NCBI RefSeq assembly: GCF_015207525.1
Contig: NZ_JADEWR010000022.1
Coordinates: 74,263-138,262, forward strand
Direction: 5' to 3'
Origin: Nodosilinea sp. LEGE 06152
Lineage (GTDB): Bacteria > Cyanobacteriota > Cyanobacteriia > Phormidesmidales > Phormidesmidaceae
DNA length: 64,000 nucleotides
Of the stretch, positions 1-64,000 are shown in pieces. The notes beneath the pieces were generated by a model. It saw only the letters and a list, made by a program, of their open reading frames with translations. It searched no databases and was not told the origin of the DNA. The stretch's first letter is position 1; each line of letters begins with the position of its first letter. The position numbers were made by a program, and so were the translations under genes.

Positions 1-792
1 AAACTGCACCTTGACACCGCCGGGATAACAACACAGCTTGCGCTTTAGCAGCACCTGATGACAGGGGGTATGGTGCAGCAGATATTCAAAATTGTCGGCA
101 ATTTTTCCCTGTACGCAGGCGGCAATGGTTTTGACCGCATCCTGGCGATCGCCGTTGACCAGCCCAATGTAAGCGTAATCGACCCCCAGGGTGTGGGTCA
201 GGTGCTGCACCAGAGCCGCGAAAAAGGCCGTTCCTGTCTGGGCGGCTACCCCTTGGGTCACAGCCACCAGGGCTGCGTCAATTTCAGCCACTCGGTGGGC
301 GGCCAGGCGCAGGTCTAGCTCATCGACAACCAGGGCCGCCAGGTCGGCCAGCACCGATTGCTGGTCGGCGCTCAACCCATCGCGGGGCTGAGCGTCGAGT
401 ATGCACAGGGTACCTACGGCAAAGCCATCTTTGGTCAGCAGCGGTGCCCCAGCGTAAAAGCGCACCCCCGGCTCGCCATGTACCAGCGGGTTACTCGCAA
501 AGCGCTGGTCTTGCCGAACGTCGGGCAGCACAAGCACCTGGTCAGTCAACAGCGCGTAGCTGCAAATCGAGGCCTGCCGCTGTACCATTTGCCGATCGAA
601 CCCGTAGGCTGACTTAAACCAGGCTCTGGAGTCGTCGACCAGCGAAATTAACGCCACAGGTACGTTAAATAGGCGGGCCGCTAGCGCCGTAATGCGATCG
701 AATCCGGCTTCGGGGGGAGTATCTAGAATGTTGTATCGCCGTAGGGCTTCCAACCGTCCCGCTTCATTGTGAGGTAGGGGAGATGAGGGCAT
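1..792 (-). CDS. GAF-domain signalling protein, C-terminally truncated by window edge
   Basis: The frame is open for 264 codons from an ATG at 792 to base 1, so only the N-terminal part is present. The protein opens with MPSSPLPHNEAGRLEALRRY and continues with the NILDTPPE motif that often precedes GAF domains in bacterial sensor kinases and diguanylate cyclases. A first GAF domain covers roughly residues 25-170 (VALISLVDD, CSYALL, YAGAPLLTKDGFAVGTLCILD). A second GAF-like segment starts near residue 190 (FFAALVQHLTHTLGVDYAYIGLV). No transmembrane segment is seen, so it is probably a cytoplasmic sensor. The output domain (histidine kinase, GGDEF or other) lies beyond the window and cannot be named. 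The start is the first ATG; no strong Shine-Dalgarno sequence is visible. Confidence 0.85.
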   Translation of the reverse strand, partial: MPSSPLPHNEAGRLEALRRYNILDTPPEAGFDRITALAARLFNVPVALISLVDDSRAWFKSAYGFDRQMVQRQASICSYALLTDQVLVLPDVRQDQRFASNPLVHGEPGVRFYAGAPLLTKDGFAVGTLCILDAQPRDGLSADQQSVLADLAALVVDELDLRLAAHRVAEIDAALVAVTQGVAAQTGTAFFAALVQHLTHTLGVDYAYIGLVNGDRQDAVKTIAACVQGKIADNFEYLLHHTPCHQVLLKRKLCCYPGGVKVQF

Positions 793-1150
793 TAGCGGTC
801 CAGAAGAGGCACTGGGGAGAACTGCGATGGCGTTCGCTAAGAGAGTGCACCGCACTTGGTTAACCCTTAAGCGATCGCAACATTAGTTAACTTAGGGAAT
901 TCATCGCTTTACTATCCTTAGGTATAGCTTAGAGTGGTCGAAACAGGGCTACGCTCCCCCCTTAGACAGGCCCGAGGGCAAGTCACCAATTCTCGCTACA
1001 ATCCTTACATCGACAGCAATGCCACGCCCGACCCCCCAAAAAACAGGCTAGGGGCTGCAACCACTAATTTTTGGGCCATCAGCAGTTAATTGATGACAGC
1101 TTGTAGACAGGTTAGACCAAACTTTAGCCCGCTGGGCTGCTCTAGCTGAA

Positions 1151-1183
1151 AAAATCGGCAACCCGCCCTGGGCTGCCGATTTT
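1151..1183. terminator. Hairpin flanked by A- and T-runs, probable bidirectional terminator
   Basis: AAAATCGGCA pairs with TGCCGATTTT around a C/G-rich 13-nt loop. It lies about 170 bp downstream of the BON gene on the - strand. A and T runs on the two sides let it work in either direction. The rest of 793-1354 shows no other clear feature. Confidence 0.5.
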
Positions 1184-1354
1184 AACTGAGTAGGTTGTGC
1201 TTTGATCTTGCCTAACTGGTTCTAAAACTAGCTGCAGGATGTTCCAGCTAAATACTTATCCAGGGTTTCACCCAACCGACCCAGCGAGTTACATCTTTAA
1301 ACAAGATAGTTCTGGGCAAAAACCCTGGCGACCGGCCTATAGCCGTACGTCGGC

Positions 1355-1816
1355 TTAGCCCCGCAGGCCTAGATCGTAAGCTACTTCGTGAACGCCAGGA
1401 ATAGCCTTGACATCATTGATGATCGCCTGAGCTTCGTCGCGGTTGTCCACTTTACCAGACAGTCGCACCGAGCCATTGGAGACGCTGACCTTCAGCTCAT
1501 TGGGAGTCTTGCTTTCAACCCGGTCAGTGATCTCCTGATCACCCAAGGGTGTGCCCTTGGTATCGGCATACTCAATGCCCTGGTATTGATTGCCCTGGGG
1601 GGTTGTTTGGAGCGTCTCGTTTAGATCTTGTTGACCATCGGTTATGGCATCGCCATTGACGGCACCAGCAACAGCCGGTTGAGTAAATCCAACTAGCATA
1701 ACCGCCAGGCAAACTGCGGTGACCAAACTAGCTTGTCCGGCCTTGGGAAGGCGTACCAGCCGCAGGGCTACCCCTAGACCAACCATCACCATTCCAATTT
1801 CTAAAGCAATCAACAT
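1355..1816 (-). CDS. BON-domain protein with N-terminal membrane anchor
   Basis: This 153-residue protein has two hydrophobic stretches at its N-terminus (about residues 2-20 and 30-50), the second ending in a possible signal-peptidase site near QPAVAGA. A single BON domain follows at about residues 92-150 (DQEITDRVESKTPNELKVSV, then VRLSGKVDNRDEAQAIINDV and GVHEVAYDL). BON domains are thought to bind phospholipid or other envelope surfaces in OsmY-type stress proteins. It is a single-gene unit followed by a hairpin. A second BON protein lies at 5652-6065, which suggests a shared envelope-stress theme. The exact role is unknown. Confidence 0.85.
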   Translation of the reverse strand: MLIALEIGMVMVGLGVALRLVRLPKAGQASLVTAVCLAVMLVGFTQPAVAGAVNGDAITDGQQDLNETLQTTPQGNQYQGIEYADTKGTPLGDQEITDRVESKTPNELKVSVSNGSVRLSGKVDNRDEAQAIINDVKAIPGVHEVAYDLGLRG

Positions 1817-1943
1817 GGGCTTTACTCCAATAACAAAAGACTGGTGAAGTCGTAATGCGTGATCGCTTGCTAAGCTTTACACTAAAATCTCAACAACCCT
1901 TAAAATCTAGATAACTCTAGATTAAGAGCGATCGCACTGGGCC

Positions 1944-2111
1944 TCACCGCAGGTCGATCAGTAGTTTAAGCAACTCGGCTTGAGTAAACATCTCCCGGCA
2001 GCTATAGGCTCGATATGCCAAAAGACAGAGCTTATCTAGCAAAGTCTTTTTAATAGTGATTACCGTCGGCACAACCGCTGACTGGGTTAATACCAAATCT
2101 AGGATCCTCAT
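1944..2111 (-). CDS. Possible 55-residue small protein
   Basis: An ATG at 2111 opens a 55-codon frame ending in TGA at 1944. An AGGG-type Shine-Dalgarno lies about 9 nt upstream. The second half (LLDKLCLLAYRAYSCREMFT and onward) has the look of an amphipathic helical protein, not of random translation. No family was recognised. It sits alone in a long gene-poor stretch (1817-2722), so it could also be chance. Confidence 0.3.
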   Translation of the reverse strand: MRILDLVLTQSAVVPTVITIKKTLLDKLCLLAYRAYSCREMFTQAELLKLLIDLR

Positions 2112-2722
2112 CTCAAGAATCCCTTCAAGATGCCTTAACTTTTCTTTTTATTTCTGCCTAGAAAATACTTGATTTCTCTCCAACACTGTTTAAGCTCGGC
2201 TGAGAGCGCAACATCTGTTTATAGTTTTGGCTTAACTACTTCAGAACAAACCCAGGCCCTTACCTCAGTTTCAACGCTTACTGGCGCGCCAAGTTTTACG
2301 GTTATTCCTAGGAAGTCTTTTAGGAGATGACACTTAGGAAGGTTTGAACGGCCCCAGGGGCCACAGCTCCCACCTGCATCGCGCCCTGACCTCGAAAATC
2401 TACAGCGCTGGCTCAGCCCGCAGCCGCAGCCTACCGTACTCAACCCAAGGGATTGCAATAGGTTGATGCTGCTTGGCAACTGCGATCGCACAGGTCGAAC
2501 CTCCGCCTCCTGCCAATTTTGACAAAACCCTCCTTTGGACGATGAGGAAGGCTGAGATAAGCGTCAACCTGATAACCATTGATGGTAAGTGTGAGCACCT
2601 TAAGGCGTTTCAGTAGCGATTCAGCGGGGCCTCCGCGCCTCATCCTCAGTGGATTTTAAATTGTTCTGCTTCACCGTCAATTGAGACACCCTATAGACAA
2701 TAAACCGTAGAGGAAACTTCCC
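2112..2722. other. Gene-poor stretch
   Basis: Two short - strand frames are present here but lack ribosome-binding sites and have arginine/serine/cysteine-rich composition typical of spurious translation. The only structure noticed is a GGCCCCAGGGGCC palindrome at 2350-2362. The promoter of the following small gene presumably lies in the last 80 bp. Confidence 0.4.
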
Positions 2723-2953
2723 ATGACTACAGGAACTAGGATTCAGCAGGTCATCAGCAATCTTGAGTATGACTGGCTAACCGTCATGCAAAGCAAAGCC
2801 GAGGCTCTACAAGCCTACGACAAGTACATGCAAGACGCCCGTGACGCTAACTCCCAGGAATGCGTTGAGCTATTTACCCAGCTTAAGCAGACCGAGATGG
2901 AGCAGATTCAGGAAATTCGCAAGCATTTGATGAAGACCATGTCCCAAAGCTAA
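2723..2953 (+). CDS. Small conserved-looking helical protein
   Basis: The 76-residue, highly charged protein is predicted by eye to be all-helical (AEALQAYDKYMQDARDANSQ, then LFTQLKQTEMEQIQEIRKHL). It has no signal peptide or membrane segment. An AGAGGAAA Shine-Dalgarno lies 6 nt before the ATG, which supports real translation. The family was not recognised. It lies between two BON genes and just before crtO, in a run of genes that look stress related. A perfect 38-bp palindrome follows it. Confidence 0.7.
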   Translation: MTTGTRIQQVISNLEYDWLTVMQSKAEALQAYDKYMQDARDANSQECVELFTQLKQTEMEQIQEIRKHLMKTMSQS

Positions 2954-2999
2954 GGACATTTATCTACTACCACAAATAGCACCGTGAATATGCGTAGCC

Positions 3000-3037
3000 T
3001 TGGGCCTGGGTACTCCTGCAGGAGTACCCAGGCCCAA
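3000..3037. repeat. Perfect 38-bp palindrome
   Basis: The sequence reads identically on both strands, centred on CTGCAG at 3016-3021, with outer arms TTGGGCCTGGGTACTCCTG. As RNA it would form a very stable hairpin. It lies between the small helical gene and crtO and could end the former's transcript, but there is no T-run after it on either strand, so a plain intrinsic terminator is not obvious. Confidence 0.8.
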
Positions 3038-3243
3038 AACCGTGTCATCCAAATCTCAAGCCATACCTCTTACTTTAAAGAGAAGATATTAGCTTCTAAA
3101 TCTCACCTAAGGAGTATTGACTTTGTCTACCAGACCAAGAAGTGGCTTCGAGAAAATTTTTCTCTCACTAATCTATTTCTAAAGGTAGGTCGCCTCAAGC
3201 AGCAGATTATTTACCATCAAAACACATTTTGAGTAATTCTCCT

Positions 3244-4944
3244 ATGCAGACATTTGACGTTGTTATTATTGGGGCTGGCCATAATGGGTTAGTTTGCGCA
3301 GGATATTTACTAAAAGCAGGCTACAGTGTTTTACTGCTAGAAAAACGCGAGATTCCGGGCGGGGCAGCCACCACAGAAGAAGCCTTACCCGAAGAAGCTC
3401 CCGGTTTTTATTTTAACCTCTGCGCTATTGACCACGAATTCATCCACCTGGGACCTGTGGTCGATGAACTAGAGCTAGAGCGTTACGGCTTAGAGTATCT
3501 CTATTGTGACCCCATCACCTATTGCCCACAGGCAGATGGCAAAGCATTTTTGGCCCACCGCTCAGTCGACAAAACCTGTGCTGAAATTGCCCGCTACAGC
3601 CAGCGAGATGCAGAGCAGTACAAAGAATTCATGGCCTTTTGGGACACCCTTATTCAGGCTATTACCCCCGTATTCAACGCACCGCCAAAATCTGTTATCG
3701 ACATTCTAGGCAACTACGGTCTGCACAACATGCAGGATTTGCTGTCGCTGGTTGGGGGCGTTGACAAGGCGCTAGACCTAATCCGCACCATGTTGAATAG
3801 CCCCCAAGACACCCTCAACGAATGGTTTGAGACCGAGGTAGTTAAAGCACCCCTGGCACGGCTGGCATCGGAACTGGGAGGGCCGCCCTCTCAAAAGACT
3901 CTGGCTGTGGGGTCGATGATGATGGCGCTGCGCCACAACCCCGGCGTAGCCCGTCCCCGAGGCGGTACGGGTGCCCTCGTCGAAGCCCTGGTGCGCATGG
4001 TTAAAGACAATGGCGGCGTCATTTTGTGTGATCAGTCAGTCGAGCAGATTTTAGTCAATGCCGACGGGCGCGTAGAAGGGGTGCGCGTAGCCGGTGGCCA
4101 AGAATATCGAGCCACCAAAGGGGTAATTTCTAATATTGATGCCCAGCGAGTCTTTCAAGACCTAATATCAGCATCCGATGCTCAAACCCTGGCTCCAGAT
4201 CTGAGTGAACGGCTAGACCGCCGGATCGTCAACAACAATGAAGGCATTCTCAAAATTGACTGTGCGCTCTCAGAAATGCCCCGCTTTGAGGCCTACAACC
4301 ACCAGGATGATTACCTGATTGGCTCGGTGCTAATCGCTGACTCGGTAGATCAGGTGGAAACAGCCCACACTATGCCCAGCCAGGGTCTGATTCCCGATCA
4401 CGATCCATCGCTTTATGTGGTCGTGCCCACGGTAATGGACCCATCAATGGCACCCGCAGGTCAGCACACCCTTTGGATTGAGTTTTTTGCCCCATACGAG
4501 GTGAAAGGGGCCGAAGGCACAGGGCTGCTGGGCACCGGCTGGACCGACGAACTTAAAAACAAAGTGGCCGATCGCGTGCTCGACAAACTGGCCGACTACA
4601 CCCCTAACCTCAAGCAGTCGATCATTGCACGGCGGGTCGAAAGCCCGGCAGAGCTGACCCAGCGCATTGGCGTGCGCAAGGGCAACCACTACCACATCGA
4701 CATGACCCTCGACCAGATGGTGTTCTTTCGCCCCCTGCCCGAGCTAGCCAACTACCAAACCCCAATTGAAGGGTTGTTTTTGACTGGAGCGGGTACCCAT
4801 CCGGGCGGGTCGATCTCGGGTATACCGGGGCGCAACTGTGCTCGCGTGTTCTTGAGCGTGCAGGAACCCCTGAAGTACAACCTGAAGGAAGCCGGTAACT
4901 GGCTCAAGGATCGCTTTAAGTCGGTGGCTAACCTCGGCCGCTAA
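3244..4944 (+). CDS. crtO: Beta-carotene ketolase, CrtO type (FAD-dependent)
   Basis: CrtO introduces keto groups on the beta-ionone rings of carotenoids, giving echinenone and canthaxanthin. It belongs to the phytoene-desaturase-like flavoprotein family, not the CrtW diiron family. The 566-residue protein starts with an FAD/NAD-binding Rossmann motif (VVIIGAGHNGLVCAGYLL) followed by LLEKREIPGGAATTE. It keeps CrtO-like blocks such as CAIDHEFIHLGPVVDELELE, ARPRGGTGALVEALV, NNNEGILKIDCALS and the C-terminal TGAGTHPGGSISGIPGRNC. The length fits the cyanobacterial family. An in-frame TTG at 3229 would add five residues; the ATG at 3244 is preferred because it places MQTFDVV like other CrtO N-termini. 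It is probably membrane associated and monocistronic. Confidence 0.9.
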   Translation: MQTFDVVIIGAGHNGLVCAGYLLKAGYSVLLLEKREIPGGAATTEEALPEEAPGFYFNLCAIDHEFIHLGPVVDELELERYGLEYLYCDPITYCPQADGKAFLAHRSVDKTCAEIARYSQRDAEQYKEFMAFWDTLIQAITPVFNAPPKSVIDILGNYGLHNMQDLLSLVGGVDKALDLIRTMLNSPQDTLNEWFETEVVKAPLARLASELGGPPSQKTLAVGSMMMALRHNPGVARPRGGTGALVEALVRMVKDNGGVILCDQSVEQILVNADGRVEGVRVAGGQEYRATKGVISNIDAQRVFQDLISASDAQTLAPDLSERLDRRIVNNNEGILKIDCALSEMPRFEAYNHQDDYLIGSVLIADSVDQVETAHTMPSQGLIPDHDPSLYVVVPTVMDPSMAPAGQHTLWIEFFAPYEVKGAEGTGLLGTGWTDELKNKVADRVLDKLADYTPNLKQSIIARRVESPAELTQRIGVRKGNHYHIDMTLDQMVFFRPLPELANYQTPIEGLFLTGAGTHPGGSISGIPGRNCARVFLSVQEPLKYNLKEAGNWLKDRFKSVANLGR

Positions 4945-5047
4945 AGCAGTGCGGCATCAGCTAAGGTTTACGCTGGCTGATGCCGCCTATTGAACGAGAG
5001 CGTTGATCGATATTTACATTTTTGGCACATTTTTAGAGGACATTGCT

Positions 5048-5602
5048 ATGGCCGGCCAAGATTACCAGAATCAGTCTAACCAGGTGCCGTATCCCAATTT
5101 GCCGCCGCTGATCGACAGTCGGGCTACGGAATATCGGGGTACCGGCATTACAAGTTCGGTGGCTATTTTTGGGCATCCCATTCATCCCATCATCGTTATT
5201 TTCCCGATCGCATTTTTGAGCAGTGCGGCAGGCGCTGACATCGGCTACTGGCTCACCCAAGACTTCTTCTGGGCCAGGGCCAGTATTTGGCTTTTGGGGC
5301 TAGGGGTGCTGTCGGCTGTCGCTGCTGCCGTCACCGGCATGGCCGACTTTATCAATATTCCTCGGGCGCGTAAGCGTACCGCCGGATGGGCACACATGGC
5401 CCTCAATGTAGGAGCGCTGGTGCTCAGCATTATCAATGTCATTTTGCGGTGGGGCGACCCAGCTCGGGCTATTTTGCCCGTGGGTCTGATCATATCGGTA
5501 GTGGTATCTGTGCTGCTGCTGGCCAGCGGTTGGTTCGGAGGCGAGCTGATGTTTCGCCATAAGGTCGGCATCGTTGGGCCAGGTGAAACCATGGAGCGGT
5601 AA
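5048..5602 (+). CDS. DUF2231-family membrane protein
   Basis: The protein has 184 residues with four hydrophobic segments in the DUF2231 arrangement. The hallmark IFGHPIHPIIVIFPIAF lies at about residues 37-53, followed by helices ending in VTGMADFI, MALNVGALVLSIINVIL and PVGLIISVVVSVLLLAS. The family is of unknown function; many members are predicted inner-membrane proteins with conserved histidines. The start at 5048 is set by AGAGGA about 8 nt upstream; a frame 15 codons longer has no such signal. It stands 50 bp before the second BON gene on the same strand, so co-transcription is possible. Confidence 0.85.
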   Translation: MAGQDYQNQSNQVPYPNLPPLIDSRATEYRGTGITSSVAIFGHPIHPIIVIFPIAFLSSAAGADIGYWLTQDFFWARASIWLLGLGVLSAVAAAVTGMADFINIPRARKRTAGWAHMALNVGALVLSIINVILRWGDPARAILPVGLIISVVVSVLLLASGWFGGELMFRHKVGIVGPGETMER

Positions 5603-5651
5603 GCACCTAAGTTCCGTAGACCCTGATCCCGCAAGCACTTGAGGTGTAGCT

Positions 5652-6065
5652 ATGACTTGGCAAAATCACATTGACTTTGACCACTGCACCACCTCCAACG
5701 GGTCTTCGCGCAGCTCTATGACACCGGGCCTAACCAACACCTACGACGAGGAGCTGCGCGAAAAAGCGGGTCAGCACGTGCCACCGCCGCCGCCGGAGTG
5801 CATGGGCCTGGAGGGCGAGTACGACGACTTTGGGCTGGTGCGCCGCCTGGCTGAGGCCCTCGATCGCGAGTCCGATTTGGCCGCCATCGACACCCTCACC
5901 CTAGTGCAGCACGGCAGCACCATTCAGCTCACGGGCCAGGTGGGCGATCGCACCACCCTGGAGCGCATTGTCGATGTGGCCAGCCGGGTAGACGGTACCC
6001 GTGAGGTTGACAGCAACCACGTGGCGATCGCCAACACCAGCGACGAGCCAAACAGCGCTAGCTGA
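5652..6065 (+). CDS. BON-domain protein, soluble
   Basis: This 137-residue protein has no signal peptide. Residues 1-50 are a polar, low-complexity leader containing a proline run (HVPPPPPECMG). A BON-like domain follows at about residues 75-126 (LTLVQHGSTIQLTGQVGDRT, IVDVASRVDGTREVDSNHVA). A GAGG Shine-Dalgarno precedes the ATG. Its position 50 bp after the DUF2231 gene suggests a two-gene unit. A hairpin at 6118-6155 probably ends the transcript. Confidence 0.8.
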   Translation: MTWQNHIDFDHCTTSNGSSRSSMTPGLTNTYDEELREKAGQHVPPPPPECMGLEGEYDDFGLVRRLAEALDRESDLAAIDTLTLVQHGSTIQLTGQVGDRTTLERIVDVASRVDGTREVDSNHVAIANTSDEPNSAS

Positions 6066-6117
6066 TTTGGTGCCCCCGGCCCACATTCCTGCCTAAGACA
6101 GCCTTGCTGATCGCATT

Positions 6118-6155
6118 CAGCCGCAGTTGGTCGCTTAGTCCACTAGCTGCGGCTG
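6118..6155 (+). terminator. Hairpin after BON gene
   Basis: CAGCCGCAG pairs perfectly with CTGCGGCTG across a 20-nt loop, followed by TTGTA. It is about 50 bp past the stop codon. The T-run is weak, so termination strength is uncertain. From here to 6662 no gene is seen; the stretch is AT-rich and presumably holds the promoter of the next gene. Confidence 0.5.
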
Positions 6156-6662
6156 TTGTATGAGCAGACTGGCAGAGGCAAGGGGCTGGATACAGGAACA
6201 CCGCACAGCTGGAAAATTCTTGGTCACAGCACACGTTAAAACCAGCCTGACCACTCAATAGTGCGCCAAAAAAATAATTGGTATCGAGTCCGCATTTCAA
6301 AAACCTCGAATCAAAACGGGCATTCTGTAGAGGCAAACAGTTATTTGTCCTCAACCAATCGGAGGTAAGCCATCAGGGTTTAGAATGAAACGCTATTTCT
6401 CGCTCACTTATTTTTTATACCACCGTTGCCAAATACCTGATGTAGTAGTCACGGCTCACAGGGGCAAACCAAAGAAATTTTTGGCAAAGAAAATTCAAGT
6501 TTTTTATGTGTATGTTAAATCTGCGTTGGGCTAACTTTAAGGCTAGCTCCAAAGAAGTAGATCGGCACTTAAATAGCGTCGGCTATTCAGCTCCAATGAT
6601 AGATATGACTTTGGCCTGCAGTTATTAAGCTGTGATTGGATATTTCACTGGAGTCCTTCTCT

Positions 6663-7691
6663 ATGCCTGCCACCTTAAACGATCAGAAGCGAACTGCGAT
6701 CGCTGAGAAACTGGCCGACATCAAGGCCATTCAAAGCTTGATCATCGACAATGAGGAGCAGTTTCTAACCCAGTGCAACGACAATCACCTGCGCAAGCGG
6801 CTGGAAGACATGCTGGAAGACGACCAAAAAAACTTGGACATCGTCGAAACCGCTATCACCCAGTACGGCATCCAGGCCGAGCCTAAACCTACGGTGCAAG
6901 AGTTTGTCAGCCAGGCCAAAGACACCCTCTCTCGCTCTGAGCTGAGCCTGTACGAGAAAATGGCCCAGCACGAACTGCTCAAGCATGGCCAAGTCGTATC
7001 GGGTCTGGTGGTACACAAAGCGGCTCAGGTGGTAGGCCAAGACGTAGAAGCCGCTCTGGCTCCCCTCAATACCGTGAACTTTGAAAACCGCGCTCACCAG
7101 GAGCAGCTCAAGGGCATGCTTGAGTACCTTGGCACTCTAGAGCTAACCGGCCAAGAACCCCAGCAGGGGCTGTGGGCTCGCGTGCAGGATGCGATCGCCG
7201 CCGCTACCGGAGTTGTGGGCAGCGCCACCACTCAAGCATCAGACAGCGACTCGGCTGATGTCCTAGATCTGATCTTTATGGATCACCAAAAGGCCAGCAC
7301 CCTAATTAGAGAAATTCGCAACGCTGACGACGCTGAACAAATCAAAGTTCTGTTTGGTCAGCTGTACAAAGACCTGCTAGTGCACTCCAAAGCGGAAGAA
7401 GAAGTCGTTTACCCCGCTGTTCAGCCCTTCTACGGCAACGACGACACCCAGGAGCTTTACGCTGAGCAGGCCGAAATGGAAAACCTGCTCAACGAACTCA
7501 AGTCTATGCCTTCTACGGGCGATGCGTTTATGACCAAAATCAAGCAGCTCAAGGGCGTGGTAGTTGATCACACCCGTCAGGAAGAGAGCACCATGTTTGC
7601 ATCTATGCGCAAAAACCTCTCCCAAAAAGACCGCGAGCAACTGGGCGCACGATTTAAGCAGAGCAAGCAGACGCTGCAAAGCCAGATGTAA
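6663..7691 (+). CDS. Ferritin-like/hemerythrin HHE two-domain protein
   Basis: The 342-residue protein has two helical halves. The N-terminal half (about 1-170) is ferritin-like, with acidic helices such as IIDNEEQFLTQCNDNHLRKR and YEKMAQHELLKHGQVVSGLV. The C-terminal half (about 205-325) is a hemerythrin HHE domain: LIFMDHQKASTLIREI, LLVHSKAEEEVVYPAV and VVVDHTRQEESTMFASM supply the H, HxxxE and HxxxE iron ligands. Such proteins bind oxygen, iron or nitric-oxide-type ligands in stress responses. The start at 6663 follows GGAG by 9 nt; the 9-codon-longer frame has no signal. A hairpin follows the stop codon. The substrate is unknown. Confidence 0.85.
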   Translation: MPATLNDQKRTAIAEKLADIKAIQSLIIDNEEQFLTQCNDNHLRKRLEDMLEDDQKNLDIVETAITQYGIQAEPKPTVQEFVSQAKDTLSRSELSLYEKMAQHELLKHGQVVSGLVVHKAAQVVGQDVEAALAPLNTVNFENRAHQEQLKGMLEYLGTLELTGQEPQQGLWARVQDAIAAATGVVGSATTQASDSDSADVLDLIFMDHQKASTLIREIRNADDAEQIKVLFGQLYKDLLVHSKAEEEVVYPAVQPFYGNDDTQELYAEQAEMENLLNELKSMPSTGDAFMTKIKQLKGVVVDHTRQEESTMFASMRKNLSQKDREQLGARFKQSKQTLQSQM

Positions 7692-7713
7692 TCGCGCTTT
7701 GCTGGCGATTCTA

Positions 7714-7735
7714 CTGGCGCTTGTGTAAGCGCCAG
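7714..7735. terminator. Tight hairpin after hemerythrin gene
   Basis: CTGGCGCTT pairs with AAGCGCCAG around a GTGT loop, 22 nt past the stop codon. There is no T-run, so it may protect the mRNA 3' end instead of terminating transcription. Confidence 0.45.
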
Positions 7736-7829
7736 CGCGGGTGAAATCAAACCGGCTTTGAAATTTAGCTAATTTGGGTTTCACCCCATCAGTTTCAAAC
7801 GTTTCAATTAGTTCTTTAAGGAGCAATTC

Positions 7830-8228
7830 ATGCAAATCGTAAAACGAGTTTTTAATCCTACCGCCCTGCGGCAGTGGGCCATTGTTTTTCTGGCTGGTTT
7901 GGTGGTGCTTGTGACCACGGCCTGTGGCGCAGCCCAGTCGTCTACACCCGCTAGGGACAGTGTCGGTAGTGCCGGCCCTGGTCAAAACGAGGCCATGTAC
8001 CCTCACAAAGATACCGTCCGTGACACCAGCGCCGCCGATGCCAAGGCCGATCGCATGATTCGTCAGGCCGAGCAACGCATTGAGAGCACTGAAGACAATG
8101 CTGTGAAAGAAGCCGCTAAGAATATTAGCAAAGCGACCAAGCGGGCCGCCGACAATGCGGTTGAGAATACGAAGGAAGCTGCTAGTAGCGCCGCTAACGC
8201 AGTCGATCGCAACACGCCCAACAGCTAA
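7830..8228 (+). CDS. Small secreted lipoprotein, alanine-rich helical
   Basis: This 132-residue protein has an N-terminal hydrophobic segment (IVFLAGLVVLVTTACGAAQ) ending in a lipobox-like TTAC, so residue 32 is a likely lipidated cysteine. The mature part is polar and rich in alanine, lysine and glutamate, with helical repeats such as KEAAKNISKATKRAADNAVE, like small LEA- or YtxH-like stress proteins. No enzyme motif is present. AAGGAG 6 nt before the ATG is a strong ribosome-binding site. It is probably expressed alone, since a clear terminator follows at 8259-8301. Confidence 0.75.
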   Translation: MQIVKRVFNPTALRQWAIVFLAGLVVLVTTACGAAQSSTPARDSVGSAGPGQNEAMYPHKDTVRDTSAADAKADRMIRQAEQRIESTEDNAVKEAAKNISKATKRAADNAVENTKEAASSAANAVDRNTPNS

Positions 8229-8258
8229 GTTTTTAGCCACTACATGAGAAGGGTAGCG

Positions 8259-8301
8259 CTCCAGGCAGAAGTAACAGCAGGTTGCTTTTGCCTGGAGTTT
8301 T
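8259..8301 (+). terminator. Intrinsic terminator of the lipoprotein gene
   Basis: CTCCAGGCA pairs perfectly with TGCCTGGAG, followed directly by TTTTAT, about 30 bp past the stop codon. Confidence 0.75.
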
Positions 8302-8391
8302 ATCTGGGCCACAGCAACAGCGATCGCATCCCCAGCTCATCCACCTATCCCTAGTCACCAGCCTTAGCAACAAGCCCTGTAACAAGAAAAT

Positions 8392-9123
8392 ATGATCGTC
8401 AATCTTCAAACCGATGGTTGGGAAATTATTTACCACCGCGCCCACGCTCTTTTAGCCGCCCAAATTGCAGGTCACTGGGACTTTAGCAAACAGACCTACC
8501 GCCTTTACGAAACCATTGCCGCGATCGCCCACCACGACCACCTCGAAAAAGAGTGGGAAGAGGATCAGCTCACCGAGGCCGGTGCCCCCCTAGACTTCAC
8601 CCTAGAGAAAGAAACGCAGGTTGAGAAGCTGCGCAAGCACGCCGATGAAGCCCTGTACCAGGGCCGCTGGGTGGCCATGCTAATTTCGATGCACCTCTGC
8701 TTTCTAAACCAGGGCAAAGGCGACGAAGACCCTGAGATAGCCGACTTTTTGCAGGTTCAGCGGCAGCGGCAGGCCGAATGGCAAGCCGAGCTAGAGATTA
8801 GCCAGGAGGATGCTGAAAAGGCCTATACCTTCATGCGGTGGTGCGATCGCCTCTCGCTCATTCTCTCCCAGCGTCAAATTCCCGCCGCCGGACGCAAGCT
8901 AGAGATTACCAATGGCCCAAGTGGTGAATCCTACAGCATTTACCAGCTAGATTCTGGCGATTTGAGCGTCACACCCTGGCCATTTTCCTGCGAAAAATTT
9001 ACGGTTAAAGTAGATGCCTGCTATTTGTCGCAGCTACAGTTCTCCTCCAACGACGAACTTACTCAGGCGCTAAAAGAGGCTCCTCGCAAGTCGCTGGCCT
9101 GGACCCTCAAAAAGTCGGACTAA
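8392..9123 (+). CDS. DUF3891-family protein
   Basis: The 243-residue soluble protein has the DUF3891 look: WEIIYHRAHALLAAQIAGHW near the N-terminus, then AAIAHHDHLEKEWEEDQLTE and the histidine/aspartate-rich middle region (MLISMHLCFLNQGKGDEDPE, FMRWCDRLSLILSQRQIPAA). The pattern of conserved H and D residues resembles a metal-dependent phosphohydrolase core, but no function is established for the family. No signal peptide or membrane segment is seen. A 190-bp gap separates it from the amylase gene. Confidence 0.75.
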   Translation: MIVNLQTDGWEIIYHRAHALLAAQIAGHWDFSKQTYRLYETIAAIAHHDHLEKEWEEDQLTEAGAPLDFTLEKETQVEKLRKHADEALYQGRWVAMLISMHLCFLNQGKGDEDPEIADFLQVQRQRQAEWQAELEISQEDAEKAYTFMRWCDRLSLILSQRQIPAAGRKLEITNGPSGESYSIYQLDSGDLSVTPWPFSCEKFTVKVDACYLSQLQFSSNDELTQALKEAPRKSLAWTLKKSD

Positions 9124-9314
9124 GCGAAATTTCAGGCCAAAAGAAGGGTGTTGCTTAACGCGGAGACGTTTTGCCTTCTAGCTTCTCTGCTTTGAGAAAG
9201 CCGGAATTTCAAAGCCTCCAAAACTTGGAGTACAGGGTAGCAACGTAAGGTTATGGCATTGACAGCGCCATGCCGCAATTTAGCAACACCGAAAAAAGTT
9301 GGGAGGCTAAGGCT

Positions 9315-10793
9315 ATGGCGGAGCCCCATGGCGTCATGATGCAATTTTTCCATTGGTACACGCCAGCCAATGGCCACTTGTGGAACGAGTTTGCTAACCA
9401 GGCAAACGAGCTTGCGGCGGCAGGCATTACCGCCGTCTGGCTGCCGCCAGCCTACAAAGGCAGTAGTGGCGGCCTAGATGCGGGCTATAGCGTCTATGAT
9501 TTATACGATTTAGGTGAGTTTGACCAAAAAGGCAGTATTCGCACCAAGTATGGCACCAAAGATGATTATCTCCACGCCATTCAGGCCGCCAGGGCCGCCG
9601 GCATAAAAGTTTATGCTGACGTTATTTTGAATCACATGGTGGGGGGTGATGCCACCGAAGACGTAGAAGCCACACCGCTAAGTCGCGAAAATCAAAAAGA
9701 TGTAATCGGCGAAAACCGGATTGTCAAAGCCTGGACGCACTTCACCTTTCCGGGGCGCAAGGGCAAGTACTCTGTGATGGAGTGGCACTGGTGGCATTTT
9801 GATGCCGTTGACTACGATGCCAATGACAAACATCACGACGCTATTTACGTATTCAACGGCAAATTTCTTCAAGATGACGGCGACCTGGAGGACAGAACTA
9901 CCGCTTTTTTGATCGGTTGTGATCTAGACACCCAGTCTAAGGACGTACGAGATGCCCTGAAGCACTGGGGAGATTGGTACGTCAAAACCACCCAAATAGA
10001 TGGGTTTCGCTTTGATGCCGTCAAGCACGTCAGATCTGACTTTTTCTCAGACTTTCTACGGCACTGTCGCGACCAAAGCGGCAAAAATCTGTTTGCCGTG
10101 GGCGAGTACTGGTCCTCTGACCCCAGCCTCCTGCAAAGGTTTATCGATAGAACCGGCGGCGATATTCACTTATTCGATGTGCCGCTACATTACAACCTCA
10201 GCCGGGCCAGCAGAAGCGGCGATCGCTATGACTTGACCACAATTTTCGATCACACGCTGGTTAAGCAACAGCCAGCGCTAGCCGTTACCATGGTCGACAA
10301 CCACGATTCACAACCGCTACAGGCATCAGAATCGACCATTGAACCCTGGTTTAAGCCTCAGGCCTATGCTTTAATTCTGCTGCGTCAAGCAGGCTATCCC
10401 TGTATTTTTTATGCCGACTACTACGGTGCCCATTACACCGATGTCGGTCGCGATGGCAAAGAGCAAGATATTAAGCTCGACAGCTATCGGTGGCTAATCG
10501 ATCGGTTTTTACAGGTGCGACGCACCTATGCCTTTGGTGAGCAGCACGATTACTTCAACCATCCCAATTCTATTGGCTGGACGCGCCTGGGGGACAGCGA
10601 CCACCCCGGTGGTATGGCGGTCATTACATCCAATGGCGGCAACAGTTCCAAATACATGAAAGTAGGACTGCCCAACTGCACCTACTACGATATCACCGAG
10701 CATCTCAGTTGCCCGGTAACCACTAACGATGAAGGATGGGCCAGGTTCAACTGTGCCGCAGTTTCAGTCTCGGTGTGGGTACCCAGAGACTAA
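9315..10793 (+). CDS. GH13 alpha-amylase, cytoplasmic type
   Basis: This enzyme hydrolyses alpha-1,4-glucans such as the cell's own glycogen. The 492-residue protein has no signal peptide, so it should act in the cytoplasm. All four GH13 motifs are present: DVILNH (from D102), GFRFDAVKH (nucleophile D234), VGEYW (acid/base E264) and VDNHD (transition-state D331). The N-terminal GVMMQFFHWYTPANGHLW is typical of the liquefying bacterial amylase subfamily (GH13_5-like). The start at 9315 follows GGGAGG by 8 nt; a start at 9270 would add 15 residues without such a signal. The gene stands alone, with a small hairpin 80 bp downstream. Confidence 0.9.
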   Translation: MAEPHGVMMQFFHWYTPANGHLWNEFANQANELAAAGITAVWLPPAYKGSSGGLDAGYSVYDLYDLGEFDQKGSIRTKYGTKDDYLHAIQAARAAGIKVYADVILNHMVGGDATEDVEATPLSRENQKDVIGENRIVKAWTHFTFPGRKGKYSVMEWHWWHFDAVDYDANDKHHDAIYVFNGKFLQDDGDLEDRTTAFLIGCDLDTQSKDVRDALKHWGDWYVKTTQIDGFRFDAVKHVRSDFFSDFLRHCRDQSGKNLFAVGEYWSSDPSLLQRFIDRTGGDIHLFDVPLHYNLSRASRSGDRYDLTTIFDHTLVKQQPALAVTMVDNHDSQPLQASESTIEPWFKPQAYALILLRQAGYPCIFYADYYGAHYTDVGRDGKEQDIKLDSYRWLIDRFLQVRRTYAFGEQHDYFNHPNSIGWTRLGDSDHPGGMAVITSNGGNSSKYMKVGLPNCTYYDITEHLSCPVTTNDEGWARFNCAAVSVSVWVPRD

Positions 10794-10871
10794 GAATCGC
10801 TCGGCTTCTGAGCAGTACAAATCTTTTTAGCTCTGCACAAACCGCGCAAAAACTGACTTCGGCGCTGTGGT

Positions 10872-10888
10872 CCTATGCATAGCATAGG
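10872..10888. terminator. Small hairpin downstream of amylase
   Basis: CCTATGC pairs with GCATAGG around ATA. No T-run follows. The surrounding 10794-11088 stretch holds no gene and should contain the promoter of the HDO gene. Confidence 0.35.
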
Positions 10889-11088
10889 TTAGCGTAAACA
10901 GCTCAGCCACAAATAGCCCAACCCGACATTCTGCCCACAGGCAGATAGGATATTTCTATTCAGTAGCTAGAGTTAAACTATGCCCATCAAGCGATTAATA
11001 GGTCTTATTCGTCGATCGGTTCACTAGTCGACTCACTCAAGATAGGCCGATTAGTAAATCAATGGGAAGAGATTTCTAAGGTATCTTT

Positions 11089-12216
11089 ATGTTTGCCGCT
11101 GTCAATAATCGAGATCTGAGGCAAAATGTCTCAGGTCACAGCTTTTCAACGCCAGAGAGCATTGATTTTGGTGCTCTGGAGAAAGAGTTTATTGATCTGC
11201 TAAATCTTGAAAATCTTGACCAACAGGTCACCCAAGCTCCCCAGTGTGTTGAGGCGCTAGAAGCGGCGATCGCCGCCGCGCTGCCGATGGCCTATAGCAA
11301 TGCCTCAGAACCCGGTGATGAAGCGGCCCATCGGTTCTTGCAACGCATTTTGTACCGAATTAACCGCCTCAACCTGTTTTGGTACGACGACCTGCAGCAC
11401 TACAAAAACGAGCGATCGCTCTACCTACAGTGGCTGCGCGATCGCATTGAGTCTGCCTGGCAAGCCTGGGAACTAGGGCAGATGGATGTTGCCTCCCTAC
11501 AGCAGCAGGATGTGCAGCAAACGCTCAGAGAATGGTACGAAGCCGACCTAAACCCGCCGGTTACCGAAAATAGACGGTTCTTGCGCGAGGACCTCGACCG
11601 CGAGGGCTATCGACGGCTGCTGGCGATTACTTCCTTGGATGGCCTAGTAGAAGCCAGCCGCATGTCGCGCATTTTGGGCGGGGCCAGTAACGAAGTCCAG
11701 GCCATGTTGATTCGAGTGCTAATGGAAGAGTACGGCAACGGCCGCCTCGCCCGTAAACACTCTACTTTCTTTGCCAAAATGATGGCCGAAATGGACCTCA
11801 ACACTACCCCAGAAGGGTATTTTGATCTGGCTCCCTGGCAGCTATTGGCTAGCATTAACCACAACTTTTTGCTAACCGAATGCAAGCAGTATTTTCTGCG
11901 CTACAACGGTGGGCTAACCTATTTTGAAATCGTTGGCCCCTCAATCTACACCGATTACCTGATGGCCGCCAAGCGATTAAATTTGAGCGAAGAGTCATCA
12001 GGATATTGGGAGCTGCACATTCGAGAAGATGAGCGCCACGGGCTGTGGATGCTACAGGATGTGGCACTCCCACTAGCGGAGCAATACTCTGACAAGGCCT
12101 GGGAAATTTTGCTGGGATATGCCCAAGAAAAGTTCATTGGAGAACGGGCTGGGCAAGCCATCATTCAGCAAATTCAGCAAGCATCTACTCCTCTACCGCG
12201 TGTTCACGCCGCCTAA
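11089..12216 (+). CDS. Haem-oxygenase-like diiron oxidase (HDO, iron-containing redox enzyme family)
   Basis: The 375-residue, all-helical protein has an N-terminal helical region (about 1-165) and an HDO fold. Candidate iron ligands are E188, E214 (EEYGNG), H224 (RKHSTFF), E280 (YFEIVG) and the helix-3 triad H310-xxx-D314-xx-H317 (HIREDERH). As I recall it, the N-oxygenase SznF uses E189, E215, H225, E281, H311, D315 and H318, so the spacing here is the same with a one-residue offset; this needs an alignment. No cupin domain follows, unlike SznF. HDOs activate O2 to oxidise, cleave or N-hydroxylate small molecules. The substrate is unknown. A methyltransferase starts 40 bp downstream on the same strand, probably in one transcript. 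Confidence 0.85.
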   Translation: MFAAVNNRDLRQNVSGHSFSTPESIDFGALEKEFIDLLNLENLDQQVTQAPQCVEALEAAIAAALPMAYSNASEPGDEAAHRFLQRILYRINRLNLFWYDDLQHYKNERSLYLQWLRDRIESAWQAWELGQMDVASLQQQDVQQTLREWYEADLNPPVTENRRFLREDLDREGYRRLLAITSLDGLVEASRMSRILGGASNEVQAMLIRVLMEEYGNGRLARKHSTFFAKMMAEMDLNTTPEGYFDLAPWQLLASINHNFLLTECKQYFLRYNGGLTYFEIVGPSIYTDYLMAAKRLNLSEESSGYWELHIREDERHGLWMLQDVALPLAEQYSDKAWEILLGYAQEKFIGERAGQAIIQQIQQASTPLPRVHAA

Positions 12217-12256
12217 ATTGCGAGCCTTCTTTAACCTACTTACTTAAACCCCTGCT

Positions 12257-13000
12257 ATGAACAAAAGCTTGTTGACCTCAGACACTGCGGTTGAGGCTAA
12301 GTCTCCCAATCAAGTTTTCTTTTGTCCTGAAGAATCACAATTTTATGCCCAGTGTCTGGAGAAAATGGTGCTGTCCCAAAGCACCTCAGAAGGCCCCATC
12401 GTTGAATTTGGGTCTGGGGACGGTAGTCCGGTCATTCAAGCACTGCTGAGAAGCTCCTTTAAAGGGGCAATTCAGGGCTTCGAATTAAACCCAGCGGCTT
12501 ACCAATTGGCAAAGCTGAGAATTGAGCAGTATGGGCTAACACCTTATTACACCGTTCATAACGACTGTTTTTTTGAGGGTTCTCCAGCAGAAGCGCGCTG
12601 CCTAATCGCCAACCCGCCCTACCTGCCCGCTCCTGACAATCAGCTATACATGCCGTCTTTGCACGGCGGCGACGACGGGGCTGCCATTACCAATCAGCTC
12701 ATTGCCCAGGGCTGTGAGCAGGTCATGCTGATGATTTCAGCCTATTCAAACCCTGTCAATACGGTTAACCACGCGCTCAAACTTGGGTACGAAGTGGTTG
12801 ATTTTATGGTCACGCCGCTCAAGTTTGGCTACTACAGTTGCGAACCTAAGGTAAGAGACTCGATCGCAAAACTCAAGTGTAGACGTCAAGCGTTCTTTTC
12901 AGAGAGAATATACTTTTTGGCCGGGGTTCTTTTTCGTCAAAAGAGCGCCTCGACAGTCTGTCTCTCAGAAGAGTTTCTAAAAGTGATGACAGCACTTTAG
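12257..13000 (+). CDS. SAM-dependent methyltransferase with NPPY motif
   Basis: This 247-residue class I methyltransferase shows the SAM-binding motif IVEFGSGDGSPVIQALL (about 49-65), an acidic motif II (GFELNPAAYQLA) and the catalytic CLIANPPYLPAP (about 115-126). NPPY is typical of enzymes that methylate planar nitrogen: N6-adenine, N5-glutamine (HemK/PrmC) or small-molecule amines. The short length and lack of a DNA-recognition domain argue against a restriction methylase. A role on the product of the upstream HDO is possible but is only inferred from the 40-bp spacing and shared strand. The transcript ends at the hairpin at 13107-13163. Confidence 0.8.
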   Translation: MNKSLLTSDTAVEAKSPNQVFFCPEESQFYAQCLEKMVLSQSTSEGPIVEFGSGDGSPVIQALLRSSFKGAIQGFELNPAAYQLAKLRIEQYGLTPYYTVHNDCFFEGSPAEARCLIANPPYLPAPDNQLYMPSLHGGDDGAAITNQLIAQGCEQVMLMISAYSNPVNTVNHALKLGYEVVDFMVTPLKFGYYSCEPKVRDSIAKLKCRRQAFFSERIYFLAGVLFRQKSASTVCLSEEFLKVMTAL

Positions 13001-13030
13001 TCACCATTGCCAACATTCAAACGGTTGGGT

Positions 13031-13054
13031 TGGGCGCACACCGTTTGCCCCTAC
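13031..13054. repeat. Degenerate copy of GCCCCTAC-ended palindrome
   Basis: TGGGCGCACACCGTTTGCCC followed by CTAC resembles the dispersed element seen better preserved at 46729 and 53931, with a degraded left arm. Confidence 0.5.
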
Positions 13055-13106
13055 GCAAGCCACCCGTTGAGAATCGAGGTCACGCAACCCAGACCTGCTC
13101 TAAAGC

Positions 13107-13163
13107 AATAGCCATAGCCGTTCCCTTCGACTTCGCTCAGGGAACGGCTATGGCTATTTTTAT
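13107..13163 (+). terminator. Strong intrinsic terminator containing a dispersed repeat loop
   Basis: A 19-bp perfect stem (AATAGCCATAGCCGTTCCC and its complement) encloses the loop TTCGACTTCGCTCA and is followed by TTTTATTG. The loop and inner stem match a repeat also found at 30208-30229. It separates the methyltransferase gene from the convergent response-regulator gene and could stop both. Confidence 0.85.
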
Positions 13164-13200
13164 TGTTGAGGGTGCCACGCTAGCGGCATGACGATTGATA

Positions 13201-13875
13201 TTAGTCGCGCAGCACGTAGCCGACGCCGCGCATGGTCTGAATTAGGCGGCTTTCGCCCTCAGCTTCGAGCTTGAGGCGCAGGTAGCGCACATAGACCTCA
13301 ATGATGTTGGAGTCGCCCATAAAGTCGTAGCCCCACACCTGTTCGAGAATACGATCGCGGGTGAGCACCTGGCGCGGGTTGGTCATTAAATAGTCGAGCA
13401 GGTCAAACTCTTTGGCGGTGAGTTCGATCGCTCGCTGTCCCCGGCGCACTTCGCGGCTGCGGCGATCGAGGGTGAGGTCGCCAAACACCAAAAGCTCGGC
13501 ATCTTGCGGCTCAATGCGGCGCAGGTGGGCGCGCACGCGGGCCAGCAGTTCTTCAATGCTAAAGGGTTTGACCACGTAGTCGTCGGCCCCGGCGTCGAGC
13601 CCTTCCACGCGATCGCTGACGTCATCTTTAGCAGTGAGCAGAATGACTGGCGTGGCGGTGCCGGTTTGGCGCAGGCGGCGGCAGACCTCGACCCCGGTTA
13701 GCCCCGGCATCATCCAGTCGAGAATAATCAAGTCGGGGGCCTGGTCACGGGCGGCCATCAGCCCCGAGAGGCCGTCGTGGGCCACGCTGACCTCATAGCC
13801 TTCGTAGGACAGTTCTAGCTGCACAAACTTGGCCAGCTTTTCTTCGTCTTCTACCACTAAAATACGGGCGCTCAT
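13201..13875 (-). CDS. OmpR/PhoB-family response regulator
   Basis: This 224-residue two-domain regulator has a receiver domain with acidic pair E9-D10, phospho-acceptor D53 (LIILDWMMPG) and K103 (VVKPFS), and a winged-helix DNA-binding domain at about 128-222 (LTAKEFDLLDYLMTNPRQVL, VYVRYLRLKLE, IQTMRGVGYVLRD). Phosphorylation should come from the histidine kinase encoded just upstream; the two genes overlap by 4 nt, showing translational coupling. The regulon is unknown. No target sites could be assigned. Confidence 0.93.
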   Translation of the reverse strand: MSARILVVEDEEKLAKFVQLELSYEGYEVSVAHDGLSGLMAARDQAPDLIILDWMMPGLTGVEVCRRLRQTGTATPVILLTAKDDVSDRVEGLDAGADDYVVKPFSIEELLARVRAHLRRIEPQDAELLVFGDLTLDRRSREVRRGQRAIELTAKEFDLLDYLMTNPRQVLTRDRILEQVWGYDFMGDSNIIEVYVRYLRLKLEAEGESRLIQTMRGVGYVLRD

Positions 13876-15347
13876 GGGTTATCTCCAGCTTGAATCGGTA
13901 TGCGAAGGGTAAACGCGCTGCCGCAGTTGGGCTGCGACTGAACGCTAACCTGGCCCGCCATCGCCTCTACCAGCGATCGCACCAGGGTTAGCCCCAGCCC
14001 GGTGCCGCCGCTAGTGCGAGAGCGAGCCTCATCCACGCGGTAAAACGGCTCAAAAATATCGCCCTGGCAAACTGCCGGAATGCCCGCCCCCTGGTCTTGC
14101 ACCTGAATCGTAGCCCAGCCTTTCTGAGTTGTGAGCGAAACCTGCACCGGCTGCTGCGAGTCGCCGTAGCGCAGGGCATTGTCGATCAGCTCGACCAGGG
14201 CCGAGCAGAGCTTTTGGCGATCGACCGTGGCGATTGCCGGGGCGCAGGGGTTGACCTTAACCCGAGGTTGAGAGCTGGGCTGGGCCGTGGTTGCGATCGC
14301 CACCGCTGTATGAATCACCTCCTGCAAGTCGGTAGGCTCTAGCTGAAGCGCTCCCTGACCGTTTTCCAGGCGAGCCAGGTCGAGAATCTCGCACAGCAGG
14401 CGAGTGGTGCGGCTGGCTTCGGCAGCGGCAATTTCCAGCCCCTCCCGCTGGGCGGCGGTCAGGTTTTGCCCGCGTCGCAGAGTGCTTTCCAGGTAGCCCT
14501 GCACCAGCGACAGCGGCGTGCGCAGCTCGTGGGAAATATCGTTGACCAGGCGCTTTTGCTGCCCCCAGGCCTTGGCCAGGCGGGCCAGCATCAGGTTGTA
14601 GCTGCGCACCAGCTCTTGCAGCTCAGTGGGGGCAGCCTCCAGGTTGAGGGGCCGATCGAGGGTGTCGGCGGTAACCTGACCCGCCAATCGGTTCAGCCGA
14701 CGAATCGGGCTGAGGGCGCGGCGAATGTAGAGGGCAAAGGCGATCGACAGCAGGCTGATCAGCACCAGACTGGCCAGCAGCAGCATCCGCACCAGCTGCT
14801 GTAGCCCCTGGTATTCAGCGGTGATGTCGTCGGCAATGTATAGGGTGGCTGGCGGTAGCCCAGACAGGTTGAGAGGGCTAGCGCATACAACAAGCTGCCA
14901 GCCCTGCACAGGCACAATTTTGACCCCCATGGGCACAGACATGCTGAGCAGGGCATCGCTAACGCCCGAGGTTTGCCACGAGCCCATGGTGAGCACCTCT
15001 GACTGGGCTAGGCTATCGCCCCCAGGCGTCTCGACCCAAATGGCTAGGTCGCCCGTAGCCCTATACTCAACCACCCGGTTCAAGGCCTCCTGGGGCGTCA
15101 TGGTTTGGCTGTAGTAGCGCACGTCTTCCTGCAGGCGATCGGCGATTAGGGCGGCACCCTGGCGATAGCTGTTGAGCATAATCTGCTGCATCCGCCAGCC
15201 CATCCAGGTAGCCAGAGAGCCAATACCGACCAGCGACGCCAGCACCACCCCAGCGGTCAGGCGAGTTTGCAGCGACCCCGGATCGATGTTGCGACCCTGC
15301 AGCAGGTGACGAACGGTAGTAATTGGTGGAAGCCCAAAATGCGCCAT
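13872..15347 (-). CDS. Membrane sensor histidine kinase
   Basis: The 491-residue kinase has two membrane helices (about 32-52 and 186-210) around an extracytoplasmic sensor of some 130 residues, then HAMP (RRALSPIRRLNRLAGQVTAD), a dimerisation/phosphotransfer domain with the acceptor histidine in NDISHELRTPLSLVQGYL (about H273) and an ATPase domain with N-box (ALVELIDNALRYG), G1 (VQDQGAGIP) and G2 (GGTGLGLTLV). It forms a classical two-component pair with the regulator at 13201-13875. A GTG two codons earlier is an alternative start. The upstream 15348-15580 region is a divergent promoter shared with the TVP38-like gene. Confidence 0.92.
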   Translation of the reverse strand: MAHFGLPPITTVRHLLQGRNIDPGSLQTRLTAGVVLASLVGIGSLATWMGWRMQQIMLNSYRQGAALIADRLQEDVRYYSQTMTPQEALNRVVEYRATGDLAIWVETPGGDSLAQSEVLTMGSWQTSGVSDALLSMSVPMGVKIVPVQGWQLVVCASPLNLSGLPPATLYIADDITAEYQGLQQLVRMLLLASLVLISLLSIAFALYIRRALSPIRRLNRLAGQVTADTLDRPLNLEAAPTELQELVRSYNLMLARLAKAWGQQKRLVNDISHELRTPLSLVQGYLESTLRRGQNLTAAQREGLEIAAAEASRTTRLLCEILDLARLENGQGALQLEPTDLQEVIHTAVAIATTAQPSSQPRVKVNPCAPAIATVDRQKLCSALVELIDNALRYGDSQQPVQVSLTTQKGWATIQVQDQGAGIPAVCQGDIFEPFYRVDEARSRTSGGTGLGLTLVRSLVEAMAGQVSVQSQPNCGSAFTLRIPIQAGDNP

Positions 15348-15580
15348 AAACACGTGATTACAGAAAAGGCCAACGGCGGCTTAACGACTTGATCTGACTC
15401 TAACAGCCCATTCTGAGAACAGGCTGATATGTCTCCCCAGCCATACTTATGCAGTTCTCAGGCCGATCTCAGGGGAGCGAGATTGAATGGAATTGTCAGC
15501 GCAGGGAAAGGGTGTGATCTGGAGCTGCTTAACCCGTTCGCCTTGCGTCCTGTCATTTCACCTAAAGGTCACCTGAAGCT

Positions 15581-16423
15581 ATGTCTATTAGACTTAAATC
15601 GCGGCCGGTATCGGCCACTGCGCTGCGTTTTTTGCTGCGGCTAGGCGTAGGGATGGTGCTTCCTCTGACTTTGGCGATCGCCCAAATAATCGCAGCGCCT
15701 CTGACAATCGCACTTATGCTTATGGCTCCAATGCCCGTCACCCAAACGACAATGATGGCCGCAGACCTGTCTCTAATTGGCTCGCTTCAGCAGCAGCTGG
15801 TTCAGGTGCTGGCCTGGATAGACGGGTTGGGGGCGATCGCACCCCTGGCCTTCATCCTGCTCTACATCGTCATCACCATCGCCTTTGTACCGGCCTCGGT
15901 GGTGACCCTAGGGGCGGGGGTAGTGTTTGGGATAGTCAAGGGATCCATCTTGGTCTTGGTTGGGGCCATGCTGGGGGCGACGGCGGCATTTTTGGTGGGT
16001 CGCTACGTGGCGCGCAGCTGGGTGGCTGGCAGAATTGCCAGCAGCCCCAGATTTCAGGCGATTGACGATGCGATCGCAAAAGATGGCCGCAAAATCATCT
16101 TTTTGCTGCGGCTGTCGCCGGTTTTTCCGTTTAACCTGCTCAACTACTCGCTGGGGCTGAGCCAAATTTCGCTTAAAGACTACGTGATTGGCTCAGTCGG
16201 CATCCTGCCCGGCACCGTTATGTACGTCTACCTGGGCTCGCTGGTGGGCAACCTGGCTACGCTAGGGACGGGCGACGGCGGCCCCCAAACCGCTACGGTG
16301 CAGTGGATTATTCGCCTTGTGGGTTTGGTCGCCACGGTGGCTGTGACCCTCTACGTCACCCGCATTGCCCGCCAAGCGCTGAGCGGGGCCCTGCCCAAGG
16401 AAGTAACCACCTCCAAAAAGTAG
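15581..16423 (+). CDS. TVP38/TMEM64-family (SNARE-associated) membrane protein
   Basis: The 280-residue protein has about six hydrophobic segments. The conserved core FVPASVVTLGAGVVFGIVKG, GAMLGATAAFLVGRYVARSW and the later FLLRLSPVFPFNLLNYSLGL and GILPGTVMYVYLGSLVG are typical of the TVP38/DedA group. These are inner-membrane proteins linked to membrane homeostasis and possibly lipid flipping. It is transcribed away from the two-component genes. Its TAG stop lies inside the palindrome at 16420-16447. Confidence 0.88.
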   Translation: MSIRLKSRPVSATALRFLLRLGVGMVLPLTLAIAQIIAAPLTIALMLMAPMPVTQTTMMAADLSLIGSLQQQLVQVLAWIDGLGAIAPLAFILLYIVITIAFVPASVVTLGAGVVFGIVKGSILVLVGAMLGATAAFLVGRYVARSWVAGRIASSPRFQAIDDAIAKDGRKIIFLLRLSPVFPFNLLNYSLGLSQISLKDYVIGSVGILPGTVMYVYLGSLVGNLATLGTGDGGPQTATVQWIIRLVGLVATVAVTLYVTRIARQALSGALPKEVTTSKK

Positions 16424-16447
16424 GGGCGCAGCATGCTGCGCCCCTAC
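16420..16447. repeat. Perfect 28-bp GTAGGGGC palindrome between convergent genes
   Basis: Both arms read GTAGGGGCGCAGCA. The left arm supplies the stop codon of the TVP38-like gene, and the element lies 20 bp from the convergent M48 protease stop. It belongs to the dispersed family with GCCCCTAC ends and may serve as a bidirectional transcript end. Confidence 0.8.
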
Positions 16448-16467
16448 ACAGTCCTGAACGGATGAAT

Positions 16468-18237
16468 CTACCTCTCCCTAGGGCCGCTAATTGGCTCGTC
16501 CTCCTCAAGGCCCTGCTCTAGCTTGTACGCGGTAATCAGGCGGCTCATTTTGTGGCGCATTTTGAGGTGGGTTTCGACCCCTTCATAGGCGTAGCGGTTA
16601 AAGCCGCCCTGGTCGATCAGCTGCTTCAGGTAGCTGACGCGATCGCCCGGATTAGGGTGCGACGCAAACCAGCTAATCCCCCGGTTGCCGTACTCTTGTT
16701 CGAGGGTAATCATCAGGTTGTGCAGACCGTCGGCGGCGTAGCGGTTGTTGGCCAGCAGCTTGGTGCCCAAAATGTCGGACTGGCGCTCCATATCGCGGGA
16801 GTAGCTCGACACAATTAGGCCCGCGGCAATATTGGCCACCTCAGGAATGGGGATAAACGAGGCCAGGCTGGAGGTGAGGTTACCCCGCGTCACCATCTGA
16901 AAGCCGTGGGAGAGCACCGCGTGGGAGATTTCGTGGGCCAGCAGCCCGGCCAGCTCGGCTTCGGAATGGCTCTTGGTAATCGCTCCGGCGTTGATAAAGA
17001 TCTTGCCACCGGGCAGGGCAAAGGCGTTGAGGCTGTCATCCATAATCACCTCAAAGCTGTAGTCAAACTCGTCGCGCCCCGCCAGCTCCGCCAGCTGCTG
17101 GCCCATGTCGTTGACGTAGGCCCGAATCTCAGGATCTTCCACGATCGGCAGCTGGCGCTTCACCTGCTCAGCCACCTGATGGCCCAGGCCGCTTTCGCCC
17201 TGCATCATCAAAATGCCAGAGTTGATTGCGCTAAACGGCCCTAGCAGCCCGCCGGTCAGAATGTACCCCGCCGCCCCAGTGATGATGTTTGACACCAGGT
17301 TGCGGGTCAGAGTTTGGTTCATCTCGCCGCGAAAGCGATCGAGGTTTTGCCGCGCCAGGGTGCTCATCGCCTCGGCTTCGGGGTGCTCGGGGTTGAGAAT
17401 GGCAAACTGGTTGGCGGAAATGGCGGCCTCGATCCACTGCTGGCGGGCCATTTGCACTTCGGCCTGGGCCTTGAGCAGGTCGGGGTTGAAGGGATAGCGG
17501 GCGATCGCCGCCTCCAGTACCCCCAGCGCCTCGTCGGCCCGGTCGTTTTGCACCAGGTAGCGGGCGTAGAGGGCCTGCCCCGGCAAAAACTCGGGGTAAT
17601 TTTCGACCAGCAGCTCCAGCGGCACCAGCACCCGGTTGGGGAACTCCGACTCAGCCCCGGCCTGGGCCTCGCGCCAGTAGACCTGCCCGGCAGGTGGCAA
17701 ATCGGCGGGGTCAGTGAGGGGAGCGATCGCCGCCTCTGTCCCCGCCTCGGCCAGCCACTCAGGATCTTTGGCGACCCGGTAAAGCAGCTCAGCATCGGCG
17801 CGATCGCCCTCTAGGTACAGGCGATCGGCCTCCATCAGCACTTCGCTGCGCTTGGCCTGCTCGGGCGACAGCCCCGACAGCAGCAGGGCGCGGCCTACGG
17901 GCGAATCAAAATCGGGCTCGGCGATATCGGCCCCGTCCTCAGCCGCTGCCTCCGGCTCAATGGTCGGAATCTCAGGTTCCTTGGGCGGCAGCTTGAGGGT
18001 GCCGTCGGGCGGCTCCACGTCGCCTGTAGGCAGCGTGCTGTCCGGCAGCGAGGCTGGGTCAACCCGCAGCGTATCTTCGGCATTGGCCAACAGCCCTGGC
18101 GCTGATGTTGACGCTGAACGGTCTGCCAGCACCCCAGGCTCGGCGGCAAATCCTGGATTGCCCAGCCCCTGACTCAGCAGCACCGCCCCCAAAAAGCTGG
18201 CCAGTAGCGTTGTCATAAACCGCTGCGTTCGCCCCAT
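16468..18237 (-). CDS. M48-family metalloprotease with N-terminal TPR-like region (BepA-like)
   Basis: The 589-residue exported protein has a signal peptide (about 1-31, ending GFAAEP), a low-complexity acidic/proline segment (about 50-110), a helical TPR-like region (about 125-300) and an M48 peptidase domain (about 330-545). The zinc site HEISH is at H435-H439 with a probable third ligand E484 in RDMERQSD. Relatives such as BepA/YfgC work in the periplasm on outer-membrane protein quality control. The domain order differs from E. coli BepA, where the TPR follows the protease. It is a single gene, convergent with the TVP38-like gene. Confidence 0.88.
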   Translation of the reverse strand: MGRTQRFMTTLLASFLGAVLLSQGLGNPGFAAEPGVLADRSASTSAPGLLANAEDTLRVDPASLPDSTLPTGDVEPPDGTLKLPPKEPEIPTIEPEAAAEDGADIAEPDFDSPVGRALLLSGLSPEQAKRSEVLMEADRLYLEGDRADAELLYRVAKDPEWLAEAGTEAAIAPLTDPADLPPAGQVYWREAQAGAESEFPNRVLVPLELLVENYPEFLPGQALYARYLVQNDRADEALGVLEAAIARYPFNPDLLKAQAEVQMARQQWIEAAISANQFAILNPEHPEAEAMSTLARQNLDRFRGEMNQTLTRNLVSNIITGAAGYILTGGLLGPFSAINSGILMMQGESGLGHQVAEQVKRQLPIVEDPEIRAYVNDMGQQLAELAGRDEFDYSFEVIMDDSLNAFALPGGKIFINAGAITKSHSEAELAGLLAHEISHAVLSHGFQMVTRGNLTSSLASFIPIPEVANIAAGLIVSSYSRDMERQSDILGTKLLANNRYAADGLHNLMITLEQEYGNRGISWFASHPNPGDRVSYLKQLIDQGGFNRYAYEGVETHLKMRHKMSRLITAYKLEQGLEEDEPISGPRER

Positions 18238-18488
18238 GGTGTCTCCCTAAGTTTTTTCTCTAGTAGCGCCAATTACCTAACTAATGTGGGCCGTACATCC
18301 TGAGTATGAGGGCCTGTGTGTTGATGAGTTGGGGCTGTGCACAGGTTTATCCCTGCACGACGCTGTTTCCGCAACCAGGTTCCTGCCTCGCCCCTTCCAT
18401 TTTGACCAAAGCTTTGCCAAGCCAGAATCCGTGCTCCTATAATTTTGTTAAATAAATGTAACGCCGGAACCTGTCACAACGGAGCCCC

Positions 18489-18968
18489 ATGACTTTAGAC
18501 ACAATTCAACCCTGGCTCAACTTTGTTCACCCCATCACCATGTGGCTGCTGCTGGCCGCTACCCTCTACGCTCTGTATTTGGGCATCCAGTCTCGCCGCA
18601 CGCGTCTGGCCGACGCCGAAACCCGCAAGGAATTGATTAAAGGCAAGTTTGCCCTCAAGCACCACAAGGTGGGCTCTGCCCTGCTGGCGTTTATGGTGAT
18701 TGGTACCGTGGGTGGCATGGGGGCCACCTATCTGGAGGCGGGCAAGCTGTTCGTGGGGCCTCACCTGCTGGTGGGTCTGGGTATGGCCACCCTAATTGCG
18801 GTCTCCGCCGCTCTGGTACCCTTTATGCAGAAGGGCAACGAAACGGCTCGGCTCACTCACATCAGCCTCAACATGGTGCTGGTGGGGTTGTTTAGCTGGC
18901 AGGCCTTTACCGGCATGAAAATTGTGCAGCGGCTGCTGTCTGACCTTCAAGCCTCAGCCGGATCTTAA
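18489..18968 (+). CDS. DUF4079-family membrane protein
   Basis: The 159-residue protein has four hydrophobic helices (WLLLAATLYALYLGI, ALLAFMVIGTVGGMG, LVGLGMATLIAVSAALV, LNMVLVGLFSWQAFTG) and conserved charged loops (RRTRLADAETRKELIKGKFA, LKHHKVGS). DUF4079 occurs in cyanobacteria and plastids and resembles small cytochrome b561-like four-helix proteins. The function is unknown. The ATG follows AACGGAGCCCC, giving a GGAG Shine-Dalgarno. A HIP1-built terminator follows. Confidence 0.85.
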   Translation: MTLDTIQPWLNFVHPITMWLLLAATLYALYLGIQSRRTRLADAETRKELIKGKFALKHHKVGSALLAFMVIGTVGGMGATYLEAGKLFVGPHLLVGLGMATLIAVSAALVPFMQKGNETARLTHISLNMVLVGLFSWQAFTGMKIVQRLLSDLQASAGS

Positions 18969-19014
18969 TCTGTAGAATCAAGGTTTGGGTCAGCCCTAAG
19001 TCATCTCAATCTTC

Positions 19015-19060
19015 AGCGATCGCGGCCTAGGGCTTTCCCTTGGGCCGCGATCGCTTTATT
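19015..19060 (+). terminator. Terminator whose stem is made of HIP1 sites
   Basis: AGCGATCGCGGCC pairs with GGCCGCGATCGCT and is followed by TTATTAT, about 50 bp past the DUF4079 stop. Each arm contains the HIP1 octamer GCGATCGC. Confidence 0.75.
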
Positions 19061-19198
19061 ATCTACCCCTCGTTCCCATGCAGAGCCTGGAAACGCTCGT
19101 CGGAGGCTCTGCCTCTTAAGTGAGCAGCAAAACCAAGGTGCCCAGGCGGAGCGACGGCACCAAGCCGAGGGCTGTCCTACAGCTCAAGTATCAGTACT

Positions 19199-19969
19199 CT
19201 AGGCCTGGCTATCGTTAGCACCACCGCCCGATCGCCGTCCCCAGCTCGACCAGAAGTGATGGCCTCGGTAGCTCTCGGGCAGCGGCAGGTTGTGGCTGTG
19301 GTGAAAGTCTTCTTGCACCTTGCGGGTCAGCCGCTTGGAGACCTGGCGCACCACCTGATTGAGCAGGCGATCGCCCGAGGACTTGAGCAGCGATCGCGGC
19401 ACCGAGTTGAGCAGGCGCGGCATGTGAATTTTGACCGCCAGGCTCAAATCCCAGTCTACCTGGGTTAGCGCTGTCGCTGGCGGCACGGCCTCAGGAGACT
19501 CCTGCAGCCGCATCACGGCATGGAAATCGACATCGTAGCCCGGCGGTACGTAGCCAGGTACCGGCATAGTGTCAATTCGGTAGACCTGGTGGTCGAGGGG
19601 AGACAAATACAGGCCGACCTTGGGCTCTACTTCATAGCCCAGCACCGAAAAACGGCCCACTACCAGCGCATAGCCGTGGTCAGAGATGGGCTCCACCTGC
19701 ATGGGTTGAGCGCAGCGGGTAAACCAGCCCCGGTGGCTATTCAGGTAGCGCCCTACCGTATCGATGTCGGCGGCCATATCCATTTTGCCGGCAAAGTACC
19801 CCTCTAAAACCAGCGCTCCACCGGCAGCGGGGTGGATTACTGGCTGACTGGCGATCGCCTCTAGCGGCAAGTTTTTACCCGTCTCATGCCCTACCACAAT
19901 ATCCTCGGTCGCTGTAATCAGCGGCAGAGCGGGGGTATTTTGAGCAGACGGTGTGGATTCCAGAGTCAC
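19199..19969 (-). CDS. DUF1997-family protein
   Basis: This 256-residue soluble protein has a polar N-terminus and then the DUF1997 body (about 45-230): VGRYLNSHRGWFTRCAQPMQ, YALVVGRFSVLGYEVEPKVG, VDWDLSLAVKIHMPRLLNSV. The family is confined mainly to cyanobacteria and plastids, resembles SRPBCC lipid-binding folds and has no firm function. The start is a GTG. A second DUF1997 gene lies at 45484-46077. No co-transcribed neighbour is seen. Confidence 0.85.
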   Translation of the reverse strand: MTLESTPSAQNTPALPLITATEDIVVGHETGKNLPLEAIASQPVIHPAAGGALVLEGYFAGKMDMAADIDTVGRYLNSHRGWFTRCAQPMQVEPISDHGYALVVGRFSVLGYEVEPKVGLYLSPLDHQVYRIDTMPVPGYVPPGYDVDFHAVMRLQESPEAVPPATALTQVDWDLSLAVKIHMPRLLNSVPRSLLKSSGDRLLNQVVRQVSKRLTRKVQEDFHHSHNLPLPESYRGHHFWSSWGRRSGGGANDSQA

Positions 19970-20191
19970 TGTGCAACCACTTGCTTAAACAACATCAGAT
20001 AGTTTGATTGCGCCAAAGCTTTCACCTATCGTAAGGCTTTGTATCTCAAGTGTGCCCCCTAGAACTGTTATACCCATCACGATTTCATCTAAGGAATCCT
20101 AGAACTGGCCCTAGGGCTGGTTCCTTTTTCAACGGTCATTCCGTAGAATCAGGCCAGTTGTCAACCCAGTTATCAACAGGGAGAGGGCGCA

Positions 20192-20881
20192 GTGAAAGCA
20201 TTTGTAGCAGGGGCGACCGGGGCAACCGGCTCTAGAATTGTGAAGCAGCTTGTCAGTCGCGGCGTGCCGGTGGTTGCTTTCGTCCGCGACGCCGCTGCGG
20301 CCCGCTCTCAGCTACCGATCGAAGTCACGCTGGCCGAGGGCGATGTCACCGACAAAGACAGCATTCGCAGAGCGATCACCCTAGAGGGGCGATCGTCCAC
20401 CAGCGGCGGCTGCACTGTTTTGATCTCCGCTACCGGTGCCCGCCCCGGCTTCGACCCCACCGCCCCCTACCAGGTCGATTTTGAGGGCAACAAAAACCTG
20501 GTGGATGTGGCCAAAGAAACCGGCATCGAGCACTTCGTCATGGTGTCGTCGCTGTGCGTTTCCCGCTTTTTCCACCCCCTCAATCTATTCTTCTTAATTC
20601 TTTACTGGAAGCAGCAGGCCGAGGCCTACCTGCAGGCCAGCGGCCTCACCTACACCATCGTTCGCCCCGGCGGCCTCAAAGACGATGACACCGACAGCCG
20701 AGCGCTGATCATGGCCCCAGCCGATACACTATTTGAGGGCAGTGTGTCGCGTGAGAAGGTCGCTCAAACCTGCGTTGAGGCGCTGTACCTGCCCCAGTCG
20801 CGCAACAAAATTGTCGAAATTGTGGCCCAGGAGAATGCCAACCCCCAACCCTACGAGGCGCTGTTTGCCGGAGTAGCGTAG
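20192..20881 (+). CDS. Atypical SDR / NAD(P)H-binding protein
   Basis: The 229-residue protein starts with the Rossmann glycine motif in AGATGATGSRIVKQLVSRG, continues with a strand-end acidic block (LAEGDVTDKDSI) and has the central IEHFVMVSSLCVSR of NmrA/ycf39-like atypical short-chain dehydrogenases. The canonical YxxxK pair is not obvious (YWKQQAEAYLQASGLTYTIV carries the region), which is common in this subgroup. The start is a GTG preceded by GGGAGAGG. The substrate is unknown. The mazEF pair follows 80 bp downstream on the same strand. Confidence 0.85.
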   Translation: MKAFVAGATGATGSRIVKQLVSRGVPVVAFVRDAAAARSQLPIEVTLAEGDVTDKDSIRRAITLEGRSSTSGGCTVLISATGARPGFDPTAPYQVDFEGNKNLVDVAKETGIEHFVMVSSLCVSRFFHPLNLFFLILYWKQQAEAYLQASGLTYTIVRPGGLKDDDTDSRALIMAPADTLFEGSVSREKVAQTCVEALYLPQSRNKIVEIVAQENANPQPYEALFAGVA

Positions 20882-20960
20882 CGGCACCAGGCAACAGGTC
20901 GTTGACGCTGCTCGCTCTCAGTATCTACAATGTAATTACTTAGCACTGAGCCAACACGCT

Positions 20961-21221
20961 ATGGGCACGGCCATCCGAACGCGCATTGTCAAAATCGGCA
21001 ATTCCCAGGGCATTCGCATTCCCAAGCTGTTGCTGGAGCAGAGCGGTCTAACTACCGATGTAGAAGTAGAAGTTGAGGGCGACCACCTGGTCATTCGTAC
21101 CGCACCCCGGCAGCGAATTGGGTGGGATGCAGCCTTTGCCGCTATGGCCGAGAACCATGACGATGGTTTGCTAGACGACACCAACACCACCGACTGGGAC
21201 AATGCTGAATGGGAGTGGTAG
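20961..21221 (+). CDS. mazE: AbrB/MazE-type antitoxin
   Basis: The 86-residue protein begins with a swapped-hairpin AbrB/MazE DNA-binding domain (IRTRIVKIGNSQGIRIPKLL), then a beta strand EVEVEGDHLVIR and an acidic C-terminus (NTTDWDNAEWEW) that should bind and block the toxin. The reading frame overlaps the following mazF by 13 nt, which couples translation. MazE-type antitoxins usually repress their own promoter. Confidence 0.88.
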   Translation: MGTAIRTRIVKIGNSQGIRIPKLLLEQSGLTTDVEVEVEGDHLVIRTAPRQRIGWDAAFAAMAENHDDGLLDDTNTTDWDNAEWEW

Positions 21222-21538
21222 CCGAACGCTTCAATGTCTTTCTAGTTAACCTCGACCCTACTGTGGGCAGCGAAATTAAGAAGAGTCGCCCCTGCGTCAT
21301 TATTTCTCCCGACGAGATGAATCGCCACATTGCAACAGTAATCGTTGCACCCATGACGACTAAAGTAAAGTCATACCCCACTCGTGTAGCCTGCCAGTTT
21401 GAGGGCAAGCATGGACAAGTTGTGCTTGACCAAATTCGCACCGTTGATAAAACCCGGCTAGTCAAGCATTTAGGGCAGATTGCCCCAGAAGAGCAGCGGC
21501 TAGTGCTGGCAACGCTGGCAGAAATGTTTGCAGAGTGA
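21209..21538 (+). CDS. mazF: MazF/PemK-family endoribonuclease toxin
   Basis: This 109-residue protein has the family pattern FNVFLVNLDPTVGSEIKKSR PCVIISP (RxG-type active-site loop here as TVGSEIKKSRP), then TVIVAPMTTK and GQVVLDQIRTVDKTRL near the C-terminus. MazF toxins cleave mRNA at short motifs. The frame is intact, so the pair with mazE appears functional. It lies 700 bp from the distal end of the integron, but is not flanked by attC sites and is on the opposite strand from the cassettes. Confidence 0.88.
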   Translation: MGVVAERFNVFLVNLDPTVGSEIKKSRPCVIISPDEMNRHIATVIVAPMTTKVKSYPTRVACQFEGKHGQVVLDQIRTVDKTRLVKHLGQIAPEEQRLVLATLAEMFAE

Positions 21539-21838
21539 AGGGGGCGATCGCTTAACAGCCGTAAATTCATCGGCGCATTGGGACACTGCGGAAAAATCAG
21601 CGAATCTAACCCTGCATCCGATGCTGTGAGTAGTTAGGCCCAAGCGTACTAACAGTAGCGAAACTTAACTCTTAAACGCCGACTACGCGATGTGCTGACT
21701 ATACCAACTCAACAAAGATTTCTGTAGTTGGGAGTTCCACTCATTGCCTGTACCTTAAAAGAACAGTAGAATCTAATTGAAAATGCAATAGTTTTCTTTG
21801 ATTAATATAAGCAGCTAACAAGAATAGGAATTTCAAAT

Positions 21839-22054
21839 ATGCCTTTAGATCAACTCGAAGCGTTTTTAAAGAAAATGCAGTCTGAACCTGCACTTAAGAA
21901 CGAGGTGCTCCAAGCATCAACTGCTGATGATGTTGCGCGAATAGCACTAAAACTCGGTTTTGAATTTTCAGGTGATGAATTACTGAGAATGTCAGGAAAG
22001 AAATTTGGCGGAGTTACCGTTATAAAAACCGATCTTCCTGGAGAGTATAATTAA
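21839..22054 (+). CDS. Nif11-like leader peptide (orphan RiPP precursor candidate)
   Basis: The 71-residue protein has the Nif11 leader pattern: MPLDQLEAFLKKMQSEPALK, then ADDVARIALKLGFEFSGDEL. In Nif11-class precursors this leader ends in a GG-type site followed by a modified core. Here FGG at 56-58 could be that site, leaving a 13-residue core (VTVIKTDLPGEYN) with two Thr and no Cys. AGGAA lies 9 nt upstream of the ATG. No modifying enzyme, C39 peptidase or transporter is adjacent, so it may be an orphan or a non-RiPP Nif11 protein. Confidence 0.75.
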   Translation: MPLDQLEAFLKKMQSEPALKNEVLQASTADDVARIALKLGFEFSGDELLRMSGKKFGGVTVIKTDLPGEYN

Positions 22055-22198
22055 GTACTTTTTGAATACCTAGTTGTACAAGCATAGGAAGAATTAACAT
22101 CATACTTTCTTCGAATAAGGAGTGTCTTTCCCCGAATTAAACGCCCTCTCGAGCAGCTTTCATACGGAATCTGCCTTGGCTACCCCTGATTGGACTGA

Positions 22199-22219
22199 GC
22201 AAACGCCGTTTGCCCCTAC
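22199..22219. repeat. Right half of GCCCCTAC-ended palindrome
   Basis: GCAAACGCCGTTTGC followed by CCCTAC matches the arms of the element at 46729-46754 and 53931-53957. The outer left arm is lost. Confidence 0.55.
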
Positions 22220-22278
22220 GCAAGTCTCTTTGGAATCGGGGTTACACGATCCGGATTGGGTACCATAACTCTTCATAG

Positions 22279-22366
22279 GCCTAACGGTCGCGTTCACCGG
22301 ACGCAGATATCCTTAGCAACTCAACCAGCCATTTTGGTATGTTCCGGTGCAGCGCGGTTGTTAGGC
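22279..22366 (-). repeat. attC site of cassette 8 (distal end)
   Basis: GCCTAAC and GTTAGGC bound an 88-bp imperfect inverted repeat with inner arms CACCGGA and TCCGGTG. It starts 4 bp after the stop codon of the oxidoreductase gene. This is the cleanest attC of the array. Confidence 0.88.
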
Positions 22367-22370
22367 ATTT

Positions 22371-23039
22371 TTAGTATGTACCTTTACGGCGCTCTCCAAA
22401 TCTTGGTTCAGCACGAGGAGCCTCAATAAAACCGGGTGTGACAAGAGCATTTCCAGTTGCAAACATATAAGTTCTGAGAATGTCTGCTTGCACTTCTAAT
22501 AACCACGCATTAGACAATAAGCCAAAATCGACAGCCTTAAGTCCAATATCGTTCAGTAGTTCGATAACAATTTGTTTGGCACTATCATCATCTCCAGCAA
22601 TAAAAGCTTGTATGCCTGCATTTCTGAGAGCTGCCGCATCGCAGTTGAAAACTTCCATTGCCTGGTTATTCAATGCTTTTACAACTTTGGCAGAGGGAAC
22701 GTCTTTTTGAGTTGCTTCTGCTAGAGAGTTGAGAAATTCTTCAGGCTTGTACTCACGAGGAAAATCTCGATTATTTAAATCTATGATGACTTTGCCTGCC
22801 AACACGGAGGTTGATGCTAGGAAACTTGAAGGCACAGCACGTACGGAGCTGATAATGACCTCACAAGATTCAGCAACTTCGTCATTCGTTCCACCAGTCG
22901 CACCTGTACCAATTCCCTCAGCTACGCCACGAGACTTTGCGGCATCGCGTGAACCGAAGGCTATTTGATGCCCTGCTACTGACCAAGCACCTCCGAGCAC
23001 TCGCGCCATGTTACCACTGCCCCAAAATCCTATCTTCAT
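22371..23039 (-). CDS. NADPH-dependent F420-reductase-like oxidoreductase (cassette 8)
   Basis: This 222-residue protein starts with a dinucleotide-binding Rossmann motif, MKIGFWGSGNMARVLGGAWS, then VAGHQIAFGSRDAAKSRG as in the F420_oxidored/NADP-binding family. VIISSVRAVPS, KVIIDLNNRDFP and AKVVKALNNQAMEVF complete the pattern. Cyanobacteria do make F420-type deazaflavins in some lineages, but the true cofactor partner is unknown. The start is the ATG at 23039; a TTG two codons earlier is in frame. It is the last cassette in the array, bounded by attC sites at 22279-22366 and 23089-23174. Confidence 0.85.
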   Translation of the reverse strand: MKIGFWGSGNMARVLGGAWSVAGHQIAFGSRDAAKSRGVAEGIGTGATGGTNDEVAESCEVIISSVRAVPSSFLASTSVLAGKVIIDLNNRDFPREYKPEEFLNSLAEATQKDVPSAKVVKALNNQAMEVFNCDAAALRNAGIQAFIAGDDDSAKQIVIELLNDIGLKAVDFGLLSNAWLLEVQADILRTYMFATGNALVTPGFIEAPRAEPRFGERRKGTY

Positions 23040-23088
23040 ACTCAAGTCCTAACTCATCTAGCTTTAGGTTAATCGATAACTACAGGAT

Positions 23089-23174
23089 GCCTAACGACTA
23101 AGATAAGCGGCGGCAGACAACTTTTGCAACCCTACCAAAACTTCTCAAGCGTTCGCTACATCGACTTGTTATGC
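23089..23174 (-). repeat. attC site of cassette 7
   Basis: GCCTAAC and GTTATGC bound an 86-bp element with inner GCGGCGGC and GCGTTCGC arms. The stop codon of the GNAT gene lies inside its GCATAAC end. Confidence 0.8.
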
Positions 23175-23672
23175 ATCTGCCCACGGAACCCATCTCAAAA
23201 AACATCGATTGCCATGCTGCTCCGTAATTTCTGCACCCAACCGCTCATAAAAGCGAAGTCCACGGGTATTTCGAGCATCAGCATTCCAAGCAAGATGGCT
23301 ACAGTCATTTTCCTTTGCAATTTGAGCTAATTGAGCCATTAATACTGCTCCTGCACCTTGACTTCTCATCTCGTCATCTACGTACAGATCATCAAGCCAA
23401 ATGCTTGGCTGACCTGCAAATGATGAGTACCTGAATCCATATAATGCAAAGCCGACCTCATGCGCTGAAAACTCTGCAAACAAAACATAAGAAAAGGGAA
23501 TTTTTCCGAAAAGTGTTTTGCGTATTTTGTCTTCGGATACTTGCAGCACACCAGAGAATGCACCAATGTTTCGGTCAAATTCTGATTTCTTCTGGATGAA
23601 TGAGAAAATCAGAGATACATCATCAGGAGTAGCAGATCGAATTTTCATTGATCGAGAAAGCGATCGCTTCAT
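23169..23672 (-). CDS. GNAT-family N-acetyltransferase (cassette 7, second gene)
   Basis: The 167-residue protein has a GNAT fold: MKIRSATPDDVSLIFSFIQK at the start of the domain, SIWLDDLYVDDEMRSQGAGA (the acetyl-CoA pyrophosphate-binding R/Q-xx-G-x-G/A loop) and AKENDCSHLAWNADARNTRG followed by LRFYERLGAE. It resembles diamine acetyltransferase-type GNATs. The ATG at 23672 is used; an ATG at 23648 (MKIRSAT) may be the real start. It begins 12 nt after the NTF2-like gene stops, with no attC between them, so both sit in one cassette. Confidence 0.85.
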   Translation of the reverse strand: MKRSLSRSMKIRSATPDDVSLIFSFIQKKSEFDRNIGAFSGVLQVSEDKIRKTLFGKIPFSYVLFAEFSAHEVGFALYGFRYSSFAGQPSIWLDDLYVDDEMRSQGAGAVLMAQLAQIAKENDCSHLAWNADARNTRGLRFYERLGAEITEQHGNRCFLRWVPWADA

Positions 23673-23684
23673 AATTTCCAATGT

Positions 23685-24062
23685 TTAAGCTACCATACCG
23701 ATATGGGCAGCGACGATTTGCCAAGTTCCGCTCGAAGAAACAGCCCAAACTCGCGTGAAACGAAAGTCACCATTCGCAGGGCTACCATTATAACTGCCAG
23801 ACAATTGCATTCGGACTGAAACGATTGCTACCTCTTTATGGATTTGAATATGCTGCTCAGAAGGTTGCAACTCATGTATCTTAATCAAACCAGATTCATG
23901 GGCGGCTAAGTCATCTTCTTTTCCTAATAATTCTCCAAGATGGCTGGTGATAATAATTGTGGGGGCTAGTAGTTCATTCAAAACGCCTACATCAGAAGCA
24001 AGCATTGCCTGCCTGAGCCGTTCTTCGGCGTTGATAATCTGAGTTTCAACTGTTTCAGTCAT
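23685..24062 (-). CDS. NTF2-like (DUF4440-type) protein (cassette 7, first gene)
   Basis: This 125-residue protein has the SnoaL/NTF2-like layout: an N-terminal helix (IINAEERLRQAMLASDVGVL), LNELLAPTIIITSHLGELLG, then a beta sheet (VAIVSVRMQLSGSYNGSP, FRFTRVWAVSSSGTWQIVAA). Such proteins are small ligand-binding or enzymatic cones and are frequent in cassettes. The ATG at 24062 is preferred over a TTG ten codons earlier. It is followed closely by the GNAT gene in the same cassette, suggesting a two-gene unit. Confidence 0.82.
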   Translation of the reverse strand: MTETVETQIINAEERLRQAMLASDVGVLNELLAPTIIITSHLGELLGKEDDLAAHESGLIKIHELQPSEQHIQIHKEVAIVSVRMQLSGSYNGSPANGDFRFTRVWAVSSSGTWQIVAAHIGMVA

Positions 24063-24123
24063 AGTGTTTCTCGTCTGAATATCAACAAACAAACTGCCCT
24101 CTCACTACCACCGATGACTTGCG

Positions 24124-24210
24124 GCATAACGACCAAGCTCACCGGACACAGATGACCCCTGCCACTCAACCGACCACCTTTCGCCGTTCCGGTGCAGCGA
24201 CTTGTTAGCC
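24124..24210 (-). repeat. attC site of cassette 6
   Basis: GCATAAC and GTTAGCC bound 87 bp with inner arms CACCGGA and TCCGGTG, the same inner arms as the attC sites at 22279 and 26618. Confidence 0.85.
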
Positions 24211-24223
24211 CTTGGCAGAAGCC

Positions 24224-24481
24224 TTATCTCTCAATACGTTTAAGCTCTTCACGAACTACCTTCCGCAATGTTTCCTCAAGTGGTTGGCGAATGGCTTGAA
24301 TATGTTGGTGCAAAGCTTCGTTGATCAAAGTTTGGTAGTTTCCTCCACCTGCACTATGCACTTGTTCACGAAACCACGCCAAAACCTCATCATCTAGCCG
24401 GATCGTGATGCGCGTTTTGCCGGATGTTGTCGGGTCGATCGCACCTCGTTTCCCTTTACTAAAATCATACTCGGCTTCCAT
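24224..24481 (-). CDS. brnA: BrnA-type antitoxin (cassette 6)
   Basis: The 85-residue protein has a basic N-terminal tail and a ribbon-helix-helix-like DNA-binding segment (KTRITIRLDDEVLAWFREQV, then NYQTLINEALHQHIQ) as in BrnA/CopG antitoxins. Its ATG lies 2 bp after the toxin frame ends, with GAGGAGGAA as Shine-Dalgarno inside the end of brnT. This is the classical brnTA order. It should bind the BrnT ribonuclease and repress the operon. The toxin partner here is frameshifted. Confidence 0.85.
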   Translation of the reverse strand: MEAEYDFSKGKRGAIDPTTSGKTRITIRLDDEVLAWFREQVHSAGGGNYQTLINEALHQHIQAIRQPLEETLRKVVREELKRIER

Positions 24482-24483
24482 GA

Positions 24484-24766
24484 TTATTCCTCCTCGTACT
24501 GCTGTCGTCTTTGTCGAGTTGCTTTGCGAGCAGAGATAAGCCGGAGCTCCTCATCTTTACAATGTGTAGACAACCACCAAAACGCTGCCAAATGCATCAA
24601 CGCCGATCGTGATAAACCGTTCTTCACCAAACCGCTCGTCCGCAATGGTGATTGCCAGAACATCGGAAAAAACGGATACTGCATCAGTGAAGTCAATACC
24701 ATAAGCAGCTACTCCCTGATAGCTTTGAGCGCAACTGCTTTGCTGCCAAGGATAATCGTGATGCAC
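24484..24766 (-). pseudogene. brnT: Frameshifted BrnT-type ribonuclease toxin (cassette 6)
   Basis: Two overlapping frames carry the pieces. The first ends YGIDFTDAVSVFSDVLAITI, ADERFGEERFITIGVDAFGS, VLVVVYTL and stops. The second, one base out of phase, carries KDEELRLISARKATRQRRQQ YEEE, the conserved BrnT C-terminus. Joining them near 24565-24575 by removing one base in ACACATTGTAAAG gives a normal BrnT. The N-terminal 20 residues also fit the family poorly. Either the toxin is dead while the antitoxin persists, or a sequencing error sits here. Confidence 0.78.
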
Positions 24767-24786
24767 ATCCCAACCGAGGACTAGAG

Positions 24787-24882
24787 GGCTAACGATTTAG
24801 CTAAGCGGCTTTGGAGCGCAGCGGAAAAGCCGTCCGGCGGAGGCCCGACAGGGCTGGCGCGAACTTGAGCGACTTGTTATGC
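24787..24882 (-). repeat. attC site of cassette 5
   Basis: GGCTAAC and GTTATGC bound a 96-bp element with several internal pairings (for example GCGGCTTT with AAAAGCCGT). It directly abuts the cupin stop codon. Confidence 0.75.
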
Positions 24883-25224
24883 TCATGCTTCAATACGATC
24901 ACCATGACTTGACGGTGTTGACGTTACAACAAAATGCAGATCAATCTGACCATCAATTCTTAATTGATGTGGAGTATTGCGGAGAACGTGAAAGCCCTGG
25001 TGCTCAGTGAGCTGAAAAGCCTCACCATTAACCTCCAATGTGGCACAACCAGAAAGAACGAAGAAAAATTGTTCCGATTCTCCATGCAGGTGCCTTACTT
25101 CGCTACATCCGGGAGGAACACGCTCTTGGATGATACTCAAAGCCGCTGATTTGACTAAGTGCCACCCATCACAACCTACCCCCCACTGATAGTGCTCGGA
25201 ATTTATCTTGGATACTACTTTCAC
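24883..25224 (-). CDS. Single-domain cupin protein (cassette 5)
   Basis: The 113-residue protein is a small cupin. Motif 1 is seen in VRHLHGESEQFFFVLSGCAT, supplying two histidines and a glutamate for a metal, and motif 2 in FHVLRNTPHQLRIDG. The start is a GTG with a strong AGGAGG four bases upstream. The substrate is unknown; small cupins of this type can be isomerases, dioxygenases or sugar-binding proteins. It fills its cassette from edge to edge. Confidence 0.85.
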   Translation of the reverse strand: MKVVSKINSEHYQWGVGCDGWHLVKSAALSIIQERVPPGCSEVRHLHGESEQFFFVLSGCATLEVNGEAFQLTEHQGFHVLRNTPHQLRIDGQIDLHFVVTSTPSSHGDRIEA

Positions 25225-25237
25225 TTTTCCTCCTAGA

Positions 25238-25294
25238 GCATAACGACGAGGTGAGGGTTGCGTTTAGCGATCCGTCTCGACCGCCTTGTTAGCC
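25238..25294 (-). repeat. Short attC site of cassette 4, overlapping coding sequence
   Basis: GCATAAC and GTTAGCC are only 57 bp apart. The C-terminal end of the GNAT gene (stop at 25264) runs into this site, so part of the attC is translated. Confidence 0.72.
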
Positions 25295-25824
25295 AAATTA
25301 CAACGGTAGCGGACATCTGTGACCTGGACGTAATATCCAGGGACCAAAGGGCTCACTTTTTCTGCACCGTCCAACCGAAAACCAACTGCTTCATAAAAGC
25401 TTCGGGCAGATGGCAAAGCCGTCCAAAGCGTTGCCTCACTGAACCCTCGTTTCTCAAGCCCACGTAATGCAGCGCCAATCAGCTTTCGGCCAATACCGGC
25501 CCGCTGCTGATCGGAAGAAACGTAGATGGCGTATATCTCTCCCGTAGCCTTTTGGAGTCCTTCATTATCATGTGTAGTACCCGAGCTCACAAAACCGACG
25601 ACCTGTCCATCAAGCTCGGCAACAAAAACGTCTACCTCATCGCTTGCCAAAACCTTGCGCCACCTTTCCTGGCGGTCGGCGTTTGCTTGAGGCGCGGAGA
25701 GCTCCGAGAGAATCGACGCTGGCACAAGTCCTCTGTACGTTGCCTGTTTTGATGAGACGTGTACTGCAGAAATCGCTTCAGCGTCTGCCACCACGGCTTT
25801 TCTTATCAAAGCACTATCTCTCAT
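25264..25824 (-). CDS. GNAT-family N-acetyltransferase (cassette 4)
   Basis: This 186-residue GNAT has LIRKAVVADAEAISAVHVSS at the N-terminus, a motif A segment GEIYAIYVSSDQQRAGIGRK (acetyl-CoA loop) and a motif B segment ATLWTALPSARSFYEAVGFR. ATYRGLVPASIL is typical of the group that includes many resistance-like acetyltransferases, but no drug substrate can be named. The last dozen residues (LANKAVETDR) are encoded by the attC site and are likely not part of the fold. Confidence 0.88.
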   Translation of the reverse strand: MRDSALIRKAVVADAEAISAVHVSSKQATYRGLVPASILSELSAPQANADRQERWRKVLASDEVDVFVAELDGQVVGFVSSGTTHDNEGLQKATGEIYAIYVSSDQQRAGIGRKLIGAALRGLEKRGFSEATLWTALPSARSFYEAVGFRLDGAEKVSPLVPGYYVQVTDVRYRCNLANKAVETDR

Positions 25825-25851
25825 AAAAACTTCCGATTGCCATGAACAAAA

Positions 25852-25938
25852 GGCTAACGATCCCGATCACCCGCCACAGATAACCTATGGTGCTCACAGA
25901 TAATCTCTCGGCGGTCGGTGTGCATGGGGTTGTTGGTC
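25852..25938 (-). repeat. attC site of cassette 3
   Basis: GGCTAAC starts an 87-bp element whose other end, GTTGGTC, fits the GTTRRRY consensus imperfectly. Inner arms CACCCGCC and GGCGGTCGGTG pair. This is the most diverged attC. Confidence 0.62.
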
Positions 25939-25954
25939 TGTGTTGCATATAACT

Positions 25955-26500
25955 TTAAGGGAAACTGCTCCATACTTGAGCCTCAATGAAAAGATCATAT
26001 TTTCGCGTTCCGTCTGTTCGCCACTCTTCACCAGGAACGCCAAACTCTTCAATGACTCTGCAAATTTCACTCAATACAAATACTTGACCATGATACTTAG
26101 GGTGATAGAACTCTTCATCCGCCTGATTTTTTAACCAGTAACTGATCATGCTGTCTGGATAAGTGAAGCTGACTTGTTCAGGGCTAAAAGCCGACAGTGG
26201 AATCTGAATTGCGCTACTTTGTCCGTTGAACCCTTCCTCGATCCAGAGGGCTCGTTCAACTACAAAGTAATGAGGATAGGCAGTGATAGGCTGACCACCC
26301 TTACGAATAAATTCTTGTCTGAGCCAACCTTCTGTTTCTTGCCTGCGTCGTAGATACTTTCGAGGGTTACTAAATCTGTCATACACGGCACCTGTTCGAT
26401 TACTTAGATTGGATATAACGTTCAGGGCTTCATTCTCAGCGAGAGAGGACAAGGTTTGGAACGGCTTATCATCGTTGTGATGGTAGTGCGTGAGAATCAT
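25955..26500 (-). CDS. Hypothetical protein (cassette 3)
   Basis: The 181-residue soluble protein has no recognised domain. It contains aromatic-rich segments (VYDRFSNPRKYLRRRQETEG, AYPHYFVVERALWIEEGFNG, EFYHPKYHGQVFVLSEICRV) and looks like a folded alpha/beta protein, not a spurious frame. The start is the ATG at 26500 (MILTHYHHND); a TTG six codons earlier is possible. It occupies one cassette alone. Confidence 0.75.
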   Translation of the reverse strand: MILTHYHHNDDKPFQTLSSLAENEALNVISNLSNRTGAVYDRFSNPRKYLRRRQETEGWLRQEFIRKGGQPITAYPHYFVVERALWIEEGFNGQSSAIQIPLSAFSPEQVSFTYPDSMISYWLKNQADEEFYHPKYHGQVFVLSEICRVIEEFGVPGEEWRTDGTRKYDLFIEAQVWSSFP

Positions 26501-26617
26501 TCGCAGTGTAGTAATCAATCATCAATTTCAAAGATACTCAACTTAGCCATCAATTCTATAACAACTGAACTTCGGCAAAGAAGCTTAGAAAACGATCACA
26601 ATAGATAAGGTGAAGCA

Positions 26618-26704
26618 GTCCAACGTTCCCGCTCACCGGATGCAAGTAACCTTTGTGCTCCATCGACAAGTTAATTGCATTCCGGTGCAGCGTGGTTGTT
26701 ATGC
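26618..26704 (-). repeat. attC site of cassette 2
   Basis: GTCCAAC and GTTATGC bound 87 bp, with inner arms CACCGGA and TCCGGTG shared with the attC sites at 22279 and 24124. Confidence 0.85.
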
Positions 26705-26712
26705 TGCTTAAC

Positions 26713-27807
26713 TTAAAAGTTAAAATCATTGATATTAATATCAGGTTGATCAGTTCCTTCCTGATCAATAGCATCCATACTTGACCCTGGCAAAATTTTT
26801 TTATCGTTGCATGATAGAAAAGGAAGCCCGTTAATTTGAATTTCCATGGGAGATGAGTTTAGCATTCCCTCTCTCATCATGTACGCCACTTTTTCATAAA
26901 GCTCAAGTTTCTTTTGTTGATTTTCTATTTCTTTCCGCTCAATATCTACAGTTTTCTCCCTAATTTCTAATTCCTTCCTTTTAATTTCTAATTCTCTCAG
27001 TTTTTTCGCCTCTTCAGTATCTGGCAAACTTTCACTTTGCCTTTCAAGGCTAATCCTTTCAGCCCTTGTCTTGAGAGTTTCTTCTTCTAGCTTTTTGACA
27101 CCTTCAATTCGTTTATCTAATTGCTCTGCAATAACAGCATCACGAGTTTTTTCTAAAACCTCTTTCACCTCTTCTTTTTGGAAAGCATCTTTCATGAAAA
27201 TTTTGAGCTTAGTCCATAAACTGCCAGTACCTTGACTTTCGATCTCTACAGAAACCCCTGATATGGACTCTAAAACCTCAGAAAGTAGAAAAAGGAACTG
27301 AAAAATTGCTGCTGCACGAAACGTTTCTCCGGAGAATCTAATGACAACATCCCATTGAAAGCGGTATTTATCGTAACCTTTTCTCAAATTTATTGTGTCT
27401 TTACGACTCGAAAAACTACCCTGAATTACAAGTCCAATCTTCTCAGCAAGTTTTACCCCGATCTGATCTGTCTGCTCTTGATAACTCAAGTTGCTGACAA
27501 GTTCTTTAAGAGGTTCATATAATTTGGCATCTGGATCTTCTACAGCGGCTACTGCAAGATCTCTAACTGCTTCGGCTACTTCAGGATCGCTATTTGCCAA
27601 TGCTTCAATTGCTAGTACAGCTCGACCATAATTTGGAGCTTTATCAGGGTAAGACTCGATATCAGAAACAGTCTCCGGAGATTTTTGTCTGAGTGAGGAA
27701 AGAAGCTTTGCGCTCTGTTCCATAACTTTTTCCCCTAACATCTCTCCAGTCTTCTCGAAGACTTTCTGGAGCATCATGATCGAGATCGCAACTATTACAG
27801 GATCCAT
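26713..27807 (-). CDS. Coiled-coil protein with conflict-NTPase-like N-terminus (cassette 2)
   Basis: The 364-residue protein is the largest cassette product. Residues about 8-90 (MMLQKVFEKTGEMLGEKVME, LLSSLRQKSPETV, YGRAVLAIEALANSDPEVAE) resemble a leader module that I recall in front of NACHT/STAND NTPases and caspase-like proteins of cyanobacteria. A middle alpha/beta segment (YDKYRFQWDVVIRFSGETFR, SGVSVEIESQGTG) is followed by a long charged coiled coil at about 220-325 and an acidic tail. No NTPase motif is present. The role is unknown; defence or effector function is an inference from the N-terminus only. Confidence 0.75.
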   Translation of the reverse strand: MDPVIVAISIMMLQKVFEKTGEMLGEKVMEQSAKLLSSLRQKSPETVSDIESYPDKAPNYGRAVLAIEALANSDPEVAEAVRDLAVAAVEDPDAKLYEPLKELVSNLSYQEQTDQIGVKLAEKIGLVIQGSFSSRKDTINLRKGYDKYRFQWDVVIRFSGETFRAAAIFQFLFLLSEVLESISGVSVEIESQGTGSLWTKLKIFMKDAFQKEEVKEVLEKTRDAVIAEQLDKRIEGVKKLEEETLKTRAERISLERQSESLPDTEEAKKLRELEIKRKELEIREKTVDIERKEIENQQKKLELYEKVAYMMREGMLNSSPMEIQINGLPFLSCNDKKILPGSSMDAIDQEGTDQPDININDFNF

Positions 27808-27917
27808 AGGTTGTAGCTTTGTCTCTTTACAAGCTTCAATCTAACAAAGTTTATTTCAATGAAACACCTATGCCAAACAGTTTATTAGGGAACTTATTCT
27901 TCACTGAAGGGCAAGAG

Positions 27918-28002
27918 GCATAACGGCAAAAGTGAGCGGCGACAGATATGATCAAAGCGAAGTGCGAAGACTCTATACGTCCGCTCCACTGTGTTGTTCT
28001 AC
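27918..28002 (-). repeat. attC site of cassette 1
   Basis: GCATAAC starts an 85-bp element with inner arms GTGAGCGG and CCGCTCCAC. The other end, GTTCTAC, is a diverged core site. Confidence 0.7.
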
Positions 28003-28014
28003 CGTGCAAACTTA

Positions 28015-28572
28015 TCACAACTGAACAGGGCGTTCCCAAGGTTCACCATGCTGTCGATAGCCAACCCGTTTGAATGTAGAGATCATGGGCAAATTATTCA
28101 CAGCCGTATCACAAAATATTCGCCAGACTCCGATTTCTTGTAATATCCGCGTTCCTTGTGACAAAAGATCGTTTGCAAAACCAAGCCCTCGATACTCCGG
28201 CACAACCCCGATGTAGTAGATTGTTCCTTCTTCTAACCCATCTTTAGTACACCCGTTAAAAGTGACCGGAAGAACAACCCCTACGATGTCTCCAGTTCCG
28301 TTAATCCCCATCTGCCACCAGTCATCTTGATAGGAGAACTCATCTCTAGCTGAATTCAAAAACATCTCAATCGCTGCATGAGGATCATCCTCTGATGCTC
28401 TTCTTTGATCACTTGGGTCTAATGATAAAGCCATTACACGTGTAACAACTGATACTAACTGACTGTCATGTTTTGCTTTCACTGGCTCAAAGGTCAGTCG
28501 CGGTGAAACTTCAATCAGTGGTTTCGGCTCTTCCCAAACGAAGGGCACTTTTAGAAAGGTTTGCTGACTCAT
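28015..28572 (-). CDS. GNAT-family N-acetyltransferase (cassette 1, integrase-proximal)
   Basis: The 185-residue protein has GNAT motif A in TIYYIGVVPEYRGLGFANDL and motif B around CDTAVNNLPMISTFKRVGYR. WWQMGINGTGDIVGVVLPVT is the preceding strand pair. The ATG at 28572 is used; an in-frame TTG lies two codons upstream. As the first cassette it would be the best expressed if a Pc-type promoter is active in the attI/intI region. Its substrate is unknown. Confidence 0.85.
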   Translation of the reverse strand: MSQQTFLKVPFVWEEPKPLIEVSPRLTFEPVKAKHDSQLVSVVTRVMALSLDPSDQRRASEDDPHAAIEMFLNSARDEFSYQDDWWQMGINGTGDIVGVVLPVTFNGCTKDGLEEGTIYYIGVVPEYRGLGFANDLLSQGTRILQEIGVWRIFCDTAVNNLPMISTFKRVGYRQHGEPWERPVQL

Positions 28573-28578
28573 AGGCAA

Positions 28579-28721
28579 TTACAACAGGAATCTGTGAATC
28601 TCGCTGAACATGCTAAAAAATACTACAAACTAGGTTTTGTCTAGTTTCTAAACGCCTGCAAATAACCTTTAAACTACTGCCCCATCCAAGATTTAGCGGC
28701 AGAACTATGTATTAAGTGTCA
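28579..28721 (-). promoter_or_regulatory. Probable attI / cassette promoter region with small hairpin
   Basis: The stretch lies between the first cassette and the hairpin array, where attI and Pc are expected. A possible core GTTGTAA reads on the - strand at 28585-28579. AAACTAG and CTAGTTT form a 7-bp hairpin at 28627-28647. No promoter boxes could be assigned with confidence. Confidence 0.4.
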
Positions 28722-28767
28722 GATCCGCTGGATAAGACCCCTACTCTCCAGAATTATCCAGCGGATC
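28722..28767. repeat. Hairpin unit 1 upstream of intI
   Basis: GATCCGCTGGATAA pairs over 14 bp with TTATCCAGCGGATC around an 18-nt loop. It is the first of the GCTGGATAA/TTATCCAGC units. Confidence 0.8.
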
Positions 28768-28809
28768 CACGGGATAATACCTGGATCTTAAGGAATTAAA
28801 CATCATTTT

Positions 28810-28847
28810 TGCTGGATAAGTCCGTAACGTCCGGGTGTTATCCAGCA
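28810..28847. repeat. Hairpin unit 2 upstream of intI
   Basis: TGCTGGATAA pairs with TTATCCAGCA; the 18-nt interior differs from unit 1. Confidence 0.8.
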
Positions 28848-28879
28848 GATTTGAGGGTTAAGTATAGAGTTTGGGGGTA

Positions 28880-28930
28880 TTATCCAGCATTTTTGCTGGA
28901 TAACCCCTGGCTCCGGGGAATTATCCAGCA
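28880..28930. repeat. Hairpin units 3a/3b directly upstream of intI
   Basis: TTATCCAGCA (28880-28889), TGCTGGATAA (28894-28903) and TTATCCAGCA (28921-28930) lie in series, so the middle arm can pair with either neighbour, giving a TTTT-loop hairpin or a 37-nt hairpin with an inner CCCC/GGGG stem. The last arm ends 7 bp before the intI ATG, so the alternative folds could affect translation or transcription of intI. Confidence 0.78.
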
Positions 28931-28937
28931 TCTACCT

Positions 28938-29910
28938 ATGTCACCGCCGCGCCTGCTTGACCAAGTGAGGGAAGCGATTCGCCTCAAGCATTTCAGCCTC
29001 AAGACTGAGAAGTCCTACGTACACTACATCCGAGATTTCATCTTGTTTCACGACAAGCGGCACCCGAAGGATATGGGTGCAGATGAAATTCGGGCATATC
29101 TCTCGCACCTAGCCATTCAACGAAACGTAGCTTCCTCAACCCAGTCAGTGGCGCTGAGTGCTTTACTATTTCTCTACCGCCAGGTGCTTCAAATTGACTT
29201 GCCCTACATTGACGACATTGAGCGGGCAAAGAAACCAGAGCGGCTACCTGTAGTATTTAGTCGCTCAGAAGTGAAGCAAATTTTGGCTCATTTAGATGGT
29301 ATTGAACACCTCATTGTCAGTCTGCTCTATGGCAGTGGTATGCGCTTGATGGAAGGGTTGCGGTTGCGGGTCAAGGATTTGGACTTTGACTATGGGCAGA
29401 TTACTGTGCGTGATGGCAAAGGCAAGAAAGATCGCCAGACCATGTTACCCAAGTTGTTAGAACCCCCTCTTCAGCTTCAGCTCCAGAAGGCTAAAAAGCT
29501 CCACGAGCTAGATTTGTCGTTGGGCTATGGCACTGTTGAACTGCCCTATGCGCTAAAACGAAAGTATCCCAACGCTAATCAGCAGTGGGGGTGGCAGTTT
29601 GTGTTTCCGTCTTGGAAGCGTTCCGTTGATCCTCGATCCAAGGTTGTAAGACGACACCATGTTCACGAGTGAGCTTTACAGCGAGCGGTTAGACAAGCCT
29701 TAAAACAAGCTAATATCACCAAGCATGGTGGGCGCCATACGTTTCGCCACAGTTTTGCCACTCATTTATTAGAGGATGGCTACGACATTCGCACGGTGCA
29801 AGAGTTGTTGGGCCACAAGGATGTGAAGACAACGATGATCTACACCCATGTACTCACATGTACTCAACCGAGGGGTTCGGGGTGTCAGGAGTCCGTTAGA
29901 TATTGGTTAG
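28938..29910 (+). pseudogene. intI: Integron integrase IntI, inactivated by nonsense and frameshift lesions
   Basis: The reading begins MSPPRLLDQVREAIRLKHFS and shows tyrosine-recombinase box I (LLYGSGMRLMEGLRLRVKDL) and the integron-specific insert (LPYALKRKYPNANQQWGWQF). After HHVHE an in-frame TGA (29670-29672) interrupts, and translation would resume [13 protein letters not shown]. Box II follows as [40 protein letters not shown], with the R, H, R, H and Y residues intact. A perfect 10-bp tandem duplication (CATGTACTCA at 29847-29856 and 29857-29866) then shifts the frame. Removing it restores [14 protein letters not shown] and a TAG stop. The repaired length is 320 residues, as in other IntI. 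A TTG-start extension to 28809 would cross the hairpin array and is not supported. Confidence 0.9.
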
Positions 29911-30157
29911 GCAATACGGTTGAACTTACAGCCCACTTCTGGCAAGGTAAGACTGCGGGGAATGATTCTAGGCGGGGAAGAGAGGAGTTAGCGGCTCCTC
30001 AAATCCCCTGATCATCCCACCTTAAACCGGGTAAGTTGAGATGACTGGAATCATTGTAGTTCCGTCTCTTGCTTCACCACAGCTCTGGCCTCACGGCACA
30101 GAGAAAAAGAGGGAGCTGGATAGTTCCCCGTTTTCTTTAGTGAAAACGGAGGCCCGT

Positions 30158-30418
30158 ATGTTTTTAGAACCCACCTCGGGGGATGAGTCCCCCGTACCGT
30201 TTACCCTGCCCTTCGACTTCGCTCAGGGCAAGCCCACTTATTGCCAGGAGACCCTGCGGCACATTCTGCTGGGCGACTACGGCGCTGTGACCGATGCCAT
30301 TGGCCAACTGGTGGCGCTGGGCTACAGCGACAGAGTGGCCTGGTCAGACCCTATCCCCACCGGGCGCAGCGGCGAGTACCTCGCCGTAATGACCCGCAGG
30401 CGAGGGATGCGATCGTAG
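30158..30418 (+). CDS. Small hypothetical protein with a repeat-encoded insertion
   Basis: An 86-residue frame starts at an ATG with GGAGG five bases upstream. The body (TYCQETLRHILLGDYGAVTD, AIGQLVALGYSDRVAWSDPI) looks like a real small cyanobacterial protein of unknown function. Residues about 17-25 (LPFDFAQGKP) are encoded by the palindromic repeat at 30208-30229, whose sequence is that of a dispersed intergenic element, so the repeat seems to have inserted in frame. The gap 29911-30157 before it holds no other feature. Confidence 0.65.
   Translation: MFLEPTSGDESPVPFTLPFDFAQGKPTYCQETLRHILLGDYGAVTDAIGQLVALGYSDRVAWSDPIPTGRSGEYLAVMTRRRGMRS
30208..30229. repeat. CCCTTCGACTTCGCTCAGGG repeat inside a coding frame
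   Basis: Arms GCCCT and AGGGC surround TCGACTTCGCTC. The same core forms the top of the terminator at 13107-13163, and diverged copies occur near 41883 and 44567. Confidence 0.7.
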
Positions 30419-30497
30419 GGTGACTGGGCGGCGGCGTTGGCGTAGCCTCTCTGAAAGAGAATCGCCTAGATTGTCCCTGCCGCCCAGGTTCAGCTAG

Positions 30498-30526
30498 CTC
30501 CCAGGGGTCTTTCAACACCCTGGGAG
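30498..30526. terminator. Hairpin between convergent genes, downstream of ppsA
   Basis: CTCCCAGGG pairs with CCCTGGGAG, 11 bp past the ppsA stop. A weak T-rich tract follows only on the + strand. Confidence 0.6.
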
Positions 30527-30536
30527 TCTTAGCTTT

Positions 30537-33026
30537 TCAACCCATCTGCTGCTCCATATCGGCGATCTCTAGGCGGGTTTTGATCACCGTGTCGGGGTTG
30601 AGACTAATTGAATCAATCCCCTGCTCCACCAAAAAGCGGGCAAACTCGGGGTAATCACTCGGCCCCTGACCACAGATGCCGATTTTGCGGTTGTTTTCCT
30701 TCGCAGTTTGAATCGCCATCTTCACCATGCGCTTGACGCCAGTACTGCGTTCGTCAAACAGGTGGGCCACCAGTGACGAGTCGCGATCGAGCCCTAATGT
30801 GAGCTGGGTGAGGTCGTTAGAGCCAATGGAGAAGCCATCAAACACCTGGCTAAACTCGTCGGCCAGGATTACGTTGTTGGGCAGTTCGCACATGACGTAC
30901 ACTTGCAAGCCATTTTCGCCGCGCACCAGGCCGTGTTTAGCCATTTCTTCGAGTACCCAGCGGCCTTCATCGGGGGTACGGCAGAAGGGCACCATCAAAA
31001 TCACGTTGGTGAGGCCCATATCATCGCGCACGCGCTTGAGAGCCTGGCACTCTAGGGCAAAGCCGTCGCGGTAGCGATCGTCGTAGTAGCGCGAAGCACC
31101 GCGCCAGCCCAGCATGGGGTTTTCTTCATTGGGTTCAAAGGTGCTGCCGCCCAGCAGGTTGGCGTACTCATTGCTCTTAAAGTCCGCCAGACGGACAACA
31201 ACGGGTTTGGGGTAGAAGGCCGCAGCCAGGGTGCCTACTCCCTGGGCTAGTTTATCGATGAAGTAATCGGGTTTGTGCTCGTAAAGGGCGGTAAGCTGCT
31301 GAATTTTGCGTCTTTCGCCCCCGTCGGTGAGCTGATCGAAGTTGAGCAGGGCCAGGGGGTGCACCTGAATGTGGTTAGCAATGATGAATTCTAGGCGAGC
31401 CAGGCCGACACCGTCGTTGGGCAGGGCGGCCAGGGTAAAGGCTAGCTCGGGGTTGCCCACGTTCATCATGATTTTGGTTCGGGTTTCGGGCAGGCTGTCG
31501 ATCTTGGTCGTTTCAACCCTAAAGGGCAGCTCGCCGCGATAGATCAACCCTTCTTCGCCCTCGGCGCACGAGACGGTGACGGGTTCTCCGGTGGTGAGTA
31601 TCTGGGTGGCGTTGTCGCAGCCAACGATCGCAGGAATGCCCAACTCCCTGGCAATAATGGCGGCGTGGCAGGTACGCCCGCCCTGGTCGGTAACGATCGC
31701 GCCGGCCTGCTTCATAATCGGCTCCCAGTCGGGGTCGGTGCGGGCGGTGACCAGCACCTCACCGGGGCGAAACTGAGCGATTTGAGAAACGTCTAAAATC
31801 ACGCAGGCCTCACCCTGCCCAATTAGATCGCCCACGGCCCGACCTCGGGCTACCGGCTCTACCCCCTTGGGCACATCTAAAATGTACGATCGCAGCTCGT
31901 TCTGAGCCTTTTGCGACTGCACCGTTTCGGGTCGAGCCTGCACAATGAACAGTTCGCCCGTAATGCCATCCTTCGCCCACTCAATATCCATCGGGCTGTT
32001 GGTGCCCCGCAGCTCGGTGTAGTGGTCTTCGATGGTACAGGCCCAGTGGGCCAGTTGGAGAATGTCGTCTTCTTCGATTGCAAAGCGGCCCTGGTCGCTC
32101 AGGGGCACAGGCTCGTTCTTAGTCAGCTCAGTACCTGTGGTGTCGTAGACCATGCGCAGCGCTTTGGTGCCCAGGCGCTTGTTCAGAATGGGCTTGTGGC
32201 CAGACTTGAGCGTTGGTTTGAAGACAACGTACTCATCCGGGTTGACGCTGCCCTGCACTACGTTTTCGCCCAGGCCATAGGCCGCAGTGATTAGCACGGC
32301 GTTTTGAAAGCCAGTTTCGGTATCGATTGAGAACATTACCCCCGAGGTGGCGAGATCTGATCGCACCATACGCTGAATGCCGACCGAGAGCGCTACATCG
32401 AAGTGGTCGAAATCTTTGGTAGTGCGGTAGGAAATGGCGCGATCGGTAAACAGCGAGGCGTAGCACTTCTTGCAGGCATTTAGCACCGCCTGGTCGCCGT
32501 AGACATTGAGGTAGGTTTCTTGCTGGCCCGCAAAGCTGGCATCGGGCAGGTCTTCGGCGGTGGCGCTAGAGCGCACGGCCACATCGACTTCGGTATAGGC
32601 GTTTTCTAGGCACGACTCGTCGCCCAGGCAGAGGCTTTGGCCCGCCGTTTCGCACATGTGATGGTAGGCGTTGAGAATGGCAGTCTTGAGGTCGTCGGGA
32701 AAGGTGGCGTTGAGAATCAGCGATCGCGCCTTTCGGCCCCGCCGCCGCAGCTCGGTCACATCGTTGATATCAAAACCGCCCAGCACCTGGCGCAGCTGAG
32801 CATCAAGGCCGGTTTTCTCAATAAAGTAGCGGTAGGCGTAGGAGGTGGTGGCAAAGCCCGACGGCACTCGCACCCCCTTAGGCGTCAGCTGCTGAATCAT
32901 TTCTCCCAGGGAGGCGTTTTTGCCGCCCACAATCGGCACATCCTCTAGCCGCAGCTCGTCGAGCCAGAGCACCAGCTGCTGATCTCGCTGAATGGAAGAA
33001 TGCTGAACCACAGACGTAGCTACCAT
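30537..33026 (-). CDS. ppsA: Phosphoenolpyruvate synthase
   Basis: The enzyme makes phosphoenolpyruvate from pyruvate and ATP, releasing AMP and phosphate, for gluconeogenic flux. The 829-residue protein has the N-terminal ATP-grasp domain (VGGKNASLGEMI, DVAVRSSATAEDLPDASFAG), the swivelling phosphohistidine domain with TDQGGRTCHAAIIARELGIP (H454), and the C-terminal PEP/pyruvate barrel (LARLEFIIANHIQVHPLAL, GFSIGSNDLTQLTLGLDRDS, GICGQGPSDYPEF with the catalytic Cys). Length fits bacterial PpsA. It is a single gene. Three TTGTGAAGG repeats lie 80-110 bp upstream of its start and could be a regulator site. Confidence 0.97.
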   Translation of the reverse strand: MVATSVVQHSSIQRDQQLVLWLDELRLEDVPIVGGKNASLGEMIQQLTPKGVRVPSGFATTSYAYRYFIEKTGLDAQLRQVLGGFDINDVTELRRRGRKARSLILNATFPDDLKTAILNAYHHMCETAGQSLCLGDESCLENAYTEVDVAVRSSATAEDLPDASFAGQQETYLNVYGDQAVLNACKKCYASLFTDRAISYRTTKDFDHFDVALSVGIQRMVRSDLATSGVMFSIDTETGFQNAVLITAAYGLGENVVQGSVNPDEYVVFKPTLKSGHKPILNKRLGTKALRMVYDTTGTELTKNEPVPLSDQGRFAIEEDDILQLAHWACTIEDHYTELRGTNSPMDIEWAKDGITGELFIVQARPETVQSQKAQNELRSYILDVPKGVEPVARGRAVGDLIGQGEACVILDVSQIAQFRPGEVLVTARTDPDWEPIMKQAGAIVTDQGGRTCHAAIIARELGIPAIVGCDNATQILTTGEPVTVSCAEGEEGLIYRGELPFRVETTKIDSLPETRTKIMMNVGNPELAFTLAALPNDGVGLARLEFIIANHIQVHPLALLNFDQLTDGGERRKIQQLTALYEHKPDYFIDKLAQGVGTLAAAFYPKPVVVRLADFKSNEYANLLGGSTFEPNEENPMLGWRGASRYYDDRYRDGFALECQALKRVRDDMGLTNVILMVPFCRTPDEGRWVLEEMAKHGLVRGENGLQVYVMCELPNNVILADEFSQVFDGFSIGSNDLTQLTLGLDRDSSLVAHLFDERSTGVKRMVKMAIQTAKENNRKIGICGQGPSDYPEFARFLVEQGIDSISLNPDTVIKTRLEIADMEQQMG

Positions 33027-33103
33027 GTCGCCACCTCATACAAGTACTGATAAAAGCGGGCTTACTACCACCGCAGCCCCTGCCCAGCGAGACGTTTATT
33101 ACC

Positions 33104-33136
33104 TTGTGAAGGCACCTTGTGAAGGCTTTGTGAAGG
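33104..33136. promoter_or_regulatory. Three direct repeats upstream of ppsA
   Basis: TTGTGAAGG occurs three times, starting at 33104, 33117 and 33128 (spacings 13 and 11 bp). It lies within the 377-bp region between divergent ppsA and the ABC permease gene. Repeats at one helical turn suit a response-regulator operator, but the binder is unknown. No other structure was noticed in 33027-33403. Confidence 0.45.
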
Positions 33137-33403
33137 GTTTAAGAAAGGGCAGAAAAAGGGCCAGAGACAGGCGAGGCTCCTGAGGAATGACTTTTCTTCG
33201 GAACGCTCTCGCAAAGGTCAACGCGCCGCATATCTCTATGCTAAAAATCTGGGGATCAGCCCACAAGCTTGTCTAACTTTTCGTGTCTTTAACGCAATGG
33301 ATATATACAGTTGCCGCTTCTATACCCTGCGATCGCTTTCTTTGGGGATAGTCAGGGCGTAAGCTAGTAACAGGCTATTAAGAAACATTGCAGGAGCCGC
33401 CCC

Positions 33404-34231
33404 GTGACTAACATTCTCTCCCGCCCCCGTTCGCAGCAGGTCGCCTCGCTGCCCTTGCGCACCCTCTGGGCCGACATGCTAACGGTGTTTTGGGGCGACT
33501 GGCTCGATTTACGGGTGCGTATTCCCCAGGTGGCGGCCTCGGGGCTGGTGTCGCCGTTGATCTACATTCTGGCCTTTGGCCTCGGCCTGGGCAGCGCCAT
33601 CGACCAGGTGACCACACCCCCGGCAGGCGACAATTACCTGGAGTTTATTTTGCCGGGCATGGTGGCCCTGTCGTCGATGGTAATTAGCTTTGGCGGCACC
33701 ACCTTCTCGATTTGCGGCGATCGCCTCTTCACCAAAACCTTCGAAGAAATGCTGCTCTACCCGGTGCATCCCCTCGCCCTGCACCTAGGCAAAATGCTGG
33801 CGGGCATTGTGCGCGGTTTAATGACAGCGGGCTCGGTCATTTTGGTGGCCATTCTCTTTACGGGGCGGTTTTGGAGCTTCATTAACCCCCTGTTTTTGCT
33901 GCTGGTGGTACTCAACTGTGCGGTGTTTGCCGGCCTAGGGGTCATCGTGGGGCTCAACGTCAAATCGCTGGAGAGCGTAGGCCTGTTCAACAACTTTTTG
34001 ATTGTGCCAATGTCGTTTTTGGGCGGCACGTTTTTTGACCCCAGCACCCTGCCCATCGCCCTCAAGGTAATTGTTTACCTGCTGCCGCTGACCTATACCA
34101 CCATAGGCCTACGGGCGGCGGCCTATCAGCCTTTGAGCGAGTTTCCGTGGTTTACAATTCCAATTTTGATTGTGGTGGCGGGGGTGCTGGCTGCGATCGG
34201 GGCACGCCAGTTCTCCACTCAGCAAGATTAG
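33404..34231 (+). CDS. ABC-2-type transporter permease
   Basis: The 275-residue integral membrane protein has six hydrophobic segments (LVSPLIYILAFGLGLGSAID, GMVALSSMVISFGGTTFSI, LAGIVRGLMTAGSVILVAIL, FLLLVVLNCAVFAGLGVIV, FLIVPMSFLGGTFFDPSTLP, TIPILIVVAGVLAAIGARQF) in the ABC-2/NodJ-like exporter pattern. The conserved FLGGTFF.P region precedes the last helices. The start is a GTG preceded by GGAG. No ATP-binding subunit gene is adjacent, so it must pair with a distant ATPase. The substrate (drug, polysaccharide or lipid) cannot be told. Confidence 0.88.
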   Translation: MTNILSRPRSQQVASLPLRTLWADMLTVFWGDWLDLRVRIPQVAASGLVSPLIYILAFGLGLGSAIDQVTTPPAGDNYLEFILPGMVALSSMVISFGGTTFSICGDRLFTKTFEEMLLYPVHPLALHLGKMLAGIVRGLMTAGSVILVAILFTGRFWSFINPLFLLLVVLNCAVFAGLGVIVGLNVKSLESVGLFNNFLIVPMSFLGGTFFDPSTLPIALKVIVYLLPLTYTTIGLRAAAYQPLSEFPWFTIPILIVVAGVLAAIGARQFSTQQD

Positions 34232-34246
34232 CCCTGGAATCTATAT

Positions 34247-34483
34247 TTATCTGTGAACAGCGGTACCTCCGGACCCAAGGATAATGGACTGGAAGTACAC
34301 TCTGATACCTGAATTTTGGATATCACTCCTTACTAATGCAAAAAGCCTCTGCCCATCCTCTGAAGTTTCAACTTTAGAAGCGACTATAGAGAGCAGCTTG
34401 AGGGCTGTTTCCCGCTTGCCATTGTCATAGGTGCGTGCAGCCATCCGCACGGTATCGGCCAGCTTCAACAGGTTAGTAGTCAT
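34247..34483 (-). CDS. Small hypothetical protein
   Basis: A 78-residue helical protein (LLKLADTVRMAARTYDNGKR, ETALKLLSIVASKVETSEDG) that looks like a real small soluble protein. No family was recognised and no clear Shine-Dalgarno precedes its ATG. It is convergent with the ABC permease, with 15 bp between stops. Confidence 0.5.
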   Translation of the reverse strand: MTTNLLKLADTVRMAARTYDNGKRETALKLLSIVASKVETSEDGQRLFALVRSDIQNSGIRVYFQSIILGSGGTAVHR

Positions 34484-34503
34484 AGCGGGAGAAAGGATTT
34501 GGA

Positions 34504-34525
34504 CACTCTGGTAGGTTTCAGAGTG
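34504..34525. other. Hairpin in the 34484-34710 gap
   Basis: CACTCTG pairs with CAGAGTG around an 8-nt loop. GTCATAGCGGG occurs on both sides of it (about 34480 and 34549). It may be a regulatory structure between the divergent genes. Confidence 0.4.
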
Positions 34526-34710
34526 CCCCGATGCCTATCCCTGCATTGGTCATAGCGGGCTAATTCTTTTACTTTCAGTAATGCTACCGATCACCTTGTG
34601 CATTGAGGTCTTCATCAAAACTTTTTTCTGAGGCTTAGTCCTCGCCTCCGGACAGGGGCACTCTCAAAAAGAAGACATTAGTGCAGCTGTGTTTAAGGGG
34701 GTGTCTGCAA

Positions 34711-35424
34711 ATGACGGGAATGCGACGAAACGATAGACGTACCACATCCGACGACAATGCCAACCGACACCCGCACGCACGACAGGCTGAGCCGACGTCG
34801 TCTAGGGAGCTGAGGCAGCTGCTTGCCAATGTGCGATCGCAACGGGATGAGGCCAAGGACCAGATTGTTGAGAAAGCGCGACAGCTAGAGGAAAGCCAGA
34901 CGCTCTACCAAAAGCAATCGGAAAAGCTGCAGTCGACAATTGTTCTCTACGAGGAGCAAGAGCAAAAGCTGCAATCGACGATCGTGCTCTTTCGGGAAAG
35001 CCAGGAGCAGGCCAGTTCCTATCTGGCGCTGTATACCGAGGAGCAGGCCAGGAGCAGCGAGTTGGAGGTCAAGTACAATGAAGCCCAGCAGGAATCCCAG
35101 AACTACCTGGCGCTGTATAAGCAGATTGAGCAAGAGCTAAAAACTGAGCGGCGCTCCAAAGCCGGTATTAAAGGTTGGGAAACCCGGCGCAAGCGAGAAA
35201 ATGAGCGACTGAAGCAGGAAATTGGTGATATGGCGATTGTCCTTCGCGAGTCGCTGACCAAGAAGGATCAAGCTATTAAGAGCTTGGAAGATGTAGCAGC
35301 TCGGATGGATCGGATTCAGAGGCTAGTAGATTCAGTCGATGATGAGACCGCAAGTAATCCTGTGGGGATGCTGCAAAAATTCCAGCGGATATGGGTTGCT
35401 GTGAGAGAAATTCTGGCGGAGTAA
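34711..35424 (+). CDS. Coiled-coil protein of unknown function
   Basis: The 237-residue protein is basic and polar at the N-terminus and then almost wholly coiled coil (about 45-225). Within it, units recur: KLQSTIVLYEEQEQKLQSTI with VLF, and SSYLALYTEEQARSS with QNYLALYKQIEQE. A basic patch KAGIKGWETRRKRENERLKQ follows. The start at 34711 has AAGGGGG 8 nt upstream; a GTG ten codons earlier is possible. The next gene begins 11 bp downstream with AAGGAGG, so the two are surely co-transcribed. Confidence 0.75.
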   Translation: MTGMRRNDRRTTSDDNANRHPHARQAEPTSSRELRQLLANVRSQRDEAKDQIVEKARQLEESQTLYQKQSEKLQSTIVLYEEQEQKLQSTIVLFRESQEQASSYLALYTEEQARSSELEVKYNEAQQESQNYLALYKQIEQELKTERRSKAGIKGWETRRKRENERLKQEIGDMAIVLRESLTKKDQAIKSLEDVAARMDRIQRLVDSVDDETASNPVGMLQKFQRIWVAVREILAE

Positions 35425-35435
35425 GGAGGCTACCC

Positions 35436-35939
35436 ATGGGCAATGATTCAGTTTCGATAGTTTCAGCTTCGCAACCTGCGACTCTAGGCGATCGCCTGCG
35501 CGGCATTGCCGAGGAGCTACGGCAGGAAACGGACACGCAGATTAAAGCGACCTCCCGGATTTTGGGTGCAGCCGCCCAGATGGCCCAAAACCACGATCGG
35601 CTCATTGATGAGGTGGTAGAGATGGTCGAGGAAGATCTGGAGCGGATGGAGTCGGGTGAGGGGCAAGCGCCCTACGACGTGGCCAGTTTGCAGCAAGAAT
35701 TTAAGACCCTCAAAGCGGCCAAGGCCCATTTCGGCATCAAGGCTAATGGCTGGGATGCGTTGGTAACTAAGCTAAGTCAGGCCAGCAATATCCCTGCCAG
35801 CGCTAAGAATAGAATGCCAAACGCTACCCAGGAGCCCGTACTAGAGCGGCTCAGCGCGATTGAGCGTGAGATGGTGTTTCTGCGGGGAAGCATGGAGCAG
35901 GTGATAGGCCTGCTGCAAGAACTGGTCAAGCCGTGCTAA
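35436..35939 (+). CDS. Helical protein paired with the upstream coiled-coil gene
   Basis: The 167-residue protein is soluble and mostly helical: LGDRLRGIAEELRQETDTQI, MVEEDLERMESGEGQAPYDV, LERLSAIEREMVFLRGSMEQ. It has no signal peptide, membrane segment or catalytic motif. A strong AAGGAGG lies 7 nt before the ATG; the 15-codon-longer frame runs back into the previous gene. With the coiled-coil protein it may form a filament or scaffold; this is inference from structure alone. Confidence 0.72.
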   Translation: MGNDSVSIVSASQPATLGDRLRGIAEELRQETDTQIKATSRILGAAAQMAQNHDRLIDEVVEMVEEDLERMESGEGQAPYDVASLQQEFKTLKAAKAHFGIKANGWDALVTKLSQASNIPASAKNRMPNATQEPVLERLSAIEREMVFLRGSMEQVIGLLQELVKPC

Positions 35940-35984
35940 GGGGCGCAATATACCTTCTGATGGGACGTGGCCAAGGTAGAGGCT

Positions 35985-36377
35985 TTACTCGTCTTTAGCC
36001 TTCAGCAGCGCTATCGATCGCGCCAATCTTGCCTGAGTTTGAGTCATTACCGGGCCGCTTAGCCTTGCCCTGGCCGAACCCAAAAACCCTAGCCCCAGAA
36101 CCAGATTGCCCCCAGCCACAGCACTAATGGCCTGTAGCCACGACAGCCCCAGCGACTGAACCCAGGCAACGCTGGCCACCTCGGCCAGCACCCCCGCCGT
36201 AGTCAGCATACCAACCCCGATCGCCAGCATGACCAGGCCACCCAGCAGTCGCTGTCTTTCGTAGGTGGCCTCCTGTATGGCGACATCCAGGTGCACATCG
36301 ACCAGCACAGAGCCCAGGCGCAGCACCCGCCGAATGTAGTCCTCGAGCTGATCCCAGGTGGAGGTTGAGCTAGTCAC
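35985..36377 (-). CDS. Phage-holin/YqjE-like membrane protein
   Basis: The 130-residue protein has an amphipathic N-terminus (WDQLEDYIRRVLRLGSVLVD, HLDVAIQEATYERQRLLGGL) and two membrane helices (VMLAIGVGMLTTAGVLA, AISAVAGGNLVLGLGFLGSA), as in the DUF1469/YqjE group. It overlaps the preceding YqjD-like gene by 8 nt. In enterobacteria YqjD and YqjE are adjacent membrane proteins of stationary phase. The role here is unknown. Confidence 0.75.
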   Translation of the reverse strand: MTSSTSTWDQLEDYIRRVLRLGSVLVDVHLDVAIQEATYERQRLLGGLVMLAIGVGMLTTAGVLAEVASVAWVQSLGLSWLQAISAVAGGNLVLGLGFLGSARARLSGPVMTQTQARLARSIALLKAKDE

Positions 36378-36849
36378 GCTTGCCTCCCAGGAGCAGGCCC
36401 AAAATAAATCCTAGCCCCAGGGCAACTAGCAGGCTGGTACCCAGGTTGCTGCGGGCTTTTTTCTCTAGCTCGGGCAGCATCTCAGCCTTAAATTCTGCGA
36501 TTAGGTGCTCGGTGCGGGCTTCTAGGTCGTTTAGCAGCAGGTCAACGCTGGAGGATAGCGCGCTGCTTGCACTATCTGAGCTGGTTGAACCATCTACAGC
36601 GATCGCTGAGACTGCGGTTTGAGCCGGTTCTATCAGCCCCGCCAGCTCATCTAGGTGGCGACGAACGCGGGTTTTGGTGTGGTCCACTTCGCCGCTGATA
36701 TAGTCTACGGCCAGCTCCAGGTCGCCCTTGGTCGCCCGTAGATTGTCTTCAAGCAGCTGGGGCCATTCCGATAAAATCAGCGGCACCATCGCGTCGAATT
36801 GATGCTTAAAGGCTTTTTTAGCGTGAGTAATGGTGTTTTTTTTGGCCAT
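36370..36849 (-). CDS. YqjD/DUF883-like protein with C-terminal membrane anchor
   Basis: This 159-residue protein is mostly helical and ends in a single C-terminal membrane segment, GTSLLVALGLGFILGLLLGG, followed by KRD. That tail-anchored GxxxG-rich helix is the hallmark of ElaB/YqjD/DUF883 proteins, some of which tether ribosomes to the membrane. A serine-rich linker (STSSDSASSALSSS) sits mid-protein. The gene is translationally coupled to the YqjE-like gene, so the two products probably work together. Confidence 0.75.
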   Translation of the reverse strand: MAKKNTITHAKKAFKHQFDAMVPLILSEWPQLLEDNLRATKGDLELAVDYISGEVDHTKTRVRRHLDELAGLIEPAQTAVSAIAVDGSTSSDSASSALSSSVDLLLNDLEARTEHLIAEFKAEMLPELEKKARSNLGTSLLVALGLGFILGLLLGGKRD

Positions 36850-36912
36850 AGCTCAAGGCGATTCCCATAGAGGTAAGGTGGGACGGGGCGGCTGGGCCAG
36901 TGGACCAACGGT

Positions 36913-37473
36913 TTAAGAAGTCCGTCGTTGGCGGCGTCGCCGTCGAAACACTAGGTACAGCAGCACACCTACTACGATCATTACAAGAATTGGCACTGCG
37001 ATCGCCAGTACCGAAAGAATGGTTGAGCTAACCAGTTCTGTGGTAGAAACCGCAATGTTGCCGACCGGGCCACCCGCCGCTGTCGAGGCCAGCCGCGCCA
37101 GCCCAGTAAAAGCCTGGGTGCTGCTGGCCACACCACCGCCCGCAATCAGCGCCAGGCTCCACTGCAAGAAGGGGTTGATGTCGCCACCTGTGACGGCAGC
37201 GGTGAGTACGGTACCCGCGATCGCCGCCGCTGGCAGTTCTACCGCATCCATCAGGTTGTCAACCACCGGCACGAAGTAGATCAGTATCTCAAGGGCCGTA
37301 GCGGCGGCCAGGGCCAAAATGGCGGGCGTAGTTGTCATCCACGCCATGCTGGGGGACAGGGTCAAATAGCCCTGCTGCGCCGCAAGGCCAGCGATCAAAA
37401 ACGGCACCAAAATTCTGAACCCGGCGGCGGCGCTGAGGCCAATGCCAATGGCAAGGTGCAGCAGTACGTCCAT
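36913..37473 (-). CDS. DUF4126-family membrane protein
   Basis: The 186-residue protein has five hydrophobic helices and the family's N-terminal GIGLSAAAGFRILVPFLIAG. LEILIYFVPVVDNLMDAVEL is another conserved DUF4126 block. A basic C-terminal tail (RRRRRQRRTS) faces the cytoplasm. Function is unknown. It begins 5 bp after the HTH-protein stop, in the same operon. Confidence 0.85.
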   Translation of the reverse strand: MDVLLHLAIGIGLSAAAGFRILVPFLIAGLAAQQGYLTLSPSMAWMTTTPAILALAAATALEILIYFVPVVDNLMDAVELPAAAIAGTVLTAAVTGGDINPFLQWSLALIAGGGVASSTQAFTGLARLASTAAGGPVGNIAVSTTELVSSTILSVLAIAVPILVMIVVGVLLYLVFRRRRRQRRTS

Positions 37474-37478
37474 AGAGA

Positions 37479-38633
37479 CTACTCGTCTGCGCCGGAGATC
37501 AGCGGTTCTACCGGGTCTGAACCCAGCGAAAACACCTGCCCGTCGATCAGCAGGCGGGTAATGCCTTTGGCCTGTAGGTAAGGGCTGGTGGTTTGCAGCA
37601 GGCTGCCATCGGGCACCTTGACCACCCGCTGGTTGCGGCGCGAAAAGCGGCGGGCTACATTGTGGTTTTCAAACACAGGCAGGGTGCGCGAATCGCCTTC
37701 GGCCTCAGGAATTTGACCCAGATCGGCAAAGGTACGCAGGGGCAGCACCACCAGCTCCGACGAGGTGCGCTCAACGACCACGTAGCACAGGGGCGGCAGC
37801 GCATCGGCGGTGAGCGGCGAGATCTCTAGGATGCCGAGGTTGGGGGTGGCGCGATCGCTGCCTTCCCAGGCATAGCCTTCGTCATCGTCGCCCTCGTCAT
37901 CGTCATCGCCGTAGTCGTCGCCGAGAACAGCGTCGTCCCAGTCGTCGTCGAGGTCGTTAGTGGCTTCAATCGTCTCGTCAGCCTCAAGCACAGCAGCGAC
38001 TGGAGCCACCGCCTGAGCCGACTTCAGCACTGGGCGGGCCGGTTTTTCTGGCACCGCCGGAGCCGGGTCAGGAATCGACAGCTGTGTGGGTTCAGGCGGA
38101 ACTTCAACAACGACCTCAGGCTCAGGCTCGGCTTCGACAGCGGGTGCTTCCTCCCCACTCGATCGCCGCTTGCGGGTGGGTTTAGCAGGCGGTGCCGGGG
38201 CTTTGTCAACAGCAAGTAGGGCTGGGCTAGCTGGCTCTAGATCCTCTAGTTCTAAATTTCCTGGCTCTAAATCCTCTAGTTCTAAAGTCCCTCGTTCTAA
38301 AGCTCCTGGCGCTAAATTCGCTGACTCTAAATCAGCCGCCGGAACCGACACCTCCGGGTCAGGGTCGGCAGTCTTCTGGCGACGGGGCTTAGCTTTGGCC
38401 GGAGCGTCGGCTTGGGGCAGGGCAGGGGGCACCGTAACTTTATCGGTAGTGCCGCGCTTTTGCTGAATGAGAATGCTGTACTCATCTTCGGGCAGGCTGG
38501 CCTTGAGCAAGCGACTAATGGTGCTATTACTGACCCCGTAGCGCTCCGCCAGTGTAGAGGTTGTCTCCTGGGGCTGGCGGTACAGGCTCAAGATAGATGT
38601 CTTGTCAGCCTCAGTCAGCTTTTTGGGTGCCAT
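37479..38633 (-). CDS. HTH DNA-binding protein with long acidic linker
   Basis: The 384-residue protein has an N-terminal helix-turn-helix (about 1-55: LTEADKTSILSLYRQPQETT, LAERYGVSNSTISRLLKASL) of the resolvase/transposase-like type. A long low-complexity linker (about 70-250) holds alanine/proline/lysine segments, a short repeat around LERGTLELEDLEPGNLELED, and an acidic run of D and E. A C-terminal folded domain (about 270-380) contains LPPLCYVVVERTSSELVVLP and GITRLLIDGQVFSLG. It looks like a conserved cyanobacterial DNA-binding protein. Its operon partner is the DUF4126 gene. Target sites are unknown. Confidence 0.8.
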   Translation of the reverse strand: MAPKKLTEADKTSILSLYRQPQETTSTLAERYGVSNSTISRLLKASLPEDEYSILIQQKRGTTDKVTVPPALPQADAPAKAKPRRQKTADPDPEVSVPAADLESANLAPGALERGTLELEDLEPGNLELEDLEPASPALLAVDKAPAPPAKPTRKRRSSGEEAPAVEAEPEPEVVVEVPPEPTQLSIPDPAPAVPEKPARPVLKSAQAVAPVAAVLEADETIEATNDLDDDWDDAVLGDDYGDDDDEGDDDEGYAWEGSDRATPNLGILEISPLTADALPPLCYVVVERTSSELVVLPLRTFADLGQIPEAEGDSRTLPVFENHNVARRFSRRNQRVVKVPDGSLLQTTSPYLQAKGITRLLIDGQVFSLGSDPVEPLISGADE

Positions 38634-38702
38634 GCCTTGGGTTCCGTAACAATGCCATCTAATATCTTAAGGCTAATATCTCTGTAGAACCCGTCGGTGG
38701 CT

Positions 38703-39695
38703 CTAGCCGCGTCGCCGTCGGGGGCTGCGCCGAGAGTTTAGAGAAATTGCGTGCTCAACTACAGCACCCAAACCAAAGAACACCGCCGAAAACGTCCAAA
38801 AGACTTCCCACAGGCTGCCTTCTATGTAGGTGTCGGTGTTGACGGCGTAGGCAAAAAACATGTCGGCGATGTAAAGACAGAAGGCTGCGATCGCAATCAG
38901 TTTCCAAGACTGCGAGTAGCGACCGCCCCAAAAGGCCACCAGCAGCGTGCCCGCAATAATCAGCAGCACAACATCGCCAATCAGGTACAGCAGACCCACC
39001 CCATCGGCCAGCGGTTCGAGCACCCCATCGAGCTGCAGTACCCAATCGGGTGCCGATGAACTCTCCGCTACCGGTGGCACGGCGGGGGGCACAGCCTCAG
39101 GGGCAGCCTCAGGGGCGGCTTCGGGGGCAGCGGTTTGGGCCAGATACAGCGTTGGCGCTGGCGCACCGGGTACCACTGCCGCCTCGGCAGCCGCCAGGTT
39201 GACAAAAATTGTCAGCAAAATGCCGCCCAGACCAATGCCAACCACCATCAGCCACTGGGGCAACTCCAAATTGAGGCGTCGGGGCAGCACCGCCTTAAAC
39301 ATGCCTGCGGCCAAAAAAATGTAGCTAAAGATGTAAAAGAAATCGCCTAGAGATACCGCCGGGTCGAGTTCCCAGATGTTGCCCCAGAGAAAGAACATCA
39401 CATTGCCCAGCACGTAGAACAGCAGCCCCAGGCCAATCCAAAACCAGACGTTGCGTCCACTGACAATTTGAGCACTGCGCCAGTTGCGAAAGCACAGCAG
39501 CCCAGACAAGAAAAACGCCCCCGTTTCGAGCAGGTTAATACCCAGCAAAAACCAGGCAGGCTGGGCACCATCTTCCCCCGGAGCCGTAAACAGCAAAAAG
39601 AACAAAAGCGTAACGACGCCCCAGGCAATACAGACCCCCACTAACAGCGGAGTCGACAAGGAACTGGCAGACGAAGGGGTTGATGACTTGCTCAA
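38703..39695 (-). CDS. Polytopic membrane protein of unknown function
   Basis: The 330-residue protein has about eight hydrophobic helices in two groups, separated by an exported or cytoplasmic segment (about 190-230) with Ala-Pro-Glu repeats (APEAAPEAAPEAVPPAVP). Helices include VGVCIAWGVVTLLFFLLF, FWIGLGLLFYVLGNVMFFLW and DFFYIFSYIFLAAGMF; the last ones end in an arginine-rich tail. The layout resembles cyanobacterial MASE-like sensor membranes without an output domain. The start is a TTG at 39695 preceded by AGGAG; a TTG 14 codons earlier lacks this. Confidence 0.7.
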   Translation of the reverse strand: MSKSSTPSSASSLSTPLLVGVCIAWGVVTLLFFLLFTAPGEDGAQPAWFLLGINLLETGAFFLSGLLCFRNWRSAQIVSGRNVWFWIGLGLLFYVLGNVMFFLWGNIWELDPAVSLGDFFYIFSYIFLAAGMFKAVLPRRLNLELPQWLMVVGIGLGGILLTIFVNLAAAEAAVVPGAPAPTLYLAQTAAPEAAPEAAPEAVPPAVPPVAESSSAPDWVLQLDGVLEPLADGVGLLYLIGDVVLLIIAGTLLVAFWGGRYSQSWKLIAIAAFCLYIADMFFAYAVNTDTYIEGSLWEVFWTFSAVFFGLGAVVEHAISLNSRRSPRRRRG

Positions 39696-39927
39696 GGGTT
39701 CACTCCTAAGGAACTCAACGGCATCAGAGCCGACCAAAAACTAGCGATGGCCCCTTGAGGGGCAAACCGTGACCATCGCCACAGCAGCGCGGCCTCGGTA
39801 GAGTGCCCAGCGCAACGACTGAATTGTATCGACTCCCTCCGCCGATGGGCGGTCAGTCTGCAAGAATACGTCTGATTTAGTCGCCCAGAGCAATAATTCT
39901 TAAACTCTAGCGTCGGCCATGCGCCCG

Positions 39928-40596
39928 CTACGCCCATAGCTTGCCGCTCGGAGACTGCTGCAGCCACCGCCGAAACAGGGCTTGCTCGTTAGCGGTGAGG
40001 TCTTCGACCGCCTCCAGGGCGCGATCGGCAAAGTTGGCGTTACCAAAGTAGTCTTTGCCAACCCGATGGGTTTCTTCCAGGAGCCGGTGCAGGTGGTGGT
40101 CTTGCCAGGGGGGCAGCTGGGGCATGGCCAGCGGATCTACGGTGAGCAGGTTTTTCACCGCATCGGGAGTTACCGCCTGGGGAAACTTCCAGGCCGCGAA
40201 CACCTTGCTAATATCGCCTTCAAACTGACGAGCCTGCTTGGCCCCCAGCAGATCTTCCACATCCATATACAGCACCTGCAGCATCAGCAGGCAGGCCTTA
40301 ATATAGGTGGCCTCCGCCGGTGGGGTACCTGTATCTGGCCCCGCATCATCAAACTGATCGAGGCGAATTTTGCCCCAAATACTAAAGCGCTCGGGTTCTT
40401 CAAGCAGCACACAGGCTTTGCCCCGGTTGTCGGTCAGGTCGCGCCACAGCGCTCTGGCATCGTCTTCCTGGGCGGCGGTAAACACGCTCAGCAGCCGAAA
40501 GGTTTGCCCCTGGTACGACAAAATTGGAATTTGCTGATCTTTTTGAGGATGGTGCATCGTTTTGATGTCAACATCCTGCCGCTTGAGGATAAACAT
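39928..40596 (-). CDS. Npun_F0813-like conserved cyanobacterial protein
   Basis: This 222-residue soluble protein matches what I recall of the cyanobacterial Npun_F0813 family: MFILKRQDVDIKTMHHPQKD, ILSYQGQTFRLLSVFTAAQE, DARALWRDLTDNRGKACVLL and EEPERFSIWGKIRLDQ. The function is unknown. No signal peptide or membrane helix is present. It stands alone on the - strand, with the tRNA-Arg gene 260 bp away on the other strand. Confidence 0.8.
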   Translation of the reverse strand: MFILKRQDVDIKTMHHPQKDQQIPILSYQGQTFRLLSVFTAAQEDDARALWRDLTDNRGKACVLLEEPERFSIWGKIRLDQFDDAGPDTGTPPAEATYIKACLLMLQVLYMDVEDLLGAKQARQFEGDISKVFAAWKFPQAVTPDAVKNLLTVDPLAMPQLPPWQDHHLHRLLEETHRVGKDYFGNANFADRALEAVEDLTANEQALFRRWLQQSPSGKLWA

Positions 40597-40860
40597 GTTA
40601 TGGCCTGCTGACTCCTAACTGAGGTGAGTACCTGCAGTAGGCGGCGGCTGCAACGGTAAACCGCACCCTTATTACTGCGTCATCGTGATGGGATAAAGCT
40701 GGGCAACCCCTCGCAAATAGTGAGATCTAGAAAGTAGGTGATTTATTTTAGCGGTACTCACCGCCTTGGCAGCGTTCGCCGTTGTTTTTTCAATATTCTA
40801 TTCGCCCTAGTCTGCCCTGAGAGCAACCGACACCCCCTAAAATGTAGAGTGGTTAGGTTA

Positions 40861-40933
<73 letters not shown>

Positions 40934-41103
40934 TTGTTTGCTGAATCAAGGTTGCGGTCTTGGCTGAGAGTTCCTAAGGGCGGCTTACCCCAGCGCTGGT
41001 TCAAGTCTTTCACCCATGGCTTTCCCGGTCTTGAGCACTGGGCAGTGAGGGAGTGAAAACGCTACTCTGGCTATAGTTCCAAACTTAAGACAGGCAAACC
41101 CCT

Positions 41104-41775
41104 TTGGACGACGCAGACCTACAGGCCAAACTCAAAAAACTAGAGGCAGAACTCAACACTGGCGTGCCTCCGGCCACTTCGCGCGGGGCCGACAAACCAG
41201 CCCCTGCACCTCAAAGCTGGAGCCAACGGTTGAAGGGCAACGCGCTTTTACCTGTCTACCTGGTAGCGATTCCTTGGATACAGGAAATTGTCGACCAGGC
41301 GGTGTTTGGCGGCCGCTGGAACCTGCCCCTGCACCCCCGCAGCATCGAGGGAATACCGGGCATTTTTCTGTCGGCCATTTCTCACTCTGGCTTTGCCCAC
41401 CTAATTGGCAACACGATTGGTTTTTTGATCTTTAGCTGGCTGATTTTGGCCAAAAGCCGCCGCGACTACTGGATTACCCTGCTGATCGGCTGGCTGGGCG
41501 GGGGTGTCGCGGCCTGGCTGCTTGGTCCCAGCAGCGTTCACGGCCTGAGCGGAGTGGTCTACACGCTGTTTGGCTACCTGCTGTGTATTGGCTGGCTAGA
41601 GCGGCGGGTGGTGCCGCTGCTGATCTCGATGTTTGTGCTGATTAACTACAGCTATTTCATTTTTGGCATGTTTCCTAACCAGCCGATGGTGGCCTGGTGG
41701 GGGCATTTGTTTGGGTTTTTGCTGGGCATTTTGGCCGCTTACGGGGTGTATCAGGAGCCGGAGCGACGGAAGTAG
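41104..41775 (+). CDS. Rhomboid-family intramembrane serine protease
   Basis: The 223-residue protein has a charged cytoplasmic N-terminus and six membrane helices. HSGFAHLIGNTIGFLIFSWL is the family's early His/Asn motif, GPSSVHGLSGVVYTLFGYLL contains the GLSG catalytic serine (S149), and WWGHLFGFLLGILAAYGVY gives the catalytic histidine (H201). It cleaves membrane proteins within the bilayer; substrates are unknown. The only upstream start is a TTG at 41104. It stands alone, between the tRNA-Arg and DUF1643 genes. Confidence 0.9.
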   Translation: MDDADLQAKLKKLEAELNTGVPPATSRGADKPAPAPQSWSQRLKGNALLPVYLVAIPWIQEIVDQAVFGGRWNLPLHPRSIEGIPGIFLSAISHSGFAHLIGNTIGFLIFSWLILAKSRRDYWITLLIGWLGGGVAAWLLGPSSVHGLSGVVYTLFGYLLCIGWLERRVVPLLISMFVLINYSYFIFGMFPNQPMVAWWGHLFGFLLGILAAYGVYQEPERRK

Positions 41776-41958
41776 AGAGATGAGGGGATGGGGAGCGGGG
41801 GAGATGCTGCGCGTTGGCAACGACTGTCTGAGGGCAGTGACTTCACTTAGTCCTCGATCGCTAGAGATCGAGCCCCCGAAGGTTGAGCGAAGTCGAAACC
41901 TGACCACCCAACACACCATCAACCCGCGAGTCCTGACTGTTTTTGCCCGCTGCCTTGC

Positions 41959-42456
41959 CTAGCCCTCCCGCCAGGGCTGGAGGGAGATGCTCTGGGGCAC
42001 ATAGAGGGGGTGGCGGGGTTGGCCAGTGAGGTTGCGGCCTAGGCAATGGCATTGAGGGTGGAAGGCAGCCAACAGGTTGAGTACGACGCGATCGCGGCCC
42101 TGCCAGCTGCCCCAGTTTCCCCAGGCCAGCAGAATGCGATCGGCCTGGCTAGCGGCCTCGCTTAGCGCGGCGTCATTCTCCGGACCGATGGGATCGGCAG
42201 CCTGGCGCAGCACTTGGGGATGGGGGCTGCGGTAGGCGAACAGGTTGACCACCGCGATCGCTCCAAAGCCCCAGCCATTGGCCAGCCCCATGCAGCGTCG
42301 AATGGTCGGGTCGTCTACGCTACCGTCGGCCTGGCTAGGATTTAGCATGATAACGGCCAGGACGGGGGCAGCGCTCCACCGTCGACTCAGGCTGTAGCGG
42401 TAGTGACCCGTAGAGTCAAAGGTAGCCGTGCGCTCTATAGCCGAAGCCTGCAACAT
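41959..42456 (-). CDS. DUF1643-family protein
   Basis: The 165-residue protein carries the DUF1643 signature: IERTATFDSTGHYRYSLSRR, LAVIMLNPSQADGSVDDPTI, RRCMGLANGWGFGAIAVVNL and FAYRSPHP. LLAWGNWG and CHCLGRNLTGQPRHPLYVP follow. These proteins are small, soluble and of unknown function. Its start is divergent from the MFS transporter, with 84 bp between the two start codons. Confidence 0.9.
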   Translation of the reverse strand: MLQASAIERTATFDSTGHYRYSLSRRWSAAPVLAVIMLNPSQADGSVDDPTIRRCMGLANGWGFGAIAVVNLFAYRSPHPQVLRQAADPIGPENDAALSEAASQADRILLAWGNWGSWQGRDRVVLNLLAAFHPQCHCLGRNLTGQPRHPLYVPQSISLQPWREG

Positions 42457-42540
42457 TTGTTTACATTGAAAGAGTGGGGCGCGGTGGTTCCAACCGTGGC
42501 AGCGCTAAGCACCCAGCACTCTACTCGGAGAACGACCGTT

Positions 42541-43857
42541 TTGACTATTTTCTCAACCTTTAGCCCATCGGTGCGCACTAATTTGACGGTGCTGTTTGCC
42601 GCTGGGCTATGTTTTTGGGCCGGGCTGGCCGGGCTGCTGCCGACACTGCCGCTGTTTATTGCGACCCTGGGCGGCAGCGGTCAGCAAATTGGCGTGGTGA
42701 TGGCGTCGTTTGCCATTGGGCTGCTGCTGGCGCGGCCTTACCTGTCGCGGCTGGCCGACGAGCGGGGCCGTAAAGTAGTGCTGATGGTGGGGCTGAGTGC
42801 GATCGCGATCGCCCCCTTTGGCTACCTGCTGGTGCTGTTTTTGCCCCGCGCGATCGTGCCCCTGGCGCTGGCGGGCTACACCCTCAACCTCGACACCTCA
42901 ATTTTGGCGCTGATGGCTATTCGCGCCTTCCACGGGCTGAGCATTGCCGCCTTTGTGGTGGCCTACAGCGCCCTGGTGCTCGATCTGGCTCCGCCCGCTA
43001 ACCGGGGCGAGCTGATTGGCTACATGACTCTGGTCAACCCGATTGGCCTGGCTCTGGGGCCTGCCCTTGGCGGCTTTCTCTACGAGGCAACAGGGTTTAC
43101 GACAGCGTTTTTGGCGATGGGGGTGCTGGGCATTGCCGGACTGCTGCTGGTGGCGCGGCTGCACGAGCCGTACCAGCCCCGAGACGAAGCCAAAGACGCG
43201 GGCTCAAAGGAATTTTGGGGTCAGCTGTGGAGCGGGCGGGTGCGCACTCCCGCGATAATTTTGCTGCTGGTGGGGCTGGCCTTTGGCACCATCAGCACCT
43301 TTGTGCCGCTGTACGTGCGCGAGGCGGGCCTGGCTTTGAACGTGGGGCTGATCTACAGCGCGTCGGCTATGGCCAGCTTTATGTCGCGGCTGGTGGTGGG
43401 GCGGGCCTCCGATCGCTACGGACGGGGGCGGTTCATTACCGTTAGCCTGCTGGCTTACAGCCTGGGCATGGGCGTATTTTGGCTGGCCCGCAGCACGCCG
43501 ATGTTCCTGCTGGCCGGGTTTATTCAAGGGTTCGCGGGTGGCACGCTGATTCCCATGATTGCAACGCTGATGGGCGATCGCTCGACCGCTAGCGATCGCG
43601 GTCGCACCTTTGGCCTGGCCATGGTCGGCTTTGATGTGGGTATTGCCCTGGCTGGCCCTATCTTTGGCACCATTGCCGATCAGCTGGGCTACCGGGGCAT
43701 TTTTGGCCTCTCGGGCGTCATGACCCTGGTGGGGCTGGTAATTTTTGTCACCGCCAATAGCAAAGATCTCGGCCACTCCCTACGGTTTGCCCTAGGACGC
43801 GGCCGAGATGTCTATGCCATAGAGTTATCCGATCCACGCTCTAGTAAGGCAGGATAA
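42541..43857 (+). CDS. MFS transporter, multidrug-efflux type
   Basis: The 438-residue protein has twelve hydrophobic helices in two halves. The loop 2-3 motif is RPYLSRLADERGRKVVLMVG, repeated in the second half as SRLVVGRASDRYGRGRFITV, as in drug:H+ antiporters and related efflux carriers. Between helices 6 and 7 lies a basic/acidic loop (about 203-225). The start is set at a TTG at 42541 behind GGAG, since the longer frame from 42403 would run through the divergent DUF1643 start. The substrate is unknown. A tRNA-Arg gene follows on the opposite strand. Confidence 0.88.
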   Translation: MTIFSTFSPSVRTNLTVLFAAGLCFWAGLAGLLPTLPLFIATLGGSGQQIGVVMASFAIGLLLARPYLSRLADERGRKVVLMVGLSAIAIAPFGYLLVLFLPRAIVPLALAGYTLNLDTSILALMAIRAFHGLSIAAFVVAYSALVLDLAPPANRGELIGYMTLVNPIGLALGPALGGFLYEATGFTTAFLAMGVLGIAGLLLVARLHEPYQPRDEAKDAGSKEFWGQLWSGRVRTPAIILLLVGLAFGTISTFVPLYVREAGLALNVGLIYSASAMASFMSRLVVGRASDRYGRGRFITVSLLAYSLGMGVFWLARSTPMFLLAGFIQGFAGGTLIPMIATLMGDRSTASDRGRTFGLAMVGFDVGIALAGPIFGTIADQLGYRGIFGLSGVMTLVGLVIFVTANSKDLGHSLRFALGRGRDVYAIELSDPRSSKAG

Positions 43858-43875
43858 CCTAGCTGTTGAGTTAAA

Positions 43876-43949
43876 CGGGCGAGGAGGGATTCGAACCCCC
43901 GACACCGTGGTCCGTAGCCACGTGCTCTAGTCCACTGAGCTACACGCCC
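43876..43949 (-). tRNA. trnR-ACG: tRNA-Arg (anticodon ACG)
   Basis: On the - strand: acceptor GGGCGTG with CTCGCCC (one T-T mismatch), D-arm with AGCTCAGTGG, anticodon stem CGTGG/CCACG and loop CTACGGA (anticodon ACG, read as ICG after deamination), T-arm TTCGAATC, discriminator G. CCA is not encoded. It reads CGU, CGC and CGA. Confidence 0.95.
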
Positions 43950-43997
43950 CTGTGCAGGCTTCTTATACTAGCATGTTCTTTTGCCAAATTTGTACCT

Positions 43998-44513
43998 ATG
44001 ACAAATAATTCTCCAGGGGCGAGTTCGTCATCGTCGGCGCTGACCCATCTCGATGCCCGGGGCCAGGCCCGAATGGTGGATGTCGCCGCCAAGCCCCAGA
44101 CTGTGCGCGAGGCCGTCGCTGAGGCCGTTGTGGTCATGCAGCCCCAAACCCTAAACACGATCGAGGCAGGTAACGCCCCCAAGGGCGATGTGCTGGGCAC
44201 GGCCCGCATTGCTGGCATCATGGCCGCCAAGCAGACGGCCCACCTGATTCCCCTCTGTCACCCGTTGCCGATTCAAAAGGTGGAGGTGCAGCTTACTGCC
44301 GACCAAACCCTGCCCGGCTACCGCATTCAGGCCACGGTCAAAATTAAGGCTGAAACTGGGGTCGAAATGGAGGCACTCACCGCTGCCACCGTCGCTGCCC
44401 TCACCCTCTACGATATGGCCAAGGGACTCGAAAAGGCGATCGAGATCCGCAGCATTCGCCTGCTTAGCAAAACCGGCGGTAAGTCAGGCGACTACCGAGT
44501 GGTGGAGAGCTAA
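43998..44513 (+). CDS. moaC: Cyclic pyranopterin monophosphate synthase MoaC
   Basis: MoaC completes the first step of molybdenum-cofactor synthesis with MoaA, making cyclic pyranopterin monophosphate. The 171-residue protein shows [40 protein letters not shown] (catalytic Lys/Asp region) and [20 protein letters not shown], then KTGVEMEAL-type [21 protein letters not shown] serine-rich leader of about 15 residues precedes the fold. No other moa gene is adjacent. Confidence 0.95.
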
Positions 44514-44631
44514 ATCTCGAGCATGGGCCAGTCAATAGGCCCCTGAGCAGCCTACCGTCGTTGCCCGAGCGGAGTCGAAGAAACGGCGACAAAATAAGAA
44601 TTGCAGACTGTTCTTTGACTGTGGCGATCGC

Positions 44632-45435
44632 ATGCTCATCGCTCTTATCACCGACTTTGGCACCCAAGACAGCTATGTGGGCGTAATGAAGGGGGTGATT
44701 GCAGGGATATGCCCCACGGCCCAAACCATTAACATCACCCACGACCTGCCGCCACAGGATCTCTACGCTGCTCGCTTCACGCTGCTGAGCGCCTATCCCT
44801 ACATGCCACCGGGCACCGTTTACCTGGTGGTAGTCGATCCGGGGGTAGGCACCCAGCGGCGGGCCGTGGCGGTGCAGACTAGCCAGGGGTATCTAGTAGG
44901 GCCAGACAACGGCGTGCTCGGCGGTATTGTAGAAGGTACCCCCATTCTGAACGCTGTGGAACTGGCCAATGCTGAGTACTGGCGGGTTCCCCAGCCCAGC
45001 ACCACCTTCCACGGACGCGACATTTTTGCCCCAGCGGCCGCACACCTAGCCAACGGCGTGCCCATCGAGCGCCTGGGGCCAGCTATCGATCCCCAATCCC
45101 TGAAAACACTGCCGCTACCTGCTCCAGTTGGCACCGCAACAGGTTGGGAAGGCGTGGTGCAATACATCGATCGCTTTGGCAATGCCGCCACCACCATTTC
45201 CGGTAGCGCGGTGGAATCTGACAACTGGACGCTGACCCTAGGAGAAACCACTCTGCTGAGCGGCAAAACCTACGGCGAAGTGCCTCCTGGGGAAGGACTA
45301 GCCCTAGTAGGCAGTCACGGATTTGTCGAAATTGCCGTCAACCAGGGCAGTGCCAAAGAGCGGTTTGGGCTAGCGGTAGGCGATTGCATTTCTATAACTC
45401 ATTCACCCACTAGAGCCAAAAACAACTCACATTGA
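44632..45435 (+). CDS. SAM hydrolase / SAM-dependent halogenase-family protein (DUF62)
   Basis: The 267-residue protein has the DUF62 pattern: ALITDFGTQDSYVGVMKGVI, INITHDLPPQDLYAARFTLL, PPGTVYLVVVDPGVGTQRRA, VGPDNGVLGG and FHGRDIFAPAAAHLANG, then the C-terminal VNQGSAKERFGLAVGD. Most members hydrolyse S-adenosylmethionine to adenosine and methionine; fluorinases and chlorinases need an extra loop I do not see. No partner gene is adjacent. A pyrimidine-rich spacer of about 50 bp separates it from the convergent DUF1997 gene. Confidence 0.9.
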   Translation: MLIALITDFGTQDSYVGVMKGVIAGICPTAQTINITHDLPPQDLYAARFTLLSAYPYMPPGTVYLVVVDPGVGTQRRAVAVQTSQGYLVGPDNGVLGGIVEGTPILNAVELANAEYWRVPQPSTTFHGRDIFAPAAAHLANGVPIERLGPAIDPQSLKTLPLPAPVGTATGWEGVVQYIDRFGNAATTISGSAVESDNWTLTLGETTLLSGKTYGEVPPGEGLALVGSHGFVEIAVNQGSAKERFGLAVGDCISITHSPTRAKNNSH

Positions 45436-45483
45436 CCCATCCACCCTCCTACTCTCCCACCCTCCTACTTGCCCACTCTCCCA

Positions 45484-46077
45484 CTATCCCCCTACAGCCC
45501 GACCGCGCAGCGACCCCTGACCACTCACCTCTGGCTGAGCGTGGGTTGTCGCCACCCAGGACCGGTAATCTTCAACCAGCTGCCGTTCGATGCGGTGCTT
45601 GATGGTGCCGAGAATGCCGCTGAGGAAAGTCTTACCGGCGCGATCGAGCACGGGGTCGGGCATAAAGCGAATCGGGGGCGGCAGCTCGATGTGAATTTGC
45701 AGATCGGCGCGGCCCTGGAGTTCGGTGTAGTGGTCGTGGCGCTGGGGGGTAAGGGTGCCCTGCAACGCCATCCCAAAGGAATCGTTGACAAAGCTGAGAT
45801 AGTCAGGCCCTTTGACCTGGCAGCCCACCGACTCTAGCGTTAGCGTGCCATCGGCCTGCGATCGCACCTGCAAGTCGGCAGTGGGTTCGATGCTAATGCC
45901 CAAAAACTGTAGAGGGCGCAGGCTCAGTCGATAGACGCCATCACCAATCAGCTCGATACGGCGCGGGTCGGTAATGGCCTGTACCAGGCGCTGGGGCTGC
46001 CGCAGGTAATGCTCAATGGGAATGGCCTCGTTGGGCACCCGCAGACGCAAATTTTGACTGGCGTGAAATTCTTGCAT
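45484..46077 (-). CDS. DUF1997-family protein (second copy)
   Basis: The 197-residue protein shares the DUF1997 body with the protein at 19199-19969: HYLRQPQRLVQAITDPRRIE, VYRLSLRPLQFLGISIEPTA, VKGPDYLSFVNDSFGMALQG, ELQGRADLQIHIELPPPIRF. The start is the ATG at 46077 (MQEFHASQN); the longer frame to 46146 has no supporting signal. SRPBCC-like lipid binding is suspected for the family; nothing here shows it. It is convergent with the SAM hydrolase-like gene. Confidence 0.85.
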   Translation of the reverse strand: MQEFHASQNLRLRVPNEAIPIEHYLRQPQRLVQAITDPRRIELIGDGVYRLSLRPLQFLGISIEPTADLQVRSQADGTLTLESVGCQVKGPDYLSFVNDSFGMALQGTLTPQRHDHYTELQGRADLQIHIELPPPIRFMPDPVLDRAGKTFLSGILGTIKHRIERQLVEDYRSWVATTHAQPEVSGQGSLRGRAVGG

Positions 46078-46331
46078 AGAAAAAACGCTACCTGAAAACG
46101 GGGTACCACCCAGGGCAGATGAAGTTTTGTAACCTATGTTTAACAATTTAGTACGTCTTTCAGGTTTCGTGAGGTTCGCCAGGCACCGTTGGGCACCCTA
46201 AACGACTTTGCACTTGTAGAGATAGGGAGATCCTCCCTGCGGAGATTCGGCTCCTACGATTTCAGCTTTTTCTGAGAGGGCGTTACATAGAGTTACTGCT
46301 TATTAAGGGGCTTGCACCCCAGGAGACCGCA

Positions 46332-46577
46332 ATGACATTTACCCCAACTCACGTGCTGATTTCTCGCACCAAAGAGACTCCGGTGCAGCTAGTAGCTGGG
46401 CCAAAGGGCTACTGGCTCTACACCGAGGCTGAGGCGCAGAAAGACGCCACCCCCGCCTTTGAAGTTCGCCCCAAGCTGGGCATTTACTGTCGTGGGCAAC
46501 AGGTGGTGGGCTTCCATCTTCAGCCGTTGACGACTCGAACCGCTGCTCATTCCGAGGCCACCCAGTTGGCCAAGTAG
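46332..46577 (+). CDS. Small hypothetical protein
   Basis: The 81-residue soluble protein (HVLISRTKETPVQLVAGPKG, YWLYTEAEAQKDATPAFEVR) has a clear AGGAG Shine-Dalgarno 6 nt before its ATG. It appears to be a small beta-rich domain of unknown function. The following 46578-46929 stretch has no gene; it holds a 15-bp tandem repeat (46635-46663) and a palindrome. Confidence 0.65.
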   Translation: MTFTPTHVLISRTKETPVQLVAGPKGYWLYTEAEAQKDATPAFEVRPKLGIYCRGQQVVGFHLQPLTTRTAAHSEATQLAK

Positions 46578-46634
46578 CTCAAGGCAAAGTCTGAATCCGA
46601 TCAGCCGATGCGTAGGGATGAACTTAGCCAACCT

Positions 46635-46663
46635 AAAAAGAGCACCAAGAAAAAGAGCACCAA
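46635..46663. repeat. 15-bp tandem duplication
   Basis: AAAAAGAGCACCAAG is followed at once by AAAAAGAGCACCAA. It lies in non-coding sequence after the small gene. Confidence 0.7.
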
Positions 46664-46728
46664 TCTGTTACCTGAGGGTTCGGGCATCACTGGATACAGG
46701 TATGAATCAAAACCGCAACATCTCTTGC

Positions 46729-46754
46729 AGGGGCAAACAGCCGTTTGCCCCTAC
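46729..46754. repeat. GCCCCTAC-ended palindrome
   Basis: AGGGGCAAACAG and CCGTTTGCCCCT form opposing arms, followed by AC. It shares arms with the copies at 53931 and, in part, 22199. Confidence 0.75.
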
Positions 46755-46929
46755 CTAAATTCGTGTTTCAATTCAGCAACACCCCCAAGGGTTCGATCAA
46801 AAAGCCAATTAAAAGGCCAACTAATTTGAGGTGCGATCCCATAGGGTAGATGTGATCCAAGCATTCACCAGGCTTTTTTCCTTCTTTTGAGATAAGACAA
46901 TGACTAGCCATAGCTGGCAGTATTAACCC

Positions 46930-47352
46930 ATGAATACCGTTAATACCGCCTCTCAACTCAGAAACCTAAACCGCATCCGTCGCATTAGTCGGTTGATGGA
47001 TACGGCCTTCAAAATTCCCGTTTTGGGGCTAAAAGTTGGCTGGGACCCGGTGCTGGGGCTAATACCTGGGCTAGGCGATTTGATCGCCACCGCCATATCA
47101 GCCTACGTGATCGTTTTGGCAGCCCGGTTTCGTTTGCCCAGGGGCATTTTGGCGCAAATGGTCTTTAATATCGGCCTGGAAGCCGTCGTGGGCACCGTGC
47201 CGCTGGTGGGTGACCTGTTTGACGCTTTCTACAAGTCGAACGTGCGAAACTTGAAGCTGTTAGAAGCTCACCTGCAATGCGAGTCAACTGCGCTAGAAGA
47301 CGCAGACGACCTCAATTTGAACAGCGTTCGAGATGGTGAAGTTTACACATGA
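46930..47352 (+). CDS. DUF4112-family membrane protein
   Basis: The 140-residue protein matches DUF4112: LRNLNRIRRISRLMDTAFKI, PVLGLKVGWDPVLGLIPGLG, DLIATAISAYVIVLAARFRL and FNIGLEAVVGTVPLVGDLFD, AFYKSNVRNLKLLE. It has two or three hydrophobic segments and conserved glycine/proline-rich PGLGD and PLVGD loops. The function is unknown. A strong HIP1-based terminator follows 8 bp after the stop codon. Confidence 0.88.
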   Translation: MNTVNTASQLRNLNRIRRISRLMDTAFKIPVLGLKVGWDPVLGLIPGLGDLIATAISAYVIVLAARFRLPRGILAQMVFNIGLEAVVGTVPLVGDLFDAFYKSNVRNLKLLEAHLQCESTALEDADDLNLNSVRDGEVYT

Positions 47353-47359
47353 TTTGGGG

Positions 47360-47400
47360 AGCGATCGCAGATCTCCATGCGATCGCTTCTCGTTTTTTTT
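47360..47400 (+). terminator. Strong terminator with HIP1 stem
   Basis: AGCGATCGCA pairs with TGCGATCGCT around an 8-nt loop, followed by TCTCG and eight T. Both arms are HIP1 octamers. Confidence 0.9.
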
Positions 47401-47483
47401 ATGTATCAACCTGCCCTGCGAGGGTAACAGCGCTGGTCGTAGTCTCATAAACTGCCGTCAGATGCTGTTAAGACTGCTCAATC

Positions 47484-48065
47484 ATGTCAATGCCTGTTCC
47501 GTCACGTCCCAGTGGGTTTCGTTTGGGATCTGGCGACGCCCCCGTGCAAATCGAGGTTTTTATCGATCTGGAATGTCCTTTTTCCAAAAAGGCCTGGCCC
47601 ACGGTTCTGGCGGTCGCTAACCACTACGAGGGCGAAAGTGTCGCCATAACGGCTCACCCCATCGTGCTGTGCGACCATCGCCAGAGTTGGGATATGACTA
47701 AAGCCGTGGTGGCGATCGCGGGGAACGACCCGCAGCAGGCCTGGCAGTTTATGAGCCATCTCTATGAGCACCAGGCCGACTACGCCCAAGACGCCTTTGA
47801 CCATAAAACCCGTCAAGACCTGCGCCAGCTAGTCGAAGATCTAGCCACTAAGTTTGATCCAGCCTGGAAAAACAGCGATCTGGCCCAGCAAATCAGCGAT
47901 GAGAAGGGAGCAGTGGCGAGTCTGGCTAAGGCCTCTGTTCGCTACGCCATCAGTCGCGGGGTATGGTCCACGCCGACTATTTTCATCAACGGCAGCCCTG
48001 TACCTGAGCTAGAGTCAAGCTCTACGCTCAGCGATTGGCAAGCGGTTATAGACCCAATACTGTAG
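47484..48065 (+). CDS. DsbA/thioredoxin-fold protein (Thioredoxin_4-like)
   Basis: The 193-residue protein has a thioredoxin-like fold of the DsbA/DSBA-like group: GSGDAPVQIEVFIDLECPFS with a CPFS motif, so only one active-site cysteine, then LRQLVEDLATKFD and the cis-proline region GVWSTPTIFINGSPVPELES. It has no signal peptide, so it should be cytoplasmic. The single cysteine suggests a monothiol reductase or isomerase instead of a disulfide oxidase. It stands alone, convergent with murG. Confidence 0.82.
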   Translation: MSMPVPSRPSGFRLGSGDAPVQIEVFIDLECPFSKKAWPTVLAVANHYEGESVAITAHPIVLCDHRQSWDMTKAVVAIAGNDPQQAWQFMSHLYEHQADYAQDAFDHKTRQDLRQLVEDLATKFDPAWKNSDLAQQISDEKGAVASLAKASVRYAISRGVWSTPTIFINGSPVPELESSSTLSDWQAVIDPIL

Positions 48066-48089
48066 CCATACCTGCGCTTTGGAAACAAC

Positions 48090-49199
48090 CTAACGGTTTA
48101 GTACAACCTGCTGAATCAAATCGGCTAGTTTTGTAGCGCTATCGGCAGTGGCTAAGCTACCGGCTGCTGCGGCCATCGAGTCTAGTTGTTGGGGCTCCGC
48201 CAGCAAATCAAGCACTAGGGCCTGAAATTCTGAGGCGACGATCTGGCTTTGGCTCAACATTAGAGCGGCGTGGGCATCAACAAAGGCTTTTGCATTGACC
48301 GTCTGGTGGTCTTCTGCCGCAAACGGGTAGGGAATCAGAATTGAGGGCGTGTGCGAAATGGCTAGCTCCGTGAGGGTGCCCGCCCCGGAGCGACCGATGG
48401 CTAGAGTTGCCCGATGCATGAGGGCGGCCATAGCGCTAAAAAAGGGGCGATGAATGTAGTGAGGGTGGCTGTAGCTATTCGCTTCGGGGTCGTTGCTGCC
48501 GGTTTGATGCACAATCCACGCGCCCGCTTCAATCCAGGCGGGGGCGGCGGCCCGCACCAGCTGGTTGACGGCGACAGCACCCTGGCTGCCGCCCACTACC
48601 ACAATCAGCGGCACGCCAGCGGGAATGACGGGATCGGTTAAAACGGGCGGCTCTGGGGTGAGAAACTCGTCGCGTACGGGGGTGCCCACCACCACAGTTT
48701 TGGCCTTGGGGAGGCGATCGCGGGTGGCCTCAAAGCCCAGGGCAACGGTAGTACACCAGGGGCTCAGCCAACGGGTGACTTTGCCTGGTAGAGCATTCGA
48801 CTCGTGTAGTACAGCGGGCAGGCCCAGCGATCGCGCCGCAATGATCGCCGGAGCGGCAATGTAGCCGCCAGTAGTGAATACGCCGTCAAAGTTGCCCCGC
48901 TCTAGCAGCGCGCGCACCTGCACCGTCGCTTTGCCAAACTGTCCTAAAGTTCTGAGGCTGCCCAGCCCAGCTTTGCTCTGAAACCCTCCCATGCGCACCG
49001 TATGCAGCGGGAAGTGATCGGGTACCAGGGTAGTTTCGAGGCGATCGGGCACTCCCAGCCACTCAATGCTGTAACCCTCCTGAAGCAGGGCCTCAGCGGT
49101 GGCGATCGCCGGAAATAGATGCCCGCCGGTGCCGCTGGCGGCTACCAGCAGCCGGGGCGATGCGGCCTGAGGAGCCACGGAGGTAGATGCTTGGGACAA
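48090..49199 (-). CDS. murG: MurG, lipid II GlcNAc transferase
   Basis: MurG adds N-acetylglucosamine to lipid I on the inner membrane face to make lipid II for peptidoglycan. The 369-residue protein has the N-terminal ASGTGGHLFPAIATAEALLQ, the second glycine loop and ESNALPGKVTRWLSPW, then VVVGGSQGAVAVNQLV and the C-terminal IGRSGAGTLTELAISHTPSI, LIPYPFAAEDHQTVNAK. The start is a TTG with GAGG upstream. Other dcw-cluster genes are absent, as is usual in cyanobacteria. Confidence 0.95.
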   Translation of the reverse strand: MSQASTSVAPQAASPRLLVAASGTGGHLFPAIATAEALLQEGYSIEWLGVPDRLETTLVPDHFPLHTVRMGGFQSKAGLGSLRTLGQFGKATVQVRALLERGNFDGVFTTGGYIAAPAIIAARSLGLPAVLHESNALPGKVTRWLSPWCTTVALGFEATRDRLPKAKTVVVGTPVRDEFLTPEPPVLTDPVIPAGVPLIVVVGGSQGAVAVNQLVRAAAPAWIEAGAWIVHQTGSNDPEANSYSHPHYIHRPFFSAMAALMHRATLAIGRSGAGTLTELAISHTPSILIPYPFAAEDHQTVNAKAFVDAHAALMLSQSQIVASEFQALVLDLLAEPQQLDSMAAAAGSLATADSATKLADLIQQVVLNR

Positions 49200-49276
49200 G
49201 GGAACACCCTCGACGCTGAAAACGACTCTAACTATACCAACTCCCTGTCGGTTGATATAAGGTAGACGGAGTATTT

Positions 49277-50110
49277 GTGGTATCGAGGGCGGTAAGCGTG
49301 GCTAACGGTTTAATCGGACAGTGGAGCCTAGGATTGATGGCCACAGTGGCTCTGGGAACAGGGGCCCTGGGCCTTGGAGCTGGGGCGATCGCACCCGTGG
49401 CCCAGGCCAATGCAACCGTCGTCGCCCAGGCGGCCCCCGCTGAGGTGCAGCGCGTGCTCAGTGAGCTAGAGACAGCGGCCAGCGATCGCAATCTCGATGC
49501 CGTGATGGCGTTCTACAGCGAGTCGTTTTCGAGCGACACTGGCTTCGACTACGGCCAGCTGCGCCAAACCCTCGAAACCCTCTGGCAGCAGTATCCCGAC
49601 ATCACCTACGACATTGAGCTGCTCAGCTGGCAGGCCAATGGTCCCGATCGCTACAGCCTTGAGACTCGCACCACGGTCACCGGCACCCAAACCCGCCCCG
49701 ATCGCACCCTCACCCTTACCGCCGATATCACCTCGCGCCAGCAGCTCGAAGCCGGGCAAATTACCTCCCAGGAAGTTTTGAGCGAAACCAGCCGTTTGGT
49801 GACGGGCACCAACCCGCCCACCCTGCAAGTGCAGCTGCCTACAACCCTTACTCCGGGGCAAACCTACAGCTTTGATACGATTGTGGTAGAGCCATTGGAG
49901 GGGCGATCGCTGATGGGAGTCGCCGTCGAAGAGGGCGTCACCGCCACAGACTTTTTTGAGCCGCGTCCGGTGGTCTTTGACCTGCTCAGCTCGGGCGGTC
50001 TATACAAAGTGGGCACCGCCCCTGCCGAACCCGACAGCCGCTGGGTTTCTACCGTGGTCATTCGCGAAGACGGTATGGTGGTCGAGACACGCCGGGTGCG
50101 AGTTGAGTAG
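49277..50110 (+). CDS. Exported NTF2-like protein
   Basis: The 277-residue protein has a signal peptide-like N-terminus (WSLGLMATVALGTGALGLGA, then IAPVAQA). Residues about 55-180 show an NTF2/DUF4440-like domain (LSELETAASDRNLDAVMAFY, LRQTLETLWQQYPDITYDIE); a beta-rich C-terminal half follows (VEPLEGRSLMGVAVEEGVTA). The start may be the GTG at 49277 or an in-frame GTG at 49298. The cupin gene begins 2 bp after its stop, so both are in one operon. Function unknown. Confidence 0.75.
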   Translation: MVSRAVSVANGLIGQWSLGLMATVALGTGALGLGAGAIAPVAQANATVVAQAAPAEVQRVLSELETAASDRNLDAVMAFYSESFSSDTGFDYGQLRQTLETLWQQYPDITYDIELLSWQANGPDRYSLETRTTVTGTQTRPDRTLTLTADITSRQQLEAGQITSQEVLSETSRLVTGTNPPTLQVQLPTTLTPGQTYSFDTIVVEPLEGRSLMGVAVEEGVTATDFFEPRPVVFDLLSSGGLYKVGTAPAEPDSRWVSTVVIREDGMVVETRRVRVE

Positions 50111-50112
50111 CC

Positions 50113-50718
50113 ATGGCACACAACTGGCTCGTCAGCGACGATGGCACCTATCGCGCCTTTGGCAATCCTGAAACGCTAGAGCCGGGAAAGTACTACCGCC
50201 TATATCGGTTTTTGACCGAGCTGGAAGACATTCTCGAAATTTTTCACGACGATATCAGCCGTCTGGAGGCGATCACCCCACTGGTGCGCAAGCTGCTGGT
50301 CAGTTCCTACTGGCTGCAGCTAGAGTACAGCGCTCCCGACCCCAACGTCGGCTGGAGCGTCAATTTTCTCTACCGCGAGCACCAGTTTCCGCTCACTGTG
50401 CAGATGGTGTCGTGGCTGCCGGGGCAAACCTCGCCCATTCATAACCACGGCACCTGGGGAATTGTGGCGCTGGTGGGCGGCCAAGAGCGCAACTGCCTCT
50501 GGCGGCGCAACCCTCAGCCCAACCAACCCGACCATCTGGACCTGGTGGACGAGATTACGCTTCAGCCAGGGGATGTAGTGGCGCTCACCGCCAACGCCAT
50601 TCACAGCGTCGAGGCTCTCGGCAGCGAACCCACGGTGTCGTTTAACCTCTATGGCGTGACCAATTTTGCTCAGCGCTATGAGTTTGACCTCGCCACCCAA
50701 ACCGCCCAGCCGTTCTAG
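50113..50718 (+). CDS. Cysteine dioxygenase-like cupin protein
   Basis: The 201-residue protein has a cupin fold with the metal-binding motif PIHNHGTWGIVALVGGQERN and the second motif QPGDVVALTANAIHSVEALG. The pattern resembles the cysteine/thiol dioxygenase group (non-haem Fe) found in cyanobacteria; the cysteine-tyrosine cross-link partner is not certain. It should be cytoplasmic. It follows the exported NTF2-like gene by 2 bp, so the two are translationally linked even though one product is exported. Confidence 0.8.
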   Translation: MAHNWLVSDDGTYRAFGNPETLEPGKYYRLYRFLTELEDILEIFHDDISRLEAITPLVRKLLVSSYWLQLEYSAPDPNVGWSVNFLYREHQFPLTVQMVSWLPGQTSPIHNHGTWGIVALVGGQERNCLWRRNPQPNQPDHLDLVDEITLQPGDVVALTANAIHSVEALGSEPTVSFNLYGVTNFAQRYEFDLATQTAQPF

Positions 50719-50739
50719 ATCAGAAACCTTCAAGATCCC

Positions 50740-50768
50740 GTAGGGTGGGCATTGCCCACCATCTCCCT
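50740..50768. repeat. GTAGGGTGGGCATTGCCCACC-type repeat
   Basis: A palindrome TGGGCATTGCCCA inside GTAGGG...CCCTAC. A second, shorter copy (GTGGGCAGTGCCCAC) lies at 50855-50869. These resemble short dispersed repeats in many cyanobacterial genomes. The rest of 50769-51092 shows no gene. Confidence 0.65.
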
Positions 50769-51092
50769 ACGGTCTGCATTACCGTCCGGCTGTCGTCTTT
50801 CCGGTCAGCGATCGCGATAGAGCATCGATCACTTCTTCTCATCCACAGTTTGTGGTGGGCAGTGCCCACTCTACATGAGAGTCGTTGAAACGCAGAAAAT
50901 TGTTGGGTTTTATGCTCGGTGGATGAAAGATTTGGCAACTTGGGGTAAACTTCATCAGACTATCGGGGGGAGTGTCCGTTGGAGGGCTGTATCTAGCCTG
51001 CTCTAGCGTTTTACCAGGTTCGTTTTAGCTTCCCGCGTGACCGACATGGTTACCTTAAAATCTCCCTTTGCCAACGCCAGGATAAATTACCC

Positions 51093-52112
51093 ATGAGCCA
51101 GGAAGAAGCCTACAGCACCGCCACCTTGCCGCCCGAGGAGCCTACCCCGGTCGATCCAGAAGCTCTGGTTACTACCTACGCCGACAGCTTAATTACCGAT
51201 CTGTTTGACGATGTCGACAAAATTTTAGACGGCGATGAAGACGCCCTGGCTGCGGTAGAAGCGTCTCCTGAGCCTGCCTCCACGGCGCTTGCGCCGATTG
51301 TAGATATTCCGGCCGAGTCGGCAGCCCCCCCCACCGCCGATACCACGCTGGCTCCGGTGGGCAGCGCCATCGACTTCTTCCACGCTGACGATGCTAGCCA
51401 GGCCCCGCCTTCAGCCCCGACCAAAACTCGCTTTGGCAAGCTGTTCGATCGCATGCTGCTGGCCATTACGGCCCTGTCGCTGATGGGCGTAGGCGGGCTG
51501 CTGTGGTTTGGTCAGCAGGGCAATCGACTTTCGTTTGGGCGACCGGCAGCGGAGACCGCAGCCCAGCAGTCGGACGAAGAATTTTTGGCCTATCTTCAGC
51601 GATCGCTAGAGGTGATTTCTGGCAAAGTCGATCGCGGTGAATTGGGCACTACCGCTGTTGCTCAGGCTCCAAACGGGGTTGCTGTGCCCACCCCGCCTAT
51701 GCTGCCACCTCTGGGGGCTGGCGGCACCGTAGGCAGTCTGGGCACTGGCCCCGTCAACGTGATCGAGCGGGTCTACATTCCCTACCAGACGGCGGCCCAA
51801 CAGCAGGCGGCGGGTGCCCCTACGCTGGTACCGCAGCCGGGGGCGACGGCCCCTGCTCCAGCAGCCCCGACGGCCCCGGCGGCTCCGCCCCAGAGCACAG
51901 CGGCGGCTCCCCTAGTTCACGCCCTAGTGGGAATTTTAGAACTGGGCGATCGCTCAGCCGCCCTGTTTGAGATCAACGGCGTTTCGCAGCGGGTCTACAT
52001 CGGCGAACGCGTCGGCAGCAGCGGCTGGAGTCTAGTGTCGGTTTCCAACGAAGAGGCGGTGGTTCGCCGCAACGGCGAGGTGCGATCGATCTTTATTGGC
52101 CAACGATTCTAG
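51093..52112 (+). CDS. Membrane-anchored protein with C-terminal PilP/GspC-like domain
   Basis: The 339-residue protein has an acidic N-terminus (about 1-115), one membrane helix (LLAITALSLMGVGGLLWFG, about 126-144), a long Ala/Pro-rich stalk (about 180-270) and a small C-terminal domain: ALVGILELGDRSAALFEING, VSQRVYIGERVGSSGWSLVS, VRRNGEVRSIFIGQRF. This last domain resembles PilP/GspC periplasmic domains of type IV pilus and type II secretion machines. Other pil genes are not adjacent, so the role is uncertain. The lipoprotein gene begins 8 bp downstream. Confidence 0.75.
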   Translation: MSQEEAYSTATLPPEEPTPVDPEALVTTYADSLITDLFDDVDKILDGDEDALAAVEASPEPASTALAPIVDIPAESAAPPTADTTLAPVGSAIDFFHADDASQAPPSAPTKTRFGKLFDRMLLAITALSLMGVGGLLWFGQQGNRLSFGRPAAETAAQQSDEEFLAYLQRSLEVISGKVDRGELGTTAVAQAPNGVAVPTPPMLPPLGAGGTVGSLGTGPVNVIERVYIPYQTAAQQQAAGAPTLVPQPGATAPAPAAPTAPAAPPQSTAAAPLVHALVGILELGDRSAALFEINGVSQRVYIGERVGSSGWSLVSVSNEEAVVRRNGEVRSIFIGQRF

Positions 52113-52120
52113 GCGACGTT

Positions 52121-52675
52121 ATGGAGGTGCGACTGCTGCCGCTGGCTGGTCTTCTGTTTGCGGGGCTGGTTGCCTGCACACCAACCGCCGAGCGGGTTGA
52201 GGACGGTACGGCTGACTCGCGATCGCCCACTCCCGAATCACCTGCGACTGATACCTCAGTCGCCCCTGCGCCCCAGACAAACACCCTTGAGGTCAACGCA
52301 TTTACGCTAGATGAGCTATTTGCTCAGGACGGCGGCGGTTGCGGCATGACCCTCTGGCAGCAGTCCGAGGGCTCACCACCAGAGGGGTTTCTTTTCTTTA
52401 ATGGTCTGGCTCAGCCCCCAAATAGCAGCTTTACCCTGATGAAAATTAACGGGGAATTTGTCCGCTTTCGCCGCACGGCAGCAGCGGGGGAAGAGTTCTA
52501 CGGGCAGCAGACCTCCCAAACCTTTGTCAGCCAGAACGATGACATTCAGCTCCAGGTCGACACCACCCTCGGCCAACCCGGAGAAATTGAATCGGTAGCG
52601 GTCGAAGGCACCCTACAGCTTCAGCAGAACGGTAACACTCTAGCGATTCCTGTACAGGGCGATGCGGGCTGCTAA
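52121..52675 (+). CDS. Lipoprotein of unknown function
   Basis: The 184-residue protein has a short signal (LLPLAGLLFAGLVACTPTAE) with lipobox LVAC, a polar linker and a beta-rich C-terminal domain (GCGMTLWQQSEGSPPEGFLF, FTLMKINGEFVRFRRTA, GTLQLQQNGNTLAIPVQGDA) ending GC. Two extra cysteines may form a disulfide. It is co-directional with the membrane-anchored protein 8 bp upstream, so the two are probably one operon. Confidence 0.72.
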   Translation: MEVRLLPLAGLLFAGLVACTPTAERVEDGTADSRSPTPESPATDTSVAPAPQTNTLEVNAFTLDELFAQDGGGCGMTLWQQSEGSPPEGFLFFNGLAQPPNSSFTLMKINGEFVRFRRTAAAGEEFYGQQTSQTFVSQNDDIQLQVDTTLGQPGEIESVAVEGTLQLQQNGNTLAIPVQGDAGC

Positions 52676-52720
52676 GTTCGCTGATTGCTCGGCCACCCTA
52701 AGCTAAAGCCCGCACCTCGC

Positions 52721-52745
52721 AGGGGCGAACGGTTGTTCGTCCTTA
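52721..52745. repeat. Diverged GGGGC palindrome copy
   Basis: AGGGGCGAACGG and TTGTTCGTCCTTAG are imperfect arms of the dispersed palindrome family, between convergent lipoprotein genes. Confidence 0.5.
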
Positions 52746-52794
52746 GTGATTCGCCCTCAAATGTGGCTGTTCAATTAAGATGCGCGCGGCTGGT

Positions 52795-53661
52795 CTACTG
52801 GGCTTCGGCAACCAGAGTTTCCCAGGCTTGCACCACGGCCTGTAGAGCGACCGGGGCATCGGCGATCGCCAGGTCGATGTATTCGCTCTGAGCAGATTGA
52901 GTTGAGAGCCGCACCGTAGGGTAGTCGGCAAAGGCGGCATCGGTGATGTAGCGCATCCGGTTCAGGTTAGGGAAGCGCTGGTCCTCTAGCACCTGCTGAA
53001 AAGCCTCTAGCTGCTCGGGGGTCACCTGACTGTCGGCCACCAGGGTAGACCCTTCGGTCTGCAGCAGTCGCCCATCGCTATACAGGGTGATGGCCTGTTG
53101 TCTACCGGCCAGGCTGCCGCTAACGACTGAGCGAAAGACATAGGCTTCCGGGGTTTCAGTGGGTTGCCCCTCAACCTGGGGAATGAAGTCGGTAATCAGA
53201 CTGTTTTGGCTGCCGCTGGCGGTAGAGTTTTGTACCGCCTGCTGGCCATCTTCACGGGTGTGGTAGACCCAGCTTTGCTCGCCATCGGTAACTACCAGAC
53301 GCAAACCCGAAATGGCGATCATGGTGCACATCTGATCGGGCACGTAGATGCCCATGCAGCCATCCCAGGTGGCGGTTTCGGCGGCGGCAATCCGCAGGTC
53401 AGCAACGGGGCGATCGACGTCGGCAGCGACGGTTTGCAGAATGGTTTCTCGCACCTCTGGCGTCAGCACGTCATCCACCTGGCCCAATTCTCCGCTGTAG
53501 GGAGGAACTTCTGAGTTTGAGGGAGATTCGACGGTTTCGCCTGGGGTGGCCCCAGAATCTGGCAGGGGGGCACAGGCCACTGCGCCGACAGCCGTAGTGC
53601 CGAGGGCAAGCAGACCCACCAGCGCCATCAGAGTTTTGGTTTTGAAGGTGAAAGAAGTCAT
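52795..53661 (-). CDS. Lipoprotein of unknown function
   Basis: The 288-residue protein has a signal peptide with lipobox (MALVGLLALGTTAVGAVACA) starting at the ATG at 53661; the longer frame to 53760 lacks support. The mature part carries a domain typical of cyanobacterial exported proteins (VDRPVADLRIAAAETATWDG, CMGIYVPDQMCTMIAISGLR, LVVTDGEQSWVYHTREDGQQ), and a second region (VSGSLAGRQQAITLYSDGRL, FQQVLEDQRFPNLNRMRYIT). Function unknown. It is separated from the GUN4 operon by two palindromic repeats. Confidence 0.75.
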   Translation of the reverse strand: MTSFTFKTKTLMALVGLLALGTTAVGAVACAPLPDSGATPGETVESPSNSEVPPYSGELGQVDDVLTPEVRETILQTVAADVDRPVADLRIAAAETATWDGCMGIYVPDQMCTMIAISGLRLVVTDGEQSWVYHTREDGQQAVQNSTASGSQNSLITDFIPQVEGQPTETPEAYVFRSVVSGSLAGRQQAITLYSDGRLLQTEGSTLVADSQVTPEQLEAFQQVLEDQRFPNLNRMRYITDAAFADYPTVRLSTQSAQSEYIDLAIADAPVALQAVVQAWETLVAEAQ

Positions 53662-53818
53662 AGTTTTAATCCCCACAGTTTCAAGACGTTGTGTAGTTTC
53701 ATCACCATAGCCAGCCCCAGAGAACCCGTAGCCCCGGTTACAGATTTGGTTACGGGGCAAAGCAGACGAGTCAAACGCGGGGAACTCGTCCCAAAGCCTG
53801 TCTGTATATCATCAATGT

Positions 53819-53848
53819 GTAGGGGCATTGCAGTGCAATGCCCCCTAC
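53819..53848. repeat. GTAGGGGCATTGCA palindrome
   Basis: Arms GTAGGGGCATTGCA and TGCAATGCCCCCTAC face each other across one base. The centre is the same as that of the copy at 61814-61839. Confidence 0.8.
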
Positions 53849-53930
53849 CAGCGATCGGTTAGGAATCAGAGTTTTGGCAGCCCGATTCGGTACCCATTCG
53901 GTGAGGAATTAGACCGTCACAGTTCCTCGC

Positions 53931-53957
53931 GGGGGGCAAACGACCGTTTGCCCCTAC
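53931..53957. repeat. GCCCCTAC-ended palindrome
   Basis: GGGGGGCAAACG and CGTTTGCCCC arms then TAC. It lies 30 bp past the end of the GUN4-WD40 gene and may mark its transcript end. Confidence 0.75.
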
Positions 53958-53986
53958 GTAGATTCGGGCTGTTATTCAGCAGAGGA

Positions 53987-55888
53987 TTACTGCACCAGGC
54001 TGCTGTAGGGCTGCCAGATCTGCATCCGCTGTCCATCAGCCAGCAAAAACTGCCCATCGGGACTGAACTGAAACTGGCCTACGCCATGGATTTGCTCTAG
54101 AGATTGCCCGGTCGCCACATCCCACAGGGTGAGGCCCTGTCGGGGAATTGGCTCACTTTCGACTAGGGGCAGCAGCAGGGTGCTGGCAGCCAGGGTTTGG
54201 CCGTCGGGGCTAAAGGCCACTTCGCCCAGGTTCGTCGGCTGCACCGGGTGCCCCACACTCTGATTGAGCGTCAGGGTATGAGCGGTGGCGTAGGTCTGCA
54301 GGTTCCACAGGCGGGCGGTGGTGCCGTCGCTGGTGGCGAGGCGCTGAGAATCTGGACTAAAGGCCAGGTCTCGAACGGGGGCGCTGTGGCCTTTGAGGGT
54401 AATCTGGCGTGCCCCGGTGCGGGCGTTCCAGAGTTTGACGCTATTGTCGCTGTCAGCGGTGGCCAGGGTCTGACCGTTAGCGCTAAAGGCGAGGGGCATC
54501 GGTGGGTAGAGGTTGGTGGCCCGGTTGACCAGGGTGCGCACCAGCTGCCCGGTGGTGGCATCCCACAGCTGTAGAGTGTTGTGCTGGGTGGCGGTGGCCA
54601 AGCGCTGCCCGTCGGGGCTAAACAGCAGGGTATTTACTATGCCATCGGCGGCGTTGGTGGACATGGTTCGCAGCAGCTGCCCGGTTTGCAGGTTCCAGAG
54701 CTTGATCGTGTTGTCGGAGCTGGCGCTGGCCAGAGTTTGACCGTTGGGGCTGATTGCGATCGCGCGTACTGCGTACCTATGCCCCTCAAAAATTCGCGCC
54801 TGCTCGCCCGTCATTGTCGACCACAGCCGCACCACGCCGTAGGACATGCCTGCGGCCACGTACTGGCTATCGGGGGTAAAGGCGACGGCGTTGACCACAT
54901 CACCGACGATGCGATCGCCCTCCGTCGGGGGCTCCTGGGCCGGGGTGCCCTGAGACGAGGCTTCTAAAGCTGGCCCCCTGTGCAGAGTCACAATGCGGTT
55001 GCCGCGCTGGGCATTCCATAGGGCCAGCGCGCTTTCGCCCGGTGTGGCGCAGGAGCGCTCGTAGCTGTAGCTGCCGATCGCAATCACCGCCCCGTTGGGG
55101 CTAATCGCCGACGACACCGCTCGCACCGGGCACTGCGACTCGGCGTAGAGCGACTTGAGATCGATCGACCGGGCCAGCTGCGCCCGCTGCCACGAGCCTG
55201 CCTGCGGTGTGGGGATGTCGATCGCGGTTGCCACCCAGTTGAACAGCAACGGTATGTAGCGGGTAAACCGCTCACCCTGCACGTACATAGCGTCGATGGT
55301 GCAGCTGCCGCAGCTCTCAACCGACATCAGCTTTGAAATTTGCGCCCAGCTCACCCCCGCCCAGGGCAGATGGCCCACCGGCGCATTGAGGGAGTAGTTG
55401 ATTTCCATCTCGGTGAGCCAGTCTCCAGCTATAACGGTGGGGTCTTCCACACCGGGGGGGCGAGTCCAGCCGACGCGATCGCCAAAGACCTTGGCCGCCA
55501 CCGCCGAATCCACCGGATTTTGCTCCCTCGCCTCCTGCCAAATCTGCTGCTGCACGCTGAAGCCAAACCGGCCGCCGCTGGCCTCTACCCAAAGCTGGTC
55601 GAGGGTTTGCAGCACCTCGGGCGGAATGTTGGTGGCCAGGGGAGTGCCTAAAATATCGCCGTTGGGATGGATCCAGGGGTCTAAAATTCGCCGTGTTTCG
55701 GCATCGGCAGCTCGCCAGTTTTGGGCAACCAGGTGCGATCGCAGGGCTCCAAAATCTACCGCCTGGGCCTGGGCCCAGTTGACTCGCTGTCCAGTGGGGT
55801 CAACCTGAGCCCGCACCGCTGTGCCCATTGGCCCGGCGACAGTAGCCGCCAGCGCCAAACCCAAACCAAAATACTTCAAACTTTTCAT
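53987..55888 (-). CDS. Exported GUN4-WD40 fusion protein
   Basis: The 633-residue protein starts with a signal peptide (YFGLGLALAATVAGPMGTAV, RAQ). A GUN4 domain covers about 45-190 (LRSHLVAQNWRAADAETRRI, LDQLWVEASGGRFGFSVQQQ, FGDRVGW), then a linker and a WD40 propeller (about 250-630) with repeats such as VRAIAISPNGQTLASASSDN, TIKLWNLQTGQLLRTM and VRDLAFSPDSQRLATSDGTT. GUN4 domains bind Mg-porphyrins or bilins; classical GUN4 is cytoplasmic, so export here is unusual. The start has AAGGAG 5 nt upstream and overlaps the upstream gene's stop (ATGA). Confidence 0.88.
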   Translation of the reverse strand: MKSLKYFGLGLALAATVAGPMGTAVRAQVDPTGQRVNWAQAQAVDFGALRSHLVAQNWRAADAETRRILDPWIHPNGDILGTPLATNIPPEVLQTLDQLWVEASGGRFGFSVQQQIWQEAREQNPVDSAVAAKVFGDRVGWTRPPGVEDPTVIAGDWLTEMEINYSLNAPVGHLPWAGVSWAQISKLMSVESCGSCTIDAMYVQGERFTRYIPLLFNWVATAIDIPTPQAGSWQRAQLARSIDLKSLYAESQCPVRAVSSAISPNGAVIAIGSYSYERSCATPGESALALWNAQRGNRIVTLHRGPALEASSQGTPAQEPPTEGDRIVGDVVNAVAFTPDSQYVAAGMSYGVVRLWSTMTGEQARIFEGHRYAVRAIAISPNGQTLASASSDNTIKLWNLQTGQLLRTMSTNAADGIVNTLLFSPDGQRLATATQHNTLQLWDATTGQLVRTLVNRATNLYPPMPLAFSANGQTLATADSDNSVKLWNARTGARQITLKGHSAPVRDLAFSPDSQRLATSDGTTARLWNLQTYATAHTLTLNQSVGHPVQPTNLGEVAFSPDGQTLAASTLLLPLVESEPIPRQGLTLWDVATGQSLEQIHGVGQFQFSPDGQFLLADGQRMQIWQPYSSLVQ

Positions 55889-56526
55889 ACCTGCTCCTTC
55901 AAGGGGGAATAAGGCCCCACTAACCAAAGTCCTGTGATCAGGCCGTAGACGGCCCAGCCTAAGCCCTGTACCAAACCCACTAGCGTCTGCGGCAGGCTCT
56001 GGCAAAAGGCTGCACACAACGCGGCACCAACGCCGCCGATCGCTGCGCCACCGAGCAGGCTGACCACAAGCCAGCCCCATACTTGGCGATTTTCCTGGGC
56101 GAGAACACTACGCCCAACGCGGTGGCTCAAGATCAGCATTTGGGCGATCGCCATGCCCCAGATCATCAGTGGTCCGATGACCACAACCAGCCAAAACACC
56201 TCCCACAGGCCAAAGGTGCGCCAGAGGGCATCGGCCACCGGGGTATAGATGCCCTGCATCAGCGATTGCAGAAAGGTGCTGACAATCCAGCCCAGGGCAC
56301 TGGCCAAGGGCCACCAGCGAAAGCCGCCCATGGGCCTTAGTACAAACCACTGCAGCGATCCCACAATGGCTCCAGTTAAGATCAAAGAGGCCATAAATTG
56401 CAGGCCGTTGTTTTCTAAAAAGCCGGCAAAAAAGCCGCCCACCAGGTTGGCCAACACCCAGGCCGCCAAAAATATAGCCGCCTGAGACCTGGAGGCGATC
56501 GCTCGATGAGAGGTAGACGCGCTCAC
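55885..56526 (-). CDS. Polytopic membrane protein in the GUN4-WD40 operon
   Basis: The 213-residue protein has about six hydrophobic helices with glycine-rich faces (ANLVGGFFAGFLE, LILTGAIVGSLQWFVLRPMG, ALGWIVSTFLQSLMQG, FWLVVVIGPLMIWGMAIAQM, LGGAAIGGVGAALCAAF, LVQGLGWAVYGLITGLWLVG). The repeated GxLQW-type helices suggest an internal duplication. It overlaps both neighbours by 4 nt (GTGA at its start, ATGA at its end), so all three genes are translationally coupled. Function unknown. Confidence 0.78.
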   Translation of the reverse strand: MSASTSHRAIASRSQAAIFLAAWVLANLVGGFFAGFLENNGLQFMASLILTGAIVGSLQWFVLRPMGGFRWWPLASALGWIVSTFLQSLMQGIYTPVADALWRTFGLWEVFWLVVVIGPLMIWGMAIAQMLILSHRVGRSVLAQENRQVWGWLVVSLLGGAAIGGVGAALCAAFCQSLPQTLVGLVQGLGWAVYGLITGLWLVGPYSPLKEQV

Positions 56527-57191
56527 AGCCGCAGCCCCTGAATAATGGTGGCTAGATGAGGTTCAAACGCTTCCAACGCCGCCTCATCGGAGAAAGACCC
56601 GCTGGGGTCGCCGCTAATCACCCCGGTGGCAAAGACGTACACCTGGTCACCATCGGTAGCCACATAGCCTATGCCCCGGTCGAATAGCGCCCCGTTGGGG
56701 TGGGCGACAGTGTAGCCGTAGCGCAGCCCCGGCAGCGAGCCGACATTGATATCTTCTGGGGAGTCACCTGTAAAGGTGAGGGCCGGGTCAGCCACCTTGC
56801 GATCGCCCTCAATGGCTGCGTAGTGGTCGGCCACCCAGGCCTGTAGAAACTGCCGCTGAGACTCCGCTGTAACCGGGGCACCGCCCTGGAGATTGACATC
56901 GCTGATGGAGTGGCTAAAGCGTTCTACGCTGCCAATCAGCTCGCCATTCGCCTCCACACACAGCAGCACTTCATTGTCGCAGGGCTCAACCTGCCAGTTT
57001 TCAGGAGCCGAAATTGGCCCCAAAATACCGGCCCAGCCAGTCGCAGAGGCGGCCGGTTCGGTGATGCCTGCCCCAGTTTCGGGCGGTGGCTCTGGCTGCG
57101 GTGCCATCGGCGGCATACCCGTGCAGGCGATTAAGACATTTGAGACTAAAACTATCCCAGCCAGGGCTGGATATCGACGTAAAAAGCTCAT
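56523..57191 (-). CDS. Lipoprotein, first gene of the GUN4-WD40 operon
   Basis: The 222-residue protein has a signal with lipobox (LAGIVLVSNVLIACTGMPPM) then a proline-rich linker and a folded domain: PISAPENWQVEPCDNEVLLC, ANGELIGSVERFSHSISD, LPGLRYGYTVAHPNGALFDR, GIGYVATDGDQVYVFATGV. Two cysteines in CDNEVLLC may be paired. Function unknown. It heads a three-gene operon with 4-nt overlaps. Confidence 0.75.
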   Translation of the reverse strand: MSFLRRYPALAGIVLVSNVLIACTGMPPMAPQPEPPPETGAGITEPAASATGWAGILGPISAPENWQVEPCDNEVLLCVEANGELIGSVERFSHSISDVNLQGGAPVTAESQRQFLQAWVADHYAAIEGDRKVADPALTFTGDSPEDINVGSLPGLRYGYTVAHPNGALFDRGIGYVATDGDQVYVFATGVISGDPSGSFSDEAALEAFEPHLATIIQGLRL

Positions 57192-57658
57192 GGTGTTTAG
57201 GGTTGAGAGTAGCTCTAGAACCTCGCCGCCGCTGCCTAATACGGACGGGGCAAGGCACAGGGGCCGGGAAAGTAGATGGTTACTGCCTTCCGACCTGAGA
57301 CGACGCGTCTGAAACGGGCGAGAGCAATACCATTACGGTACTTCAGCGGAATCCAGCGCCATTTCGCACGGTATGACAAAATTTTGCTGTGCCCGTTTCT
57401 ATGATCTCCGGCGTCTGAATGTCGTTGAGAATGGTTACCAGAACTGAAACGCGAAGGCCAAGGCTGACCCACATTGGGGGCCACAGCGGGGCAATCGCAC
57501 CAAGCCATCTCAGGGCGGTCGTGAGTAGCCAAGCTCAGTGGAGTGCCATCTGCCAACAGCTGGGCCGGGCCGAGGTATCTCTCAGGGGTTAGATGACCCG
57601 CGAGCTGCATCTTCTTTAGGATGAACCCCTAAATTGAAGCAAGAGGGGAAATTTTGGC
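57192..57658. other. Intergenic stretch between divergent operons
   Basis: No convincing gene is present; the longest - strand frame is arginine-rich and has no ribosome-binding site. A small AGACG/CGTCT hairpin at 57298-57310 is the only structure noticed. The promoters of the lipoprotein operon and of sodC must lie here. Confidence 0.4.
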
Positions 57659-58210
57659 ATGAAAAAGCTTATAGGTCACCTGGGGCTGACCGCCGTTTTA
57701 GCGGCTCTCTCGCTGCCCGCTGGAGCCCAAACTGGGCCAGACGCGATCGCCGAACTGTTGGACGCCGAGGGCAACCGAGTTGGCACGGTTGAGTTTACAA
57801 CAGTGGAAGATGGCGTACAAATTCAAACGCGGCTAGAAGGCTTTGACGCTGCCGTAACCGACGAAGTCAGGGGCGAGCACGGCCTGCACATCCACGAGAC
57901 TGGGGAATGCACCGCGCCCGATTTTTCCTCCGCTGGGGGGCACTTTAACCCAACGGCAGCAGCCCACGGCCTGCTCCAACCCGACGGCCCCCATGCCGGA
58001 GACCTCCCCAATATTTGGATTGAGGCCGACGGCAGCGCCGACTACACCGTAACCACCAACCTGATTACGCTAGAGGCAGGCGATCGCAGCCTGTTCGACA
58101 GTGACGGCAGTGCCGTTGTCATTCACTCGGGGCCTGATGACTACCTCACCGATCCGGCAGGCGATAGCGGCGATCGCTTGGCCTGTGGCGTAATTGTGCC
58201 CAATCGGTAG
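57659..58210 (+). CDS. sodC: Cu/Zn superoxide dismutase, exported
   Basis: The enzyme converts superoxide to H2O2 and O2 outside the cytoplasm. The 183-residue protein has a signal peptide (HLGLTAVLAALSLPAGAQ). Metal ligands are visible: GLHIHETGEC (H77, H79), GGHFNPTAAAHG (H95, H103) and PHAGDLPNI (H112), then VVIHSGPDDYLTDPAGDSGD RLACGVI with the second cysteine of the structural disulfide (with C84) and the late His. The start follows GAGGGGAAATT. It stands alone. Confidence 0.93.
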   Translation: MKKLIGHLGLTAVLAALSLPAGAQTGPDAIAELLDAEGNRVGTVEFTTVEDGVQIQTRLEGFDAAVTDEVRGEHGLHIHETGECTAPDFSSAGGHFNPTAAAHGLLQPDGPHAGDLPNIWIEADGSADYTVTTNLITLEAGDRSLFDSDGSAVVIHSGPDDYLTDPAGDSGDRLACGVIVPNR

Positions 58211-58228
58211 AGTTATCCTCAGCCCACC

Positions 58229-58891
58229 TCACGAATTGCGAAAGCGAAATGCCAGTAGCGAAGGACGCAGACAAAGGTAGGCAAGCGGGCCAAAGAGGGG
58301 CACCCAGGCTATTAGCCAAAACAGCTGAGAGTTTGGCGACAGCCCCCGCCGCGCCATGTCATCCTGCAACAGCGTTGGGTAAGGAAACAGCACACAAAAC
58401 AAGCCAAAGGCAATGCTCATGCCGTGGACAAAGCGATTGGTCAAAAATGCTTGCACAAAGCCAGCCCAGTCGCCCCATAAAAGGGCAAAAAGCACCAGGG
58501 CGATCGCGCTGATAGTTAAAATTACACCCGTCGTGCGCGAGTCGAAAATCGCAAGCCCAGGGTCTGAGTCGCCGCTAAACTCCTGATTGGGCTGACGCAG
58601 AGCCAGGTAGGGAATTAGGGCAATTACACCCGTGGCGACCGACCCCAGCATAAACAACCAGGCTGGAAGCGACTGCATTCTGCCATCTATAAAAATTAGA
58701 CTGCTATAGATCAGCAGCCAAATTCCAACTAGGCTAAACATCGACAGAAGCACGGGATTAATTGCTGGAATCTGCCCAGCTAGGAGCGACTGAATCGGTT
58801 GAAACGCATCGGCTGGTAAGGGGGGTGCAAAAAACAGTACATAAACAATAAAGCCGAGCCAGATCAGCCACAGCGTCAGCGTTCGAATCAT
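58229..58891 (-). CDS. Polytopic membrane protein of unknown function
   Basis: The 220-residue protein has six membrane helices: LTLWLIWLGFIVYVLFFAPP, PVLLSMFSLVGIWLLIYSSL, LFMLGSVATGVIALIPYLAL, GVILTISAIALVLFALLWGD, MSIAFGLFCVLFPYPTL and LFWLIAWVPLFGPLAYLCLR. The layout resembles a cyanobacterial/plant family of thylakoid or envelope proteins, but I cannot name it. The start is the ATG at 58891; a longer frame to 59023 has no support. It is convergent with sodC, 18 bp apart. Confidence 0.78.
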   Translation of the reverse strand: MIRTLTLWLIWLGFIVYVLFFAPPLPADAFQPIQSLLAGQIPAINPVLLSMFSLVGIWLLIYSSLIFIDGRMQSLPAWLFMLGSVATGVIALIPYLALRQPNQEFSGDSDPGLAIFDSRTTGVILTISAIALVLFALLWGDWAGFVQAFLTNRFVHGMSIAFGLFCVLFPYPTLLQDDMARRGLSPNSQLFWLIAWVPLFGPLAYLCLRPSLLAFRFRNS

Positions 58892-59148
58892 GATGTTTGG
58901 CCTCGTTTCATTCTGTTTAATTGTTGAGGCCAATGAGGGGCAGAAACACCTGCCAAAGATAGATTGATGATCGAAACCAAACGACGGACAGATTTTGGGG
59001 CTGAAAGTTTTTTGCACCTCCACACAAACCTAACCAACGGTTGCAGACTAGGGATTGATCCGTTGCTTAGGAATTTGGCAAAAGACCTTGTCAGCGCTGA
59101 AGGCACTGTATCGGCACTCGTTTAATGCTAAAGGCACACCGACTTGGT

Positions 59149-59828
59149 TTAAGCCAGAGTCTCCATCAGCCAGCCCATAAGGATGGTATCGTCTTCGGTT
59201 TGCGATCGCCCCAACGCCTCTTCAACCAGCGCTAGTTCCAGCCCTGGCAACACCCCCGACACTCGGATTTGTCGGCTACCCCCCTCAGCCACAGCAAAGG
59301 CCAGCACCTGCTGTTCTGCTACATTCACCACCCAGTATTCGCCTACCCCTAACCGCTCATAGAGCAGTCGCTTAGCCCCCAGGTCGTCTTTGGAAGAGCT
59401 GCCGCCAATCTCAATCGCCAGCGTCGGCGGGCCAAAGACGTTGACATCAATGGGTGGATTGTCCTGAGGTGGGAGCTGAAAATCCAGCCCAATGTAGAAG
59501 GCGACATCCGGCTGGCAGCCTCGCTCTCCAGTTTTATGGAAACTGCCGTTAATGAATTTGGCAATCCGAATCTTGCGTACTACAGCGAAAATACTGACAA
59601 CATCCATAGCAACCGAATTTTGCCGCGCATGCCCACCACCTAAAGGAGCCATCTCAATCCTCATGTAGCCGTTGTCGAAGTAGCCTCGGCCTTCGTCGTA
59701 GGGAGCAGTGTCCAGGCTGGCGACGAAATCGTCCCAGGTGGCTTTGACCCAGGTATCGGTTTGTAGAGCGGTTGAAGTGGAGGGTGCAATGGTGCAAAAT
59801 TCCCTCGGTGCAGGATGGCTAATGACAT
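59149..59828 (-). pseudogene. Uma2-family endonuclease-fold protein, frameshifted near the 5' end
   Basis: The main frame from 59664 carries a Uma2/PD-(D/E)XK-like core: MRIEMAPLGGGHARQNSVAM, CQPDVAFYIG, PPTLAIEIGGSSSKDDLGAK and RLLYERLGVGEYWVVNVAEQ. Upstream the same frame stays open with plausible sequence (TDTWVKATWDDFVASLDTAP, YDEGRGYFDNGY) but has no start codon. The expected N-terminus (MSLAILHRGNFAP, ATG at 59828) is in a different frame. A one-base indel near 59770-59790 would join them. Uma2 proteins are abundant in cyanobacteria and poorly understood. Confidence 0.72.
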
Positions 59829-60019
59829 TGATCTTAACCGATGCGTGGCGGTGCCTTGGCTTGTGATGATTTGCGCCACACTACCTGGTGGCTCCCGCCA
59901 TTTGGCTCCGTAGTGAGCACCCTAAAGCTGAGTCAATTGCACCTGAACCACGCCGACCGATCGGTAAAAACTTTAAGATAAGTAAAGACTCTACCTGTCG
60001 CTGGGAGCTGAACTATTTC

Positions 60020-61015
60020 GTGCAACTTGCTCATCGTCCAACCGATGGTTGGGCTGAAAATTCTTCATCGGGCTCCGTCGTGCTGGATACCCGCAATCTC
60101 TCCAAGGTATACGGGCGGGGCAAACAGCGGTTTGAAGCGGTGCAACAGGTCTCGCTGACCCTGCGCCAGGGCGAGGTGCTGGCCTTTTTAGGCCCCAACG
60201 GAGCTGGCAAGACCACCACCATCAAAATGATCGCTGGTCTGGTGCGCCCCACCCAGGGGCAAATTACCGTAGCCGGAGAAGACCCCCACCGCCAGCCCCG
60301 CGCGCTGCGCCACATTGGGGCCGTACTGGAGGGCAACCGCAATTTGTACTGGCGCTTGACACCAGAAGAAAACCTGGAATATTTCGGCGTTCTGCGACAG
60401 GTGCCCCGCAAGGTGGCCCACCGCCGAGGCCTGGAACTGCTAGCCCGGTTTGGGCTGGAGGAAAAGCGCCAGACCCCGGTGCAAAAGCTCTCTCGCGGCA
60501 TGCAGCAAAAAGTGGCGATCGCCGTCGCCCTGATCCACAACCCAAAGCTGCTGCTGTTGGATGAACCCACCTTGGGGCTTGATGTGGAAGCCAGCGAAAT
60601 GGTCAAAGCCCTGGTGCGCCAGATTGCCCAGGAAGGCCGTGCTGTGCTGTTGACCACCCACCAGCTCGATGTGGCCGAAGAACTCTCTGACCGGGTAGCG
60701 ATCATTCGCCGGGGGCGCATCATTGCCGAGCAGTCTACCGAAGCCTTGCTGAGAGAATTTTCTAGTTCCACCACCTATCACCTGGAGGTGGAGGGCGATC
60801 TGTCGCCCCAGCAAATTCACACCGTGACCCAGCTAGGGGCAACGGTGCAGGGCAGGCAAATTACCTACGCTGGCACCCCCGAACATCTCTACGGGCTGCT
60901 GGGGGCGCTGAGCCCGGTGCCGCTGGTGTCGGTGCAGCGCGATCGCGCCGACCTCACCCAAGTATTTCTCAAACTGGTCAACGACCACTCAGATTCTTCC
61001 CATGCCCATGATTGA
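60020..61015 (+). CDS. ABC transporter ATP-binding protein (ABC-2 exporter type)
   Basis: The protein has Walker A (LAFLGPNGAGKTTTIKMIAG), signature (KLSRGMQQKVAIAVALIHNP), Walker B (LLLLDEPTLGLDVE) and the H-loop (VLLTTHQLDVAEELSDRVAI). It drives an exporter with the permease encoded next, which overlaps it by 14 nt. The C-terminal quarter is an accessory domain typical of drug/antibiotic-type ABC-2 exporters. The start is uncertain: GTG at 60020 (chosen), GTG at 60080 (MLDTRNLSKVYG, closest to family length), or ATG at 59888. Confidence 0.9.
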   Translation: MQLAHRPTDGWAENSSSGSVVLDTRNLSKVYGRGKQRFEAVQQVSLTLRQGEVLAFLGPNGAGKTTTIKMIAGLVRPTQGQITVAGEDPHRQPRALRHIGAVLEGNRNLYWRLTPEENLEYFGVLRQVPRKVAHRRGLELLARFGLEEKRQTPVQKLSRGMQQKVAIAVALIHNPKLLLLDEPTLGLDVEASEMVKALVRQIAQEGRAVLLTTHQLDVAEELSDRVAIIRRGRIIAEQSTEALLREFSSSTTYHLEVEGDLSPQQIHTVTQLGATVQGRQITYAGTPEHLYGLLGALSPVPLVSVQRDRADLTQVFLKLVNDHSDSSHAHD

Positions 61016-61781
61016 TCTACTGCACGCCGAACTCAAGCGCACCTGGATTCAGTTCATTCGCTATCCCACGGAGGTAATCTCGGGGATTGTCATCATCATG
61101 GCGGTCTTCTACGGGCTGTTTGCCAGTGCCCAGTACATGGCCGGGCCGGGGTTTGCCTTCGGCGATCGCCTCGATGCCGTGGTGCTTGGCTACGCTATGT
61201 GGACCCTGATTATTTCCGTCAACAACGACATCGCCATCAATCTACAGATCGAAGCCGAAACCGGCACCCTGGAGCAGGTTTTTCTCTCCCCCTACGGGGC
61301 ACCGCGAGTATTCTTGGCCCGAGCCTTTGCCAGCCTGGCCCTGCGGTTGGTCATTCTGGTGGTGGTGTTGCTGCTGCTGATGGGGCTCTCCGGCAGTCGC
61401 CTGGCCTTTCCGCCCCTGCTACTGCTGCCGCTGGCTTCGCTGCTGCTGGCCGGGTATGGGCTGGCCTTTTTGATGGGGGCGGCGGCGCTGGTGTTCAAAC
61501 GGGTGCAGCAGGTTTTGGGGATTTTTCAGTTTCTGCTGCTGTTTCTGCTGGCCGCCCCCCTAGAAGAAGCCACTGGCCTGATGCAGTACCTGCGGTTTCT
61601 GCTGCCCATGCTGCCCAGCACCGGCCTGCTGCGCGACCTTATGGCCCGAAGTCTGGGTCTAGACTGGTTCACCTACGGTCTGGCCCTGCTCAACGGCATC
61701 GTCTACTTTGCCCTGGGGCTGCTGGTGTTCCGCTGGGCCGAAGCCACTGCCAAGCAGCGCGGTTCCCTGAGCGGTTACTAG
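61002..61781 (+). CDS. ABC-2-type permease, partner of the upstream ATPase
   Basis: The 259-residue protein has six membrane helices (VISGIVIIMAVFYGLFA, LGYAMWTLIISVNNDIAINL, ALRLVILVVVLLLLMGL, LLLLPLASLLLAGYGLAFLM, LGIFQFLLLFLLAAPLEEAT, YGLALLNGIVYFALGLLVF). EAETGTLEQVFLSPYGAPRV is the conserved cytoplasmic coupling loop of ABC-2 exporters. Start ATG lies inside the end of the ATPase gene. Two such subunits should pair with two ATPases. The substrate is unknown. Confidence 0.9.
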   Translation: MPMIDLLHAELKRTWIQFIRYPTEVISGIVIIMAVFYGLFASAQYMAGPGFAFGDRLDAVVLGYAMWTLIISVNNDIAINLQIEAETGTLEQVFLSPYGAPRVFLARAFASLALRLVILVVVLLLLMGLSGSRLAFPPLLLLPLASLLLAGYGLAFLMGAAALVFKRVQQVLGIFQFLLLFLLAAPLEEATGLMQYLRFLLPMLPSTGLLRDLMARSLGLDWFTYGLALLNGIVYFALGLLVFRWAEATAKQRGSLSGY

Positions 61782-61813
61782 ACTTATAACCCCGATTCAT
61801 CCGCCATACCCCT

Positions 61814-61839
61814 GGGGCATTGCAGTGCAATGCCCCTAC
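61814..61839. repeat. GGGGCATTGCAGTGCAATGCCCC palindrome with TAC end
   Basis: GGGGCATTGCA and TGCAATGCCCC flank one base, followed by TAC. Its core is identical to the copy at 53819-53848. It lies between convergent genes (ABC permease and the exported protein) and may end both transcripts. Confidence 0.82.
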
Positions 61840-61848
61840 AAAGCGGGG

Positions 61849-62253
61849 TTAAGGAGTGACCGGGCGAATGGGACCGTTGTAGAGAACCTCAAAGGTGCGG
61901 TTGGGGTTTATCAGCACCTCTGTTTCAAACGAGAAGACGGGGTTGCCGTTGATACTGCGATCTTCGGGGCGAAAGCCCTTGAAGGTAAACAGCAGGGAAC
62001 CATCCTCATTGATCACCACGGGGGCGGTTGCCGTGGGGCCGTGCATAGCGGGCTCGGCCATGTAGTTCCCCAGTCCCCCATTGGCGGTTTCGGCAGCCGC
62101 GCGGGCTATGTTTCTGCCTCGCAGCAGGAAAAGTGGGTCTACGTCGCCCTGGGGCGAGGAAGTAGCGGGGTCAGCGGGGGCCTGGGCAGGGGTGCTGGTC
62201 GGGGAAAGGCCCACTACACCTAGGGCGAGGGCTAAGACTAACCAGTATCGCAT
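61849..62253 (-). CDS. Small exported protein
   Basis: The 134-residue protein has a signal peptide (LVLALALGVVGLSPTSTPAQ). The mature part (FLLRGRNIARAAAETANGGL, YMAEPAMHGPTATAPVVINE, SLLFTFKGFRPEDRSING) is of unknown family, though it has the look of a conserved cyanobacterial periplasmic or lumenal protein. No cysteine, so it is not a lipoprotein. The gap 62254-62478 before the next gene holds nothing obvious. Confidence 0.72.
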   Translation of the reverse strand: MRYWLVLALALGVVGLSPTSTPAQAPADPATSSPQGDVDPLFLLRGRNIARAAAETANGGLGNYMAEPAMHGPTATAPVVINEDGSLLFTFKGFRPEDRSINGNPVFSFETEVLINPNRTFEVLYNGPIRPVTP

Positions 62254-62478
62254 TGCAGAATTGATTAAAGGACAGGACGATATCTCACACTGTTTCTCTA
62301 AATGGCTACTACATCCCTGAAGCAGGGGTTGGGGTAGTGGATATCTAGAAAATAGTATGACGGCAGAGAAAACTGCCGGGCACCCGACCTAACTATAGCG
62401 ATTGTAGGTAGAGAGCAGGGCGGGGGTTAGGCCAGTTTATAGCCGATGCCCCATGCCTACTCTCTCCGCATAACCTTT

Positions 62479-62820
62479 TTAATAGAACGAACGGCGTCTG
62501 CCCGATAGCATCTTGTAGCCAAACCCCATCGCTGTAAGGGCCAAGAAGAATTGCCACAGGCTGGTTGGATTCAAGATGGCACGACTGCTAGCGAACACGC
62601 AGACAATACCAAACGCGACGGCTACCCACCCAAAAGGTTTGAGATCTGACGGCAAAAATACCAGGGCAAACACGCCAATACAGAGAGAAATAACGGATAG
62701 GTCGGCGGCAATGCCTCGCCACCAAGGATAAGCATGGGTCGTAAACACGATGTTTTTGCCCAAGAAGTAAATGCCCAGCAAAATCAAAGCCAGACCCAGT
62801 ACGTAAGAGAGAAATCGCAT
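62479..62820 (-). CDS. Small four-helix membrane protein
   Basis: The 113-residue protein has four hydrophobic segments (LSYVLGLALILLGIYFLG, LSVISLCIGVFALVFLP, FGWVAVAFGIVCVFASS, LWQFFLALTAMGFGYKML) and a basic C-terminal tail. HAYPWWRGIAADLSV is a conserved-looking loop. No family name is offered. It follows the next membrane-protein gene (62863-63462) by 42 bp on the same strand, so the two may be co-transcribed. Confidence 0.72.
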   Translation of the reverse strand: MRFLSYVLGLALILLGIYFLGKNIVFTTHAYPWWRGIAADLSVISLCIGVFALVFLPSDLKPFGWVAVAFGIVCVFASSRAILNPTSLWQFFLALTAMGFGYKMLSGRRRSFY

Positions 62821-62862
62821 TGTAGTTGCCCTATAGACCTAAATAGAAAGGGGTAAAACTGG

Positions 62863-63462
62863 TTAACGCTCAGTTCGGTCGCTGTAATTGGGTGCCTGCA
62901 TACTCCAAGCGATTAGCAGAGGCAGGCCGATACCAACAGCAAGATTGACGAACAGCCACAGATAGGAGGTTGAGCCACTAAATCCTCGAATGTAAAAGCC
63001 TCGGCGGGTTGACGATAGCAACGCATCCCAAATGAGGGGAGCGCTGATGCCAATAGAAAGGCCGATCGCCCCGTCGCGGACCCAATTAGCTAAAGACTTT
63101 TGCCACTGGGCCAGCCGAGATTGCTGCATCAGCCAAACCCATCCGCCCAGGGCTGCCATAGGTATCAACACCGAATGGAACAGCCAGCTGCGATGGATTA
63201 GGAATTTAAAGCCTGTCCACTGGTAAAGAGGTATATCCCAGTCGAGAAAGGCCATATAGAAGAAGGTGCCGCTGAGGATGGGGATGCCCAGATTGCGAAA
63301 AAAGAATAACCCGCTTGCCCCCCAGACCAGCATGATCAAGAAACAAATCGGGTTGATGGTTTGAGCACTGTTGCGAGCGTAGCGCTCCAGCACCCACCAA
63401 AAGGCTATACCAGTCGCAATGCCAACACCAAAATGAAGCAGCTTGTCCCAAAGAGCAGGCAT
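62863..63462 (-). CDS. Polytopic membrane protein with HRSxxxHS motif
   Basis: The 199-residue protein has about five membrane helices and the motif FLIHRSWLFHSVLIPM at about 87-102, with LDWDIPLYQWTGFK before it. The H-R-S-x3-H-S pattern after an LDxD motif recalls YdjM-like putative membrane metal-dependent hydrolases, but the match is only partial. Function unknown. Together with the small four-helix protein it may form a short membrane-protein operon. Confidence 0.72.
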   Translation of the reverse strand: MPALWDKLLHFGVGIATGIAFWWVLERYARNSAQTINPICFLIMLVWGASGLFFFRNLGIPILSGTFFYMAFLDWDIPLYQWTGFKFLIHRSWLFHSVLIPMAALGGWVWLMQQSRLAQWQKSLANWVRDGAIGLSIGISAPLIWDALLSSTRRGFYIRGFSGSTSYLWLFVNLAVGIGLPLLIAWSMQAPNYSDRTER

Positions 63463-63529
63463 GGGTAGATGAGTGTGGAGGGAATCCCTAAAACGTTATA
63501 CAAACCGAGTTTCAGGATTCCCAAAATTT

Positions 63530-63835
63530 CTACTCTCTTGGCAAATACTTTACCAACGCTTTCATCACCTCGTCGAAGCCGAACTGAAGGGGGCGATCGG
63601 CATTGGGGGCACTGAGGAAGTCTGTCCACTCGAAGATTTCGGCAAAGCCAAGCTGGTGCAGGGCAACAACAATAGAGCTGACGGAGCGCTTGCTGCCGAT
63701 GACGAGAATTTTGACGGGTTCGCGATCGGGGTGAGGGTAGCTGTGGAGTTTGAGGGTGAGTTCAAGGTGAACTGGGCCAGCAGATTCGGGGTCTAGGATG
63801 CGGGCACTATAGTGGGCGGTAGGGTTGGATGACAT
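63530..63835 (-). CDS. Small hypothetical protein
   Basis: The 101-residue soluble protein has an alpha/beta look: YSARILDPESAGPVHLELTL, PVKILVIGSKRSVSSIVVAL, HQLGFAEIFEWTDFLSAPNA, PLQFGFDEVMKALVKYLPRE. The start at 63835 has GGAG 6 nt upstream. Its beginning overlaps the end of the partial gene at 63807 by 29 bp, so translation is probably coupled. No family was recognised. Confidence 0.65.
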   Translation of the reverse strand: MSSNPTAHYSARILDPESAGPVHLELTLKLHSYPHPDREPVKILVIGSKRSVSSIVVALHQLGFAEIFEWTDFLSAPNADRPLQFGFDEVMKALVKYLPRE

Positions 63836-64000
63836 AGAAAGCTCCGGCTTTAGCGTCAACAGATTGGATAACACGAGTATAGTAGCCGGATTGGACGCCG
63901 TCAACAGTTGGGATTTCGTCTACCGAATGGACATTTACGTGGTTATAGTCCTCTGACACCATGAAGGCATGGGAAAAGCAGGCCAGGTACTCAGGCAGGT
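63807..64000 (-). CDS. C-terminal end of a protein running off the right edge
   Basis: On the - strand a frame is open from the window edge to TAG at 63807 (64 codons): LPEYLACFSHAFMVSEDYNH, VNVHSVDEIPTVDGVQSGYY, TRVIQSVDAKAGAFYVIQPY, RPL. The composition looks like a real protein, and the stop overlaps the start of the next gene as in an operon. The family cannot be told from this fragment. Confidence 0.6.
   Translation of the reverse strand, partial: LPEYLACFSHAFMVSEDYNHVNVHSVDEIPTVDGVQSGYYTRVIQSVDAKAGAFYVIQPYRPL

Follow-up and report, generated by a model that had tools for sequence, protein, structure and literature searches.

A diiron oxidase of the heme-oxygenase-like superfamily recurrently paired with a HemK-type methyltransferase in cyanobacteria: a candidate two-enzyme pathway

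The reactions of heme-oxygenase-like diiron oxidases (HDOs) range over desaturation, C-C cleavage and the formation of nitriles and azetidines, and NPPY methyltransferases include enzymes acting on protein glutamine and on RNA or DNA bases. HDOs form a large and mostly uncharacterized superfamily of oxygenases of which about a dozen have been validated (PMC13108848). The 3H/4C ligand set is found in about 25% of them and, in SznF, goes with an activation of O2 that is independent of the substrate (PMC13108848). The extra Fe1 ligand of this class, E189 in SznF and E93 in RohS, is provided by the auxiliary helix alpha-2 (PMC11611611). SznF (StzF) operates in streptozotocin biosynthesis together with a dedicated N-methyltransferase, SznE (StzE), which methylates the guanidine of arginine for it (PMC11705231). 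It belongs to a large biosynthetic cluster and carries a C-terminal cupin for N-N bond formation. RohS, the azomycin N-oxygenase, is a stand-alone HDO of about 300 residues working with RohP, RohQ and RohR, and HrmI (BelK) is a lysine N6-oxygenase of the 3H/3C type. Finally, the Acinetobacter desiccation tolerance protein DtpC is an HDO encoded in an operon with katE; it protects dried cells and requires its ligand residues (PMC13232832).

The locus described here lies in a window of 64,000 nucleotides from Nodosilinea sp. LEGE 06152. An HDO gene (11089-12216, forward strand, 375 residues), recognized by PF14518, PDB-sequence matches and a structural model, encodes an N-terminal helical region and a heme-oxygenase-like diiron domain. 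It is separated by a 40-bp spacer from a gene on the same strand (12257-13000, 247 residues) whose profiles, motifs and model indicate a HemK/N6AMT1-like class I SAM methyltransferase. These boundaries are exactly those of the preliminary description. A palindromic element, TTCTGCC-CACA-GGCAGATAGG (10929-10949, forward strand), is located about 140 bp upstream of the HDO start and is a possible operator: it is kept in 8/8 loci of the Nodosilinea group and occurs only once in the genome (6.34 Mb), even when one mismatch is allowed. Another locus (L011) carries TCTGCCCGCAGGCGGA at -124. No NtcA-like site was seen by eye upstream of the HDO gene. On the other side, the strong terminator initially noted after the methyltransferase gene corresponds to a long, perfect hairpin with a T-run (13107-13163; -44.5 kcal/mol for a 90-base stretch), but it is absent from the output of a consensus terminator scan. 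Because it is placed between the convergent methyltransferase and response-regulator genes, it may serve both strands.

The HDO had been credited, from its sequence, with a full set of seven diiron ligands spaced as in SznF but without the cupin domain, and both points hold. E188 (11650-11652), the extra Fe1 ligand of the 3H/4C class, E214 (11728-11730), H224 (11758-11760), E280 (11926-11928) and the H310-x3-D314-x2-H317 motif of core helix alpha-3 (12016-12039), all on the forward strand, align by phmmer with SznF E189, E215, H225, E281, H311, D315 and H318, each one number higher, and with E/E/H/E/H/D/H of RohS. The superposition on HDO sites on which the preliminary description had staked its reading is therefore found with both enzymes. 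All seven residues are identical in 37/37 orthologues, the lowest orthologue identity being 47%. E214, H224, E280, H310, D314 and H317 constitute the E-H-E-H-(D/E)-H dimetal motif of HDOs, and E188, invariant and matched by E189 in SznF and by the corresponding glutamate in RohS, distinguishes the 3H/4C subset. The protein matches PF14518 over residues 181-343 (E 8.4e-24, 84.8 bits for a cut-off of 28.9), no other Pfam family and no NCBIfam model. The Pfam scan detected no cupin and the protein ends at residue 375. Where SznF possesses its cupin, the present locus offers neither this domain nor any recurrent second gene apart from the methyltransferase. The assignment to the diiron HDOs of the 3H/4C class, predicted from sequence, is solid. 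A second PF14518 protein encoded in the same genome (L002, 1393-2100, reverse strand) is shorter (235 residues) and its gene adjoins an enolase-superfamily gene.

A profile built from the 37 orthologues and searched against all PDB sequences (E<=10) retrieved RohS (7.7e-19), SznF (6.4e-14) and HrmI (5.5e-6) and no further solved HDO; identity to these N-oxygenases is about 15-22%. RohS, the best sequence relative among solved HDOs, differs by its size, the Nodosilinea protein having a longer N-terminal region. The AlphaFold2 model (mean pLDDT 82.7) resembles HrmI best, and over its full length (Z 28.4, rmsd 3.4, 323 residues), followed by SznF (Z 23.6, rmsd 3.9, 309 residues), RohS (Z 23.3, rmsd 3.1, 264 residues) and FlcD, which also aligns full length (Z 21.8, 304 residues). 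BesC, CADD, AetD, UndA and PolF give Z <=17, a score limited by their shorter chains. The PF14518 score and the match of the model to HrmI, SznF and RohS characterize the seven-helix heme-oxygenase-like fold. Since HrmI, the best structural match, is a 3H/3C enzyme of weak sequence similarity, whereas the present protein has the extra glutamate, structure alone leaves the reaction unfixed. The model falls below pLDDT 50 around residues 196-200 and 217-221, which would be in keeping with a labile metal site but also limits the model.

The small NPPY methyltransferase announced by the preliminary description is equally well defined. Motif I for SAM binding, IVEFGSGDG (residues 48-56, 12398-12424), has E50, F51, G52, G54 and G56 invariant. 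The catalytic NPPY (residues 119-122, 12611-12622) and the GGDDG (residues 137-141, 12665-12679; G137, G138, D140 and G141 invariant), which aligns with GGEDG of HemK, represent the two motifs of the PrmC/HemK family, and both are conserved in 35/35 orthologues; all three lie on the forward strand. Family models are matched poorly: PF05175, of small-domain methyltransferases, weakly (E 0.0012), and NCBIfam models of the HemK kind with scores that nowhere approach the cut-off. The PrmC model TIGR03534 yields 23.8 bits for a cut-off of 199.1, so that the enzyme does not score as a curated PrmC. A methyltransferase profile reaches HemK at 2e-5. The structural model (mean pLDDT 81.0) is closest to N6AMT1 of the HemK/N6AMT1 group (Z 18.4, 180 residues), then to Mtq2, TrmM and PrmC (Z 16.2, 182 residues), to the N-methyltransferase AerE (Z 15.8) and to the carbamoyl N-methyltransferase Asc-Orf2 (Z 14.3). 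The enzyme thus shares the class I fold, NPPY and GGxDG with HemK/PrmC and N6AMT1 (Z 15-18) and departs from them by its score, by the invariant motifs CPEES, FGYYS and LAGVLF proper to its lineage and by its almost constant association with an HDO. Most of its structural relatives methylate a planar amide-type or base nitrogen. These modelled resemblances may guide, without proving, the choice of reaction type, and we lean towards an N-methylating enzyme.

The pairing of the two genes is solid. One genome scan showed the methyltransferase gene adjoining the HDO gene in nearly all of 22 named relatives, as expected by the preliminary description, which would have been undermined had they been neighbours in none. 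The mapping across cyanobacteria that it had called for extends this observation (E<=1e-10, fragments counted as matches). HDO occurs in 30 of the 386 sampled cyanobacterial genomes, scattered over 20 of 143 genera, and the methyltransferase in the identical 30; within the family of the window both are found in the same 16 of 65 genomes. Once the overlap between the two samples is allowed for, the genes are present together in 45 genomes and both missing from about 400, and no genome possesses just one of them. Among 46 adjacent pairs, the HDO gene precedes the methyltransferase gene on one strand in 35 and the genes converge in 11, no pair being divergent or methyltransferase-first. Gaps from HDO to methyltransferase extend from -4 to 421 bp, some as short as -4 and 6, two larger overlaps being start-choice artefacts of the ORF caller. 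Side-by-side recurrence at 46 loci in identical genome sets is more than chance; physical linkage by itself accounts for some of the co-occurrence. The distance matrices of the two proteins correlate (r = 0.87; none of 2000 permutations exceeded 0.27) and their trees agree on the main splits. Two genomes of family f7 (L030 and L032) hold the Leptolyngbya/Nodosilinea type of both proteins, which suggests a transfer of the genes as a unit. Carriage by phages or plasmids was considered and rejected: IMG/VR contains no relative of the methyltransferase, and plasmids hold distant HDOs and one distant methyltransferase only. An apparent Chloroflexota carrier (L011, on a contig titled Chloroflexaceae) was likewise dismissed: the phylum assigned to it gave back, by coordinates, the same cyanobacterial genomes, and with its genome standing among cyanobacteria in the taxonomy the title looks wrong; its methyltransferase gene has an internal stop codon. 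In the searches made, the pair is confined to cyanobacteria.

Several genomes depart from the common arrangement. Calothrix rhizosoleniae (L021), which lies outside the 386- and 65-genome samples, has the HDO and no methyltransferase detected in its assembly; a candidate substitute beside this HDO was identified as an ordinary PrmC. A distance of 1.45 Mb separates the two genes in G308, different contigs carry them in G449, and in G062 a broken HDO copy adjoins the methyltransferase gene while a whole HDO is encoded elsewhere. Only fragments of both are left, side by side, in G056. A transposase ORF abuts a truncated HDO next to a whole methyltransferase in G352 (L053, 365-1516), and one locus (L014) is cut off by the end of its contig. 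Such exceptions show that genomes in which the genes are unlinked have mostly retained the two, and that decay can affect the HDO and the methyltransferase alike.

Around the pair, clustering of the neighbours at 52 loci (ORF cut-off 70 residues) recovered the HDO 52 times, the methyltransferase 47 times and no third recurrent family beyond single-lineage synteny. The next clusters, a penicillin-binding protein and a 230-residue protein at 12 loci, reflect Nostoc synteny and were discarded as a third gene of the module. RohS has three partners, whereas only the methyltransferase recurs beside the HDO at these 52 loci. In the Nodosilinea group a DUF3891 gene (8392-9123 in the window) lies upstream of HDO in 8/8 loci; its H/HHD/H/D pattern, judged by eye, would fit a metal site of the HD type. 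The alpha-amylase gene between them (9270-10793) was rejected as an operon partner: apart from the window it occurs only in L003, and as a fragment in L006, in the manner of a gene gained or lost at a constant position. The syntenic block starts with a gene for CrtO, the beta-carotene ketolase (3229-4944; NCBIfam 1071 bits for a cut-off of 1000). The window also has a gene for a hemerythrin-domain protein (6636-7691) whose product resembles, in its C-terminal part and below cut-off, the PA2171 ribosome-binding persister family.

From these elements we favour, with somewhat more confidence than doubt, a self-contained two-enzyme module that N-oxygenates and methylates one small nitrogen compound according to a logic resembling that of SznE/SznF. 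The HDO, drawing on O2 and on electrons supplied by ferredoxin or another general donor, would form a peroxo-diiron species without a substrate trigger, as SznF does, and would hydroxylate a small metabolite at nitrogen or oxidize that nitrogen further. This metabolite would also be methylated by the second enzyme, from SAM and on a planar nitrogen of the NH2 type (amide, guanidine or amidine), either ahead of the oxidation, in the manner of SznE/StzE with SznF, or following it. Since the pair has no constant companion gene, general metabolism should supply the substrate, for which a guanidine or amide compound such as arginine would be the likeliest class; this part of the proposal is tentative. 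Oxidation and methylation of a nitrogen compound had been put forward in the preliminary description. Its N-oxygenase part is strengthened, because the solved HDOs matched by sequence are all N-oxygenases and the extra Fe1 glutamate E188 is present, and we regard this activity as probable; that both enzymes act on one nitrogen-containing molecule is what we infer by analogy. The likeness to SznF/StzF extends to the same seven ligands, the same spacing and a conserved methyltransferase partner. The pair differs in being outside any large cluster, and its HemK/NPPY-type methyltransferase is likened to SznE by its presumed role, not by sequence.

On the side of physiology the main rival, prompted by analogy with DtpC, is that the pair would make a stress protectant or act in oxidative or desiccation stress, by N-oxygenation or other chemistry. 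DUF3891 and hemerythrin, chosen as controls for the co-occurrence analysis, did not behave as negatives. Hemerythrin is found in 60 of 386 genomes, including 30 of the 30 that bear the pair (p 2.5e-28), and in G185 and G056 within about 4 kb of it; DUF3891 is found in 36 of 386 and in 22 of these 30 (p 4e-20). In G091 an N-terminal piece of DUF3891 of about 80 residues forms an open frame between the HDO and methyltransferase genes (L030, 2528-2767). Because these p-values ignore kinship and genome size, both genes are treated as leads. Their presence may only mark large-genome cyanobacteria with common accessory genes, they are unlinked to the pair in most genomes, and what they have in common with it may be a lifestyle, not a pathway. 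DtpC, likened to the present HDO by description, is likewise part of a two-gene operon, but it is reported with six matching ligands and with the catalase KatE as partner instead of a methyltransferase. Protection against stress as the role of the pair appears unlikely to us.

The chemistry may also be other than proposed. HDOs being diverse in their reactions (PMC13108848) and FlcD aligning full length, the HDO could desaturate, cleave or rearrange an amino- or fatty-acid substrate, leaving a carboxylate or hydroxyl to the methyltransferase; this seems quite unlikely, given that the profile reaches N-oxygenases only among solved HDOs, that the HDO shares with SznF and RohS, and not with UndA or AetD, the seventh carboxylate that takes the place of substrate at Fe1, and that FlcD is without two of the diiron ligands. 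Very unlikely in our judgement is a modification of side chains such as Gln, Asn or Arg in a peptide or protein, in place of a free small molecule, even though some HDOs do act on ribosomal peptides (PMC13108848) and the nearest structural relatives of the methyltransferase modify release-factor glutamine (N6AMT1, PrmC) or peptide side chains (AerE). The 52 loci, at the 70-residue ORF cut-off, contain no recurrent precursor-like small gene, the gap between the two genes can be as small as -4 to 48 bp, and the genomes presumably keep an ordinary PrmC too, as seen in Calothrix rhizosoleniae.

Both kinds of enzyme are already known, and the open literature searched yielded no description of the pair. 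Relative to that literature, the novelty lies in a fixed association, outside a gene cluster, between a cupin-less HDO of the 3H/4C class and a methyltransferase of the HemK type. In its boldest form, the reading is of a free-standing cyanobacterial pathway, outside any biosynthetic gene cluster, leading to a previously undescribed N-oxygenated and N-methylated metabolite by the SznE/SznF logic with a methyltransferase of another lineage, and possibly part of a stress-tolerance set with DUF3891 and hemerythrin; we give this whole slightly less than an even chance. With a seven-ligand HDO and a single, near-constant partner, two proteins may suffice to reconstitute an entire pathway. Should the substrate resemble arginine, SznF-type chemistry would exist outside large antibiotic clusters, in photosynthetic bacteria; if the pair is a stress factor, it would offer a route to the substrate of DtpC-like HDOs.
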